Positions 1-64,000 of a stretch of DNA of 64,000 bases are shown here, one piece after another (position 1 is the first letter of the stretch; every line of letters begins with the position of its first letter). The stretch spans positions 124,001 through 188,000 of the forward strand of contig JAYKXP010000010.1 of the NCBI GenBank assembly GCA_037176845.1, read 5' to 3'. The notes under the pieces were generated by a model, which was given only the letters and a program-made list of their open reading frames with translations, ran no database searches and was not told the origin of the DNA. Both the position numbers and the translations under genes were made by a program. This DNA is from Paramarasmius palmivorus (taxonomy: Eukaryota; Basidiomycota; Agaricomycetes; Agaricales; Marasmiaceae).

Positions 1-1753
1 ATTTCCGATTGCACCAATAACCTCAGGCAGCACTTCTTCCTCTTTGATAATCGACTTTTTTGATCCTACGTCCTTCCAAGCAAACGACAACCCCCGCAAA
101 TACCGATCATACTCTTGTATGACGTGGATGGAATGGGCGACATATCGAGGAAAGGCATCGGTGCTGCTTAAGAGTGGCGAGGGATTGAGAGACATGAACG
201 TAGCTTCTCGCTTTTCTCTCGCAGTCATGACTAGCTCGTGATCCTCAAAAAGCATCACTAGGGTCTCGGGAGGGGTGATAGGTACCATGCCCATGCTCTT
301 GATGATCCTCGAAGGTGACTCATCATCACCGTCGCTCTTCCGTGGGTTGTATATCCAAAATGCGGATGTACGCCTGTCCTCCTTAATCCTGTGAAGATAG
401 GCCCGCCAAAGATGCTTGATTACCGCGTCAGAGAACCCTTTGCGAGCGCCCGCGGTGTCCATACAAAAGCCTTCCATCTCGAACAGCTTGAGGTACTGTT
501 CGGCGCGAGAAAAGGCTTTGCTTGTGACATTGGTGGAACCCGATACGCGATTAGCCTCCTCCAGAAGACATTCGCTCCATATCTGGGTGATCTTGTTGGT
601 CGCTTCCTTGATATCAGGGTTATTCCTATCACGGCTACAGTTGACACCACCACGAACGTCGTAGCCATAATACAGGAAAGGTCCACCCTTGTCAACACGA
701 CTATAGTTGCAGATGAAAATCGAGGAGCCAAAGAGTTTTCCCACATGCGTCTTTCCGGTGAGGACTCGACCAATGGGTGAAGGACGTGCTGTCTGAAGAA
801 CATGCTCTGGCGATGGTGGACAGCAAAAGAGGGCATTGTCGAAAGCATGAGATGCGATTGCCAGGGGAACACCTTTAATTGACACCCGGGTATCTTTGTC
901 GCAGTTGTAGGTGGCCTTCTTTTTCTTGTCGTATGTTATTGCCACCCAAAGCTCGTCTACGGACCCAGAATACTTCTTGTCCGCGTAGAAGAAAAATTTC
1001 CATCGCATTCTGTTGGTGTAGTAGATGACGGAGAGCCCGTCGCGAAGCATGGCAACGATACCTGTGGAGTCTACATTCAGCATCGACACAAAAAGTCACA
1101 GAAAGATGAATTCACATACCAACTTTCATCCCATCGCCATACCTGCCAATGAAACGACCTGAGTCGGACTCTGAGGCCTTTGTGGTCTTTCCCTGCCGTA
1201 GCTTATTATAGGTGATCGACGCCCTCTTGTTGACAATAATCAGTTCGTCTTCTTGCTTTCCACCGGCCGTTTTTTTCTGCTTCTCCTTTCTCTTCTCCTT
1301 TCCATTCTTCTTCGGCAAACTTTTCTGGGAATATTCGTCTTCAGATTCCTCCGCACTGAAGTCAGAGTCATCATCCCACTCTTCTCCGTTATCCTCGCCG
1401 ACCTCTCTCTCACCACTGTCGCCTCGTCGGCTAGTAGAAGCTCTACCATCAGAAAACTTGATCTCTGACTCCTCTTCTTTTTCCTTCTTCTCAAAGTACC
1501 GGTGTTCGATGTAGCCGACTGCATCTGCTGTGTCCTTTGATACTGAATCGACGAAAGCATTGAACCTCCGGATGGTCTTCCCATTTTGCTTTTTGAGACG
1601 CGCTTCCACGACTTTGAGACGATCCGGACTGTAGAGATCGTACGACGCTATCATCCCGTCAAACCAGTTCTGCATGATCTCTCGAAGACCTTCAGCCGTG
1701 GTCCAATGAGGACAATATTGTTTGTCGAGATTGAGGCTATGATGTCGGGTCAT
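1..1753 (-). CDS. GHKL-type (MORC/Hsp90-fold) ATPase, 3' end beyond window
   Basis: The gene reads leftward from ATG 1753 and is cut by the window start. Exon 1 is 1120-1753 and an intron at 1071-1119 (GTATGT..TGTAG, 49 bp) joins it to an open exon running to base 1. The N terminus holds an N-box-like motif, EGLREIMQNWFDG. After an acidic, Lys/Glu-rich insert (roughly residues 80-170) comes GRYGDGMKVG, which fits the glycine-rich lid of GHKL ATPases. The classical DxGxG box between these two is not obvious; the position holds an NKRA-like stretch. Downstream are IYYTNRMRWKFFF and a long region without a recognisable second domain. Known GHKL proteins bind ATP and act in chromatin compaction, chaperoning or DNA repair. 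Which of these applies here cannot be told, and the low-complexity insert is unusual. Confidence 0.7.
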
Positions 1754-3369
1754 GGCTGGAGGCCGTAGAGGCTCGGTAGGGGGAGGAGGCGCAAGAAAAT
1801 TCGGCTACTATATATATAAAAAGTTTAAAGAAGGGATTGCCCTTTCCGTCAGCCGTTGCGATAGAAGAATATCAATTTGAGGCGTACCGAACCAGGACCC
1901 TGTCTAATTTTTTTTTACCCATATACGAACGAGATTATACAGTCCACTGACACCAGTCTCTTCCTGAAAAGTGCATATTTCCGGTACATGAACCATGGCC
2001 AGCGTCCAGCGTTTTAACGATATTGAAGCGAGATATTTCTTGTCTACGAGTCCTCAGATCAGTCGCGGACGGTTGCGACTCCGAGTGAGCCTATACGTAA
2101 GACTTCGGGTTCTTCTCTTCTGCCGTCACCAGTCTATGGAAACCGCCTTCGAGCCAGTGACTCTGGGTGCGTCTCTAGATGCATCGATGAGCTTGAGGGT
2201 ATGTCTCCCGTTCTCTTGATAACGTGACGTGCTGGTACTGCATCCCCGTCACTGTTCTTGTTGATGAAGATCATGCTGGTGTCTACTTAGGCCGCGATCT
2301 GTGAGCCAATCAAACCCTTGTCAGACGTCAAACCGTGGTCAAACCGAGCCTGGTCGGGAGAATTCCACTTTTCTCGGAATGTATATTGTGGCGAGTCTAC
2401 AAGACAAATTCATTGACCTAAAGGCTAGCTCGAGCCCGCGTATCTATGTATAACGCCCGAAGAAATTCATTATAGAAGCATCCACCAGTCGAATATCCAA
2501 GGTTAGTGGAATTGCCACGTTGAGCACCACCATTGCTAAGTGTCATGGGTTGCTCATTACCAACGGCCATTTGTGTACTTAGTGGCGTAGAGAACAAGCG
2601 TGAGTGTCATGCGTTAAGTATTAGAAGTCAATCTTCATGTGGAACGACGTGGGACTGAGCCACTCGGCAAACTATCCATTCACCTTTACACACAACCATT
2701 AACACATCACAGCCTACCCAGTCGTCACGACTCATCTTCGTTCATTATAATCGCCATGTTCGAAGTCGAACTTCATTGCGATACTCTGGACGTCGGCACC
2801 ATCCGACACGATGGGGGGTAAGAGTGGCGCAGCATTCACGATTTTGTCCAAATATTGAGTATGACCTCTTAGATCGGCCCAGGAGATCTCTCATACAAGT
2901 CATAATGGCTTCGACACAGAGCTCACGCCACGACAATTGTGCGTTCAAGAAACCTGTACCTTCTCTACATCTTACCGAAAAACTCTCGTCAGGCTCAACC
3001 TAGCTCGAATACTTGACGAAGTTGGGAGACGAGATCCAATGGCACTCTGGTACGCAGCACGATCCCGAACGTGGTTCTATACTAACGGATCGTTCCACAG
3101 TATGAAAACATATGAGGAATTTTGGGAAAGATTTAAACGTTGGGAAGGCCTAGAGATTTACGAATCATCCGCAAGGGCTCACTTGGATCGTAATAACTCT
3201 TCCCATCACTCAGTCTCTCCCGACGCCACTTGTACCTCTGGATCCTGAATTACCGGTTCAGGCCTGTAACATTCTTTAATCAATGCGGACTTTATGTCGC
3301 TTCATTCCATATCACAGCCTGGCTCAACACAAGCACGCAAGTCGAAGGTTTACAAAGAACTACATTCCA
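1754..3369. other. intergenic stretch with one possible small gene
   Basis: Between the ATPase start and the P450 end there is no recognisable gene. On the plus strand, 2757-3248 contains open pieces (MFEVELHCD.. then LNLARILDEVGRRDPMALWYA..) that could be exons of a small lineage-specific gene. No donor/acceptor chain is convincing and no family is recognised. Confidence 0.3.
1808..1823 (-). promoter_or_regulatory. TATA-like element upstream of the GHKL ATPase gene
   Basis: An alternating TA run lies about 55-70 bp upstream of the ATG at 1753, the usual distance for a fungal TATA element with a short leader. Assignment rests on sequence and position only. Confidence 0.35.
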
Positions 3370-5522
3370 TTATATGTCCCCCGCCACATCTCTGATCATA
3401 CATTCAGATATCCCAGAACGCAGCTTGAACTTGCATTTGATGTGCGGGGGTAAGCTTTGTTCGTGAATCAGTTGCGTGTATAGACGAGGAAGAAGCCTAA
3501 GGGCCTACCTGACAAGGTCACTACTATACTCCACTGTGCGTTTATCCAACGGTTGCCCGAGCTCATCTGAACCATCAACTATATCGTAGACACTCAGCAC
3601 GGACGTGATAACTGTCCATAGATATTCTTTGGCGAAAACTGCAAACCCAATTCAATACACAAAGAAGTTCTGAATAGGGTTCACTGACCTCGCCCAGCAC
3701 AGCTTCTTCTCCCAAACCCGAACGCTGCATCCATAACACCACACAATTCTTCGTTCAGTTCGTCCTGGTCAGGGTTCAGAAACCTCTCTGGCCTCAGGTC
3801 GTCTACATCCATGCCATATATCTCCTTGTCATGTGTAACGGCCCACAGGTTCGGTGCGATGACAGCTCCTTCGGGAATCACATAGCCCTTATAAAAATCA
3901 TCTGCGTTGAGACGATGGAAGGCACCCAGCGGCGTCACAGGATTCCATCGTAATAGCTCAGCGATGAGGGCGTCAATGTAGGGGATCTGATCGGCAAAAG
4001 TCGGTGTAAGGCGTCCTGTGTTGTGAAGTGTGGCGTCGATTGCAGCTTGAGCCTTCTTTTGAACATCTGGATAGAGGAGCATAGCAAGGATAAAGGAACA
4101 GGCCGCGTTCGCTGTCTGGTGTTCATATGATCAGCTCGTCGTTCTCATATCCAGGACGCCACTAACCGGATCATAACCAGCTACATTTTAATTAGACACA
4201 GGCATAATGGACTGTCCATGGTGTACATACCGAAAAATGCCAATCCGAACGTGTTCCGCCATTCATCAATTAGCTCGTCTTCTTCCAGTCCGTGATCATC
4301 CAGTGAACCCAAAAAGTGCGAGCAAACCGCTGGCACTGCAGTTCCTTTCCGCTGTAGGGGAGTTCAGAATATGTGTGGACATTGGCACGAGCGCACTCAC
4401 CATCTCATTCCTCACGAACTCAAAAGGCTGTTTGATGACTTCGTCCAAGAGGCGCGTTCCGTACGCAGCCTTCTTCTTGTAAGTCGATCCGGGAAACCAC
4501 GCGGGCAAATGCTTGAAGATCGGCATTGCGTCCACTAAATGAAACAATAGGGTTTAGATGCGTATGGTAGCAGGGTGTGAACATTATACCAAGGAAGTCT
4601 TCTCGAGCAATCACATCGGCGATGAACTTGGTCATCTCTCTCACCAGCTTGAAGTAATAATCGTCCGAATCCTTGGGTACGATACCGTATGTAACAGACA
4701 TGATTGCTTCGCCCGAGGTTCTATGAAACGGACAATTAGAAGTATCGAGCCATCCGTGAGCCGTGAAAGAAGATGCGTACAAGTGAATATCTTTCTTATG
4801 ATCCTTTGTCCTCAAAAGTCGGATCAGCAGGCGGCGAGAGGCAGCGAGAAGGTGGCTATGGCGATAAGTAATCAGGTCGGGTGTGTCAAATTGTTGTTTG
4901 AACAGTTTTCTGGAGCCTGTGGGACTGGTGTTAATATCTAAATGACGCGTGGGTACGAAATCAATTATCGTACGTTTGAAACGTTCACCATAGTTCTGAG
5001 AAGACATCATGCGGTCTGCTTTCATGCTGGCAAAGACCGAAATGAGAAAAGGAAGGCGCAAAATTAAAAGATAGCGAGACATACATGTCAAAGATCGTGG
5101 GTTGGGGCCTAGGGATGTAATGAGGACCACCTCGGAGTAAGAGTGAGCAATCAACAGGACCTCGCACCTATCAGAGTACAAAACCGATCGCTTCCCGAAT
5201 AATTCTTGGATGTCTTCGAGCTTGTTAAGAACGACAAGGGTCGCGCCGGGGATACGCAGAGAAAGGACATCCGAGTCTGGAAAGTAGAGTGGTCGGTGTC
5301 GTCAAAAACATCGGGAATTCTAAACATACCATACTTTTGAGCCCATTCGACACAAATCTTCCATGGATGCTTTGCTGGAATATCAAGGAGGTTTCCGATG
5401 AGGGGCCATCCCCTGGGTCCCGGAGGTAGTTTTCTTGTAATGTTACTCCTCCAATTGGAGACAAGGAACGCGCCGAGTAAGACACAAATCGGGAGCAAGA
5501 GTGTTGCTTCTAACCTATCCAT
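3370..5522 (-). CDS. cytochrome P450 monooxygenase (12 exons)
   Basis: Heme-thiolate monooxygenase, probably ER-anchored. From ATG 5522 the protein starts with an N-terminal membrane anchor (LEATLLLPICVLLGAFL) and the hinge LPPGPRGWPLIGNL. Hand splicing through 11 short introns gives a continuous P450. It contains the C-helix region NYGERFKRSRKLF, the I-helix AGYDPTAN, the K-helix ExxR (ELLR), the PERF element (RPERFL) and the heme loop FGFGRRSCAGR. The tail is EYLWTVITSVLSVYDI, then LPPHIKCKFKLRSG after a last intron that removes an apparent stop at 3505-3507. No break is visible and the length (about 500 residues) is normal. It resembles the large basidiomycete families often annotated as O-methylsterigmatocystin-oxidoreductase-like; the substrate is unknown. 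No other pathway gene lies within 30 kb. Confidence 0.9.
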
Positions 5523-7390
5523 TGGGGTGGAACGAAGGAATGCATATCCAGTCAAGAAGAGTGGATTTTAAGAGGAGCTACTGCATAGTAGTCCGGGGTA
5601 GTACGTTCGGTCGGGGTTAGCAATTTCGTGGCGGGGTCAATGGTGGATATGTATCGGAGATGAATAAAGAAGGGTGATTGGGTTTTCTTGAAGATGAGAG
5701 ATCCTGATATAGATGTGACCTTTGACCAATTGTCGGGAAAAGATGTTCTCGAGCTAGGCCTTTTAGATCTACGACCGGCGAAGCCATGCTTAGTAGAGTT
5801 GTAACTGAGTGGGCTTTGCCGGTATGTCATTCCATTCGTATCTTGACAGATTGAGAGCATTCTGGCTGTATTGCGAGAGCCGCATGTTCGTTATCTGGGG
5901 CTCAGCAGGTCCACGGTGACACTGGAATTCAATGGTATGTTTCTTGAAAATTGCGCACGTCAAAAGTTGGCATATCACGCGTACCTTGAAGTCCGCATTC
6001 CTAGCTATCTCTGTAAGCTACTTCAGCACTACTCCCGACAACGCTGGGGTTGGAATATCAAGGGGTTTTAGACATGAGTGAATTGAACGACATTGAAGGA
6101 TTGAACGAAGCTCGACCATGTTACTCGTCACGGTCACGCCGTGTCACGACCTGCTCTCTCCCTCTTCCATGATCCAACTACGATTCGGTTGGTCAACGTT
6201 CAACGTTCAACAGTCGGTATCTACGCTTTGCGCACCGCTTGAGACTTCGATTTACTATTAAAGATCACAGAGGGTATATAAACATCGAATCATCAGAATG
6301 AAACAATCTCCGATATCCGACATCGACTCAAGACGACTCAACATCTCGATCGCCACGAATTCAGGGAACGATTTATCAAGGACTTGCGAGGAGTTTATTT
6401 GGACGATACCATAAGCAAGTAGAGCTGGGAAATTGCGTGTATGGCTCACAATAAATCGCAAAAACAGGATCTAGACAGCCGCTCGACATTCCCCACGCAG
6501 AATTATCCAGACTTTTATGATGATTGCCGTGTTTCTTTGTCTCCCAGACCATGCCCTTCTGATTTCCAACTGACTTGGTAGCTATCCTGTAGCCATCTGT
6601 CTTCAGCGTTCGCATCACATCAGCATCAGCCAAAGCGGTCAGTGGCAGTAGCCAACAGCGTGGCTAACAGGGCCGTTGTAAGTTGGAGATTAGCGAACCT
6701 TGAAGATCATCTCGGCTTGGCTTTATTCACTGTTCAAATGGTTCTTGCATCGATTTCTCGCAGCAACAACTGCAGTTTGATCTCAATTCCCGTCTATGTT
6801 TAGTAACTTCGTTTCATCATATCGTGTCATTAACAGGATAGCCCGGAATATTAAGCAATGTGGTATTGGGCATTCCAGTACATCTTCTTCTCTTTCTTCT
6901 TCTCTGCTTCACTTACACTCATGCGGGAAACACTCCTAGAAATGAATGAAAACGATATTCGAGAATCGTGAGTGTCAAATCCATACCATCCTCGAGCCCA
7001 GTCTAAACAGCATTTCGCAGTTACATTCGCACTATAATTCCAGTTTATTATCTCTGGTATGCGCTAGCATTGTTTTCCACGCAGTTATGAGCCCATATCC
7101 TGTATTTACCAGCCATCGTCTTGTGGGAGTATCTCATCACGCTAGGCGAGAACGCCACTTTTGCTGGTCGAGACATTTACTTATGAGCTTCGTTTGATCA
7201 GGCGAGGAAGTCGATCATATATGGACTCGCCCGAAATCAAGAAGCAGTTGGATATTCTTGGCTTTCCGATACTGCATACTAGTCAATACTGTGGCTTTTG
7301 CGGCGTTCTCTTATTATCCTTCGGACAAGGCAAGTCTTCACCCTTCCGGTTTTGTTCCGAATCATACGGAACATTTGTCTATTTAGAGGT
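5523..7390. other. intergenic, no supported gene
   Basis: No family is recognisable on either strand. A TATATAAA at 6275-6282 precedes a 40-codon open frame starting at ATG 6298, which could be the first exon of an unidentified gene. A plus-strand open frame at 7161-7399 runs into the mobile element at 7400, so the element may have interrupted a transcribed unit here. Confidence 0.3.
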
Positions 7391-7399
7391 GACTTGTTC
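7391..7399. repeat. left copy of candidate 9-bp target-site duplication
   Basis: GACTTGTTC at 7391-7399 is repeated directly at 25083-25091. The copies lie 21 and 22 bases outside the points where the inverted arms begin to match clearly. That symmetry supports a target-site duplication over chance. Confidence 0.6.
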
Positions 7400-9015
7400 G
7401 GATAGACGACTGTTACTAAACCCACGAAAATATGTGGAACGCGGCAGAAAAAAAATGTGAGCGGGCTCACATTCACACGCACTTGTACTGTATGTAAATA
7501 GAAAACAATGTCATCAGCGTCTAAACAAAGCCTCGTGGGAGGTTTCCCGGAACCGAGACCCTAAGAAAAACGAGTTTGACGGTGCTCGGGAACTGCCATC
7601 TTCAAATCTCTGTATAGAGCGGTTCTGGAGAACTGCAAACCATAGGGTGGGATTGGGGGCGTTGAAGGTACGTATCTGAATACTGACTCGATGAAATGGG
7701 ATTTTCACTCATTTACAGCTGTGATGGCGACGGTTCACTGGAACCGTTACTGACATGGTACCCTGAGGACAGTTCTCCAGAACCGCTGAACATTCGACAA
7801 CATCCTCCTCTCTACGCTATCTCTTTGATCCAAATACCACCCGATTCGATGGACTCCCTGATATATTCATCTGTTCAGACGCAGTTTCTGGGAACTGCAG
7901 CTACCTCTAAATATGGCTCGCGGTTCCGCAGGACTGGAGAAGAACAGGCGGTTCACCGGAACTGCATGCTAGCCCTCACTATACCTACCAAATACCCTTT
8001 CCCATTACCCAGAACCTCGAAACATGCGTCAACACAACCTGCAACTAACGCGGTCTCGGGGAACTACAGCTACCTTCCAGCAGTCTCCAGCAGTTCATGG
8101 GAACTGTCGTTACAGACAGAGGTCGGCAGTGGTTCCTGGGAACTACCGGTCGATTTAGTGGTTAATCATTCACCTTTCAATTGCCCTCGGCGGAATTCAT
8201 CAGCACTTCAAGTAGCCCAACGATACCTACCTCATCCGCACGGCGGTTTCAGGGAACTGTTCCTGACTCCAATCCTCTCTGGCAGTTCATGGGAACTGTT
8301 CTTACAGATAGAGGTCGGAGGTAGTTCCCGGGAACTGTCAGTCAGCTCATCATCGAGCCATTGGCGCCTTCATTACCGTACTCGATTCCTATCAGATCTC
8401 AAGTCGACAAGCGATACCCGCCTCACTCGCAGAGCAGTTTCTGGGAACTGCAACTGACATCTAAGCTGACCTGACGGTTCATGGGAACTGTCGTTCCAGG
8501 TGGAGGTCTTAGGTGGTTTCCGGGAACCGTCAGCTAGATTGACATTCCGTTGACCACATCTATATCATCCATGCTGGGGTCATGCGGAACATCAAGTAGC
8601 CCACCGGTACATACCTCGTCCTATATGCAGTTTCTGGGAACTGCCGCCAGCTGGATACTTGGGCGGTAGTTTCGGGGAACTGTTGCTTCAAGCAGAGGTG
8701 ACGAACAGTTCACGGGAACTGTCACCCAGCTCATCACTCAATGCTGTCACCTACGAAGAGGGCACCGTTGTTTTCGTCTGGTGGGATGGCTAGTACGCCG
8801 GGCTTGGGGGTGTTGGGGAACGGGAAGGAAACATACCACCACTTCATAGCAGTTTCCAGGAACTACCACCGACTTCCAGCTCCGTGGACGGTTCCCGAGA
8901 ACTGTCTGCAAGATATTCACCTAGCTTCCTTCTGCACCCATCTCACATGCTCAGAGCATTGCGCAAGGCAACCACTGCATTCTTGTTCACGCAGTTTCCA
9001 GGAACTGTTGGTGAC
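7400..9015 (+). repeat. left terminal inverted arm with palindrome array
   Basis: This arm is the reverse complement of about 23455-25082. It begins CCCACGAAAATATGTGG at 7421 after a loosely matching tip. It then contains about 24 short palindromes, on average one per 65 bp, such as 7541-7556, 7621-7636, 7770-7787, 7881-7900, 8094-8110, 8281-8300, 8321-8339, 8433-8451, 8514-8532, 8628-8645, 8706-8724, 8888-8906 and 8994-9012. The form is GTTYC, three to five bases, GRAAC, with flanking RYR/YRY bases often extending the match to 18-20 bp. Open frames across the arm translate the palindromes (for example ..GSSWEL.., ..SRELS..) and are not genes. Confidence 0.85.
7455..7472. repeat. 18-bp terminal palindrome (left end)
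   Basis: ATGTGAGC-GG-GCTCACAT, 55 bp from the proposed element end, is followed by a second half-site-like TTCACAC. The same palindrome is at 25009-25026 in the other arm. It differs from the array palindromes and may be a separate protein-binding site. Confidence 0.6.
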
Positions 9016-9108
9016 TTAGTCGCTGATGAACCACTGGAACTGTCACGTCACAGTAGCAGTGACACGGTGACAATCCCCCCAGAACTTCCCATACAACGAG
9101 TCATCATC

Positions 9109-10492
9109 ATGGACGACAATATCACCCAGCCCTTGCTCGATGGTAAGAGAGATATGTCCATTTAACATCAGAGCTCATTCAGGTTATTTAGACGTCTCGG
9201 GCACTCCTTTGCATATTCCAGATGCCCATGTCCAACACCTGGTGTCCCTCATCCGTGCAAATCTTGACAGTAAGCCCCATATGACGCCTCTATGGCCCCT
9301 CACGTACTTATGCAAGGTATTCCAGAGGTCCATTGGCACAATGGTCGAGTCAGGGCACATCAACAGAAGATTGAGCAGCATATGGAGCTTGTTGAAACAT
9401 CAACTAGAGATGCGGAGATGGCACTCGGTGTGTTCTCGTCACATATACCATGCTAAGCCTTGTTTAGTTCTTATACAGGTTCATTGCTTGAATACCTTTC
9501 AACACCGCTCGCGCTCCCTGAAGCACATGAATTGGATCTTGAGCGGTGAGAATCTTACGCGACAGCCTTGTCACGGCCGTCGACACCAGGAACGACATAT
9601 ACAGATCATTCATACGACAATTTCGTGCGAGGCGTTGATCTTACTCCCGGTGGAGGTCATGTAAAGAGTTTGGAAGACAGCGCTGACCCGGCAGCTCTGG
9701 ATACACGCACATCCAACAAGGCCATCCAAACTGAGGAATACCACGGCACCACAAACACAGCTCCCGCAAAAGGCCAATCCATTTTATTCAAGGGATCACT
9801 CTTTCAAACATTCTCTCGCACCGGTCCTTTGCATCCTTTTGCCTGCTCAGAGACTCCAGCCGTATCGAGCATCTCACGTGCCGCGCTACCCTCGTTACCT
9901 GAGCCTCAAGCACACCCAAAGACGAAGAATGCGAGATCAGCACTCCCTCTCAGCATGGAGCCTCCTAGAATTACAGCAAAGGGAAAAGAGAAGGAAAGGC
10001 AACAACCGCAACAGGCCTATCTAGTGCTAACCGGTCATGGAGACAGCATCTATCTCAATAGGTGTGTTCAATTGTGATTCAGTACTATTCCTACTTCTAA
10101 CGCTCCTTGGCTCCACTCAGGACACAAGCTAACAAAGTTGCGAAGGCCCAGGGGTGTATGACGCTTACATTCCTTAGTCAACATGATGCTCAACTGGCCC
10201 TCACCAGCTGCATTGCGTCGAAGCTCTTAGAATACCTTAGAGAAGTCGAGTACGAGAGCACCTGGTTTGCGGTGCTCAAAGGTACCAACCCAGGTGTCTG
10301 CCAGCGGTAACTCGATACATCTTACTCGTCATTCCCCAATATCTAACATCTACCTTCAGATCAGAACTGCTCCGACAGATTGGAAAGGAGCATCTGAAGG
10401 ATTTGACTAGTGATGATATTTTGCTTGCCTCCACAGAGCAGGAGGCCGAGGATATCTACTATGACTGCAAGCAGATGTATGAATCCGAGTAG
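9109..10492 (+). CDS. unknown element-encoded protein, multi-exon
   Basis: First gene inside the left arm, transcribed inward. ATG 9109 opens MDDNITQPLLDG. Phase-1 introns follow, and later exons read YLDVSGTPLHIPDAHVQHLVSL, then KIEQHMELVETSTRDAEMAL (probable coiled coil), GSLLEYLSTPLALPEAHELD, and a Pro/Ser-rich stretch with SLPEPQAHPKTKNARSALP. The end is built from 10120-10308 (..TQANKVAKAQGCMTLTFLSQ..) and a last exon ending YYDCKQMYESE with TAG at 10490-10492. The junction around 9545-9600 is unresolved because the simple donor/acceptor pair changes frame. No family is recognised. Position suggests an accessory gene of the transposon. Confidence 0.5.
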
Positions 10493-10863
10493 TTACCATC
10501 TTGTGCGAAATTTCCAAATATAGAAAATAGCCTTTGTTGTGACACGTCGTCAGGGTGTGATCATATACGTCACACGCTTCGGATGCTCTTGACTTCTTGC
10601 TGCGACCACGGTTTTCTGGAACTGTATCTATTCGACACAGTTCAGCAGAACTGGACTTCTCGGGAGACAAAAACCTACAAGGTCTTTGATCAGCGTGCGT
10701 CACAAATTTCTTTTTACCTGTCCTGTGGTACTTACGCTGTTCTCGCAGCTATTCCTAACCGGGAATGTAAAAAGGCATTACTCTTCGAGGGCAGTTCCCC
10801 TGAACTGTAACATGTATAAGGTAGTTCCCTTTACAGTGCCCGAGTCTAACTAACACGCATGTA
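10493..10863. promoter_or_regulatory. intergenic spacer with internal palindromes
   Basis: This spacer lies between the 3' ends of two convergent genes. It contains four sequences of the arm type: 10610-10626, 10636-10653 (ACAGTTCAGCAGAACTG-like), 10790-10808 and 10821-10840. They are the clearest group of the motif outside the arms. No gene is supported here. Confidence 0.45.
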
Positions 10864-13800
10864 CTACAGACCTCTCATTTTTCGAATGCGCATCCGATTC
10901 CACACCGACACGTAGTGTTTGATGAAGATAATGGCCCGGTTCTGTCGCATGTAACTGACAGGTTTTCGAATCCTCCCAATCCCACTATTTCCGCACTCTC
11001 CCGCACTCGAGTTTATCTTATCGACCTCTCCATCGACCTCTCCATGTGTAGACAAGAACGCCGCCGAAGAGCACTTTGTGTGACCTTTGGCATGGAACCT
11101 GTCAATCAGAAAATGTGTCTTCGAGAAGAACTCGGGCTCTCTTGTCATGCAATAGGGTCCCAAAGCGCATGCAAAGTCATATACTATGCGCCTTGGAGCT
11201 TTCGGCCAACGGGTAATCAAGGCGGAGAACACATCATTCCGACCTTCCCCCTTCGGGATACAATGAAAGCCATAGCAAATACTATGCTCACACCAGGCGC
11301 AGAGAAGACCACCAGTAAGGCGTCGTTCACCATAAGTGGAATAAAACTTAGAGCATTCACCACCTCTTTTCGCGTCTTTTTCAGGCTCCTTATCACCGGG
11401 AATCCTTGGGTATGACGGTCGCGTTCGAATCTGTGGTAGACCATAGTAGCAACCTGTCTGATTTTTAGGTCAGTTATAAGTTATCTGTGGCAAATTGGAT
11501 GCTGACACACCTCCTTCCAGTTGTCATTACAAGCTTTGCTATTTCGAATCTTCTCGAGGCTTGTGTGATCGCCCTGCATCAGCAAAGCCAAAACCTCGCC
11601 AGCACGTTGGGTAATCCACCGACACAAATTTACGACGACTTCCACATGGCAGTTTGTCCGAACGGCCTGCTCCACAACCTGCATGAGCGCCGGGACATCA
11701 ACAAGTAGCGAAGCATTCGCCACTGAAGGCTTCTCCACGAACCGCTTCAACGACTCTAACCCTAGCACATTGACCATTTGGAGTGCAGACTCATTTGCAC
11801 TCAACTGGACGTAGCTCATCAGCCTCCCCTTCCCATGTCATTGCTAATCCCATACCTGTTCAAACACCATTCGGTAACGACGCCGCACCCTCGAATCCTG
11901 CAATCCCGTCTCGGAACCGTAAATGGCTCCCAACGCCTTTGCGACTGGATCTGCGCCCACTGCCCGTAGCTCTTGTTCCAAGGAATGGAGTTCCGCACTT
12001 CTTTGCTCACGTTCGGAGGGAGAGACCGTCCCCTTGTCTCCCCACCTCTTTATCCAGCTTGCAAACTTGTCCCGCGTGCAAGGTCCCTTCGAATGACTGC
12101 CAGGTATCCACTGCAGACCTGGGTGACGGGTGCGATAACGTACCAAGGGATCAGGAGGAATTACTGTGGGAGGAGATAGCGTTTCTCGCAGGTGTCGCTT
12201 GGCAAAACCTGTTGTCACTCCGTCAAAAATCACCGTGTCTGGAGCTTCTCCACAGCTTGGGCATGACATATCACCTGCCATGTACTGCAGTGATGCAAAC
12301 GCAAACCAGGCCGACCGGAATAGATCCTCGCCGACAAATTTATCACCTCGACCTTCATATATCCTTGTCATAGATACCACGAACGCCGCAAATGGTGTTT
12401 CGCTACCAGTATAGCGGTTGGTGTAATCATCCAATAACTCATGTGTGAATAGCACAGAGTTGTTCAGGTTGAAAACACCCAATGCTCGTACATCCGGCCC
12501 AATAAAGCACTTCTGCACCGGCGGACAACTAGGGCAGCTTTGAACACAAATAATGTGTTTTCTTCGCCCCGTCAATGCATAGACCGTACACTCTCTCTGT
12601 ATAGTGGTCAGAAGAGGATTGAAGAACTGTTTTCCGCAGGCGCTTCGTGAAGTACTTTCAAGTGATAGCACCTCTGGCAGTGAGTCATTTGGAGAGGGAC
12701 GGGAATATAGTTGTGGATCCTCTGGCAAGCTAGCCCATGGCGGCGGCAAGATTGGCAGGTATGATATTGCTCGCTCATCTACTGAACTTGCATTTGCTGA
12801 GTCCACTGTACAGGAAAGTCAAACTCTGGATCACTTGACGCTTTTTGAAACACATACCCATGTACATTTCGGCTGCTTCATCCAGTCCGCCTCGTTCACC
12901 AGCCTCATCGTCCATCAAATCATCTGAATTGCCAACTATCATATCCAGCAATTGCTTGGATCTGCGTGCATGAGCACAGTGTGCGCCAGCGCACTTCACA
13001 CACATCCACTTGCCACCACCGACGTCTCGCCCTTCGTAAGTCACTATAGTACGACTTCGAATAGCATCTGATTGGTTGTCGTAGGCCACCGAGAATCGGT
13101 TTATCCACGTTTCATCATCTATCCCAATCATCTGTCGTCGGAAAAGCACCACTGCGCCTTCTTCAAAGTCTGTCAGTAATCTTTTTGAGAATGAATATTA
13201 CATTTGGTTTCTCACCTGCTTTCACAGCGTCTTCGTTCATGCGGAACCGCAGGTCCCTGAAGTCCTGATAGTACCTCTTATGGATACAACCCCCTTTTTT
13301 TCCATCTGGGCATAAACAACTTAGTTGAACTGCGGTCTCGCCATTTTTTCTGGCTTCAAGATGATAGAACGAGCCCTAAACACTGTGAGTTCTTCTGTAT
13401 AACAACTGGATTTCTATTGACTCACCGTTCCGCTTCTGTTTTCAGAATCAAATCCCTGGACAACATAGAGAAAGGTTGTAACCTGGACAAAGGTGATGTA
13501 TTGCTCGTCAACAAGGTGCACAAACTCGTTGTATGCATCCTCGTCATCTGCCTTCTCCGGATCAGCATCAGCACTCCCTGCCATATCAACCTCCGCAACC
13601 AAAAGAGACGTATCCTCCCAAGGCAAAGAGCATTCACCAGGGCCCGGTCCAGAAGTACACTGAGCTTGTACTTCGCCTTGATTAGGATCATCTGTCGTTC
13701 CAGACTTATTCCTTTGCCTTAGCGTGTTCTGTTTCCCCCTTCGACCTGGACAATGTTTCTTTTTCGGGCTTTTGATGGATTCTTTGCTGTGTCCTGGAAA

Positions 13801-13866
13801 CTTTTGCCGCTTTGGTGCCTCTTCTGGACATGGCTCCAATACCCAGGACCTTTTTGACGATGCCAT
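10864..13866 (-). CDS. KDZ-family transposase with Cys clusters
   Basis: Six exons (13426-13866, 13216-13375, 12858-13169, 11856-12805, 11511-11804, 10864-11457) with introns of 46-53 bp splice into 916 codons without a stop. The N terminus is basic. A SWIM-like CxCx7CxH cluster lies at about residues 167-179 and a second cluster (CVKC..CAH) at about 257-267. CxC5/CxC6-like motifs follow (CVQSCPSC, then MSCPSCGEAPDTVIFDG). The C-terminal catalytic part reads LLCAWCEHSICYGFHCIP, then VYDFACALGPYC (Asp about 813), FLIDRFHAKGH (Asp about 838) and NSSAGECGNSG (Glu about 873). This is the DDE-like set expected of a KDZ recombinase that cuts and joins the element ends. All key residues are present, so the gene looks functional. 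Its start lies 107 bp from the divergent gene at 13974. Confidence 0.92.
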
Positions 13867-13973
13867 TGCTCGTCACTCAACTGCTATTGGTTTCTCGATA
13901 TTCATGGATGACTAAGCAAGCATTTACTTGTACACGCCACGCTTCCTTGCTCTTCGCCTCTTGTCCGCTCGCC

Positions 13974-15345
13974 ATGGCCAAAACCTCAAACGCTTGCATT
14001 GATCCTGACACCGGGAAACCTTACCGTATGTGTCGGAAATGCGGTGATTCAACACCTCCTCACCCGATGAAGCACTGCACAACGTATAGGCGTCCCGTCA
14101 AACAAAAGGTATACCATTTCGCTTTTGAGGACTGCCACTGACGTATAAGTATTCACAGCCCGGCCAGATTGCAGAAACGGACGCATCTACAGTACCGGGA
14201 CCGGTGTCCCCACAGAGCGAACCTTTGGCTCTGGATCAAGTACGCCATATCAAGAATTTTCACGTGCCATGGCTCACTCTATTACCAGGACAACGCAGGA
14301 ATTCCAACTGAAGCCGCAGTTGACCAGACGTCGGAGACTCATACTGATGACCAAGGAACCTCAGTGAGTTTTTGGGCCAGTGTTGCAGTGATATCTCACT
14401 TAGCATAAAGTATTTTAGGTCGCGCCAGATGGCGTAATTTGTGTCCCTGGTTCGGAGGGCATCCCAGATAGCCTCATAGACCCTGCCCTCCGTGGTCCTT
14501 CCAGTGATAATGCGACCTCCGACAACAACAGCACACCTTTTCAAGTTACTGGCGTGGACACCCCTACATCTCCAGGGACTCCATCGTCGGAGCCGCTGGC
14601 GCTCTTCACGCCAAGCCTGTCGTCTACTCCGACCTCTTCCCTTGCGACATTTTCACCGAATTCCACCCCGAGTAGATCCCGGCGAAAGCGGCCAACCAAG
14701 GCAGATCCTTGCTATGGTGAAGTAGTTGGCGTGTACAGAGGTAACCGAGTACTCAGTATGTGCTTAAGTTTTTTTCTTCGGTATTGATCTCAACATCTCA
14801 CTACAGCTATACGTCGCACTCGACAGTCAACAGAGGAGAAGCTTCGAGCCAAGCGAGTGAAACAAGGGCAGGCCGACGGTCCAGACCTCGGAGTCAATAT
14901 TCCGAAAGTGTTCTACGACCGCACACGGTCCCTCGTAACTCAGGTGTGTTTATTTTCTGTACGATATGAACCCTGCTAAAGACTCCATTAGATGCATGAT
15001 CTCTCTGAGATTACGGGTTCGTGGCTCCATTTCAGCGCTCAGCACCCGACCGCCTCACAACCTTTCATCCATTACACATCTAAACGTCTGCGTACAGAGG
15101 GAGGAGAGTTGCTAGACAACCTCCATCAAGCCAATCACGAACTGTACCAGTCCCTGATGACAGCTCGGCGGTGCGACACCACACAACTTGCAGCACAATT
15201 GGCGAAGGGCATCGGACAAGCTTGCCGAAGTTGAGGCGGACGCTGAAGCAAAGGTGGCGGAGGCAACAGCTGCAAAGGAAGCGGCGGAAAAAACCGCTAC
15301 AGAGCTTCGGGCCATGTTGGTTGCAGCTGGTCTTCCTGTTCCTTA
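13974..15345 (+). CDS. Cys/His-knuckle and coiled-coil protein next to the transposase
   Basis: Divergent from the transposase gene, with a 107-bp shared upstream region. Exons 13974-14108, 14159-14239, 14289-14363, 14419-14755, 14807-14943 and one from 14992 splice cleanly. The N terminus has a small metal-knuckle-like CRKCGDSTPPHPMKHC. A Ser/Thr/Pro-rich region (PTSPGTPSSEP..) is followed by RSRRKRPTK and IRRTRQSTEEKLRAKR. The last exon reads LLDNLHQANHELYQ and reaches a stop at 15234. Immediately beyond, another frame encodes a strong coiled coil (KLAEVEADAEAKVAEA..) ending at 15345. I could not join the two with an intron, so a frameshift or an alternative 3' end is likely. No known family is recognised; DNA binding or oligomerisation is only inferred. 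Confidence 0.5.
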
Positions 15346-15762
15346 ATTAGAATAGAACCGTATTGTCACTATAATAACATATCCATTATCTGTGAATCAC
15401 TAATGTGGAAGGAAATATTGTCTGTACAATGCATGTTGCCCTGATGGGCCAGACAGTGAGAACAGCATTGATGTGGTGTAAGAGGGACAGTGGGTGAATG
15501 GACATTCGGTGGATTATGATGATTCCAGATATGGTACAAAGGTGGAGGCGAGAGTGGTGCCAAAGTGGGCGAAGGTAGCGGAGTTGCTGTGTTCTTGCGT
15601 GTTCTGTTATACAGGTCGTCAATTCAGAGACAAATGCTAAGGTTATTTCGTACGCACCGCTGGGTAGGCTTGCGATAACGAGGAGGGCATGCGTCTTTCA
15701 TCTGCTTTAGCCTGCAGATGTACCAATGGTCAAAAACATTTTGGAATAAAGGTCTCCAACTA
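15346..15762. other. spacer, no gene seen
   Basis: Convergent 3' spacer inside the element. Short open frames on the minus strand here have low-complexity His/Pro content and no support. Confidence 0.4.
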
Positions 15763-15985
15763 TTACCCCAATTCCTTTAGCTTGGAGCGATAGCGTCGCA
15801 TCCTCTCCCGTGCCTTCTCTCTGATACGATCTTCTTTGCTATAGCAGAATTATCAGAGAAAAAAATAGAACAAAACCTTGGAAAGAAAATTCACCCTTGA
15901 CTGTACATGGAATGTGGAGGGTTCGTCGTGTATAGGGATTCTTCTGAAGCTTGGTCGTCGGAGTTGGGTGACAAGAATGGTCACA
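15763..15985 (-). CDS. C-terminal exons of a small protein with a basic KARERMRRYR tail
   Basis: Two exons are visible. The upstream one reads SPNSDDQASEESLYTTNPPHSMYSQG. After a GTGAAT..CTATAG intron the last exon reads KEDRIREKARERMRRYRSKLKELG, with TAA at 15763-15765. Upstream, a TGA and missing splice sites stop me from extending the model. Minus-strand open sequence at 16150-16417 (MPDRALMVVPDKSKQKTLKK..) may belong to the same gene or to another. The tail resembles that of the neighbouring gene at 16779-17813. The gene may be degraded. Confidence 0.4.
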
Positions 15986-16778
15986 TGTGACTTTGCCTAT
16001 TGGCGCCTGGACCTTTGGAAAGCGCCCATTCCCAAGTTCCTCTCGGACTTGGTTTTTTTCACTGCTTGTACTGAATGATATCGATCTATAATGGGTGTAA
16101 TATATCTCCGTTCTTGCCTTAAACCCGCTACCTTCATCATGAGGATGTTGTTAGCACGTAGTGAATATCTTTGATGCGGACTCACCACGGCACTTGAACA
16201 AGGAAAGCGTTGAAAGATCAGGTATTTTATCTTGTCTAAATCTGCTACGATTACCACTGATGAGTATTGAATCTAGGAATGGAGGAGCGGTGAACGTCTT
16301 ACAAGTGTGGAAGCATCCTCGTGAGATGTGCATCACATCAAACTTCTTCAACGTCTTCTGTTTCGATTTGTCCGGAACCACCATCAGTGCTCTGTCAGGC
16401 ATAGTACACCCTTGCAAGGCTCCTGATGTTCAATCTCGTATGTTCATCCGGTTGAAGTTGGTGACAGGGATGGTCAAACACCAAGATATGGTCCACAAGA
16501 TACTATGATGCTAATGATTTGGTGAGATCTCAGTTCTTCGTTCGTTCATCCATTGTGTCAACACCCATTACGGGCAGTTCCCTCAACTACAAAGTACAGG
16601 AAATTGATAATATTCCCCATCCAGCAAGTATCGAGAAGACGGCCTTCATTAAGTAATGAGAAAGGAGCTTCAGGTTTCACGAATGCGGCGTAGTGAGTCC
16701 GCACAAAGTGTTGAGTGACATATTCATCATCTGAACAACCCTACTCTAGTCCTTTGACCACCTCCCTCACCTCATCCC

Positions 16779-17813
16779 ATGCGGCCAGTGTTTATGAAGA
16801 ATCGCGGACAACCACGAGCAAGCACACCCCTGCCACCCTCATCCCCTTTGTCACCTGAAGCTCGATCGCCTCCACAAACATCCGGAGAATGTGCAAATCC
16901 TTCTCATTTTTCGTTTGGGAAGTATTGGTGGCGCCGGAGTCCTTCTCCCACACTTTCCGTCGCCTCCTCCGATTCCGACCAGTCACTGATTAGTACGCTG
17001 TGGGACAAGATATATAAAGGTCGCGTCTTGGTTGGGGATTCAGATGGCTGGCGGTATGAATGGCGTGACGAGGTACACGATGAAATACACGACCAAAGCG
17101 TAAATCCAAACTCTACCGAAGCTGGAGACGACTTAGAGGTAGCCAATGAAAATCCTAGTGGGCATTGAAAGCTAAATCTCCCGCATTTGAGATACTGATT
17201 TCTATATTTCTAGCGACTGGCAAATCTCAATCCGATGGCAAGCAGAGTTCACGGAGATTGGATCCAATTAACGGTACGCTTTTAGATCCTAGCCCCCCCC
17301 TTCTGCCCTTACCATCCAGTTCAGGACATGTTTTCTATGGATCCCCCTCCGTATCGACACCTGCTACAATAGAGGCTAGGACGCCGCCGGCGCGGGTCAA
17401 CAGAGAGCCAGCTCAGGGTGGAAATCCAGTATTGACGTCAATCCGCCCAATTTCGCGAAGTTCGATCCAAAACGGTAAGCACCATTCAACAGGATATACA
17501 ATCGTTCGTTCACCATGACAATTCTTGTTAGGGTCTCCAAAAAGACGTCGGCTAACTACGGCGTCGGCAGACCGACGGCGGCTTTTGGACAAGGAGCGCA
17601 AGGCTCGGTGAGTGGTACCAAAGTTTCTTTAGAATGCTTTTAACATGATTAATTTCCAGGAAGCGAGCTCGAGACCCAGAAGCCATGAAGGCCAAACAAG
17701 CTGTCTACGCCGCCAACTACAGGGTCAAGAATCGCGAGGTGTTACAAGTAAAGGCGCGAGATTATCGTAGGAAACAAGCCCCAACAGGGCTTCTAACCCG
17801 AGCGTCTGGATAG
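16779..17813 (+). CDS. unknown basic-tail protein
   Basis: ATG 16779 begins a Pro/Ser-rich N terminus (TPLPPSSPLSPEARSPP) followed by FSFGKYWWRRSPSPTLS and an acidic stretch. Splicing from CCTA/GTGGGC to TTTCTAG/CGACTGG, then through introns before GGTCTCC and GAAGCGAG, gives a final exon KRARDPEAMKAKQAVYAANY then RVKNREVLQVKARDYRRKQ, with TAG at 17811-17813. The KAR-xx-RR tail resembles the gene ending at 15763 and suggests a nucleic-acid-binding helix. No family was recognised. The place inside the transposon suggests an accessory or cargo gene. Confidence 0.5.
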
Positions 17814-18182
17814 CACCGGGTTTGCCACTTACCACCACAAGACTTGACGTCTAAACGGGGTAGGCTACGCCATGTGGTGGCTATGCCATGTTACGCTTCC
17901 TTCTTTGTAAAAAAGACTGTTACACCTGAGCTTGAAGAACGAATCCATGCTTGCGACCCATTTCTGAGGTGAATGGGCCATCGAATTTCCCTTTTACATA
18001 TTTTTAGTCAGATTGAACACCAGAAAATATTTGTGTGCCAACGTAGAGCGGTGCCAATTCAGGGTTTGTTTGTGCCTCATCAGAAACAAATCCGGATTTG
18101 GACCCCCGCATATTTCTTCCTCTTACTCTCATTTCCGTCTCTTCCTCCACCTGATTCTTTCCACCTCAGCTTCTTCCTTTCC
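17814..18182. promoter_or_regulatory. upstream region of the long coiled-coil gene
   Basis: No coding potential. A pyrimidine-rich tract (about 18110-18180) precedes the ATG at 18183, as is common for fungal promoters. Confidence 0.35.
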
Positions 18183-21065
18183 ATGATGCGTCGCAGTACT
18201 AGACAAACTCGGGCAGTCCTCACTGGTAAATCTGGTAAGTTATTTATTTATTAGGCCTTTGTTGTTCTTGCTCATTGACTTTTGTGTAGAAGTGCCGTCC
18301 AACAAGTCTAAGGCAAAGGGTGTTCAAGGTGTGTACTGGTTCTATGTTCTCAAATAGTATATTGAAATTTGTGCTATGGATTTAGAGACGCAAGGGACCA
18401 GTAACAAAATTGAGCAGCCCAACGGCAAAGGTAGGTCGTCAACGTTTCCCGGCATCTCCCTTTTCTGACACGTCGCAGTTACCTTCAAGCCTATCTCGGT
18501 GCTTTATGAAGGTATATCAATTCGTTGCTATCCTAAGTCTCTATTTTTGCTAATCATTCGATAGACTTGCGCCACCTGAAAGCACAGGAAAGCGAAGTTA
18601 ACGCTGAGCTCGATGCCGCCACTGGCGCGGTAGCAGCTGCCGAACAGGCGCTCCAACAGGCGAAAAGCGCTTTCGACGCTAACAAGTCTTCGAAGAACCG
18701 CAAGGAAATGAAAGCTGCACAGATGTATTTGACTCGTGCAAAGAAGGATAGCAAGGACGTCACCAGGAGGGCAGGTAACCTGGAGAGTCAGATTACAAAG
18801 CTCAACAGAATAATTGGTAAGTGCCGTCGTCATTCTCCATCTTTGTTGTTTACTCACTTCTGTGGATTTTATCAGCCGAGCGAAAAGCTTCTGGTGAACA
18901 CGCTGACATACCAACGCTCGGGGACGACAGTGACCTGACAGACCTTGATGGTGAGTTACTTTTGAGTTCAGCTGTTGCTCTCTCTTATGTTATTTAATGT
19001 CTCACAGCACTAACTCAAATTTTAGACGACATTTCTCAGAACGAAACGGATCCTTCGCATGCATCGGCTGTAGACAAATCGTCGCTCAAGACTGCTGGCA
19101 AAGGAGGAGGCCGAATGCAGCAAGATGCTACAGGTGAGACGACTGACTTATGTAGGGTGCGATGGCTGATCAACGTTAAAAAATTCATCAGCACAGGACT
19201 CATCTACTTCGTCGGTGAATGCGTCATCGGGCCTTGAACAGGAGCCGCCTGCTAGTGCCACAGACGCAGTGTCTGTACCCGAAACGTCACCCACTCCGGA
19301 AACTATCATGCCGCCAGGTTCACCTTCCGTTATTCCATCGCCTGTTCCTGAGTCCACCGAATCACCTCCAAAGACTCTCACAGCTGTCGTTACTCAACAG
19401 AATCCGGAGTCCTCGGATGACAACCCCGTTCCTCAAACCGACCCACCTGCGTTCTTGTCGTCCACTACGACTTCACTTCCTAACAAAGTTCCCGACCCTG
19501 CTTCTTTGTTTACACCGGAACCATCACCGGAACCATCACAGCCCTCTCTCGAAGGACTACCCCAGGATCCTGCAACTTCCCCAACTCCAAATATTGCCCA
19601 GTCAAAGGCGTCTCTTAGTTCAGGGGAAGATGAGCTGGAACCTGAGTCTGGAATGGATACTCTGCGACCACCTAAGTGGTCCAAGACAAGGAAGCATCAC
19701 ATCATCGATTCAGATGGTGAAGGTCAGTGTTTCGGCATCGTTGATACCATTCATGACTAACGAAGCACGGTAGATCAAGCAGCGCCACAATCTGCAGACT
19801 CGAAGAAGGCCAAGGCCGCTAAAGGTTTGAGTACGATACTACACTCAATCAAAGCCTTACTGACGTCCCTGGATCTAGCTCCTCCTAAACAGACAAGGTC
19901 TCATAAACGAAAGGCTGCCGAAGACAACAGCGAGGAAACGACAGGTACTAGTTATGCAATATATAATTGTTTAATTCTTACTAAAAACACTTTATTTCTC
20001 CAGCCCCAAACAAGAGGGCCAAGCGTACTAAGGGTCAAGGCGAGGAAGAAGACAACGATGAATTGGTGGTTCTCAATGATGACGAACGTACGTGATTGTC
20101 TCTTAGGTTTGGGCGCCAGCTGATCATTGCCGTCACAATAGTACCTGTCAAACGCCGTCGAAGGAGGGATGCTGACAAGAGGCTCCTTCCTCCACCAGAT
20201 CTAACGGAGACATCTAGGTCCAACAAGATCAGTAAGTAAACTGTATCTGTAACTTTGTGAGTGTGCATTGACAAGGATATATAGAGAAGATTCGTGCTTG
20301 GCTCTCAAGGGCGATCAATGGTGTCGGACCTTCAGCTATCGAAGACGTCTCCAAGAGCTTAGGTATACGTACCCTGCTCTACGAGTCGGCATCCATTCTC
20401 CCGGAGCTGGTCACTACAGCAAGGGAGATAACGCTCGCGGCCATAGTGTCTGCCGAAGGTAATCTCATATGTCGGTATCACACAATAAGTGATAAGAGTA
20501 TGGATAAGCCGGGTGCCGTCGATGGGGATGACAACACCTTGCATGGACGACCTTGGCCTTGGATACACGCACCAGAGAAGAGATTGGCTCTGGATGCACA
20601 GGTAAAGGCGAAAGCTGCTGCCGCGGCAATGGAGGACTTGCCAGCGGATCCTGAACTCCTCACCAAGCACCACAAAACCCCCGGTTGGAAGATCGTGGAG
20701 TCACGAGGTGAGGATAAGACGGACTGCGGCTGCGATAAGGAAGATATGCTCCTCGAGCTACTCCTGTGGAAGACAGGAAAGCTCACTTCACCTACTTCTC
20801 CCTTGTCGACGACTGGCGAGCCGACTTTCTCACTCCCCGACAGCGAGCTCTAGTTTGTGCGCAATATCGAGAGGGTTCGTTACTCGATGTTGACGATCTT
20901 TATTCTATGGGTGTCGAGAACGGCCGCTGGGTTAAGCGCGACAAGCTCCATCATCGCCGTGTTCAGGCCGAACGTGCTCTCAAGATCATCGAGGCTGAGG
21001 GTGAGAAGGAGAAGGTAGAGGAAATGAAAGGAGACGCTGAGATTACCGCTGCCATGCATTCGTAG
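18183..21065 (+). CDS. long coiled-coil protein, introns uniformly phase 1
   Basis: Starts MMRRSTRQTRAVLTGKS at 18183. Small exons lead to a coiled coil (LRHLKAQESEVNAELDAATG to ITKLNRII, about residues 55-140), then an acidic part and a Ser/Pro/Thr-rich part (exon around 19194-19722). Lys-rich basic patches (TRSHKRKAAED, APNKRAKRTKGQ, VKRRRRRDADKR) follow. The C-terminal helical segment is KIRAWLSRAINGVGPSAIED and continues to VEDRKAHFTYFSLVDDW and EGEKEKVEEMKGD, with stop at 21063-21065. At least 12 introns are clear and each splits a codon after its first base. Basic patches suggest a nuclear protein. No known domain is recognised. Whether a stretch at 20458-20510 is intron or exon is unclear. 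Confidence 0.55.
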
Positions 21066-21447
21066 GGTAGATTTTTTTGGATAGAGTCTTAGACTGCGAA
21101 CTTGTACATATTGTAGATTGCAATGATTTCTTGTTGCCGCTTTTGGCGGATTTCCTACCGAGATTGTACCTGATGATACCAATTATAGTTGCCTATTGAC
21201 TAAGAATAAGACCTTGGAGTCATAATACTGATTTTCGTGAGTCTCTTGGATGGCTAACTGTACATAGGTACGACGATAACATCGGAACAAGATGTATATA
21301 CACAAGACATTATCCTACGCGTCCTTGACATTATCCCAGATAGTCCCCCATCGTTTCACCCCACAGCGTATCTGGGAGAACACGGGGCGAACTAGAGAGT
21401 GGTGTTGATTAGCGAAACATGACAACAGCAAATTAATGTAAGTAGAC
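21066..21447. other. convergent 3' spacer, no gene seen
   Basis: Lies between the ends of the coiled-coil gene and the F-box gene. An alternative splice from about 21452 (GTGAGT) to a CTCTAG near 21390 could extend the F-box protein into this spacer. Confidence 0.35.
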
Positions 21448-23017
21448 TCACATAGTGATGCTGAGCTCGCGACAGAAGCATTGAGAATGACCCTGACTGA
21501 AACATTGACACTGATTGACAATGCCGTTGCTCGCTTCTGATAATGTGTCCATGGAATCGGAGAACTCAGAATCAGAATCACTGTTCCGAGCACGATGCAT
21601 CAAATCCATCCATTCCTCCAGAGGTACTCGGGTAATAGTGTTTTGGAAAACACAATTGGGCGACGGATGGTTCAAGGTTTCGACGTCTGGGAAGTCGGAG
21701 AGATACACCTGAAGAACGGCAGGGTGTCGAATGAAGAACTGATTGAGGGAGAGCTGATAGAAGACGTTGAGATCTGTAGTACTCTGGTCCCATACTAGAG
21801 TCAACTGTGTCAAGTTCGGCAAACTAACCCAGTGAAAGAAGTCTGGGCCAACATGACCCCAATGATCCTTGTCGGTCACATGAAACGAGGTGGGCAGGGG
21901 TAGTCTGATTGGCTGGTGTCTGGTAAGATGCGGATGGGTGGTGTGGGCAGTTCCGCCTGCTTGCCATGTACCTGATCCGGAATCCAGCCCACAGACAAGG
22001 ATGACAGAGATCGAGGGCACTTGGGTCGCAGCCTGAAGCACGAACAAGGCAGTTCGGCTACTGCCTCGAACACGGAGAGTATTGACCGTAGGAGGAAGAT
22101 GATAGGAATGGTTCAGATTAGGAAGTTCCCAGCCGTCGACTGACGAGATGGAGACGTAAGTGAGGGGAATGCCGGAATTAGTGAAGATCTCCAAAAACGT
22201 GTCGAGTGAGGTAGTGCGGTTAAAATGAACTGACACCGATGTTAGCCGAAGGGGAGCAGGGAGGAACCTGGAGTTTTCGAAGATTGTGGCCACGACGTAT
22301 GAGTATCCAAGCACGGAGAAGCTTCTCCATGGCCTAAATTTGAGCAATGTCATCGTAGAACACTGAGACACTGGAACTGTGGATGGAAGCGGCGGATTGG
22401 GAATCTCTCGGTTGAGGAATTCGACTGTCACATCCAAGGGTAGTGATGCGGAGAGGGAAAGGAGTTTGGACACACGCTCAGAGAGGACGGCGAGATGACG
22501 TGGACAAGTGACAAGTCGGCGAACATGTATGGTGCGAAAGAGGTTAGGTTGACTGAATACAATGGACCGGAATTTACGAGATAGTCGGGCGATGATGGTG
22601 ATCTGGGGACAATATATGGCGGGGGCCAAATACGGTCCTCGACCGAAATCATCGAGTCGAACAGCGGGGACAGCCAATTTCACAATATGTGCTGTAATCT
22701 CCGGCGGACTACGATGGAAGATGGACTTGAGTCCCTCGATACTGCGTCGATACTGACGAAGTGTGTCACGTAGGTGTTTGTAGTTGCTGTCGCTGAGGTC
22801 CCCATAAATATACGCATGGTTAATCCAAAATGGTGCAGTCGCAGTCCTATCGAGCTCCTGCTCGAGGTAGGCTTTTACGACGTGCCAGTTCCCGGTGCCA
22901 ACACTGAGAAAATTATCAGGTGGGAGAAGAGAAAGAGAAAAAGAGGACTTACTAAGGAAGACCAGGGAGTGACTCGACGAAGTGGATGAGGAAATTGGTA
23001 CTAGGGACGGTTTCCAT
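21448..23017 (-). CDS. F-box/LRR-like protein carried inside the element
   Basis: ATG 23017 starts METVPSTNFLIHFVESLPGLP. A 49-bp intron (22904-22952) joins it to a long exon ending at 21448. The N terminus reads LEQELDRTATAPFWINHAYI and then SIFHRSPPEITAHIVKLAVP, a degenerate F-box. It is followed by leucine-rich segments (LRLTSVSVHF, PLTYVSISSV, LPNLTQLTLV) typical of the large agaricomycete F-box families. Such proteins recruit substrates to SCF ubiquitin ligases. The reading frame is intact. It looks like host-type cargo, because F-box genes are common elsewhere in this window (28097, 38937, 46298). Confidence 0.6.
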
Positions 23018-23078
23018 GAGGAGAGCTGAGGTGATGATGATGGTTCGTTGTAGAGGAGAATATGACGAGAATTGAGGT

Positions 23079-23086
23079 ATTTATAA
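23079..23086 (-). promoter_or_regulatory. TATA box of the F-box gene
   Basis: TATAAATA on the minus strand, 62 bp upstream of the ATG at 23017. Confidence 0.45.
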
Positions 23087-23140
23087 GGTATCGAGACTAG
23101 AAAAGATATAGAGGAGAGCAGTGTGAGGACGTGTCCATAT

Positions 23141-23226
23141 GCGCCTGTAGTGTAGTGGGAACATACCGTGTTACTGAGCTTTCAATGTGAAGTAAGCGGG
23201 TGCAGGTTCGAATCCTGCCAGGTGCG
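23141..23226 (+). tRNA. tRNA-like sequence (probable pseudo-tRNA or tRNA-derived SINE head)
   Basis: An 86-base sequence shows a 7-bp acceptor stem (GCGCCTG with CAGGTGC), an A box TAGTGTAGTGG at 23148-23158, and a perfect B box GGTTCGAATCC at 23205-23215 inside a 5-bp T stem (GCAGG/CCTGC). The anticodon arm does not fold normally. CTTTCAA could be a Glu-type loop but has no flanking stem. TTACT..AGTAA can pair but leaves an oversized D arm. An intron would be needed for a standard molecule. I therefore do not assign an amino acid. It lies between the F-box gene and the right arm. Confidence 0.5.
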
Positions 23227-23454
23227 TGGCCTTCGCCGCGCCGAGTGTCTGAAAACTCTAGGAGGTTGGTAACCTCCAGGAGTGAGTACGACACTCGGCG
23301 TTGGCGGGGACCTTTTGATATATTTTTTATCGGTTAGAGCAAGAGGCTGAGAGATGGAGCGATGAGAGCAAATACTGCCATAGGTGTGAGGAAGGGACAG
23401 TTCCTGGAAACTGTGTCGGGTGGCACAAGTTCGCAGGTATGTGGCTCACGTGAC

Positions 23455-25082
23455 CAGGAGTTCAGTTCCCGGAAACTGCCTGTGAACAAGGATACAGTGG
23501 TTGCCTTGCGCGATGCTCTGAGCATGTGAGATGGGTGCAGAAGGAAGCTAGGTGAGTATCTTGCAGACAGTTCTCGGGAACCGTCCACGGAGCTGCAAGT
23601 CGGTGGTAGTTCCTGGAAACTGCTATGAAGTGGTGATATGTTTCCTTCCCGTTCCCTAACACCCCCAAGTTCGGCGTACTAGCCATCCCAACAGACGAAA
23701 ACGACGGTGCCCTCGTCATAGGCGACAGCATTGAGTGATGAGCTGGGTGACGGTTCCCGTGAACTGTTCGTAAACTCTACCTGAAGCAACAGTTCCCCGA
23801 AACTACCACCCTAGTATCTGCCCAACCGCTGGCGGCGGTTCCCAGAAACCGCACGTAAGTACGAGGTATGTATCGATGGGCTACTTGATATTCCACATGA
23901 CCCATGTGATGATGAAGATGCAGTTGACTGAGTGACAATCTAGCTGACGGTTCCCGGAAACCACCTAAGACCTCCACCTGGAACGACAGTTCCTATGAAC
24001 CGTCAGATCAGCTTGGGTGCCAGTTGCAGTTCCCGGAAACCGCTCTGCGAGTGAGGCGGATGTCGCTTGTCGATTCGAAATCTGATGTTAATCGAGGATG
24101 GTGGTGAAGGTACCAACGGCACAGTGATGAGCTGACCGACAGTTCTCGGGAACTACCTCCGACCTCTATCTGTAGGTACAGTTCCCATGAACTGCCAGAG
24201 AGGATTGGAGTCAGGAACGGTTCCCTGAAACTGCCGTGCGGATGAGCTAGGTATCGTTGGGCTACTCGAAGTGCCAACAAATTCCACCAAGGGCGATTGA
24301 AAGGTGAATGGTTGACCATTGGTTCAACTGGAAGTTCCCAGGAACCACCGCCGACCTCTATCTGTGACGACAGTTCCCATGAACTGCTGGAGACTGCTGG
24401 GAGTTGGCTATAGTTCCCCGAAACCGCGTTAGTTGCAGGTTGTGTTGGCGTATGTTTCGAGGTGCTGGTAATGGGAAAAGGTACTTGGCAGGGTGTAGAT
24501 GATGACTAGCATGCAGTTCCGGTGAACCGTCTGTTCTTCTCCAGTCCTGCAGAACCGCAAGCCATATTCAGAGGTAGCTGCAGTTCCCAGAAACTGCGTC
24601 TGAATAGATGAATATATCGGCGAGTCCATCGAATTAGGTGTTATTTGGATCGAAGAGGTAGCGTGGAGAGGAGACTGGTTGTTGAGCGTTCAGCAGTTCT
24701 GGAGAACTGTCCTCAGGTTATCGTGGCAGTGACGGTTCCAGTGAACCGTCGCCATCCCGGCTGTGAACGAGTGAGAATCCCATTTCATCGTGTCAGAATT
24801 CGGATACATACCTTCAACACCCCCGATCCCACCCTATGGTTTGCAGTTCTCCAGAACCACTCTATACAGACCTTTGAAGATGATGGCAGTTCCCGAGCAC
24901 CGTCAACTCGTGTTTCTTAGGGTCTCGGTTCCGGGAAACCTCCCACGAGGCTTTGTTTAGACGCTGATGACATTATTTTCTATTTACATACAGTACAAGT
25001 GCGTGTGAATGTGAGCCCGCTCACATTTTTTTTCTGCCGCGTTCCACATATTTTCGTGGGTGTTTGCTCCAGCGGCTGCCCC
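23455..25082 (-). repeat. right terminal inverted arm with palindrome array
   Basis: Reverse complement of 7400-9015. The inner edge fades at about 23440-23470, although a few palindromes continue to 23401. Palindromes include 23570-23588, 23754-23772, 23837-23854, 23947-23965, 24025-24042, 24139-24157, 24178-24196, 24369-24387, 24582-24599, 24693-24711, 24732-24750 and 24886-24904. Both the number (about 24) and the spacing mirror the left arm. Confidence 0.85.
25009..25026. repeat. 18-bp terminal palindrome (right end)
   Basis: Counterpart of 7455-7472; the two-base centre is CC on this strand, as expected of an inverted copy. Confidence 0.6.
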
Positions 25083-25091
25083 GACTTGTTC
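25083..25091. repeat. right copy of candidate 9-bp target-site duplication
   Basis: GACTTGTTC, identical to 7391-7399 and in the same orientation, immediately outside the proposed right end. Confidence 0.6.
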
Positions 25092-26179
25092 ATTGCCGGC
25101 TCTAGTTTAGTTACGCTCAAACTCTTTTCAGCTCCGTCTATTTTTATCTATACGGACAACTCTTCGTGCTCGTCTCTGAGTTCGCGGCGTGCGGTAGTAG
25201 ACGCGTCCCTTGCGACACCTACCTTGTATCCCCCGCAGACATCCTATATACCCATGCACCCATCGTTGAAATGCCAGGATGACTTCAAGCTGGAGATCAC
25301 GGTGTAGTAGATCTGTGGAATCCGATTGGCTGGCGATGCGTTTTATGAGCGAAAAAGCATATCCAAGAACTATAGTTGAACTATAGGCGTCTCATTTGCC
25401 TAGAAACGTTCTCTTTTCAGATAGATGCTCGGCTATCAGACAGCAAATTCCTGTAGTGTGAATGGTCTAGGATGGTGCGTCGCCTGCTAGCTTCATGGCA
25501 CTCACTTTCCTTAGGCTTTTTTTTGGCAACAAATGGTGGTCCTGTATGCAACCACACCCCTCTATGCGGGACAAGGGCCTACTGCTGAACTGAAAGATGG
25601 AAAGACCATTGAAACTCCTATGGGACGTGTTTGTGTCAAAGGCATTGCTCCGTAATCGTTATCGTAAGAGGAGTTGCCACAGCTACTTACTCAAAAGGTG
25701 CGTGGCAAAAAGTTCCGTCATCTCCTGAGTTTATCATTACTCATGCAACATTTAACACTCTACCCTCTAGCTGATGTTGAAGCAGCAGGGTGAACTTGCT
25801 AGGGATACATTCGAAGGCGCTCCGCGTCGGCATTGGCCGGCTTGGCTGGGCGCCAGGCGCCTGCCGCTATTTAGTCGAGCACGTGCAAAATTTGTACAGT
25901 TGTAACTTGTATTCCCGAATTCACTCACGTCGTGGCCTGCACAATGCTTGGATCTTGTTGCGCCGTATTCATTTGCTTTCATTTTGGTAGTATGCCTTCG
26001 GTACACAAGACCATGTGCACCCTAGTATAAGCCAAGTGGGTTCTCAGACAGGGATTTCCCAACAGACGTACGTGTTTCATCTCAGTCGAGTTGAAGAACG
26101 TATTCATTGTCTTCGCCATAGATCGTACCGTATGCCACGCTTGATCTTCCGAACTCATCAAACTTAGTGCAGTTACCAG
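25092..26179. other. intergenic, no supported gene
   Basis: Only scattered short open frames. This is where the missing 5' exons of the DUF6533 relic would be expected, but no matching sequence is seen. Confidence 0.4.
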
Positions 26180-26785
26180 GCATCGCTGGACTTTGGCTGA
26201 TCCTCTTCATCTACGATACCGTCATCTTTGTCTTAACCGTTTCACGAACATACTATCTCTGGTACCGTACAACCTTAGGGAACATGATACGAGAAGTTGG
26301 TGGTTCATGTCTCCTCTCCGTATTATTCAAGGATGGAGCTCTATATTTTGCGTGCGTTTCTATTTCATCTTTCGTACTTCGAGTATTGGACTGAGAAATG
26401 GTACAGGAGCATGGCGCTCGTTAATTTGGCCAATATCTTAACATTCTACGTGGGTTCAGTTTATAGTCAACTCTCCAGCTTGAACCTGACGTACTCCTAG
26501 CTTAGTGGTGTGCGTAACTTGCTTGTCATCCCAGTCAAGACATCCTCATAGAAACGTAGCCCTTCATGCGAGGTGGCTTAGCAGCGTTTTCCTGCTGGTA
26601 TGCCATCACCTTTGTTATCGTTGGAAGTCAGATTAACCTTCTAATGTTGTTTTAGCATCTCTGCAATTTTGCTTTGTCGCCTAATGCTGCATCTGCATGC
26701 GATCGCGGATGAAGGTTTGTCCACGCAGGTTACATGGAATGTGGATACAGTAGTTCTCGACATTGGCACCGACGCAGAAGCTTGA
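26180..26785 (+). pseudogene. 5'-truncated DUF6533-type membrane protein relic
   Basis: Exons read GIAGLWLILFIYDTVIFVLT, VLFKDGALYFA, MALVNLANILTFYVG, PFMRGGLAAFSC and SISAILLCRLMLHLHAIADE, with stop at 26783-26785. These align in order with the intact gene at 32292-33803 (GIAGLWMTLFVYDTIIFALT, LFFRDGAMYFA, MALANLANILTFY, PFMRGGLSSFAS, SISATMLCRLMLNLH). The first half of the protein, with its starting DUF6533 segment, is missing upstream. The remaining part could not make a normal multi-pass protein. Confidence 0.6.
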
Positions 26786-26973
26786 AATCACTGCTTGCAG
26801 ATAGAGACTAAAAGCGTAGTAAGTTAGACGCTCTGCCGTTGAGTTGTTGGCAAGGGCATGAGTTTTGTGACACGATGTATATTATAACTACCTATAATCA
26901 TTTGTCCAGAGTCCAACTTTACATTGTCTAGGAAGTTATCTCGAGTGAGCGTCAACTTTCCACAGGGTCGATA

Positions 26974-27604
26974 CAGTCATCTGGGAGTCCGTGAGACACT
27001 GGGAGTCCTTGAGACAGTAGCATTTTTTGCGCCAAAAATGGGCTGCTCCCTCAATCTAAAGTGTGTAAATTATACCTACTATCCCAATACATGTCCTCCT
27101 ATGTCCTTGAGTGCAGAGAGTACAAAGTGCACGCTGGAGCCAGACGGATATATCAAAATTGAGCAGTTTTGAGACGCGGCAACTTTTATTTGTCTGATTA
27201 TAAAACCCAACGGCTTGGATGTGATACCAGATCACATTCTATATAGTATTTGACATAAAGTAAAGCATTTCCAACAATTTTGGAGGTGCTACCGTCAATA
27301 TAGAGGAGGTGAGACGATAGATATAGTTTCGGAGTGACCGAAGCGTGACAGCATCATGAGACAGCAGCGCCAAGATTAGGTGCTGTCACACTGTCTCAAG
27401 GACCATCAAACCGTGACATCAAGGTGTCTCTCGATTTCGACGTTTCCTCTCTACCTCAATCCCCTATATGTCTCATATTACTAGTTAGAAACAATGTTTA
27501 TATACTACTTAAACAACCCATATAATTTATTTTGCGAGATTCGAACTGGATGCTGAGTTATTGAGTGAAATCAATCTGGTGTCTCAAGGACTCCCAGATG
27601 ACTG
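26974..27604. mobile_element. mariner-like MITE (non-autonomous)
   Basis: A 631-bp element starts CAGTCATCTGGGAGTCC and ends with its reverse complement. The inverted repeat extends about 26 bp with one mismatch, and TA flanks each side (26972-26973 and 27605-27606). CAGT termini with a TA duplication are typical of Tc1/mariner elements. No transposase frame is present. Subterminal copies of GTCCTTGAGACAG (26991 onward, and reversed near 27392) are seen inside. Confidence 0.75.
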
Positions 27605-27606
27605 TA

Positions 27607-28096
27607 TAAATAGCTGGTCCATGGACTCATGGGTCCCTGTGCACGTGTTAGTGACGCTGACAATTTCATGCCTGTCTTCTCTGGATCCTCGGGCCTCTTT
27701 GACGACCTCAATATGGCGCTCTCGGCATGCATCTCCCTGGAGGTGCGTATCATGAATTCGATTCAGCGTAAAATGGATGTTGACCTATGTTCCTAGCCTT
27801 TTTCGACCGATTCACCTTGTTCGCCTGCGACCGCCTCACAGTAAAGCTTTTCGAGCCGCAATTCTCATGGTAGACAATTATCGCAGCATTGTCTCGACGC
27901 CATTACGATCATGGACGATGACCAGCGTGCCCTCTTTGGTTATCCGGCTGGTCATAGCACCAACGAGCGTCGTAGGAAAAGGAAAAGGTACACGGCCATT
28001 TTGGTACTTCTACACACACTCTAATTATGATCGCAGGACAAAGAGTTAGACAATGTATCCGAAAAAGAAACGGCCACAATCCGATTTCTAGTTAAA
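27607..28096. promoter_or_regulatory. upstream region of the F-box gene, no other gene seen
   Basis: A 490-bp gap between the MITE and ATG 28097. Short open frames only. Confidence 0.35.
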
Positions 28097-29868
28097 ATGT
28101 CCGCCAACGAACAGAAATCCTCATCCACGCGAAGCCTCTCCAATATGACGACCTCGTAAGTGTCCGTTACTAGCTGGCCTCCACACTATCTTACACTTTG
28201 TTGAGCAGTCAAACAACATTCGAGCCCAATACTGCCTCCAGAGTATCCTCTCGAGAGCTTGAGGACCCTCAACTGGAGCAGCGAGTCTGTAACGTCGATC
28301 ACACGTACATTAGACAATTGCTCGCGGCGTCATCCGAAAGAAAACGAATATGTGGTGAAGAGATACTCCGGCTTCAACAGGTCATTTCGACCATCGAGGC
28401 CGAAGAAGAACAGCACAGAGCACTCTACTCTCCCATTCAAAATCTTCCTGCCGATGTTCTTTCATACATCTTCGCGTACGCATACGATACAAACCACTTT
28501 GGCCCAACATCGTATTTCTCGGTCTCATTACTCAGCCTTGTGTGCAAGTCCTGGAGAAAGGCAGCTCTTTCGGAGCCATCAATTTGGGCGAGGCTGGCAG
28601 TGACTTTCGACTTTAATCAAGGATTCACACCAGCGGTCTATGAAGGCATCAGACTGTACCTCGCACGAGCCCGTGCTCAACTTGCAGTCGATATCATTAT
28701 CGAATCCACGTCAGCCACGTCCTACGAGAAGTGTGAACCATTTCTGAACCTGTTATTGGCCAAATCCAACCGTTGGCACCATCTCCGAATCCTAGGATCA
28801 CATATGTGGGCGCCATCGTTTTCATTCGTATCACACCAGCTCGAACTGAAGGCGAGGTTATCCGCCCTCCAGACGTTGGAATTGGAGTTCCCAAGGTACC
28901 CCGAGTCCCAGTATGCTAGTGCCGCGCTCGACCTCGCTCGTTTCACGAGGGCTTGCCCAAGTGTCAGGAGTCTCGGGCTGTACAACATGCAACATGCACT
29001 CCCCCTTGCACACCTTCTCACTACCACACAACCCTTAGCACTCGCCGCAATCACCCACTTGTCTCTACACCATACCACCGAGGCAGCCCTCGCCATCCTA
29101 AGTTTGTGTCGTAGTATCCAGTCTGCGCACATTAGGTTGATACCGCCGAGCACATTGGATAATGCAACCTTCCGTCACAGTTTCAAACTGTTTTGGCTCA
29201 GGAATCTCGTCATCACGCAATCCCACATAACACCTGACGACCTGATGATGGCCTCATTTTTCGACGGGTTTTCTGCGCCATTTCTTGCCTCGCTCTCTAT
29301 CCTCTCGGAGCGCACTCGGCAGAGTCGCACTACAAACGGCCGCCTTCTCGATTCTCTCCTGACATTTATTCGGAACACTGGAGGTCACCTGACAGAACTT
29401 GGCTTAGAAGGTGTACCACTTATTGACCGGTCCCTCCTTTGGTTGATTCAGTGTGCATCGATGAATAAGCTTGAGGCGTTGGCGATTAGAGAAGGGAGGC
29501 CAATGTGCTATCCGCGTAGTAACCTTTTGGTGACCACGGAGTTTCTGGAGGCACTAACGATCGGCGATAGGCCCAGTAAGTCATGTCAAGAGTATAGTTT
29601 GAGAATATTGGCTTACCCGATACATCTAGTTCTCATTCCCCAACTCCGACGACTGAGACTTCACGGATACTGCGATAAAGGCTGGGCAAAAAGCGTATTG
29701 GAGGGGTTACTTCAGTCGCGTATGCCAAGACTCATTTCAGTCGATCTGACGGTCGGAGAAGGATCTGTTGGGAGCCTAGATATGGCTCGCCTCCAGAAGC
29801 TTCAGCGGGATGGGCTGGCGTTGAGGGTACGAGCGAGCGGAGAACGTGAACGAATCTTAATTGACTAA
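28097..29868 (+). CDS. F-box/LRR-type protein
   Basis: Two exons, 28097-28155 and 28209-29868, give 572 residues from ATG 28097 (MSANEQKSSSTRSLSNMTTS); the intron removes an in-frame TAG. A helical stretch (AASSERKRICGEEILRLQQV) precedes a canonical F-box region, SPIQNLPADVLSYIFAYAYD, with VCKSWRKAALSEPSIWARL, at about residues 95-155. The rest is leucine-rich repeats (LRILGSH, LQTLELEF, ITHLSLHH, LTELGLEGVPL, LRRLRLHGY). This is the standard layout of agaricomycete F-box proteins that present substrates to SCF E3 ligases; the target is unknown. Confidence 0.85.
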
Positions 29869-30292
29869 TGAGGGCTGGTTACAATCTTCTTTCTTCCCAT
29901 CTATTGACTACAACGAATGGCCCATGCATAGAACGTAGAGGACATGTATGCACATAAACCTAGAAGCTAGAGATCAGATGCGAAATGGACAGCTGTAGGG
30001 CATACCTATGGTCATTTCCTTGACAGCTTGAAGTTTAGGCACTTCTGAACGGATAGAATCTGATTAGTCGCGGTCTAAGGTGAAAGGCAATTACTTACGA
30101 GATCCTTTGAGGTCTCCCTGTTGAGAAAAGAGATGTCATTAGTAGGGGAAGGAAATGGTACATAGGACATACCCCTTCGTGTATGTAGCATTGACGTTGG
30201 TACGGTCATAGAGACACCGATGCTAAAATGGGTATTCAGCCGAGACGAATATAGAGACGAACATGCTTGTGATAATGAGTCTACTAAACCGT
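29869..30292. other. convergent 3' spacer, no gene seen
   Basis: A 424-bp gap between the ends of two convergent genes. One short minus-strand open frame here has no support. Confidence 0.4.
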
Positions 30293-31019
30293 TCACTGGA
30301 GAAGCGTGTTGTTGTTGAGCATCATCTCGAGCAAAGATGGAGGCGTAACCCGGCGTGCACGCTTGACGGATTTCTTGTCTTCAGAAGCGGTCGAAGGCTT
30401 GATGTTTTCCTTGTTTCGTCGGGTTGTGCGAGGTGGAGTAGCGGTGGTTGCTGACCAGAGCCTGGGAATAGGGGCCTTCTTGATGGGTGTCGCGGGAGAG
30501 ATAGTCGAGTTGCCAATCCATTTCAGAGGTGCCGAAGCGGTAGTGGTGACCTTATTCTTGATGGGAGTAGCAGGAGATACAGTCGGGTTGCCGAACCATT
30601 CTATAGGGGTCGATGACGATGTCGAAGGCTTCAACTGTTCGAGCTCCTGCTCAGAAGAAAAGCTATCAAAGTAAGCATCAATAATATCATCCACGTCGTC
30701 CTCAATCTCATCCTCATTCGCATCCTCAGCTTCACCTTCCTCGACTGACCCCTTTTTGACAAAGTCAGCAGATTCAAGTAGAAGCTTACTGTTGATGAAG
30801 GCCAACGCGTCGACCTCGCGTCCAGTGAGTGCAGGACGCAAGACATTGTAGAAGACGTCGCCAGCGGCCTTGAATGCGATCTGTTCAACGAAGTCGAGCT
30901 TGGGGGGCTATGAGACACTCAAGGTCAACTCCGAGACATCGAGGAGTAAATGACAGGGGACATACCAAGAAGTCGTCGACACAGGCAAAAGTAGTAGCAG
31001 AGGTCATAGCAGATTGCAT
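30293..31019 (-). CDS. small acidic protein of unknown function
   Basis: ATG 31019 with a 58-bp intron at 30908-30965 gives 222 residues. N-terminal MQSAMTSATTFACVDDFL joins PPKLDFVEQIAFKAAGDVFY. An acidic run (EEGEAEDANEDEIEDDVDDI) follows. Two imperfect repeats, STPIEWFGNPTVSPATPIK and APLKWIGNSTISPATPIK, come next, then basic KKSVKRARRVTPPSLLEMML. The short duplicated W-x-GN-xT-SPATPIK unit could be a docking or phosphorylation motif. No family is recognised. TATAAAT at 31103-31109 (minus strand) is a possible TATA box. Confidence 0.6.
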
Positions 31020-32291
31020 AGTAAAGTTCACGTCTGGCAAGCAGAGATGATGAAGGTTCACAAAAAAGATTGCGAATAGGGTCTAAAATGGAGAGGCGAG
31101 GAATTTATAGTCCCTTGCGGTGTCCCACGCTATGGTCAGGTCAGGCTTTGGAATGTAGATGCATCCATAACTTGAAGCTTGTTCTAGTTCCAGTATATCA
31201 ATTACATTGTTATAGAAGGTCGCGTTGGGGCCATGTCTGATCCTACGTGAAGACAGGTCGCGGTTCAACGCGTATAACGAAAAACCATGGACAGGAGCAT
31301 TCAGTAGTCTGTCTTCCCGTAGATACTTGATAGCTGTTTGTATACCTAGAAGCCGCAAGTATTCAGCAACGGGACACACTGCTTGACTTGACGACTGTAC
31401 GCACCTTCTGCTCAAGCTTCGACAGTGTCATCCTAAATCCTCCCCATCCTTCATTGCGATATGTAGATGGATCGCCATCACAGGGACTGCAGTGTGAATC
31501 CCTCTGGACGTCCAATTCTTCGAGTGTGCAGAGTCATCGACGGTCCATGGGTTTCGCGCTCGTGAGTGACAGCGGTAGTCAAAGGAAATCTATCGACCCC
31601 GGGTATGATTCGGTTTCGGGTTCACACAGCGACGCTCTTCCCCATCCCACTCCGATACGCATTCATATACGTTGGCTCTACTGTACACGTTCACTGCGAT
31701 AGAAAGCACAAGGAGAAGCTTCCAACCACGGACACTTCAGTTTCCTTAGCTAGTTTCTACTCAGCCAGCCATGGAACGCGTAATTCTGGCTCGTCAACGA
31801 AAGTCTGAGCCCAACGGTGGATGGAGTACTAGATCCTGGGCTATACACAATACCCTAACGAGATAAATGAATCACTAGTAAGTGTCTATGCCTTTTAATT
31901 TAATTAAATTCATACCTAAATCCATACAGGTCCTCTGTGGGCGGTCCGCACCTCTATCCTCAACAACTCCCTTAGCTATACCGCGTATGACACGCAGCCG
32001 AGCGGTATTTTCACCGCCAACCAATTCATCCATGGCATTCAAATCAATCGTCAAAATGATACATCACACAGGACTAAATTCGTTCAGGGGATGATATCCA
32101 TCTCATACTATCCATCATTCCTGGGCCTTTTACACTATTAGTATCGCAATCCCAACTTGTGATGCGCTCAACTTCACTCTCCTTTTCTTCCCCGAAAGCA
32201 TAATGGAAGGCGCGTTGTTGGGATTGGAAGGAAAGCCATGTTAGAGAGCAGTGAGCAGCATCCTTTTACTCATCGGTTGCGATTTAACAAC
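31020..32291. other. intergenic with one unplaced open frame
   Basis: A minus-strand frame at 31083-31415 (..LRLLGIQTAIKYLREDRLLN..) is open for 110 codons and may be an exon of an unidentified gene, but no partner exons are evident. The rest shows nothing recognisable. Confidence 0.3.
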
Positions 32292-33803
32292 ATGAGCCCC
32301 AGTCACGTCCACTCCGCGTTACAAGTTCTCGCTGCAGGTTCGTTGGCTCAATTTGCGCAGTGCTAGACTGATGCAAGTCTAGGAATTCTCTTCTGGGACC
32401 ATCTCATTACCTTTGGTATGAACATCAGCCAAGACTCAAAGCCTGGACGTGAACGGTTCGCCTGACAGACAAAGAAATCAAATACATCTGGATGCGCTCA
32501 AAATCGCGAAGTAGCGTCATATTCTTCGTCTTCAGATACTTCACATTGGCGACCAACATATCTGTCTTGGTTCTATCGTTTCGTTACGTAGAGGTTAAGG
32601 TACGGCACCTCTGCCTTTCCTTTAGTTTTTCCCAGTCTGAATCTGTTTCAGAGGTGATCTAACGTCCTTCCGGCCCTTTGATAAACAACTTAAAACACAA
32701 ATATCCCAGCTGCTATGTCTTCAGCCTCTATCGTCAAATTTTACTACTCATATCTCAATGCGCGGTGTGCAGTCCGTTTAGCCCCAGTCCGCTACTATAA
32801 AAACATTCTAATCATTGTTCGCTGACAGCGATACTCGTGGTCCGGATATACGCCCTTTACTGTGCTGATCGACGAATTCTATGGTTTTTTGGTGCAACTA
32901 TAATGGTCGTCGCGGGAGTTTCTGGCGTATGTGTGTACGCCTCGTTGGATGACATAGTCCCTTACCATTCAATTATACTCTACAGTACGTTCTCGCGGGC
33001 CAAGATAAAGTTCATTATCCTGTCCAATCGGGGTGTCATGTTGGAATATCGCGGCAAACGTGTGTTCTTTTGTACATCTTAATCCCACCATGTTGTCCTA
33101 ACGATCTCAATGTTGACAGGGCACTACGTATGTTCTCGCATCCGATTCTAACTCGCCCAATCCCGCTCATCGTTCATTAGGTATTGCCGGCCTGTGGATG
33201 ACACTCTTCGTCTACGACACTATCATCTTTGCGTTGACTGCTTCCCGAACATACCAATTCTGGCGCGAGTTCAACCTGGGCAGTCTCAGTCTAGGAGTGG
33301 TGAATCGGCCAAGTCTATTCTCGTTATTTTTCAGGGATGGAGCGATGTATTTTGCGTAGGTCCTTCATGCTCTTGCTCTCTTTTCTGAAGCTTAGCGTTT
33401 TGTAGAGTCATGGCGCTAGCAAATCTAGCTAATATATTGACCTTCTATGTGAGTTTACCTCTGGCTTCGTATACCTACGCCAGTTCTGACGGGCATTCGT
33501 AGCTAGGAGGCGTAAGTGGGCACCCGCGGCTCATGATTCTGTCAAGCTAACTCATCCCTGAACTAGCCGTTCATGCGAGGTGGACTCTCCTCGTTTGCTA
33601 GCTGGTACGTACATTGCTCATCATTCTTGCCGGGAAGCTCAACCTTCTGGTTTTTTAGTATCTCGGCGACAATGCTTTGTCGTCTCATGCTGAACTTGCA
33701 TACGACGGCTACTACTGGATTGTCTACCCGGCCGACGTTAGCGACCTGGAGAGTTGATACAATACATCTCGATGGAGAGGGAGATGTAGAGGATGACCAA
33801 TGA
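32292..33803 (+). CDS. DUF6533-containing multi-pass membrane protein
   Basis: ATG 32292 opens MSPSHVHSALQVLAAG. Splicing joins ILFWDHLITF and DKEIKYIWMRSKSRSSVIFF then VFRYFTLATNISVLVLSFRY, the DUF6533 pattern at the start of a multi-helix fungal membrane family. Later exons give ILVVRIYALYCADRRILWFF, GIAGLWMTLFVYDTIIFALT, LFFRDGAMYFA, MALANLANILTFY, PFMRGGLSSFAS and ISATMLCRLMLNLH, ending at 33801-33803. Several hydrophobic helices suggest a seven-helix-like topology. Function in the family is not known. A truncated relative lies 6 kb upstream. Some middle exon edges are uncertain. Confidence 0.65.
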
Positions 33804-34119
33804 AGGTTGTGCAAAGGGAATAGAGAGTGAAGGCAATTCGGGGTCGACGCTTCAAAGTTCATCTGTCTATATGGCCAAGTGTTTACGAGAGTCATCGGGG
33901 AATCATAGAGCAGTATAGCGGTATACCCTCAAGTTCACTTTCCTTCTCCACTGAGCTGTGTAGCGCATCAATGATGCGTGACTCAGACGGCCCTGTCGTG
34001 GTATTCACAATGTCTGATGAGTACCCGCGCGAACCTCGTGCCTTTCTAGTAAGTAGGTGCGGGCAGTAGCGGCATGTTTGTGACCCTGCTGTCATACGTT
34101 GCTTTCGCTCTCCACTACC

Positions 34120-36813
34120 ATGTCCTTTTTCCAGGGATCCTCCCATTTCGCTATCCGGGGCGGAAGTTTTACAGCTGTCGCAGGAGATCAGCATGTCTAT
34201 CATGTTCGCGGAAACCTAGTCCGACATTTAGACCACAAGAAGCGAAATATGACGCCTTGGGACCAGGTGGGTTATCCGCTTGTTGTAGAGTGACTTCCTC
34301 CGCTAAAATTAGTACTATAGTATCAAGAAATTGCGACCGGAAAAGTATACCTCAAGCGGAAGATCGCAGAGAGCTCGGTTAAGAGATGGGATGTAAAGGG
34401 TTGGGAGAGAATCGATGCTCATCAAACCATACACACTGCTAGTATTCGTGGTGAAGACAAGGAGGCAGAGTTTCTACATGTTCAATATCGTGGGAATAGT
34501 GCCATCAAGGTAAGGAAACCTATTTCGCCCAGTTTTCGGAAGTGCCTGCCGTTGATCATACTGCGTCTGTGCAGGCCTATATACAAGATTTTCATACCTT
34601 TTCTACCATAAAGTGAGCGCAATGACCTGTGATAAACTCCATATATGTTGAACACATCGCAACTTTCTAGGGATGTCAATACCATTCAACTATTTGGCTA
34701 CAACAGCTGGGACGCACTGCCTGCGCTGATATTTTATGACGGTAAATCACATTCAACCCGTCGTGTTGAGATAATAATGCTAATATTCTTTGAATAATCG
34801 GGCCAGCACTCGTTCCAGTAACGCATGTATTTGAACGAAATGGTTTCTCGCCTATTTTATTTACTTATTTTTCCTATCAGGTAAGTATACGCAAGAATTA
34901 AAAATGCTATTATCACTAAGATCAGGACTGTTGTCTAAGTGTCTTTGCAGGCAGTGATAGCGCAAGGATTAGACAACGGGTTGGTGCGTTGACCATGCTA
35001 GTGTTCATCTATGTCTACAAACAATGTTAAGGAAGCCTGTAGATGTTAGGTCAACTCTTAATTGATCCAAGGGACGGCAAATTACGCACAGGCCTCCTCG
35101 TTGATGGTTTCAGATACAGTCTCTATGATTTCGGACAGATGCACACTTTACCCAGTGACAATTGTCCTTCTCCAGTGTCCCTCCAGACATACACCAGCAC
35201 TCAGGACCTTGTCGAATATTTGATTGGTATTCTCACTATCGATATCATCCTTGATGGAATACGCTGGTCCTATAGTGTCACTTCTAATTGGCTCAATGAC
35301 AAGGACGTTAAGGTTATGCTGTCATCCCTAGCTGGTACCATTCACCACAGGACCTCTTTCGAGGTCATTGCTTGATGTCCGGGAGACAAGGAACGATGGC
35401 ATTATGAGCTCTGGAAACAAAGGTCGAACATGCCGGCTGTTATGCATGAAAATGTAGTTGAGATGGAAGATGGATTGACGAGGTGCGTCCTGTGTGACTC
35501 GAAGGTATTCATTCTTGAGCTGACAGCCAGACAGGTTTATGTTTATCCTTTCCGATATTGCAGGCCTGCAGTGGTTTGCGCTATATTACCGTATACTCCC
35601 CATCAATGCGTGGATATACTTGGCAACTGCATGGTTATCACATGCTCACAACTTCGCTAGCCATTTCAGCACGCGAAAGGACGATTGGGAGGAATATGGT
35701 AGTGCTGGCCATATCTATCTTATGGATGTAAACACTTACCAGAGACACAGGAATGCTAAATCGGCTTTGGCTCGTCTTTGAACGTAGACAAGAGGAGACA
35801 TACATTTCCACCGACATTCGTCGAGAAATTCCGGCAGACATGCCGGTATATCTCTTCATTCGACCAATCCCTCGCCCTGCCGACGACAAGAAGAGATGGG
35901 ATGATTGGCTGAGAGCAACGAAGTACTACTGGTCATTTGATGCTTTAGGGACGGAGGAAATGTCACAGGAAGAGTACCTCAGCTTGGGACTCCCTTCATT
36001 GGAGTGTTCTGCGGAAGTCGTACAATCCTGGTGGAGCTCTCAAACCTATGATGCAATCGAACTGTTGCACCGTTCTCAAGGCTTCGATCCTACTTCACTC
36101 GACCTAGCTATGTTTTTGAATCACCAAATTCTGGAAGTTGCCGGTGCTGAGGTTCGTTTTGAAGAAGCTGACAATGACGGTAAGCACCGGGCACCCCGAG
36201 TTCTCGTGTGTCGGTTGCTTTCTCATAGTCCTCAGGTGTCTGCGGTTTGGATCTCAACGGTTACCAACCGGAGCACGCTTTTGTTTCAAACAGCAACGAA
36301 GATGAGGATGACTCAGATGAAGAGGTAATTCTGTACCCTCGTTTAGACTCCTCGACAATTGCCAATACTACCTACTTAAGTTCGTGCTGAATATATGTAT
36401 GAATGTAATTACAACAGCAAACTTCTAGACACCACACTTCTAGCGGATGGTGCTCTTTCTTTCTTATTTTCGTTGTCGATGTTTGGATCGTTATGGTGAA
36501 TAAAACGTGTTATAACTTACATGCAATGCCCATCTCTGACATTCCCCAACAAGTAATACATTTTATTCCATCTTTAGCAAGTCACTCCATTCTACCCACA
36601 ATTGCGGAATTGTGCACACAGCAGGAAATGTAATCTGGCTGTGGGTCTATGCAGTATCTGAGTTCTGCTTCCATCTAACAGGCCACTGTGCCGATCGTTC
36701 GTACCGGTCCGTTTAAATTACGGTATGCTAAGCGGAGAGTCTGGCAAGGACGACTACCTTTGGTACAACAATGGAATCGTATCCTCGCAGCCCACGGAGG
36801 ATGTGGAGTATGA
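34120..36813 (+). pseudogene. uncharacterised agaricomycete-type gene with an in-frame TGA
   Basis: ATG 34120 starts MSFFQGSSHFAIRGGSFTAV then AGDQHVYH, a start pattern I associate with a family of basidiomycete proteins of unknown role. Exons then read KVYLKRKIAESSVKRWDVKG, DVNTIQLFGYNSWDALPALI, LGQLLIDPRDGKLRTGLLVD, SPVSLQTYTSTQDLVEYLIG, LSDIAGLQWFALYYRILPIN, AWIYLATAWLSHAHNF, RREIPADMPVYLFIRPIPRP and RLPLVQQWNRILAAHGG, with stop at 36811-36813. The frame continues cleanly on both sides of a TGA at 35373-35375 (..SFEVIA stop CPGDKERWHYELW..). CGA to TGA would explain it. No intron removes it. The rest is open, so decay is recent, or the codon is polymorphic or edited. Confidence 0.55.
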
Positions 36814-37051
36814 TTCCAAGGAAATTGACTGCGGGGAGAAGTTTGACTTGGATAACTTGTAAACGATAGCAAAATGTACTATTTATCATGCCTATTTATC
36901 GCAATGTACACCATTGACATCTTGAAATGTTATGGCGCTTGAGAATTATAGCGAAGTAGCTCACTATTCGCAGCTCCGAAGAGAACCGATGATGCGCTCT
37001 TTATTGCCTTGATTCCGATGTTTGTACACTGACTTGGTTTACACGAACCCT

Positions 37052-38432
37052 TTACGCACTATCCGGAGCAGTGATGGCAGGATCTATATCTGGAATATTC
37101 ACTTCTTTCCCGTTACCGACCCACTCCTTCTCCAACCTAACACAATTATCAACGGAATCGATTATCGTCTGGAGAACGCGAGTCAGTATTCATAGTCACG
37201 GTGACGCAACATATCTCACCTCTTCAAAGGTACGGAAATCTGAGAGTTTCATCCCGAGAACCTCTTCCACCCTTGCAAAGTCTACAGGGAACAAAGGCGG
37301 AAACTTGGGAGGATTCCTCTTAATCACTCGGTCCGCCAGCTCTGGCCTTCTCTCCTTGATGACATTGACTGCCTTTGTCCAGTCTGCTGCGTGAGGTGAG
37401 ACCAATACCAATCGCTTCCTTCCAACTGTGGATGTCGGAGCTGAATGGGTGGTCGCAAGTACATGTGCTTTGGCCAGGTCCCTGACATCGACATAGAGCG
37501 GAACCATGACTTGGCCAAACTTTCCATCGGGCTTTAATAAATGCCACATGATAATGGTCGAGCTTCCAAAATTTGGATCAGGCATGTAGAACTCGGATGG
37601 CCAAGGACCGTAAACGATCGGGGACGCGACTAGAAATTGTAATTCGTCACTTGATGAGCGGGAACCACCGATACATGGAAGAGATGGACGCACGAACAGT
37701 GACCTCGACGTGTGGGTGAGCTTCCGCCCATTCCCAGATTGCTAGTTCACTGTATTTCTTTCCTGCAGAGTATACGGTAAACCAGTCTGTGTTGCTAAGG
37801 GCAGCCTCCTTGGTAATCGGGTTCCAGTCTGCCTAGAAAGTCAAGGATGTCACATGTAGTCTTAAAAACAAACGTACCGTCGTGATTGAATGTGCCTCGA
37901 GGGTTCATCACGGCAGCAACAGCACCCGTGACCACGATGTGCTTTACTCCAGCTGCTTCTGCTTGCTTGATGATATTCATAGATGCATCCACCGTTCCCT
38001 GAGGAAGATCAGAATATAGCACATACGAATGAACCAAAGACTAACAGTGATCATTTTCTCCACTTCCTCATTCTGAGCAGGAAAGTATACCGCAACGTGA
38101 ACGACGGCAAAGACACCCTCGAGCACACCGCTGAAGTCGTCCTTAGTGAGGTCGTGCAACTCGGCGACTTCAAGACGACCACTATGCGATGTAAAGGACC
38201 TTCGCAGAGATTCGATTTTTCCTCTTCTTACGACTCTAATTGGTGCAGTCAGTATCATGCTTTGAGTTGAAGCGACGTGACTCACGCCCGAACGTTAAAG
38301 CCTGCCACTAAAAGTTGCTCGCAGACATGAGCACCAACATATCCAGAGGCGCCAGTGATCTTGAAGGCATAGAGTGAGAGGAATGCTCCTTTGCTTTGCA
38401 ACCAATGAACGCACCAAGACTGTTTTCGTCAT
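37052..38432 (-). CDS. NAD(P)-dependent epimerase/dehydratase (dihydroflavonol-reductase-like SDR)
   Basis: ATG 38432 gives MTKTVL. A 55-bp intron (38360-38414) joins it to ITGASGYVGAHVCEQLLVAG, the dinucleotide-binding Rossmann start. Then come VVRRGKIESLRRSF, VFAVVHVAVYF, AAGVKHIVVTGAVAAVMNP, and the catalytic YxxxK in DWFTVYSAGKKYSELA. ASPIVYGPWPSEF, VPLYVDVRDLAKAHVLA and VLGMKLSDFRTFEE follow. A last intron leads to TIIDSVDNCVRLEKEW and a stop at 37052-37054. These are extended short-chain dehydrogenases that reduce aldehydes or ketones with NAD(P)H; the substrate is unknown. About six exons, intact. Confidence 0.85.
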
Positions 38433-38936
38433 GACTGCAACCTATTGAGCTTGACTCGATGACGGTTCCTTTTAACGAAAGGAGCGTGGGTAAGGGCAGC
38501 AAGCTTGTTCACGAAGTACTACTCAGTCAAAGTATAGTCCATCGGTAATACTTGCCGTGGATCACTGTGCCAGTAAAGCACGCGATCATCCACTCATTGT
38601 AAGTACATAACTGTTCACCTTCTTGGGGAAGGAGAATAAGCCATTTTGTCCCATAAATAGGCTGACATGACTCACATTCTTAGTCTTTGCTCAATTCGAT
38701 ACAACCTCGATGTTCCCGTTACACGGACTGGGTTCAGACCAAGTTCAAACCATCCGCTTTGTCCGGGCCGGAGACGAATCCGCAGTTCTGAGTTGACCTC
38801 CGTTTAACCGATTGTCGAGTTGAATAGAAGGGCAGACAATCAAACTACTACGTGTTCGAACAGCGAAGGATTTCGATTCCTACATTACTTCCACAACATA
38901 AGTTGGTACACTGTTCTTATTGAGAACCCATGAACC
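38433..38936. other. intergenic, no gene seen
   Basis: A 500-bp gap between the upstream region of the reductase gene and the end of the F-box gene. No open frame of interest. Confidence 0.4.
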
Positions 38937-40698
38937 CTATGGCATCGGTAGAAGGTCAGCGTCAGACCAAAATGTACAGTAAACACCCACTAGGAATTCA
39001 TCGTCATTTACGATCAGCCGCCTCATTCCGGGTGCAGCCTCCAGTATACCTCTTGCTTCCTCGATTCCCATAACCCAATGCTGCTCCTTTCGATTCTTGC
39101 GCTGCGTGCGCAGCTCAAATCGACCTTTGAGCAGCTTCGGAACATTATGCGCATATTGCATGAATGTATTTTGCTGTTCCTCATAGTCAGCTGCGGCCAA
39201 CACCACAAATCACGCATAGCGCGCTCACCAATCCACCTCTAGAGGTCGCCACACTCATCTCCTCCAGCTTCCCACAGTTTTCCAACAACCGCTTCAACGC
39301 CCGCTTTCTCACAAACCCCGCTCTCAAATCCAAAATACGCAACGTGCTTGCGTGTTTATCTGCAAGATGGTCGATGAGGAGGTCCCAGCTTTGTTTTGGT
39401 TTCGGATTACGCGTTCGGAGCTGGTAGAAGGGATAATAGCTCAACCGTTCGAGTGGGCAGAGAGATATAACGTGTTTGATCCATTTGCAGATGTCGTAAG
39501 TCTTGAGGCGAGGGAACTTGGAAGTTCTCGTTTACTTCTCTGTATCGCAGGGTAAATGATTTGAGCGTTTGAAGTGGCGTAAATGTGGTTGCTAGCTTCC
39601 AAGACGGCTTGAAGAGAGGGTAATCAGGAAAAACGATAGGCAGGGCGGAAAAATTGCGTACTAGATTTGAGAACCAACGCGCCGCGAAATCATACTCCAG
39701 AGAGAGTTCCTCGAGATGTGGCAGTTGTGACAGGATGCCAAATGTGTGATCGTCGGACGGGATGAATAGACATCCAAGTGTTAACGACCGCAATTTTTGA
39801 AGACGCTTCAAAGATCGTTCGATGGTTGCGTCCAGGACCTGATAGTTACGAGATGGATATAGGGAGAAACTCTAAGAGCTGAGTCTCAGTAAAAAAAATT
39901 TCAGAGGAAAACGGTATCTTGAGCTCACCCGGATCTGCAACTCCCTCAGTTCACTACACCGTCCCACATGCTCAACCCAGTCAAATCTTCCGCCATGAAG
40001 TTCGATTAAAGCCACTTTGCGAAGCTGCGAGTTCAACAAGAGTTCGGGTTTGATTCCATTCGATTCGGCCAAGCCCCAAGCGATAGAGTTGAGTGTGAGT
40101 TCTCGAAGGTTTTCAGCAAGATCCCGAAGCTGGTACAATCGAAGTGCTTCTACAGCAGACCCTGCACTGATTTCTGGTTCATTGTCCCAGAAAAAATCGG
40201 TAACGTTGAATGTGATAGAGTCGATATTGTGGAATACGTGCTGAAAAGCGTTGATGAAGGTGTCCGACTGGAGGTTGGGGTCGACGAAGGTACCTGAATG
40301 AGTAGATGATCACCAGATGGATCTTCGTTGTTCAGAGAAAGCGGACGCACCTCGCAAGATTATCCTCTTGACCCGATGTCGGTTACGTGGTAGACACGCT
40401 GAGGTCAAGGCTTTCTCTGCATCCAACTACTCAAGTATACACTGTCTCCGTCAGAGTTACATCGAGCACAGCAGTGTAGCCCACATACACGATTGACTAT
40501 TGCATATGAACGTCTTCCTGGTCCCATATGCCTCCCAATCTCCAAATCCAGCGTTTTGTACAATATCGTAGAAGCCGTGTTGTTCACCTCTCGGTCGAGC
40601 AAGCAACATGTCGCCAGCGTTTTCGGGTCTTGTTCGAGGGCGCTGATAATTTGCTCAACAATTTCGAATGGGAGGAAAATTCCAGATGATGGTTGCAT
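38937..40698 (-). CDS. F-box-like protein
   Basis: ATG 40698 starts MQPSSGIFLPFEIVEQIISA then LEQDPKTLATCCLLDREVNN, a degenerate F-box at the extreme N terminus. Downstream exons carry RVKRIILRG, NIDSITFNVTDFFWDNEPEI, LAENLRELTLNSIAWGLAES, LQKLRSLTLGCLF and LPHLEELSLEY, leucine-rich segments. The last exons encode SWDLLIDHLADKHASTLRIL and ARGILEAAPGMRRLIVNDDE, ending at 38937. Several short introns are needed and I did not fix each edge. A typical agaricomycete F-box architecture, on the same strand as the BTB gene 135 bp upstream. Confidence 0.65.
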
Positions 40699-40833
40699 TG
40701 CCGGGCTAGAGTAGAAATGCCTCCGCAAAGCTGAGCGCTTGATAAAGGTGTTATTGGAAGCAAGTACATAGCAAGATAGATTATGATACAGTATGCGGAT
40801 TGTATACATGTCCACTTAGAAAATACTACGGGT

Positions 40834-42311
40834 TCAAATAATCTTCCCATGTTTCACTAGCTCCTCCACCTTGTCCGAAAAGCATTGAAGACACCTTACC
40901 GAACTGCCACACTGTTGTTCTCTCCGTTCACATGTCTTTGGTACATGCCGCAAAACCTCCCGCGACGCGGTCGGGAATCCCTCGCCCTCTCTTCCCACAT
41001 TCCGAATCGTCATATCTAACACAACACGACCGAATGCATTTTGAGGCTGAGGCATCCATCCAAGTTCGTCGTATCTGCGCGCTTCCTTGATACAGCATGA
41101 TCTGCACCTCCTTTCTGCTCCACATCTTGATTCTACCTGATGACAAGCCTTTGGAACCTTCGTTAGGACTGTGGTATTTGAGCGAAGACGAGCATCGAGA
41201 ATCGCTCGTATGACCATTCGCTGAACTTCGATTGATATGGGGCTGATGACATATGGGGCGGGCGTTGGCTGGCTCGTTGTTTCCGTTTCCGTTGCAAGGT
41301 CAGAGTCTTGTGAACGAGGATATTTCAATATCCTCTGTGGAAGATGGTGAAGCGGCTGGAGAGAGAGCTTGAATAATGGTACTTACCATGACTATTTGAT
41401 TTTGGTTCATCTGCCGATACGAACACTGTTTCGAGTTCTGATTCCTCGCGTTCCACGACCCGTGTCCCTTCCGACTTCCCCAAGTCCTCCGGCTGCACAT
41501 CCAGCCCAGCTACTGATGGCGAGTACGTTGCCAGTTCATCTGCAAAAAGTAGTTCGATAATCTCGGTAACGATTGAACCTTCGGACCTCTCATCTTCATC
41601 GAGGTCAATAACCCTCATCTCCCTCGCATATCTAGCTCGTGCATGGTATACACGAATGGTGAAAGCCAGTCCAATTTTTCCTGCATCGTCCAAAGTAATG
41701 TCCTCATCGGTCCTGACCATGTCCTCTAATCCTGGCCGGTACCACGATGATACCCCATACTTGGAGCCCAGCGCGACTTTTTCAACGGGAGAAGCTATAA
41801 ACTGGCCAGCTTGGGCGCAGATATCTGCGGCAACCTGACGAAAGCCCCATTTCGTTGCGAGGTCGAGTGCTGGGATCAAGGTATCGAGCGATAAAGGTGT
41901 TGCAGGATGGATATCAGAGAACATACGAGAGCTGCTTGTATCAGCACTGTATTTTCAATTGCAGAAGCCGAAAAACACTCACTAAGGCTGTAAAATGACA
42001 CTCAAAAACGCCTCGAATTCCCTCTTCGTACAATCCTGCAAAACAACTGGGGCATTTGCTGTAAGTATCGCCGGATAGAGCTCCTGGAACCTCTCGCTTG
42101 TAGGAAAGACATTATCAGGTATTTGGAACAGTTCGTCGTCCACCTAAATATCTATAGATGAGTTATGTTCAGCCTGGCGTTCTCGAGAACCTGTCCTCAC
42201 CTGGAAAACACTCAACCGCAAGTAGAAATGCTGGTTAGGAGTGCAGGTTTTCGTCTTATGATCCGATATGGAGTCTTCAGTTTTGTTAAGCGTACTCAGG
42301 TTCCTCGTCAT
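40834..42311 (-). CDS. BTB/POZ-domain protein with duplicated C-terminal Cys motif
   Basis: ATG 42311 opens MTRNLSTLNKTEDS. The next exon has the BTB core VDDELFQIPDNVFPTSERFQ and LQDCTKREFEAFLSVILQP. The following exon has LDTLIPALDLATKWGFRQVA and KYGVSSWYRPGLEDMV, the helical part of basidiomycete BTB proteins. Joining CATG/GTAAGT to CACAAG/ACTCTG (about 85 bp) continues the frame as DSDLATETETTSQPTPAP. Two similar Cys-rich units follow, VPKACHQVESRCGAERRCRS-C and VPKTCERREQQCGSSVRCLQ-C, stop at 40834. BTB domains dimerise and can recruit Cullin-3. The repeated C-x6-C-x5-C-x2-C unit may bind metal and is unusual. Confidence 0.7.
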
Positions 42312-43232
42312 CTTATTCGGTGAGCGTTTAAGATTACAACAGCGTGCATGATGGGGCGCTGGCAGATGCCATGACTCTGAGCTTCTGTTGTCACAATTCC
42401 CATGGGTCCGTAGTACAAGGCTTCGCCAGAGTCACGACAACTGAATAGAGATCCTTGGAACTCTGATATGTTGTGCTTTGTCGGCAAACGAGGGTGGATC
42501 GTATGTAGTTGGTGGTGATGAAGAAAGAGAAGACTAGCCGAAAACTAAGACTCGATCTCGGAAGTCCGGCTGTTCGGCGGTCCGGGCGGGCTCGTAAAAT
42601 AACGGTTAGCCCAGCTCTTTCTGGAAACAGGCAGATCGGTACCTGGACTACTTGTCCTACCTGAGAAAGTCGACGAGCTACTCGATCAACGGCTTATCGC
42701 AGTCGAACTGACCGGAAATTTAAACGACAAACTGCAAAAAGAAATGATACTAATATTTAGTTCTGAGGGCGAGGCGATTGATTAGTGGATTCGGTTGCTT
42801 TCCCTATCCTGTTCTCCTGTTAGATGGTCGCTGCGAGTCGAAGCTACTCTGCGCCCGTTGCTTTTGGATACGTTGGCATGTGCTAGACGTTAGTGTGAAC
42901 ACGGGGAGGAAGTTGCTGTCGCCGGTCGGGACAGCAAGATGGTGGAGGATTCTCACACTTGCTGTTCTCCTCTTCTGTTACTAGCCTCTACTTAAATTTA
43001 CTCGTCATGTTGAGCAACAGTCTTGATATGAGCCTCTGAAGGGTTGGAGGTTTGAATTGGAGATTGACGCATGATTACCATGGTGGAGGGTGACACAAGT
43101 GCCTCTATCTCTCCTCAACAACACTAGTCACAGGTAGGTATGAACAACTAGTTGGCTTATCCCCACGTACGAGCAAGAGACACGAAGCATAGCGAGAGAA
43201 AGCATATCTCCCCAATCATTTCTAACCCCCAA
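42312..43232. other. intergenic, no gene seen
   Basis: About 900 bp with one plus-strand open frame (42778-42984) lacking any recognisable feature. Confidence 0.4.
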
Positions 43233-43781
43233 TCAAACAATATTGACTTGTACGCTATCATACTGCACTGTAGGTACAAGCACGGCCTAGCACCAATCCA
43301 TTAACATACGTCACTATATCACCAAAGGAGACACTCACCCCAACCAAGTTAAAATGTACCATATCAATCTGTGCTGGTCCCTTGTCCAAGTTCGCCGGAA
43401 TTTGAACAGTAAAGTTCTGAAAAGGAGGGTGTACCCCAGAGCCTGGGAGTGACTGAGGGTTGAAAGGACCGTTGTACAGAATGTCAGTAGCTCCCAGGAA
43501 GCCGTTAGTTTCGGGGTCGCTGCAAGTGCCACCTGTCCACGAGCAGCTTTTGATTCCGAGGACGACGGACACTTCAAGGGCGCTGGATATGAAGTTCTGC
43601 CGGGATGGGATTATTAGAAGCCTGGATAGAGGGTAGAAGGGCTTACAGGACGGTCAACTTCGATGGTGAAGCTGGAGCCGGCAGGGATATTAGTGCCCAT
43701 AGTGGGAGCAGCGATGATGGCCCTTTGGGCAGCGGCGGTTGCAGCGAGGGCGAGTGAAAAAGCTGCGCTAGCGAGTTTCAT
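43233..43781 (-). CDS. small secreted protein
   Basis: Three exons from ATG 43781. A signal peptide (MKLASAAFSLALAATAAAQ) is followed by APTMGTNIPAGSSFTIEVDR and VVLGIKSCSWTGGTCSDPET. DILYNGPFNPQSLPGSG, PPFQNFTVQIPANLDKGPAQ and the last exon AVLVPTVQYDSVQVNIV follow, with TGA at 43233-43235. About 147 residues, with two close Cys in the mature part. The pattern matches a common basidiomycete family of small secreted beta-rich proteins without assigned function. Confidence 0.75.
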
Positions 43782-43840
43782 TGTCTTAGAGAAAGAGAAG
43801 AGTGCTGGATTGTGTATGCCGTCCCAATCCAGATGCAAGC

Positions 43841-43850
43841 CTTTTATAAG
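43841..43850 (-). promoter_or_regulatory. TATA box of the secreted-protein gene
   Basis: CTTATAAAAG on the minus strand, 60 bp upstream of ATG 43781, suggests strong TATA-driven transcription. Confidence 0.5.
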
Positions 43851-45075
43851 TTCAAGGAAATACACATTCCGCGAAGGACCGTCAACATCGGTTCGGAGAG
43901 TTCAATGCGGAATGGAGTTGTTATATTGTCATGGCTTTCAGAGACTATAACGGCGACAGATTGAATTAATTATGTACCAGCCATTGGGTACCGCACACGC
44001 ACCAGTCAAGTTGTTGGCGCTCTGAACCAAGTGATCACAGTTCTGTCCATTGATAACCAGGTACCAGGGCTAAGTTACGATTCCAAAGTTACGATTCCAA
44101 GTACGAGCTGCACTGAGAGAGAGAGCTCTCTACCATCGTACGTCTTGAAGTTGCGACTTGGCTTTTATGAAGGTGAGGCCGAGCTTCCTTGGAGCTTCCT
44201 GGATACCCGAATTAGTCAAAATCTCTTTTCTTGGGTTCTTTTGCCAACCTACATTGAGGGACATAGAACTCACGCGATCCTTTGCTTGCAATTGCGCCGT
44301 CAATGATCAGTGTCATGATGGAGGAGAGGCAAGTCAACTCAGGGTCGGCTCAGGAAGTTGAACTTGTTCTGCCTGGTCCACGGTTCCCCACCCGTGCGTG
44401 ACGCGTGATCTTGGACCAAACCATTACCTTCAATTTCTATTCCTTCCCCAGGCCTAGAATTTAAAAGCACACTCTACGTACAACTGGCAGACCCTCAAAC
44501 CGACGTACTGAAAGCCAACTCGGATGTCCTCTTGAGGCCTCGCGGTCTGCTCTACCCTTTCCCTCGAAGACACATCAGAGATCTAGGTATCAAGCTGTTG
44601 ACGAGGTAGTTACCGTTATGTGTCATCATCTCTTAAGAAATGTAATGAACACTCGGTGAGCGGTGATTCTAATCTTCTTCATTCTGATGCTGAGCGTCTG
44701 ATAGAGCCTCTCGACTAAGTTCTACTGTGCAACATTGGAATGTGCATTGTTCGAAACCGACATGGTATCAAATTCAGAGCTCAGAGCCCATGCTATCTAT
44801 TACCTCAACGGTGTTGAAGAAGCTGGTACGTCGCCACCTGGATGTTCGATTCTCAAGCTAACCCTGCTTTCCTTCACAAAGAACATGTCTCTACGCGGAA
44901 GAACGAACATCTATTCTTATCTTTTACATATGGTTGAATACAAAAAAACCCAGTAAACACGGGACGCCTCAAGGCTCGAATGGATGCATCTGCTTTCGGA
45001 CGACAGGTAGCTGCTTCATATCGGCCACGCTTTCCCATATAAATGCGACGTTATCGTATAGCTGGGTCGTCTCAA
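43851..45075. other. intergenic, no supported gene
   Basis: Two short plus-strand open frames (44031-44306, 44735-44956) have no family features. Nothing else is seen. Confidence 0.35.
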
Positions 45076-46179
45076 ATGTCCGCCCAGAGAATATACATTA
45101 TCTCTCACCCTCGCTCCCGGTGCAACCTCCTCTTCCGGCTCCTCAGTAGCCATCCATCTGTCGCAGCTACGCCGCCATTTCAGTTCCTCCTTGCGTGTAG
45201 CTCAGGACCAGAATATCAAGGTCCCGAGAGGTCCCCACAGGTGAACGATGGGAATACCTCTGAGCAGACGTATCAAGAAGCCTTTGATCTGCTTAGGGGG
45301 AGTGTTGAGGATATCGAGGTGGCTGTAAGCCCTCTCTTTTTCTTTAGACGGTTACCTTGAACCTCATAGACTATATCTAGGGAAAGATACCTTTGGCCAT
45401 GGAGCACCCACAATATATCGTACCTCATGATAATGTCGATACAGGCGCCAAGTTCCCCAGTCCTCGCAATCGTACAGGCCCAGTCGAACCACCTGTGATC
45501 ACGTTCAATGGCACAACCGATACAAAGACGAATCCAACTTGTCTTCCAGATGCTTTCCTTTCCAACTTCACACCTATCATAACAATCCGACACCCAGCAA
45601 GAGTGTTACCATCGTACATCCGAGCAACATTCAAGTCCAAGATGGCGTCTGAGTTTACATCCCTCGACGAGGAAGGAAAAGCTCTATTTTTACACAAATT
45701 TGAGAAGGCAGCTAGGTTTAGATGGGATCGGATTATTTTCGATTCGCTCGCAGGGAAGGGAAAGGTGAGGATAGTCGTGGATGGAGACAAGTTAGCACGA
45801 GATCCAAAGGGGCAGATGAAAGTGTTGTGTGACGCATTGGGGATTGATTCCAGGGATGGGAACATCAAGTTTACATGGGGAAATGAGGATGGTAGGAAGG
45901 GAGGTGATCATGGGTGGATGTCGGAAGATCTTAAGGAGGCGTTTTTTGGGAGCCTGCGCAAGTCTACGGGGGTGGTTGAGGATAAGGTGTGTCGTTCCTG
46001 ATCTAGGAGCTACTTTCGCTGATTACAAGTGTTGGTAGCGTTTGGATGATCCGGTAGACGTTGCAAAGGAGAGGTTTCAGTGGGCTGAAGAGTGGGGAGA
46101 AGAACTAGCATCGTATATGGAAGATATGGTCCAGGGTGCGGTGGAGGATTATGAGTACTTGCGTCAATTTGCGATATGA
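45076..46179 (+). CDS. sulfotransferase-like P-loop protein
   Basis: ATG 45076 gives MSAQRIYIISHPRSRCNLLF, with HPRSRCNLLFRLL in the position of the 5'-phosphosulfate-binding loop of sulfotransferases. Exon 2 (after an intron from about 45326 to 45380) contains GKIPLAMEHPQYIVPHD and FTPIITIRHPARVLPSYIRA, the 3'-phosphate-binding RxPxxxxxS-type motif. A second intron before RLDDPVDVAKERFQWAEEWG leads to the end YEYLRQFAI, TGA 46177-46179. The family transfers sulfate from PAPS in characterised members, but many fungal relatives are untested. A decayed copy lies at 54334-55287. Confidence 0.7.
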
Positions 46180-46297
46180 TTGGATGGCTTCAAACAAGAG
46201 TGCTTTGAACTATGTTGATTAGATGCAAACCTCTGAATCCTTACTACTATGGTACACGACAATCACGAGTAACTATGGAGCACTACTGAGCATCCTC

Positions 46298-47932
46298 TTA
46301 ATCCGAATCTGTGTCTGAATACGATTCAGAGTCTTCACCTCTCCAGTCCGCAATGTGATCTGCCTCCATCTTACCCGTATTCCCAAACCTCGCGATTCTC
46401 CGCTCCTTCCTGAGCGCTGTCCAGTGATCATCCATGTCACTTGAAACCCACTTCCCATCCACCAGGTTACCACATAGATCCAAATGACCCTGACCTAATT
46501 CAACAAGCTGCCGAAAAAGCTGTTCACAGTATTCGCTAAGAAATATTGGTCCTTCCACTGGCTTTCCTCTCCGTGTGACACAGAACGATAGCCGTTTCAA
46601 ATCCCCACTCCGTGTTTTAACCATGTCCAACAACCCTGTTAAAAGTTCCCAATCCCAGAAATCGACACCCGTGCCCATTCGAACATCATCCTCAAATATC
46701 AGGCGCAAGCACTTGAGATTGGGAAATGCACCTTGTTCGAGATTCCGTAGCGTAGAAAGATCCTTCATCCCCGCACGTCGGAGGTTGATTTGCTCGACCG
46801 AATATAGCCCCTGAAGGACGTCGGGGAAATCTGGTGTCGAGAACGCCGACATGTCTGTGTCGATGAGTCGAAGACTTGCTTTGGCATGTTCAACATAGTC
46901 AGCGACTATCGCGTACAGAGGTGCAATGGGCCATGTCTCGGATTCGGCATTCCTGACTTGTACTCTAGAATAATAGCTAGGTCTGCTAATGCGGAAATCC
47001 TGGAGAGCAGGGGCGACAAATCTTGACGTAAAGATACGAAAATCGGCAATATCATGGCCTGTGAGAGACAAGCAACGCAGCTTGGGGTGGGAAATGTTCA
47101 GTTCGCCTTGGCCGTCGAATTCTCCGTTGTAGAGGTATCTGTCAACCGTGGCATCAAGAAACTCCAGGTTGACGAGAGATGATAGAACTTTGAGCAACTG
47201 CTGCGGAGAAGTTTCTCGCAATGTGAGCTCTTGAAGTTGTGACCAAGGAAGTATGAGAAATGGTGTACCCGGCGCCACGTCATCAACATGGAAATAGCGG
47301 TTGAAGAGAGGAAGATCGGTGTTGATTTTCGCCTCTCTCAACTGTGGAGCCCTCGAAAATATCCCAGATAATTCCCTGAGCTTCTCTGACTGGGAGTATG
47401 CACCGATCATGTCACCATGCAAGGATAAGAATCGGAGCTCTGGCATGTCATTGAGAGCTTTGAACTCGGGCCATAGACTGCTTCCAGAACGCATGAAGGT
47501 GATCTCGACATTGCACCAGCGTCTGGAGTGGGCAACTAGGGCTCTGACGATCTGGCTGTTAAGCCTTCGCCCATGACCCTTGCTTTCCTTCACCCTATCC
47601 CATCCGAGGTCGAGCAAGCATGAAATGCGCATTGGCTGAGACCTAGTAAGGTACTTTTGTAGCATCCTCAACGGCTGTTTGGGTGCCAGCAAATGACCAG
47701 TGTCGATCCGGATAATCGACCAAAGGGATGGCGTAGCCAGTGCCACTTGTCGCCATCTTCGGCACACTCTAGCGACAACCCACGGTGATGCGTTTCTACA
47801 GAAGGTATGTCCAAGCGTGTCGGCTCTAAAATGCTCTAGAAAGATTATTTCTAGAAGCTCAGGAACAAGATTGGCTAGCTTGCTGGGTTGTTGTATGGGT
47901 TCGCTTTTATTGCTTGAGCTGCGCGTCGGCAT
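46298..47932 (-). CDS. F-box/LRR-type protein (single exon)
   Basis: An intact 544-codon frame from ATG 47932 (MPTRSSSNKSEPIQQPSKLA). The F-box is NLVPELLEIIFLEHFRADTL..VARVCRRWRQVALATPSLWS at about residues 18-75. Leucine-rich segments follow (LRFLSLHGD, LQELTLRET, LEFLDATVD, LRCLSLTGHD, LKCLRLIFED) and the tail is acidic (WRGEDSESYSDTDSD). Upstream sequence 47990-48105 recurs at 53585-53705 without the gene. Substrate adaptor of an SCF ligase by family. Confidence 0.85.
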   Translation of the reverse strand: MPTRSSSNKSEPIQQPSKLANLVPELLEIIFLEHFRADTLGHTFCRNASPWVVARVCRRWRQVALATPSLWSIIRIDTGHLLAPKQPLRMLQKYLTRSQPMRISCLLDLGWDRVKESKGHGRRLNSQIVRALVAHSRRWCNVEITFMRSGSSLWPEFKALNDMPELRFLSLHGDMIGAYSQSEKLRELSGIFSRAPQLREAKINTDLPLFNRYFHVDDVAPGTPFLILPWSQLQELTLRETSPQQLLKVLSSLVNLEFLDATVDRYLYNGEFDGQGELNISHPKLRCLSLTGHDIADFRIFTSRFVAPALQDFRISRPSYYSRVQVRNAESETWPIAPLYAIVADYVEHAKASLRLIDTDMSAFSTPDFPDVLQGLYSVEQINLRRAGMKDLSTLRNLEQGAFPNLKCLRLIFEDDVRMGTGVDFWDWELLTGLLDMVKTRSGDLKRLSFCVTRRGKPVEGPIFLSEYCEQLFRQLVELGQGHLDLCGNLVDGKWVSSDMDDHWTALRKERRIARFGNTGKMEADHIADWRGEDSESYSDTDSD

Positions 47933-47999
47933 AGTGGATCTAGTTGATGGTTGGGGATGAGAATGATCGATGAGAAATTGTGTGCGCACCTTCCCGATT

Positions 48000-49646
48000 C
48001 CCTGCTCTTTTTCATCATAATACGCTTAGTAGACCCGGACTATAGGGACACTAAGAAGAACCCCCATATCAGTGATGAAAACCTCGAATGATGATGCGAC
48101 CATACCTTAGATAGCGATTTCTACTGCTGCTTGTGATGCACGATGAGGAGGCCATGAAGTTCGGCGGGACGCTGCCGAAGAAACAGTTGTCATTGAGACA
48201 CTCTGAAAGTCGACTCCCACGGAGCCCCACCTCACCCTGCTCCGATACGTGTTTCCTAGCCTCATTATCACTTGAAGCTATCTATCAGCATTTACTCCTT
48301 GATTCACGACATGCTCAACTTGCGGAAAGTGTCAAGAACCAGATCGAGTTGGAACAGGCCTCCAGGGACTCGGAGAACGGCAGAGATTCGGAAATTGCAA
48401 CATGCCTGGTGCCTCAACACATCTTCTATACACGAGGTACGAGTGATTGAGTCTACCTAGAGACTAACTCGAACTTGACCCCGTTCTTCAGAGCTTCTCA
48501 TGATACGCCGCTGTCGTCTCCGCTCATTGTCGAGCTGCATTGTTTATTCCTTTGCAAATTGTTCAGAAACTATTAGCAATTATCGTATCGTCTTCAAGCT
48601 CGCCCCTCGACCGAAGTCTCTGCATGGCAATCGCACATGATGATTGAAGCCGGTCTCCGAGCTCCATGGCTGGACTCGGAATCAAATCATGACCAGCGTG
48701 GTCATGATACACCGCCGCTCAGTCATATTTACAGCGAAAGGTGGCCCAAAACACCCGAACTCCAGTTTCTGCCTCAACGTGAGTGGTCTTAATTCGATGC
48801 ATACACCCATGAAAACTAATGATCGGCGAAGAATGCTAGTCTAAGTTGGTCCTTCCTGGACCGAAGATACGGCATTTAGTCAGCGTCATATTCACGACAT
48901 GGGTCGCCTATATTGCAGCCTTTTCACAAGATGGAGGCGTTGAGGATGCTCCGCGGACCACGGGACACAAAGGATACCATGGCTTTCGGAATCGTCTCTA
49001 AACAAATTACGTGCAGTTTTTCATGACTGACTGATAACGATGACAAATCGTATGTCGATGGTCCTCTTTGATCGCTATAGAGTTGGGCAGGTACATCTGC
49101 ATGGGTTTCATTACCAACCTGAACCTCGTCGTCTGAGGCCCGTGTTTCTCTTTTCCGAGTCGGGTCGCTCTTGTCATTCATTGACTCGTTCACTGAGGAA
49201 GAAAAAGATGGCATGCATGGCAACGGATATGCCGCCACCGATCATGGTCTTCTTGCCGGTATGATCGCCACAATGGTTCTTATCAGACCCTATCCATTAA
49301 GATGGTGCAGAGATCAGACGGGTCCCAAGAGGTTCGGAACGCTGGATTTCGATTAAATATACTTGCAACAACTCCACTTTTCGGTAAAAGGATAGACGCC
49401 AGTGAGCTACGCCACCTTGTTGTCCATCCATATTACTGGATGCGTTCCGGAGTACTACACTATCCCTTGTACGAACAGATCTTCAAGCTTACTTTAGATC
49501 TACGATGACCTCAGGGTTGTCGTTTCAAGCTCGAATGTTGGCATGTACAATCCATCGGGAAATCGAACATCCTGATCCACAGAGTAATCTGAAAATTCAT
49601 AAACCAGGAATTCTCGAGATTCAAGTTGGTACCCGTAATCCCAGCC
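48000..49646. other. duplicated intergenic region, no firm gene
   Basis: A plus-strand open frame at 48133-48450 (..LEAIYQHLLLDSRHAQLAES..) weakly resembles 55520-55640 (..LLVIYQHLFPELRRLELAEK..), so both may be remnants of one old gene. The last 200 bp before 49647 match 57080-57260 and form the shared promoter of the two zinc-finger genes. Confidence 0.35.
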
Positions 49647-50773
49647 ATGTCGATATCTGTCCCGCTACATGCTCTTGGCCACTTCCGAATGGTCTTCGAA
49701 ATTCCGTCAACCGATAGCCCAGACAAAGACATATCCCTCGTCCTAAAACCACAGCTATCAACGCTCTTTGGCCAAGATGCTAGCTGTGGGAGCGATCGCA
49801 TACCTGGATACCTCCATGTCAATGCCAAGAAAGAAGGAGCTTCTGGGAATCTCGTTGTAGAGGTTGCAGCGACCAATAGTAGTACCTGTGGTCTACTGCG
49901 GGACACCACAGTGGACCACGACGTTACTCTTCTCGGACACTCGGAGAACTGCGAGCAGTTTTTGGCAGATAACATTCCGCACTCTGCAGAGTTTATGCCT
50001 TCACTGAATTTTGGCGGGCAGTCTGAAGGTGAGGTTGAGCCGTACCTCTTGATCATCGACGTAACTCACCATGAATTAGGAGCCTCTATTGTTAACTGTA
50101 GCATAGGAGCAATTGGTGGCATAGGTAAGTGTATGCTGGCTCATACAAAGTCGCACTTACGAAGAACTCGAAAGGCGCTCAAGAGAGCCCGCTGCTACAG
50201 AGCGACATGGATCGGAGCAGTACCACTGGCATCCAAAGCCTGGATTGGACCATTGATTCCATATCCGGCACCCCAAATTCTGGAGTCGAATTTGGTGGTC
50301 TTTTCACGCCCTCGGAGTATAGTTTGCTGGTAGACGCTGGCGGCTCCACCGTCGCAACTGAACCATCAGTCCAATTTTGCATGGACGAACCGACAGGACT
50401 ATTCAGCGCCAGCCCACATTCGCGTTTTGAGATGGATGTCCCAGAGATCCACAGCCAGGCACACTCGCTACAACCTGCAAGAGCTCGTCGACCACGTATA
50501 TATCCTTGCAGTGTACCCGATTGTGGTCGTTCCTTTGCTACTGGCCACAACCGCGAGACGCATATGCTAACCCACCGTCCCAAGCACAAATACCGATACC
50601 CTTGTACCATCGAAGGTTGCAATGTGTTGTTTTCAAGGAACCACGATCGGCACAGGCATGAAGTATCGCAACATGGGAAGTCCACGGAATGGAAATGTCT
50701 TTGGTGTATGCAGTTTTTCTCTTCTCGAGGTACGCTCACGCGTCACAAGTGTCCTCGGGCAAGCACCGTGTAG
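49647..50773 (+). CDS. C2H2 zinc-finger protein, copy 1
   Basis: Two exons (49647-50124, 50175-50773) give 358 residues. The N-terminal half (SISVPLHALGHFRMVFEIPS, KDISLVLKPQ) has no known domain. Near the C terminus are two C2H2 fingers, CSVPDCGRSFATGHNRETHM then LTH and CTIEGCNVLFSRNHDRHRHE then VSQH. A third, CLWCMQFFSSRGTLTRHKC, ends in His-Cys. The layout suggests a DNA-binding transcription factor. It lies 430 bp from the end of the terpene synthase gene (convergent) and has a paralogue at 57263-58422. Confidence 0.85.
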
Positions 50774-51203
50774 ATTGTAATAGGCCTGTCCAACTAAACA
50801 TGAATGACTCGACACTGTTATAATCAAATGTAGCCTGTACCTGCAATTTTGGTCATGCCGCAATAGAGTGGAACATCCTACGAAGAGCCAATCGACTCGG
50901 TGTGGGTGGGCTTGTCGAGACAAAGACGATGAGTAGTGCATGATCTGGCACGGTCATGGACGGAGAGTCGAGAATCATGATGTTCTCACGGTCCATCCGG
51001 CGATTCAAAGCTCAAGCGCTTCAGTATTTCAATACCTGGCCTCCAGCGAATCAAGATATCCACCTTCAGGTGTTCGATTAGAACGTATGTGGTTTAGCAG
51101 TGAGTTTGGGGGACATCTCAGGATTACACCTTCATCTACACACAGACTGACGCATAAGTTGTCATTACAACTAGGCCTAATACACAACAGGACATGAAAC
51201 GAG
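50774..51203. other. convergent 3' spacer, no gene seen
   Basis: A 430-bp gap between the zinc-finger and terpene synthase stops; nothing recognised. Confidence 0.4.
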
Positions 51204-52609
51204 TTAAACCACTATCTCTATGGCTGCCGGGACCGGGTCAAGTGGCTGTTGACGAGTCTCCCCAAATACGGCTGGCCAAAGATGGGTCATAACTCGCTTA
51301 GTCCATTCGAACAGACCCGAAGTCCTCGAAATGTCCAGGTCAACTTTGGGCAACATTTGTACGATTCTGGTTTTCTGTATTTCGAGACCAGCGGGACCGA
51401 AGTATCGTTGGCTCTGCGTATCGACACGTCAAGCTGGCTGGCTAGAAAGAATAACGTTGAACGTACCTCGAAGGACCAACAATCGTTGCCTCGTACCCAA
51501 TGTCCAAGACCATCGACATAGACAGAGACGTCTTTGTCAGTGGATGTATCGCCGAACGTTGGTACTTTGGTAATGAGTTCAAGAAACTCGGTAGCAAGGT
51601 GGTCATGTAAGAGAGAAACATAGTTCAGCGCTCCCTGAACGTCTGTCCCGTACGAGTCCATCATTATTCTGACAATGTTATGGCTGTCATCTCCCCTTGC
51701 TTGCCTGTTGAGGGTACAGTCAATACAATCCCGAGCGTGAATTCAAGGTTACATACTCGACGTTGTAGGAACAAATATCATTCCCAAGAATCAACATGTC
51801 CGTAGAGAGCATTGTCAGCCTCTGGATGACTGGATCATTCAAGACGTTGTCCGCAAGGTTCATGTGAACCCCCAAGACAGCGAAACTCGGCAGAGAACCA
51901 ATGTTCTGTCGCCGAATGGTAAAATATGTCGCGATATCACGAACGCGGGATTGGCCTCGGTCGCTAGCCTGCTCGACGCATGAATCCAGGTATGCAGCAA
52001 AAGTGTCGAGGAAGTGTCGCTGGAACGAGGGCGTTCCGGTTTTCATCGCGTTCTTCCAGAACCTGGAGTCATGAGTGAGCCGTGTCCCACTTAGAATAGT
52101 CACAAATACCAACGCTCGCGCAATTTCTCCGCCGATCCATTCTCCAGGTGGTCTAGGAATGTCAGGGTTCCGCAACGCGTCCATGACTATGTCAACCAGA
52201 CGTCGAGCTTCCTCGGCCGAAGCCACATCGGTGTATTCGTCCACCACAAAGAAAAGGTTCATGAGGTCGCATCCAATGCGATTTCCGTCTATGCATCCGC
52301 CATAAAATATGAGTTGGCTCGTCGCAACGAAGCAAATATATGTCTCGTACCTTTATTCAGTTTAGGGTAGTTCAAGGATGCCAATAGAGCTTGAAGAGGA
52401 TACTTCGTCAACATAAATTCGAGTATATGAAGGGGCTTGAGCGCACGGAAGTCACAGCGTTCGAAGGCTCGTTGGGAACGACTCGTAAAAGCACCATATG
52501 AGTCGATTGACGCTTCCGCCTTGCATATGTCGTAGAACGGGTTGATGCTTCGTGGCCAAGGCCAATCACGTAGCGTGTCAGGGAGAACGTAGGTCTGGGA
52601 CTGAGACAT
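51204..52609 (-). CDS. sesquiterpene synthase (class I terpene cyclase)
   Basis: ATG 52609 (MSQSQTYVLPDTLRDWPWPR). Exon 1 ends at 52351, intron 52289-52350, and the next exon reads DGNRIGCDLMNLFFVVDEYT-D. The metal-binding DExxD is at about residues 103-107. The second metal motif NDICSYNVE (NDxxSxxxE) is near residue 256. Further exons give DDSHNIVRIMMDSYGTDVQG, and then SQRYFGPAGLEIQKTRIVQM with the conserved Arg-Tyr pair. The tail is WTKRVMTHLWPAVFGET, with stop at 51204-51206. These enzymes ionise farnesyl diphosphate with Mg2+ and cyclise it. All catalytic motifs are intact. The product cannot be predicted. Confidence 0.9.
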
Positions 52610-52646
52610 TGTTGTTTGAAGTAATGTCCATGAGCCTGGAAGGGCT

Positions 52647-52653
52647 TATATAG
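52647..52653 (-). promoter_or_regulatory. TATA box of the terpene synthase gene
   Basis: TATATAA on the minus strand, about 38 bp upstream of ATG 52609, implying a very short leader. Confidence 0.45.
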
Positions 52654-54333
52654 TGCAACGAGACGAGATCACTTACGGTGAAGACACGAATCTCACTCGA
52701 ACGAACGATGCCTTTCTCCTCCTACAGATGCAGGCAATGTCATTGATGCCACTTGTATGAGGTCACTGTGTCCCGCGATCAAACGGGAGAAACCCGAAGC
52801 CGCAGGAGTTGAGCGGGCGCTTGGGTGTCGACGCTTCAACACGAAGTTATCTATGTCTATGGTGGCGTATGTCAGTTGTTTCGAATTTCCTAGTATAATA
52901 TCTCCAAAATGGAGTACCTACTCCAGGTGTGTGTCACAATTTCAGCGGTACCGCTGACGCGAGCAACAACGGGATTTTATTCCAAAAAGGAAGACCAAGA
53001 GATCAGAACGAGAGTCCATCCCTCGCCCTTGAGAGGAATATGTAGGTAGCCGAACCATGCTCGCGATGAAACGATCGAAGCCTGCCATCCCTCAAAGCGT
53101 TAGTCAATTACGACGCCATACATGCGTTCGTTATCCTGGTCTTTTGGCAATTAGAAGTTGCGCCACTGAATCCTGATCCTCGGGTAAATAACATCTCTAG
53201 AGAGTGCCGGTATTTCGGATGGTACTATGGCATATGACAATATGGCAATTGCATTATGGGACCTGACGTTGTTTTTCCTCAGGTATCGATAGCAGATGTG
53301 CAGTATGATTAATTTGGGCGGTGAACCCTGACTGAAGAAAGTGTTGGTATTGTAAGAAATGAGGAGAGAGCTTGGATTCAACTTCTAACGCACCAAGGAA
53401 TATGATTTCCATCAAATCTCGACGCCCCAACCGTAGTTTTATCTTGGCATTTGCAATGAACGATGTTCTTTGAGTCGTTCGACCTGTGTCACTGCTCGGT
53501 CAAGCAGAGTGACTGAGGCTTCGGCAGGTAGATATACTTTGTGATACATTGAGCGACGACAATGTCAATGAAAAACCTCGTGTGCGCACCTTTCCAATTC
53601 ATTGCCCTTCTTCATCGTATAATGAAACCGGACTGCAGAGACACTACCAGGACTAAGAAGAGCTCCATAACAGCGAAAAGACCTCGAGCGACGATGCGAA
53701 CCATAACTCGAGCTCGAGTTAGCAGCCTTGACTAGGCTGCTCGTGAATCAGTGTGATGGGTGTGGTGTAACGTCCCGGTCCGCTGTAGGCGACTTTGGTC
53801 TGTTCCTCCAAGTTCACTGGGTTGGGGAATCGACTTGTACTTCTTGCTTGAACTATCGACACCAGCGGTTTGAGTTGGGTAAGCGACTACGAGTTTTTGA
53901 AAACAGGTGTCTAGCATTAGCGATAGCTCGATGTTGAACGAGCGTTTGCCAATGAGTAGTCCTACCAGTCTTTTTCTTACGATGCTGACATAGTTAATTA
54001 CACCCTCAGCCAACCTCGCCTTTTATTTTCACACCAAAATTCATCGTTCGATTCCCTGTCAAGCTTGTGAATGGTAGCTGTTTGCCAGGTACTATCACAC
54101 TGAGAAGGACATGGCAGGCTGGTATGTCGTATTCTCCTACTCGGTCAGCCCAATATAACAAAAAAAAAATTAGTGCAGAGCTCCGAGGAAACTGACCACG
54201 AGGGAAGGAAAGCAAATCGGATCCGCTCGTTTGCCTCTACAGTATCTATGTTATAACCAAGAGCCAATACACACGCAAAACATCCTCACCTGCCCATATG
54301 GTCTCCCCAGCCTGCACGAATTCCTCGAAGCCA
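52654..54333. other. intergenic with a duplicated segment
   Basis: 53577-53705 matches 47982-48105, the region just upstream of the F-box gene at 46298-47932, but no F-box sequence follows it here. This marks a deletion in the second copy of the duplicated block. No intact gene seen. Confidence 0.5.
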
Positions 54334-55287
54334 GAAGATATATATCATTTCTCAGACACGCTCCCGATGCAACCTGCTCTTCCGTCTTCTCAGTAGCCAT
54401 CCTTCCATCTCAGCCATGTCTCCCTTTCGTTTCATCCCCGCGTATCATATGGGTCCAGAATATCCAATGCCCGAAAGAGCCAACTTCACCAACGGGAAGC
54501 TTTGTGACCAGGCTTATCGAGAGGTGTTCGATAGCTTCAGGACGAGCGTTGAGGATATCGAAAAGAAGGTTAGAGTCATGCTTTCCTCGACCTCGCTATA
54601 TAACGTTGGTAGTACAGGGAAAGATACCTCTGGTTATGGACCATTCACAACATATCATTCCGTACAGCACCATTTATCGAGATGGCAGTCTCCCAAGTTA
54701 CTGTCGAGGCCTCGTCAAGCGACTTGCAATCACCTTCAACGGTCCTGACAGGAAGCAAGGCAAACCCAACTTGGTTACCCGATACAACGTTTCTCTAATG
54801 CTTCATGCTTATTATCACAATCCGACGTCCAGCTCGGGTACCGGAATCCCACATTCGAGGGTTATATGATTCCGAAATCATGATACCTCCTCCTAACGAT
54901 GGAAATTTAGATGGGATGGGAGCGGCTAGTTTTTGAGTCGTGTGGGAATGCGGACGCTTATTGATGGGGAACCTCTGGGTCAGATGAAGGGGCTATGTGA
55001 GGCGTTGGGGATTGATATAGGTGTTGAGAAGAAAAAGTATAGCTGGGGCCCCGCTTCGGGTGTAACAAAAGGTGCTCTCAGCGATCCCGCCTTTTCGGTT
55101 TCTCGTTGTGAGTATCTCAGGGCCGGAATATCAAGCTGAGGTACTCTGCCAAAAGCAAGGCAAGTGACCTCTTTGTTAGCTTGAACATTGAGTAACTTGT
55201 ACTAATTGTTTCTAGCGTTTGGACCAGGAGCGATTTCGAGTGAGCGAATGGAGGACTACGAGTATCTACACTGGTTTGGCATATGAA
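54334..55287 (+). pseudogene. decayed copy of the sulfotransferase-like gene
   Basis: 54334-54570 reads KIYIISQTRSRCNLLFRLLS and YREVFDSFRTSVEDIEKK, matching the start of the gene at 45076. The ATG is lost and the loop His-Pro is changed to Gln-Thr. After the conserved intron, GKIPLVMDHSQHIIPY and ITFNGPDRK follow, but the frame then breaks. The central part with the RHPARVLPSYIR motif is reduced to fragments in shifted frames. GQMKGLCEALGID (about 54980) and RLDQERF (about 55217) remain. The 3' end stops abruptly at a junction with DUF6699-gene sequence. Confidence 0.75.
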
Positions 55288-55332
55288 TGAAGGCTACGAT
55301 GACGATGACGACTGGGACATGGTCGAGGACTA
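55288..55332 (+). repeat. captured fragment of the DUF6699 gene
   Basis: GAAGGCTACGATGACGATG and onward (encoding EGYDDDDDWDMVEDY) matches the minus strand around 61430-61475 (EGYDDDDWDMVDDDY) with only a few changes. It is joined directly to the sulfotransferase relic at a short shared ATGA. Confidence 0.6.
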
Positions 55333-55339
55333 CAAACCC

Positions 55340-57262
55340 TGTGAATTCTGTTTCTGCAGAAACAGCACCCGACAACGATGATGACAGGTTAGTCAAGTAG
55401 AAATGAAGGATCTTTGCTCGACAAAGATCAAAGGGATTGTCCTATATGGCAGCCCGTCTCTTGCAAACTGAACATTTTATCCTGAAACAGAATCCACTTG
55501 GAATCCACCACTGCAGTGCATCCGGATCCTGCGCACTGTCGCAGACAGTCACACATATCTCCTAGTCATCTATCAACATTTGTTCCCTGAGCTACGACGC
55601 CTCGAACTCGCGGAAAAGTTTGCGTTCCCAGGGGTCATGAGCTTCCAAATATTACGTTTGCCCAAATTCGTCAACCAAACCTGGAGTAGTGCGCGGCAAG
55701 AAGAATTCATCGAAATCAGGCGCACAGAAGGTCTGGTGCATTTTTACTGGGCGACCCTCAGGCCTCACGGTTGAGTCACACGAAAGTGCCGGTCGACCGT
55801 TGACCGGCACTTTCATCCTTCCCTCCGCAACATCTCTCCATATTCCTCTCGTTCATGTATCCAGTTGTTGATCCTGAATATCATGCTTTCGATTTATTTG
55901 ACCATGGCCATGGCCACGAGCACCTCGAATTCCGCTGACTATACGACCTAGAGTCATCAGAAGATGAATCCGACAGCCGCGGCAATGATGAGATGGACGT
56001 GCCGACTACCCAAGTTAACGTATTTCCGCTTCAAGCAAGAGTAAGTATACGAGAAGAAGAGAACATCTGGGGGACGGTTCAGGTGGCTTGGGAGATCCAT
56101 GCGCCGAATTTCGATGACGAAATTTTTATGCCTTTGATCAAACACGAGAAATTATCTATAGTATATGGTAACAGCATGACCGCCAAAAACTTCATTGCAC
56201 ACGATTGCATGGGAATTCTCTCTCCTTCCGCAACGACTATGTATATGCGACTCCTCCTCTAGGCGAAATCACCAAAGTTTTGTCATAGATGCAGATGGCC
56301 CTGATGTGCGCTAACTAATTTGTTGCCTGGGGTGGGAACCTTGGGCACCCATGATGCATATGCATGAAGGCTGAGCGCTGATCGGTGAAAAATAGTGGCC
56401 TTTTTGGAAGGGAAGTAATTTAAATGGCTAGTAATGGCACCCGCAACGTTTTGCAATATGGAAATCGTCATACATCAGGGCCGAGGATGATACGAAGAAA
56501 GCCACGAGGCCTTGTGGCCCCGGAGTTGCACCGGCAACCCGACCAAGCAAATTTTCTCGTCCTTTGATACCTGGGATCTCTAGTAGCGTCCAGCTTGGTG
56601 GGTTTTCATCGCATCTCATGTATTGACCGTGATAATCAATCTTCATGGATTGCTGTAGAATCAGGCAGATGAGTTTCATTGCTGTAACGAACTTCACCAT
56701 TTGCTTTACCTTCTCAGAGCTGCTCCTGTCTTACATTGATCAAAAAGAATAGATGACGCGTGGTAAACAGATATTCCATCACCAGCCCTGCTATTGGTCT
56801 TCATGTTGGTTTGGTCTTATTTCGTTGATCAAACCTTATCATTTTGATTATCGGTGGCGCAAAGATAAGCAGGAACCTGCAAATTACTGAAGTTCAATAT
56901 GTTGGATTGGATTCTGTTGTCTACCCTTATGCGTATGCTCGTCATCAATCACATAAAGGGTGTGTATCTTGTAACAGTCTTCTAGTTCTATTGGTTCTAA
57001 TTTTGAGGGAAATTTTTGCAGTCGTGAACAACACCGTTGTCGGCAAGCTATAAACAGGTAACTTTGTGTGCCACCTTGTCACTTCATCCATATCATCGGG
57101 TACATGTCGAAACATTACTATCCCTTCTACGAAATCTTCAAGTGATACTTAATAAGTACAATTCGTCCAAGACATTAACACTCCACTCCACACACCCCAA
57201 CCTGCCAGTGAAGAACCATAAGAGAAGAATCTCAGAAGTTATTCGTGCCTATAAACCCAGCG
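55340..57262. other. intergenic, gene remnants only
   Basis: Holds a weak match to the open frame at 48133 (near 55520-55640) and, at its right end, a promoter-like segment matching the upstream region of the other zinc-finger gene. A minus-strand open frame at 56428-56700 is not recognised. Confidence 0.4.
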
Positions 57263-58422
57263 ATGTCGATGTCTCTTCCACTACACGCTCTCTCCCAATT
57301 CCGAATGGTTATTGAAATCCCATCAATCGATACCCCAGACCGAGATATATCCCTCGTGCTAAAACCACAGCCATCGGCACCCTTTGGTCAAGAGGTTGAC
57401 CAGCATGATTGGATACCTGGATACCTGCATGTCAACACCAAGAAAGACGGAGGTTCTGGGCATTTTGTTGTGGAGGTTGCAGTGGCCGATAGCAGCATGC
57501 ATGATCTACTGTGCGACGACTCGGTGGACCACAATAGTACTACTCTCGATGACTCAGGAAACTGTGAACAGTTTCTCACGAAAAACATTGCAAACTCTAC
57601 GGACTTCATGTATACGCCGAATTTAGGGCAGTCTGAAGGTGAGAACGAATCTACTAGTGATGCATTTCTCGAGGATCATGTTAATCACCATATATTAGTG
57701 TCCTTCGCTGGTGACCAAAACACAGGAACAGCAGTTGGCATGGGTAAGTGCATGCTGGCTCACTAATGCAAAGTTCTAATCACAAAGGAGACGTTCAAGA
57801 TGCTTCGCTACTCCAGAACGATCCAATCATCCAGGACAGTCAACGGCCCCTGACTGGTTGGAGTACTGGCTTTGAACCTGGGGTTGAATTCGATGGTCCT
57901 GGACCAACATCGTGGTACAGCCTATTGCTAGGCACCAGCAGCCTGAGGTCGACTGTCGCCGTAAGTGGCGATCCATCAGCTCGGTGGGCGGACAAGTCAA
58001 AACTTGGCCCGTGCTCTACCCCACATCTACGCCACGGGATTGAAACCCCAGAAATTCGCAGCCACCCATCGTATGCTGCCGGAGCTCGTCGAGCGCGTAT
58101 ATATCCATGCAGTGTACCGGGCTGTGGCCGTTCCTTTGCTACTCGCCACAACCACGACACACATATGATATCCCACCGTCCCAAGCACAAATACCGATAT
58201 CCTTGTACTGTAGAAGGATGTGATGTGTCATTTTCGAGGAACCACGACCGACACAGACATGAAGTGTCACAACACGGGAAACCTACAGAATGGGGATGTC
58301 CTCAGTGTATGCACTTTTTCTCTTCTCGAGGTACCTTCACGCGCCACCGATGTTCTCGTACCAACGTTCTGGAAGGACTGGAGCTTGGAACGGAGAGTAC
58401 CGGGATACTTGGCAGTGCTTAG
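57263..58422 (+). CDS. C2H2 zinc-finger protein, copy 2
   Basis: Exons 57263-57743 and 57788-58422 give 371 residues. The start MSMSLPLHALSQFRMVIEIP is nearly the same as the paralogue at 49647. Fingers CSVPGCGRSFATRHNHDTHM, CTVEGCDVSFSRNHDRHRHE and CPQCMHFFSSRGTFTRHRC are conserved, including the His-Cys end of the third. The middle has diverged freely while fingers and N terminus are kept, which points to selection. The C terminus extends about 20 residues further. Probably a transcription regulator; targets unknown. Confidence 0.85.
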
Positions 58423-60439
58423 AGGCTGGGTGCGTAGTCCACATTCCGCTGTACCTACAGTAGCTCATCATCCGATCATACCAGCCAGCCTCTCTCTCTC
58501 TATAACGGAGCGAGAACGTGGAAGCATGGAATTGCACGGATAAACAGGCAGAGCGAACTGCGGACTGCTACGAGTCCTCCATTATATTCCGAACTCGTAA
58601 TGGAACAAGCTTGTCAAACGCTAATGATTCGAAACCTTTGTAAAACCATAATAACTAAGCCTTACTTACATGCCTTGAGTATACTATTTCTGCCATGTCA
58701 CGACACACTACGGACGTTGGAAAGACAACGGTCAAATCAAGTAGAGAAGTCAGAACTAAGCAGATGGTAAGAACATACTTAGTGGTGATAGTTGACAACG
58801 TTGGTCAAGGGGGACTCGGCTCTCGATGACCTTGCCTCCGTAGCTGAGAAGAATCGAGTCTGCTGCTTTATGCGAGTTTTATCATATGCACTGTGGTGGA
58901 ATGTTTCAGGATAGCACCGCCATAAATGTCGATTTTCATTTACTATTGAACGGCTTCATTGGCTACACATCCCAGTCAGTTCGGGGGAGAACACTATTAG
59001 TCTGGCAGATGCGTCTCCAGATCTCTCTAGGGCGTACCTCAACGACATAAGTACCCAGCTACATCACCTCTTGGTTCCGCTGCTCCTTCCGTGACGGGTC
59101 TGACCATCCACAACGAGATCTCTACCCAAATCGGCGCTATAGGTGGGTGTACATATATAACAAACCCCCGAGTGAGATGCTCTTGTTCAGGCAACGTGAC
59201 AGGCAGCTGGAAATAGCATGAGAATCTTTGAGTTTTGATAGGCAAGTGAGATGAGGAGCGTACATGAGATGTTGTAGTCAAACGATAAACATTTATTGAA
59301 GGCGAGGCTGCGCCGCTCATTCGAGGCTGATACGGATACTGTTCCTGGGGCATATAATCGAATGCTTCTGTAGCGACGGCAAGTCCAAGGTTTGGTGACT
59401 TGAATGAAAAGGCCGAGAAAAGACGGTTTTTGAGGTTTGAAAGGTCCGTGGCTGTCTCATCATCGGGAGGGAAAAAACAAGGGCGCACAGACGAGTCATC
59501 TGTGCATTTGACTGGTGTGGACATTGGGTATGGTGCGGTGATGAATCGGCATCTTCTGATATATCAGCGGGTTGTTGCGAAGTATTTGTAAGTGGTCATT
59601 CCTGGGAGCGGATGGGTGTTCTTCTGTGAGCATCTATCATCGCGCCCTGAGTGAGGATAGAGAGAACGGAATGCGCACCAGTTGTGGCCAGTGCTGCCTT
59701 TTACGAGGTACATATAGACTCGGAAACCTGGGCTCGGTAAATGTCAGCAGTGAAGGTTTCGAGCGTCAACTCGTATTAGTAAGATAGGGCTCAAGCCTCA
59801 TCACGTGGTTCTGAGTCGAAACCACTAACACATTTTTCGCAAAACTCCGAGATTCTTAACTGTGTCCCCAAGGAACTCTTGCCAAAGCCTTTTTCGATAT
59901 TTTGAGCGTACGAATTATTTGTGACTTTTCAGGTGATTTTTGGGACTAGTAAGCGCTAAGCGCCCGTTTATTTCGAAAGCAAGCGTCTACCGGGTCCGCT
60001 GGCTCGCGCCGGGATCTGAGACTGTTCCTCCGGGACTCGGAGGACACCAAAGAAGATTTTTCCTGCCAATCCCGGGGTGACTACTGACCGTCACTGCTCG
60101 AAGTTGAACAAGCATTTGGTGAGTGATCTTCCTACCTAAGTTTACAGCTTACAGGCCTGCAACCGGTGTTTGATGACAGAGTTGATCAGACACTCGGCGC
60201 AATCTACTACTTACTAGGCTGTTCGAGTTCCTCTAGAATGCATATGTAAAGCCAATTCCGATTCCACTGATATTGATACGACTATGATACACTTTATACA
60301 TCATAATAACACAAACGAAAACATAGACAATACATACCACAAAACAGAAACGACGTGCATAATGAATGAGGTATACGATTCGTGCAAATGTGCGTGCAAG
60401 AAAATGTTCAAGAAGGTTTAAACATTCAAGAAAACCAAC
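58423..60439. other. intergenic with one uncertain open frame
   Basis: A minus-strand frame from ATG 59524 to 59039 (161 codons, MSTPVKCTDDSSVRPCFF..) may be a real small gene or part of one; no domain is seen. The rest, including 59800-60440, shows nothing recognisable. Confidence 0.3.
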
Positions 60440-62545
60440 CTACACCTCCGTAACAACCTCCCACATACCTACACCTTTACCATTTCCACGTACTCTTCTC
60501 AGCCCAGTCCACCGAAACACGCCTCCATCGTCTCCAGAAGAGGAAGACCCAATAGCCAGCCAATCAACTCTTCTAACACCTCTCGCCAACTCTCTCCCTT
60601 CCGCATCCTGGTCAGCCAAACTGACACCAGCCAATTGTCCTCTAACTCTCCACGCATTCGAGACATCTTCTCTCGGAGTCCTGCCTTTAATTTTCGCTGC
60701 TCTATCCTTCTTCCTCGTACGAGAAGACGGTATCAGAGGCGGTTCGCCCATTTCACCAGCCCAATACTCCTCTGCCTTCACCTGCGATGCAGGGCCTGTA
60801 AGTAGCGATGCGTATACGCCTTGGATGACGTCTGAAACGCGTACATACGGTGCGTTGGAGTACGAGTCTCTGCCTCCGCCAGGTAGAATGTCGATGAACC
60901 ATGGTAGTCGGGGATGTACCAGCCTCATATGCGTTAGAGGAGGTGAAGTAGCTGGTTCGTTGCTCATTAGCGCTGGGTGGATACTTGGGTTAGGTGGAAG
61001 GCGTAGATCCAATCCAGGAGTAAGGTTTGGTTGCTGCAACAAGGGATGAAGACTGTATTTCTTGTTGTTACGCCGTAAACCTAGGTTGAGCGTGATAAGG
61101 AATGAGGAGTTGGAAGAGATGGAGGACGTAGAGGATGTAGATGAAGGAAGAATATAATCTGCACGCCAAGTTGTGGGTCTATACGCATATTGCTGCTGCT
61201 GCTGTTGGTAGTGAGCATAAGCCTGGGTGTATGCGGGATTCACGTTGTGCAGAGGTGTAGCTGGAAACGTGAGAGGCGTAAACTGCGGTTGCTGCGAATA
61301 AAATGGCGCATATGGCGGTGGAAATGGGTACGAAGGAGCAGGTGCTGCGGGTGATGAGACTGCGCGTTCTCGTTTGGGTTTCGACTTGGCTCGTCGCCCG
61401 TGCCGTGCCCGCAGGTCTCTGTCGTCGTAGTCGTCGTCGACCATGTCCCAGTCATCGTCATCATAGCCTTCATCTTCATCCCAGTGGTTGCGCTCATAGT
61501 CGCGTTCGCGACGTCGGTCTCGGCGACCACTACTTCTGCCTCTCTCTTGATCTCTATGCCAGTTGTTATACTCGCGTTCGTCTTCGTCTTCTTCGTCGTC
61601 CCAACCGTGATCGTCTCGACGTCTATAGTCGCGGTCATTGTCTCCCCACCGATCTCGTTCTCTTTCTCTTTCTCTGCGGTCTGAGCGACCACGATCTCTA
61701 CCTCTGCGACGGTCACGGTCACGGTTACCGTTGGCAGAGTCAAACCGGCCATCAGTGTCGTTGTCGTTGGTATTGCCCCATCTATCGTTGTCGGTGGTAT
61801 TCCCCCAGCCTCCTCCTCCATCGTTGTTTCCCCAGCCATTGTTATCGTTCGAGTCATGATTCCCCCATCCACCGTTGTTGCTGTTTGAATTGTCCCAGCC
61901 GTTGTTGTTATCGCTGTTGGAGTTTCCCCGGCCTCCATTATCATTATTGGTATTACCCCAATGACCTCCGTCGTTTGAGTTGCTGCCCCATGCATTACCA
62001 GCGTTTAAGCCCGAGTCCCAGCCATTGGCATTGGCATTTGTGTTGTCATTATTGTTGGTGGTACCCCAAGCACCGTTTGTATCGTTTCCTGTTCCCCAGC
62101 CATTATTCGTGTCATTCCCTGATCCCCAACCATTTCCGTTCCCTGCACCAGTTCCCCATCCATGATCATCTCCGCCGTTTCCCCAGCTATTAGGAGCTGG
62201 CGTACTCGTCCGCCTTCTTCCGTTGCCAGCATCTCTCAAACCAGGCCCATTATCGAGCGTAGGTGGTCTCCAAGCCGTACTCGCGAAACCGTGTTCATTT
62301 CGATATCCCTGTTGCTGCTGCTGCTGCGGTGGTGGTAGCTGTGATTGTTGCTGAGGGGTAGCATGCCAATTGTTGTACGGGTACGTCACGGGAACGGATG
62401 CAGGTGTCGGAATGGGCATTTGGGGAGATGGTTGATATTGTCCGTAGGTCCATCTTCCGGAGCGTTGATATACGGGGAAAGCATACGATGGATAATAGGG
62501 AGAATAGGGCGGGAATGAAGGCAGGGGGTAAGGGTAGGTCAACAT
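60440..62545 (-). CDS. DUF6699 protein with long Gly/Asn/Trp-rich and Arg/Asp-rich regions
   Basis: Single exon, 701 residues from ATG 62545 (MLTYPYPLPSFPPYSPYYPS). The N terminus is Pro/Tyr-rich, then Q-rich. A long low-complexity part follows, built of GWG-N/D units (GNDTNNGWG, SNNGGWGNHD) at about residues 110-260. An Arg/Asp/Glu-rich part (RDRDRRRGRDRGRSDRRE) follows at about 260-390. The folded end reads KYSLHPLLQQPN, LDLRLPPNPS, LPWFIDILPGG, VRVSDVIQGVYASLL and VRRVDWLAI, matching the DUF6699 pattern found in many basidiomycete proteins. Its role is unknown. The repeats are of a kind that can phase-separate or bind RNA. Confidence 0.8.
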   Translation of the reverse strand: MLTYPYPLPSFPPYSPYYPSYAFPVYQRSGRWTYGQYQPSPQMPIPTPASVPVTYPYNNWHATPQQQSQLPPPQQQQQQGYRNEHGFASTAWRPPTLDNGPGLRDAGNGRRRTSTPAPNSWGNGGDDHGWGTGAGNGNGWGSGNDTNNGWGTGNDTNGAWGTTNNNDNTNANANGWDSGLNAGNAWGSNSNDGGHWGNTNNDNGGRGNSNSDNNNGWDNSNSNNGGWGNHDSNDNNGWGNNDGGGGWGNTTDNDRWGNTNDNDTDGRFDSANGNRDRDRRRGRDRGRSDRRERERERDRWGDNDRDYRRRDDHGWDDEEDEDEREYNNWHRDQERGRSSGRRDRRRERDYERNHWDEDEGYDDDDWDMVDDDYDDRDLRARHGRRAKSKPKRERAVSSPAAPAPSYPFPPPYAPFYSQQPQFTPLTFPATPLHNVNPAYTQAYAHYQQQQQQYAYRPTTWRADYILPSSTSSTSSISSNSSFLITLNLGLRRNNKKYSLHPLLQQPNLTPGLDLRLPPNPSIHPALMSNEPATSPPLTHMRLVHPRLPWFIDILPGGGRDSYSNAPYVRVSDVIQGVYASLLTGPASQVKAEEYWAGEMGEPPLIPSSRTRKKDRAAKIKGRTPREDVSNAWRVRGQLAGVSLADQDAEGRELARGVRRVDWLAIGSSSSGDDGGVFRWTGLRRVRGNGKGVGMWEVVTEV

Positions 62546-64000
62546 GGGAGACGGGAGATGGCAAGAAATGCTGTTACTCACCCGCTGGCACTTGGGTTGA
62601 CTCGACCTGGAGGTGGGAGAGTCGCCATTAATGGATTAGTTGATTATGATATGGACCATGAGGAGGAAGATGAGAAGAAGAAAGTGATCAACATGCGCAG
62701 CTCGTGTTCTCGGTGGAGTTTGGGGGCGAACCTGCGGCAAGGCTTAACGATAAGCGCCAGTACGCGTGTTTCAGCGTCAATTTTTATTCTTGGATGCTAC
62801 GTTTGGCTAGTCTTGGACAGTTCGGTATATGGTAAACTAACGCGCAGATATATCATTCATATGGCAGACCAGTGTAGATACTCGCAGTCCTTCATTCGCT
62901 CATTCGAAATCGCTCCTGGTCCATCCAAACGCTAGAAACAATCAGAACAAGTTACTCGATGTTCAAGCTAACAAAGAGGCGACTAACCTTTCCTTTGCTA
63001 CTCTGCCTGAAGAGACCGAAAGCGACAAAGCTTGTACATCGTTACTCTGCGAGTACCTCAGCTTGATATTCCGACCCTGAGATACTCGCAACGAGAAACC
63101 GAAAAGGCGGGATCGTTGAGATAGATGACCACTGAGTAACCAAGAGGTCTTTCATCGACAGCGAGGCTGAGAGATATCCCTTCTAGGTTTGGGCATTGCA
63201 AATGATAAGCTTGAGGATGAGGTACGATTGAAGGGTTCGAGGGCATTGTGCGGAAGAGAATGACCCATAGGAAGACAGTTGAATACAGTTTTCCAGAAAG
63301 GGATATGTTCATCCATGTAAAGCGTTCTGGGCTTGTGTTCTTCGGACTCGAATACCGCTATGTAGCACTTCTGTGAAAAAGTGAACATGATTGATGCACG
63401 TTCCTCGGCATGCTAAAGGAGAACGAGTTAGCTCAAGAACAAACGACAAGAGCCAGATATCATACAATCAGGTAGGCACAACATAACAGCTCCGCTTCGT
63501 CGGGTATTGAGCTTGTGAACAAGACTCGGTCGTTGTTCTGCCCAAAGAACCCCAGAAAAGTCAAGCAATGTGCACTATAATATGGTGAAGATTAGCCGGA
63601 AAGATGTATCAGAAATGATCAGAAGTCAAATAGAAGCACCACTCACTGGCAGTGTATCTCAAAGCGGTCTTATGATGGGTAGTTGCTTGGGGTTTCTAGA
63701 CCAGGCGGACCTTGGATGAACTGTGCCAGGAAGTACATAGCTAACCGTCTAGGTGTCGCTGAATGTCCATTTCTCATTGAGAGCTCCTGAGCTTGAGCAG
63801 AGAAAGATCTATCATCTCGAACGCGCTGTAGTAGGCGTCAGAGCCTAAAATTGACAAATATTCAAGCGACGTACTGGAAACTTGCTCAAATCCAAAGCCC
63901 ACGGACTTCCGATAACCATCAATACCAGCCAGTTCTGTCCACGAAACCCACCGAAACCTACCAAGCACAGCGTTGAAATTCCATCGTCGCCCGGGCCCTT
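62546..64000. other. region with a reversed sulfotransferase fragment and unclear open frames
   Basis: Minus-strand 62860-63120 matches the 3' end of the sulfotransferase relic (55078-55287), including its intron. Minus-strand frames at 63058-63388 and 63774-63968 (RWVSWTELAGIDGYRKSVGF..) may be exons of a gene that continues past the window, but no family is recognised. Confidence 0.4.

What the first reader, a model, noticed from the sequence alone, without database searches (positions are those of the whole stretch)
7400..25082. A young, apparently complete 17.7-kb KDZ transposon with 1.6-kb inverted arms and unusual cargo
The transposase splices into 916 codons with all expected acidic residues. 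The arms differ by only a few percent in the stretches compared by eye, and a 9-bp direct repeat flanks the whole. Besides the transposase it carries at least four unfamiliar genes, an F-box gene and a tRNA-like sequence. KDZ transposases are a known family; this structure with very long palindrome-loaded arms and many passengers is, as far as I know, not described.
Basis: partly seen in the sequence, partly recalled or inferred. Interest (0 to 1): 0.85.

Follow-up and report, generated by a model that had tools for sequence, protein, structure and literature searches.

The report
Large flip-prone fungal gene-carrying transposon family
This is one copy of a family of very large jumping DNA elements in a mushroom genome that carry several conserved genes of unknown function between long mirror-image arms, and comparison of copies suggests that recombination between the arms flips the inside around.

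Summary
The finding is real and larger than reported. Window 7399-25082 (17,684 bp) is a complete KDZ-superfamily DNA transposon in Paramarasmius palmivorus. It has a transposase (910 codons, CxC4 domain, conserved D/D/E) and inverted arms of about 1.6 kb, 89% identical. Relatives at other sites confirm its ends. The target duplication is 8 bp, not 9: the ninth base belongs to the left tip. Four copies have exact duplications, a fifth 7 of 8.

The 'passengers' are collinear in other copies; all five spliced genes, transposase included, show dN/dS 0.07-0.25, so they are core genes rather than random cargo.

Three unusual features: (1) Beyond distinct 28-nt L and R tips, the two arms of one element are 93-100% alike in 4 of 5 pairs (65% in the fifth), but mostly 38-80% alike between elements. 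(2) The interior lies in either orientation relative to the tips: 3 direct, 9 inverted among 12 assigned copies, including two that are 98-99.9% identical. (3) Each arm holds about 20 palindromic motifs, often 39 bp apart.

Homologous recombination between the arms explains (1) and (2) best. No empty allele was found in this assembly. Published KDZ elements that I saw have TIRs of 139-241 bp or none. New variant of a known kind.

The parts
7391..7398 (.). left target-site duplication GACTTGTT
   Evidence: identical to 25083-25090; 8-bp length from comparison of 5 copies
7399..7426 (+). L tip, 28 nt, begins CGGATAG
   Evidence: shared with left tips of other copies, distinct from R tips
7420..9007 (+). 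left inverted arm
   Evidence: 89.4% over 1605 columns with the right arm
7542..9005 (+). array of 20 palindromic motifs RCRGTTY-N4-RAACYGY, many 39 bp apart
9109..10492 (+). gene A, spliced model of 347 aa, no known domain
   Evidence: dN/dS 0.17-0.25 against 4 copies
10864..13866 (-). gene B, KDZ-type transposase, spliced model of 910 aa, CxC4 domain, D/D/E
   Evidence: dN/dS 0.07-0.09
13974..15346 (+). gene C, spliced model of 315 aa; N-terminal Cys/His cluster, conserved C-terminal domain and coiled coil; divergently placed next to the transposase
   Evidence: dN/dS 0.08-0.13 against 3 copies, dS saturated for the 4th
15627..15849 (-). short conserved coding-like stretches (gene D?), model uncertain
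   Evidence: 15627-15776 in 5 other copies, 15766-15849 in 7
16758..17165 (+). conserved coding-like stretch (gene E1?), model uncertain
   Evidence: 6 other copies
18186..21065 (+). gene E2, spliced model of 625 aa, no known domain; 3' part best conserved
   Evidence: dN/dS 0.23-0.24
21331..23017 (-). gene F, spliced model of 525 aa, named F-box by UniRef; strand-helix repeats in a low-confidence model
   Evidence: dN/dS 0.16-0.20
23141..23226 (+). tRNA-like sequence
   Evidence: Rfam tRNA 43 bits; related 88-bp sequence in copy C57 only (83%), 20 bp in C223
23463..25061 (-). right inverted arm
23570..24939 (-). array of 20 palindromic motifs in the right arm
25055..25082 (-). R tip, 28 nt, begins GGGGCAG when read inward
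25083..25090 (.). right target-site duplication GACTTGTT

Best explanation
The region is one copy of a family of 17.7-18.8-kb autonomous-looking cut-and-paste DNA transposons of the KDZ superfamily. Shown by sequence: two distinct tips, 8-bp target duplications, long inverted arms, a transposase gene and at least four more conserved genes. Inferred: the CxC4 transposase (perhaps with gene C) binds the phased palindromic half-sites in the arms and cuts at the asymmetric tips, with an 8-bp staggered cut in the target. Inferred from strong sequence evidence: homologous recombination between the two inverted arms repeatedly converts them to near identity and sometimes crosses over, which inverts the 14-kb interior while leaving the two outermost tips where they were. 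Inferred: the other genes are kept because copies that lack them persist or move less well (help in transposition, or protection from host silencing or protein quality control).
For: TSDs: exact 8 bp in W, C47, C5 and the C34/C57 copy (its two ends lie on different contigs), 7 of 8 in C179, all different. Tips versus arms: in 14 ends of 10 loci, 28-nt tips are 68-100% alike among six L tips and 82-100% among seven R tips but 46-54% between those types, whereas the next 372 nt are 93, 97, 100 and 99% alike between L and R of the same element (W, C47, C34/C57, C179). Longer arms: C47 97.75% over 1778 bp, C193 100% over 660, C223 100% over 1144. Orientation: 3 direct (W, C57, C284), 9 inverted (C47, C193, C179, C5, C227, C199, C11, C42, C140). 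Recent flip: C284 carries the C47 L tip and L arm at 99.89% over 1775 bp, but beside it the interior that in C47 adjoins the R arm (97.95% over 2631 bp including the arm). The W, C57, C193 clade also holds both orientations. Selection: dN/dS 0.07-0.25. Motif half-sites 81-86% conserved against 49-57% outside in three between-element comparisons.
Against: C5 does not fit homogenisation well: its arms are 65% alike and its R arm is nearer to C227 R (86%); its L tip is nearer to R tips (68%) than to other L tips (54-61%). Near-identical inverted arms can mislead an assembler, so orientation in C47, C284, C193 rests on the assembly. Gene models were chosen with a score that favours synonymous differences, which biases dN/dS downwards. 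The transposase misses the KDZ Pfam cut-off. No empty site, no expression or transposition data. The binding role of the palindromes is inference only. Only 5 of the 11 regions examined gave a TSD (C34 and C57 counted as one copy's two ends, so 6 regions); none was recovered for C193, C199, C223, C227 and C284.
Confidence: 0.82

Rival explanations
1. The arms are alike within an element because the element rebuilds or copies one arm from the other at each transposition or repair (for example through a fold-back or hairpin intermediate), not through occasional homologous recombination.
For: Within-element identity is 93-100% in 4 of 5 pairs, 100% over 660 and 1144 bp in C193 and C223; in C284 the switch lies right at the inner end of the arm.
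Against: Tips are not copied along with the arms. W arms vary from 99% (outer 157 bp) to 86%, a patchy pattern typical of gene conversion tracts. C5 arms are only 65% alike although its TSD is intact.
Confidence: 0.15
2. The opposite orientations are assembly errors caused by near-identical inverted arms.
For: Arms of C47, C193 and C223 are 97.75-100% identical over long stretches, and the sequencing technology of this assembly is not known to me; an earlier study sequenced M. palmivorus with Illumina short reads (PMC8581569, passages seen), and whether that is this assembly was not established.
Against: W (direct) has arms 89% alike and C5 (inverted) 65-72%, where a mix-up is unlikely; C284 and C199 are anchored at one end only, within one contig; contigs of over 1 Mb run through the arms.
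Confidence: 0.12
3. The extra genes are neutral passengers that were captured once and are merely carried along.
For: No known domain above a Pfam cut-off in genes A, C, E2, F; homologs of C were found only in Paramarasmius and Moniliophthora plus one unnamed record (19 hits) and of F only in Paramarasmius (7 hits, capped candidate list), while the transposase is found across Agaricales.
Against: dN/dS 0.08-0.25 for A, C, E2 and F between copies with dS of 0.8 or more; gene C sits at the adjacent locus tag of 8 of the 10 P. palmivorus transposases among the 120 listed.
Confidence: 0.1
4. The arms belong to a segmental inverted duplication that is unrelated to the transposase.
For: None found.
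Against: The same tips, arms and interior genes recur together at other sites with different 8-bp duplications.
Confidence: 0.01

Closest known systems
Cryptococcus neoformans KDZ1, KDZ2, KDZ3 (PMC12810828, passages seen)
   Same: KDZ transposase with a CxC zinc cluster, large size (about 9.2-11 kb), long TIRs, 8-bp TSDs (KDZ1), basidiomycete host
   Different: TIRs 139-241 bp against about 1.6 kb; CxC1 against CxC4; size 9.2-11 against 17.7-18.8 kb; I saw no mention of palindrome arrays, interior inversion or a conserved set of extra genes in the passages shown
Kyakuja families of Laccaria and other Agaricomycotina (Kojima 2025, PMC12730594, abstract, passages and section 3.2.1 seen)
   Same: KDZ superfamily, Agaricomycotina, carry additional genes (TET/JBP)
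   Different: 7-bp TSDs, CA..TG termini and no TIRs; here 8 bp, CGGATAG/GGGGCAG tips and long arms, no TET/JBP match among five gene models
Zisupton and Dileera (8-bp TSDs according to PMC12730594)
   Same: 8-bp TSD
   Different: branch of this transposase within KDZ was not tested; no Zisupton reference sequence was at hand
Starships of Pezizomycotina (recalled, from no call)
   Same: very large fungal mobile elements with several genes
   Different: Starships use a tyrosine recombinase and lack long inverted arms (recalled); here a DDE/D-type transposase and TSDs

Membership tests
KDZ superfamily of DNA transposons | transposase domain of the KDZ type (PF18758) with D/D/E residues | tested here: met
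   Own protein 18.4 bits, E 0.0019, below the cut-off of 26.6; of 21 aligned relatives 14 match PF18758 at E<=0.01, best 2e-6, and 21 of 21 match CxC4; D492, D797, E857 conserved. Met through relatives rather than by its own score.
KDZ superfamily of DNA transposons | associated CxC cysteine cluster | tested here: met
   CxC4 PF18717, E 2.5e-42
KDZ superfamily of DNA transposons | TIRs and short target-site duplication | tested here: met
   8-bp TSD in 4 copies exactly and 7 of 8 in one; long inverted arms
Kyakuja branch | 7-bp TSD, CA..TG ends, no TIR | tested here: not met
   8-bp TSD, CGGATAG/GGGGCAG tips, 1.6-kb arms
Zisupton or Dileera branch | 8-bp TSD | tested here: met
Zisupton or Dileera branch | place in the transposase tree | not tested
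   no reference sequences of the branches were at hand; Iyer 2014 and Boehne 2012 are not held
TET/JBP-carrying KDZ elements | a TET/JBP dioxygenase gene | tested here: not met
   no such Pfam match at E<=1 in the five spliced models; the stretches D and E1 were not modelled fully
Starship | tyrosine recombinase (captain) gene | tested here: not met
   no such Pfam match at E<=1 in the five models; definition recalled
F-box protein (gene F) | F-box domain above the Pfam cut-off | tested here: inconclusive
   1 of 7 relatives matches PF00646 at E 0.096, the window's own protein does not; UniRef name only; weak Foldseek hits to F-box/LRR proteins, best E 0.0056, none at E<=0.001, model pLDDT 52.6

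The most novel reading that the evidence does not exclude
A family of giant eukaryotic DNA transposons that works as an invertible multi-gene machine: fixed, asymmetric tips; long arms that are phased arrays of protein-binding palindromes and are kept alike by conversion; and an interior of about six co-selected genes that flips between two orientations, possibly with help of element-encoded proteins, so that orientation becomes a heritable switch or a by-product of how the ends are paired.
Probability: 0.25. Interest if true: 0.85.

Novelty: new variant of a known kind. Interest (0 to 1): 0.66.

Why it matters
KDZ transposons are abundant in mushrooms (at least 178 PF18758 matches in this genome, a lower bound), yet their mechanism is little known. 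This family gives clean ends, an exact TSD, candidate binding sites at fixed spacing, and a conserved gene set whose need can be tested. The contrast between type-specific tips and element-specific arms separates the part cut by the transposase from the part homogenised by recombination. Near-identical copies in both orientations make arm-mediated inversion directly testable, and such inversions are a source of structural variation that an assembler or a gene annotator can easily miss.

Tried and rejected
Nine-bp duplication: rejected in favour of 8 bp after comparison of five copies. Empty allele: 1-kb flanks searched in the own assembly; only short matches elsewhere (left one of 195 bp, right 15 of 41-149 bp), so no second allele. 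L-tip pattern had the wrong spacing and missed even the window's own tip; its 4 hits were dropped. R-tip pattern with up to 3 mismatches gave 24 places against 7 for the backward control; the 13 with 3 mismatches were not counted for orientation, though four lie within 20 kb of a gene C match on the element side (C4 would be inverted; C19:638627, C280:28165 and C30 direct). Of the 11 with 2 or fewer mismatches, one (C19:100227) has no gene C nearby and was not assigned; the other 10, plus C284 and C199 by their L tips, make the 12.

The pairwise identities were unsound (free end gaps, the script failed) and were replaced. The first alignment was killed and a faster MAFFT run was used. In one search the row 'E2_3prime' was out of frame and is not used. 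Structure models of genes C and F had mean pLDDT 52.2 and 52.6; Foldseek gave no match at E<=0.001 for either; profile searches of the PDB gave no match at E below 0.1. The tRNA-like sequence was first thought to be unique to W; one search found an 83% relative at the same place in C57 and 20 bp in C223. tRNA-Val in C284 and C227 belongs to another shared repeat (91.6% over 2824 bp) and is unrelated. Ten literature searches showed no report of interior inversion or long palindrome-array arms in KDZ elements; these cover only an open-licence library and I read titles, abstracts and passages.
Full report
WHAT IT IS. The window lies on contig C10 (124001-188000) of a 68.3-Mb assembly in 393 contigs. 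The best protein matches are annotated as Paramarasmius palmivorus and one of them (VNI00_003811, 97% over 72% of the query) lies on a contig of 1,023,217 bases, the length of C10, so that is taken as the species. The element spans 7399-25082, 17,684 bp. An 18-kb DNA relative or parts of one occur at several other places.

ENDS AND TARGET DUPLICATION. Two kinds of tip exist. L tips read CGGATAG..., R tips read GGGGCAG... inward, and both run into CCCACG at about base 23-28. In W the flanks share GACTTGTT, in C47 CAATTACG, in C5 CGTCTGCG, in the C34/C57 copy CTGATGGC, and in C179 CAACTTCG against CAACTTCA. The C34/C57 copy has its L end on contig 34 and its R end on contig 57; that they are one insertion is inferred from the shared 8 bp and from arms 99.2% alike over 1534 bp. 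TSDs were not recovered for C193, C199, C223, C227 or C284. C223 has arms but no recognisable tip on its left side, and none was recognised in the further 1,100 bases on its right. Sizes of complete copies: W 17,684; C47 18,458; C5 18,061; C179 18,819 bp.

ARMS. Within an element the arms are 89.4% (W, 1605 columns), 97.75% (C47, 1778), 100% (C193, 660, left arm incomplete), 100% (C223, 1144, cut by the end of the fetched stretch), 92.1% (C179, 1024, cut likewise), 99.6% (C57, 243, left arm broken) and 72% (C5, 241) alike. For bases 29-400 of 14 ends L and R of one element are 93% (W), 97% (C47), 100% (C34/C57), 99% (C179) and 65% (C5) alike. Different elements are 38-80% alike, apart from the close group C47/C284/C199 (93-100%) and the R ends of C5 and C227 (86%). 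The 28-nt tips behave otherwise: six L tips share 68-100%, seven R tips share 82-100%, and L against R is 46-54%. The exception is the C5 L tip, which starts CGGATAG but is nearer to R tips (64-68%) than to other L tips (54-61%). So recombination homogenises arms but not tips, and arm divergence is no clock for the age of the insertion.

PALINDROME ARRAYS. Each W arm has 20 matches to GTTY-N4-RAAC (wider consensus RCRGTTY-N4-RAACYGY, 18 bp) against 0.10 and 0.18 expected; the interior has 6 (expected 1.19 by shuffling) and the flanks 1 and 5. Arms of other copies have 8-30 matches. Of 115 successive spacings in six ends 54 are exactly 39 bp; 113-115 bp is the next common class, giving triplets with a period near 191. 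Half-sites are 81-86% conserved between elements against 49-57% outside the motif and 52-65% in the 4-bp centre, in three comparisons; alignment of such repetitive arms is uncertain. The pattern CAGTTCCCGGGAACTG with up to 2 mismatches occurs 98 times per strand in the genome against 31 for its backward control.

GENES. Translated segments of W that match other copies fall into a collinear series, and five spliced models were made: A 347 aa (+), transposase 910 aa (-), C 315 aa (+), E2 625 aa (+), F 525 aa (-). Two further conserved stretches (15627-15849 -, 16758-17165 +) were not resolved into genes. Independent NCBI models exist for the transposase, C and F (P0002, P0121 with 360 aa and 88% identity, P0140 with 98%). 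dN/dS (Nei-Gojobori) of W against C193, C57, C223 and C47: transposase 0.07-0.09; C 0.08-0.13 against three (dS saturated for C47); F 0.16-0.20; A 0.17-0.25; E2 0.23-0.24. The models were picked with a score that rewards synonymous differences, so these values lean low, but the bootstrap intervals that could be computed stay below 0.4.

DISTRIBUTION. The transposase search gave 195 proteins at E<=0.001 from a capped candidate list, 120 shown, mostly from Agaricales. Gene C gave 19: 16 in P. palmivorus, one each in Moniliophthora perniciosa and M. roreri, one unnamed. Gene F gave 7, all in P. palmivorus, from a capped candidate list. Ten P. palmivorus transposases are among the 120 shown; in 8 the neighbouring locus tag is a gene C hit (the exceptions are VNI00_018759 and VNI00_008973). 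So the transposase is widespread, and the gene set around it is, as far as these searches see, a feature of one lineage.

INVERSION. With the tips as reference, gene A lies next to the L tip in W, and gene F next to R in C57 (direct). In C47, C193, C179, C5 and C227 the interior is the other way round. From positions and strands alone (these regions were not fetched) C11, C42 and C140 are also inverted. C284 (direct) and C199 (inverted) are known by their L ends only. That makes 3 direct and 9 inverted of 12. The clearest case is C284 against C47: the L tip and arm are 99.89% identical over 1775 bp, yet the interior next to it is the one that lies beside the R arm in C47, 97.95% over 2631 bp including that arm. 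In the protein tree of gene C, W, C57 and C193 form a supported clade (100/97) of unresolved order that holds both states. So at least two inversions are needed. The tree's label test needs 2 changes for the labels, with a shuffled mean of 1.9, so the labels show no clustering and the test adds no support of its own. Since inverted repeats flip the segment between them when they cross over, and since the tips stay put, homologous recombination within the arms is the simplest cause.

HOW IT PROBABLY WORKS. Shown: structure, duplications, conserved genes, arm homogenisation, both orientations. Inferred from the KDZ family: cut and paste by a DDE/D transposase with an 8-bp staggered cut. Inferred: the phased half-sites are binding sites of an element protein, most likely the transposase or gene C, whose N-terminal Cys/His cluster (CRKC...HPMKHC) and conserved C-terminal part with a coiled coil would suit DNA binding and dimerisation. 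Inferred: the extra genes serve mobility or persistence. Gene F may be an F-box/LRR adaptor (weak), which would fit a role in turning over a host or transposition protein.

COMPARISON AND NOVELTY. In Cryptococcus KDZ1 is about 11 kb with 241-bp TIRs and 8-bp TSDs; KDZ2 and KDZ3 have TIRs of 139 and 169 bp and 4-8-bp TSDs (PMC12810828, passages). Kyakuja has 7-bp TSDs and no TIRs, Zisupton and Dileera 8 bp (PMC12730594, abstract, passages and one section). The present family therefore belongs to a known superfamily and is not Kyakuja by its ends. Its arms, about seven times longer than the longest TIRs among these, the phased palindromes, the conserved gene set and the interior inversion were not met in ten searches of an open-licence library. 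I rate it a new variant of a known kind.

Noticed in passing
window 23141-23226: tRNA-like sequence (Rfam 43 bits, anticodon unclear) between gene F and the right arm; an 83% relative lies at the same place in copy C57 but is not called a tRNA.
   Followed up: partly
window 23241-23302: Just beyond the tRNA-like sequence there is a strong imperfect hairpin (GCCGAGTGTC ... GACACTCGGC) seen by eye.
   Followed up: no
window 23653-23734 (right arm): An 82-bp piece of the arm matches a single other place, C20:383729-383810, at 91% without the rest of the arm; it may be a captured host fragment.
   Followed up: partly
C284:1-3000 and C227:3562-6543: A shared repeat (91.6% over 2824 bp) with a tRNA-Val gene, unrelated to the element.
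   Followed up: partly
whole assembly G000: At least 178 matches to the KDZ transposase domain PF18758, with only 150 of 365 candidates scored: several KDZ lineages besides this one.
   Followed up: no
C34:9298 and C57:26907: Two ends of what seems one insertion (same 8-bp duplication) lie on different contigs; the left arm is broken on C57, perhaps by a later insertion or an assembly break.
   Followed up: partly
C112:143861, C19:100227: Further single tips (L type and R type) without a gene C match nearby; perhaps short non-autonomous derivatives or remnants.
   Followed up: no
window 15766-15849 and 17649-17810: Short conserved basic peptides of similar style (KARERMRRYRSKLKE; KQAVYAANYRVKNREVLQVKARDYR) in two uncertain genes.
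   Followed up: no
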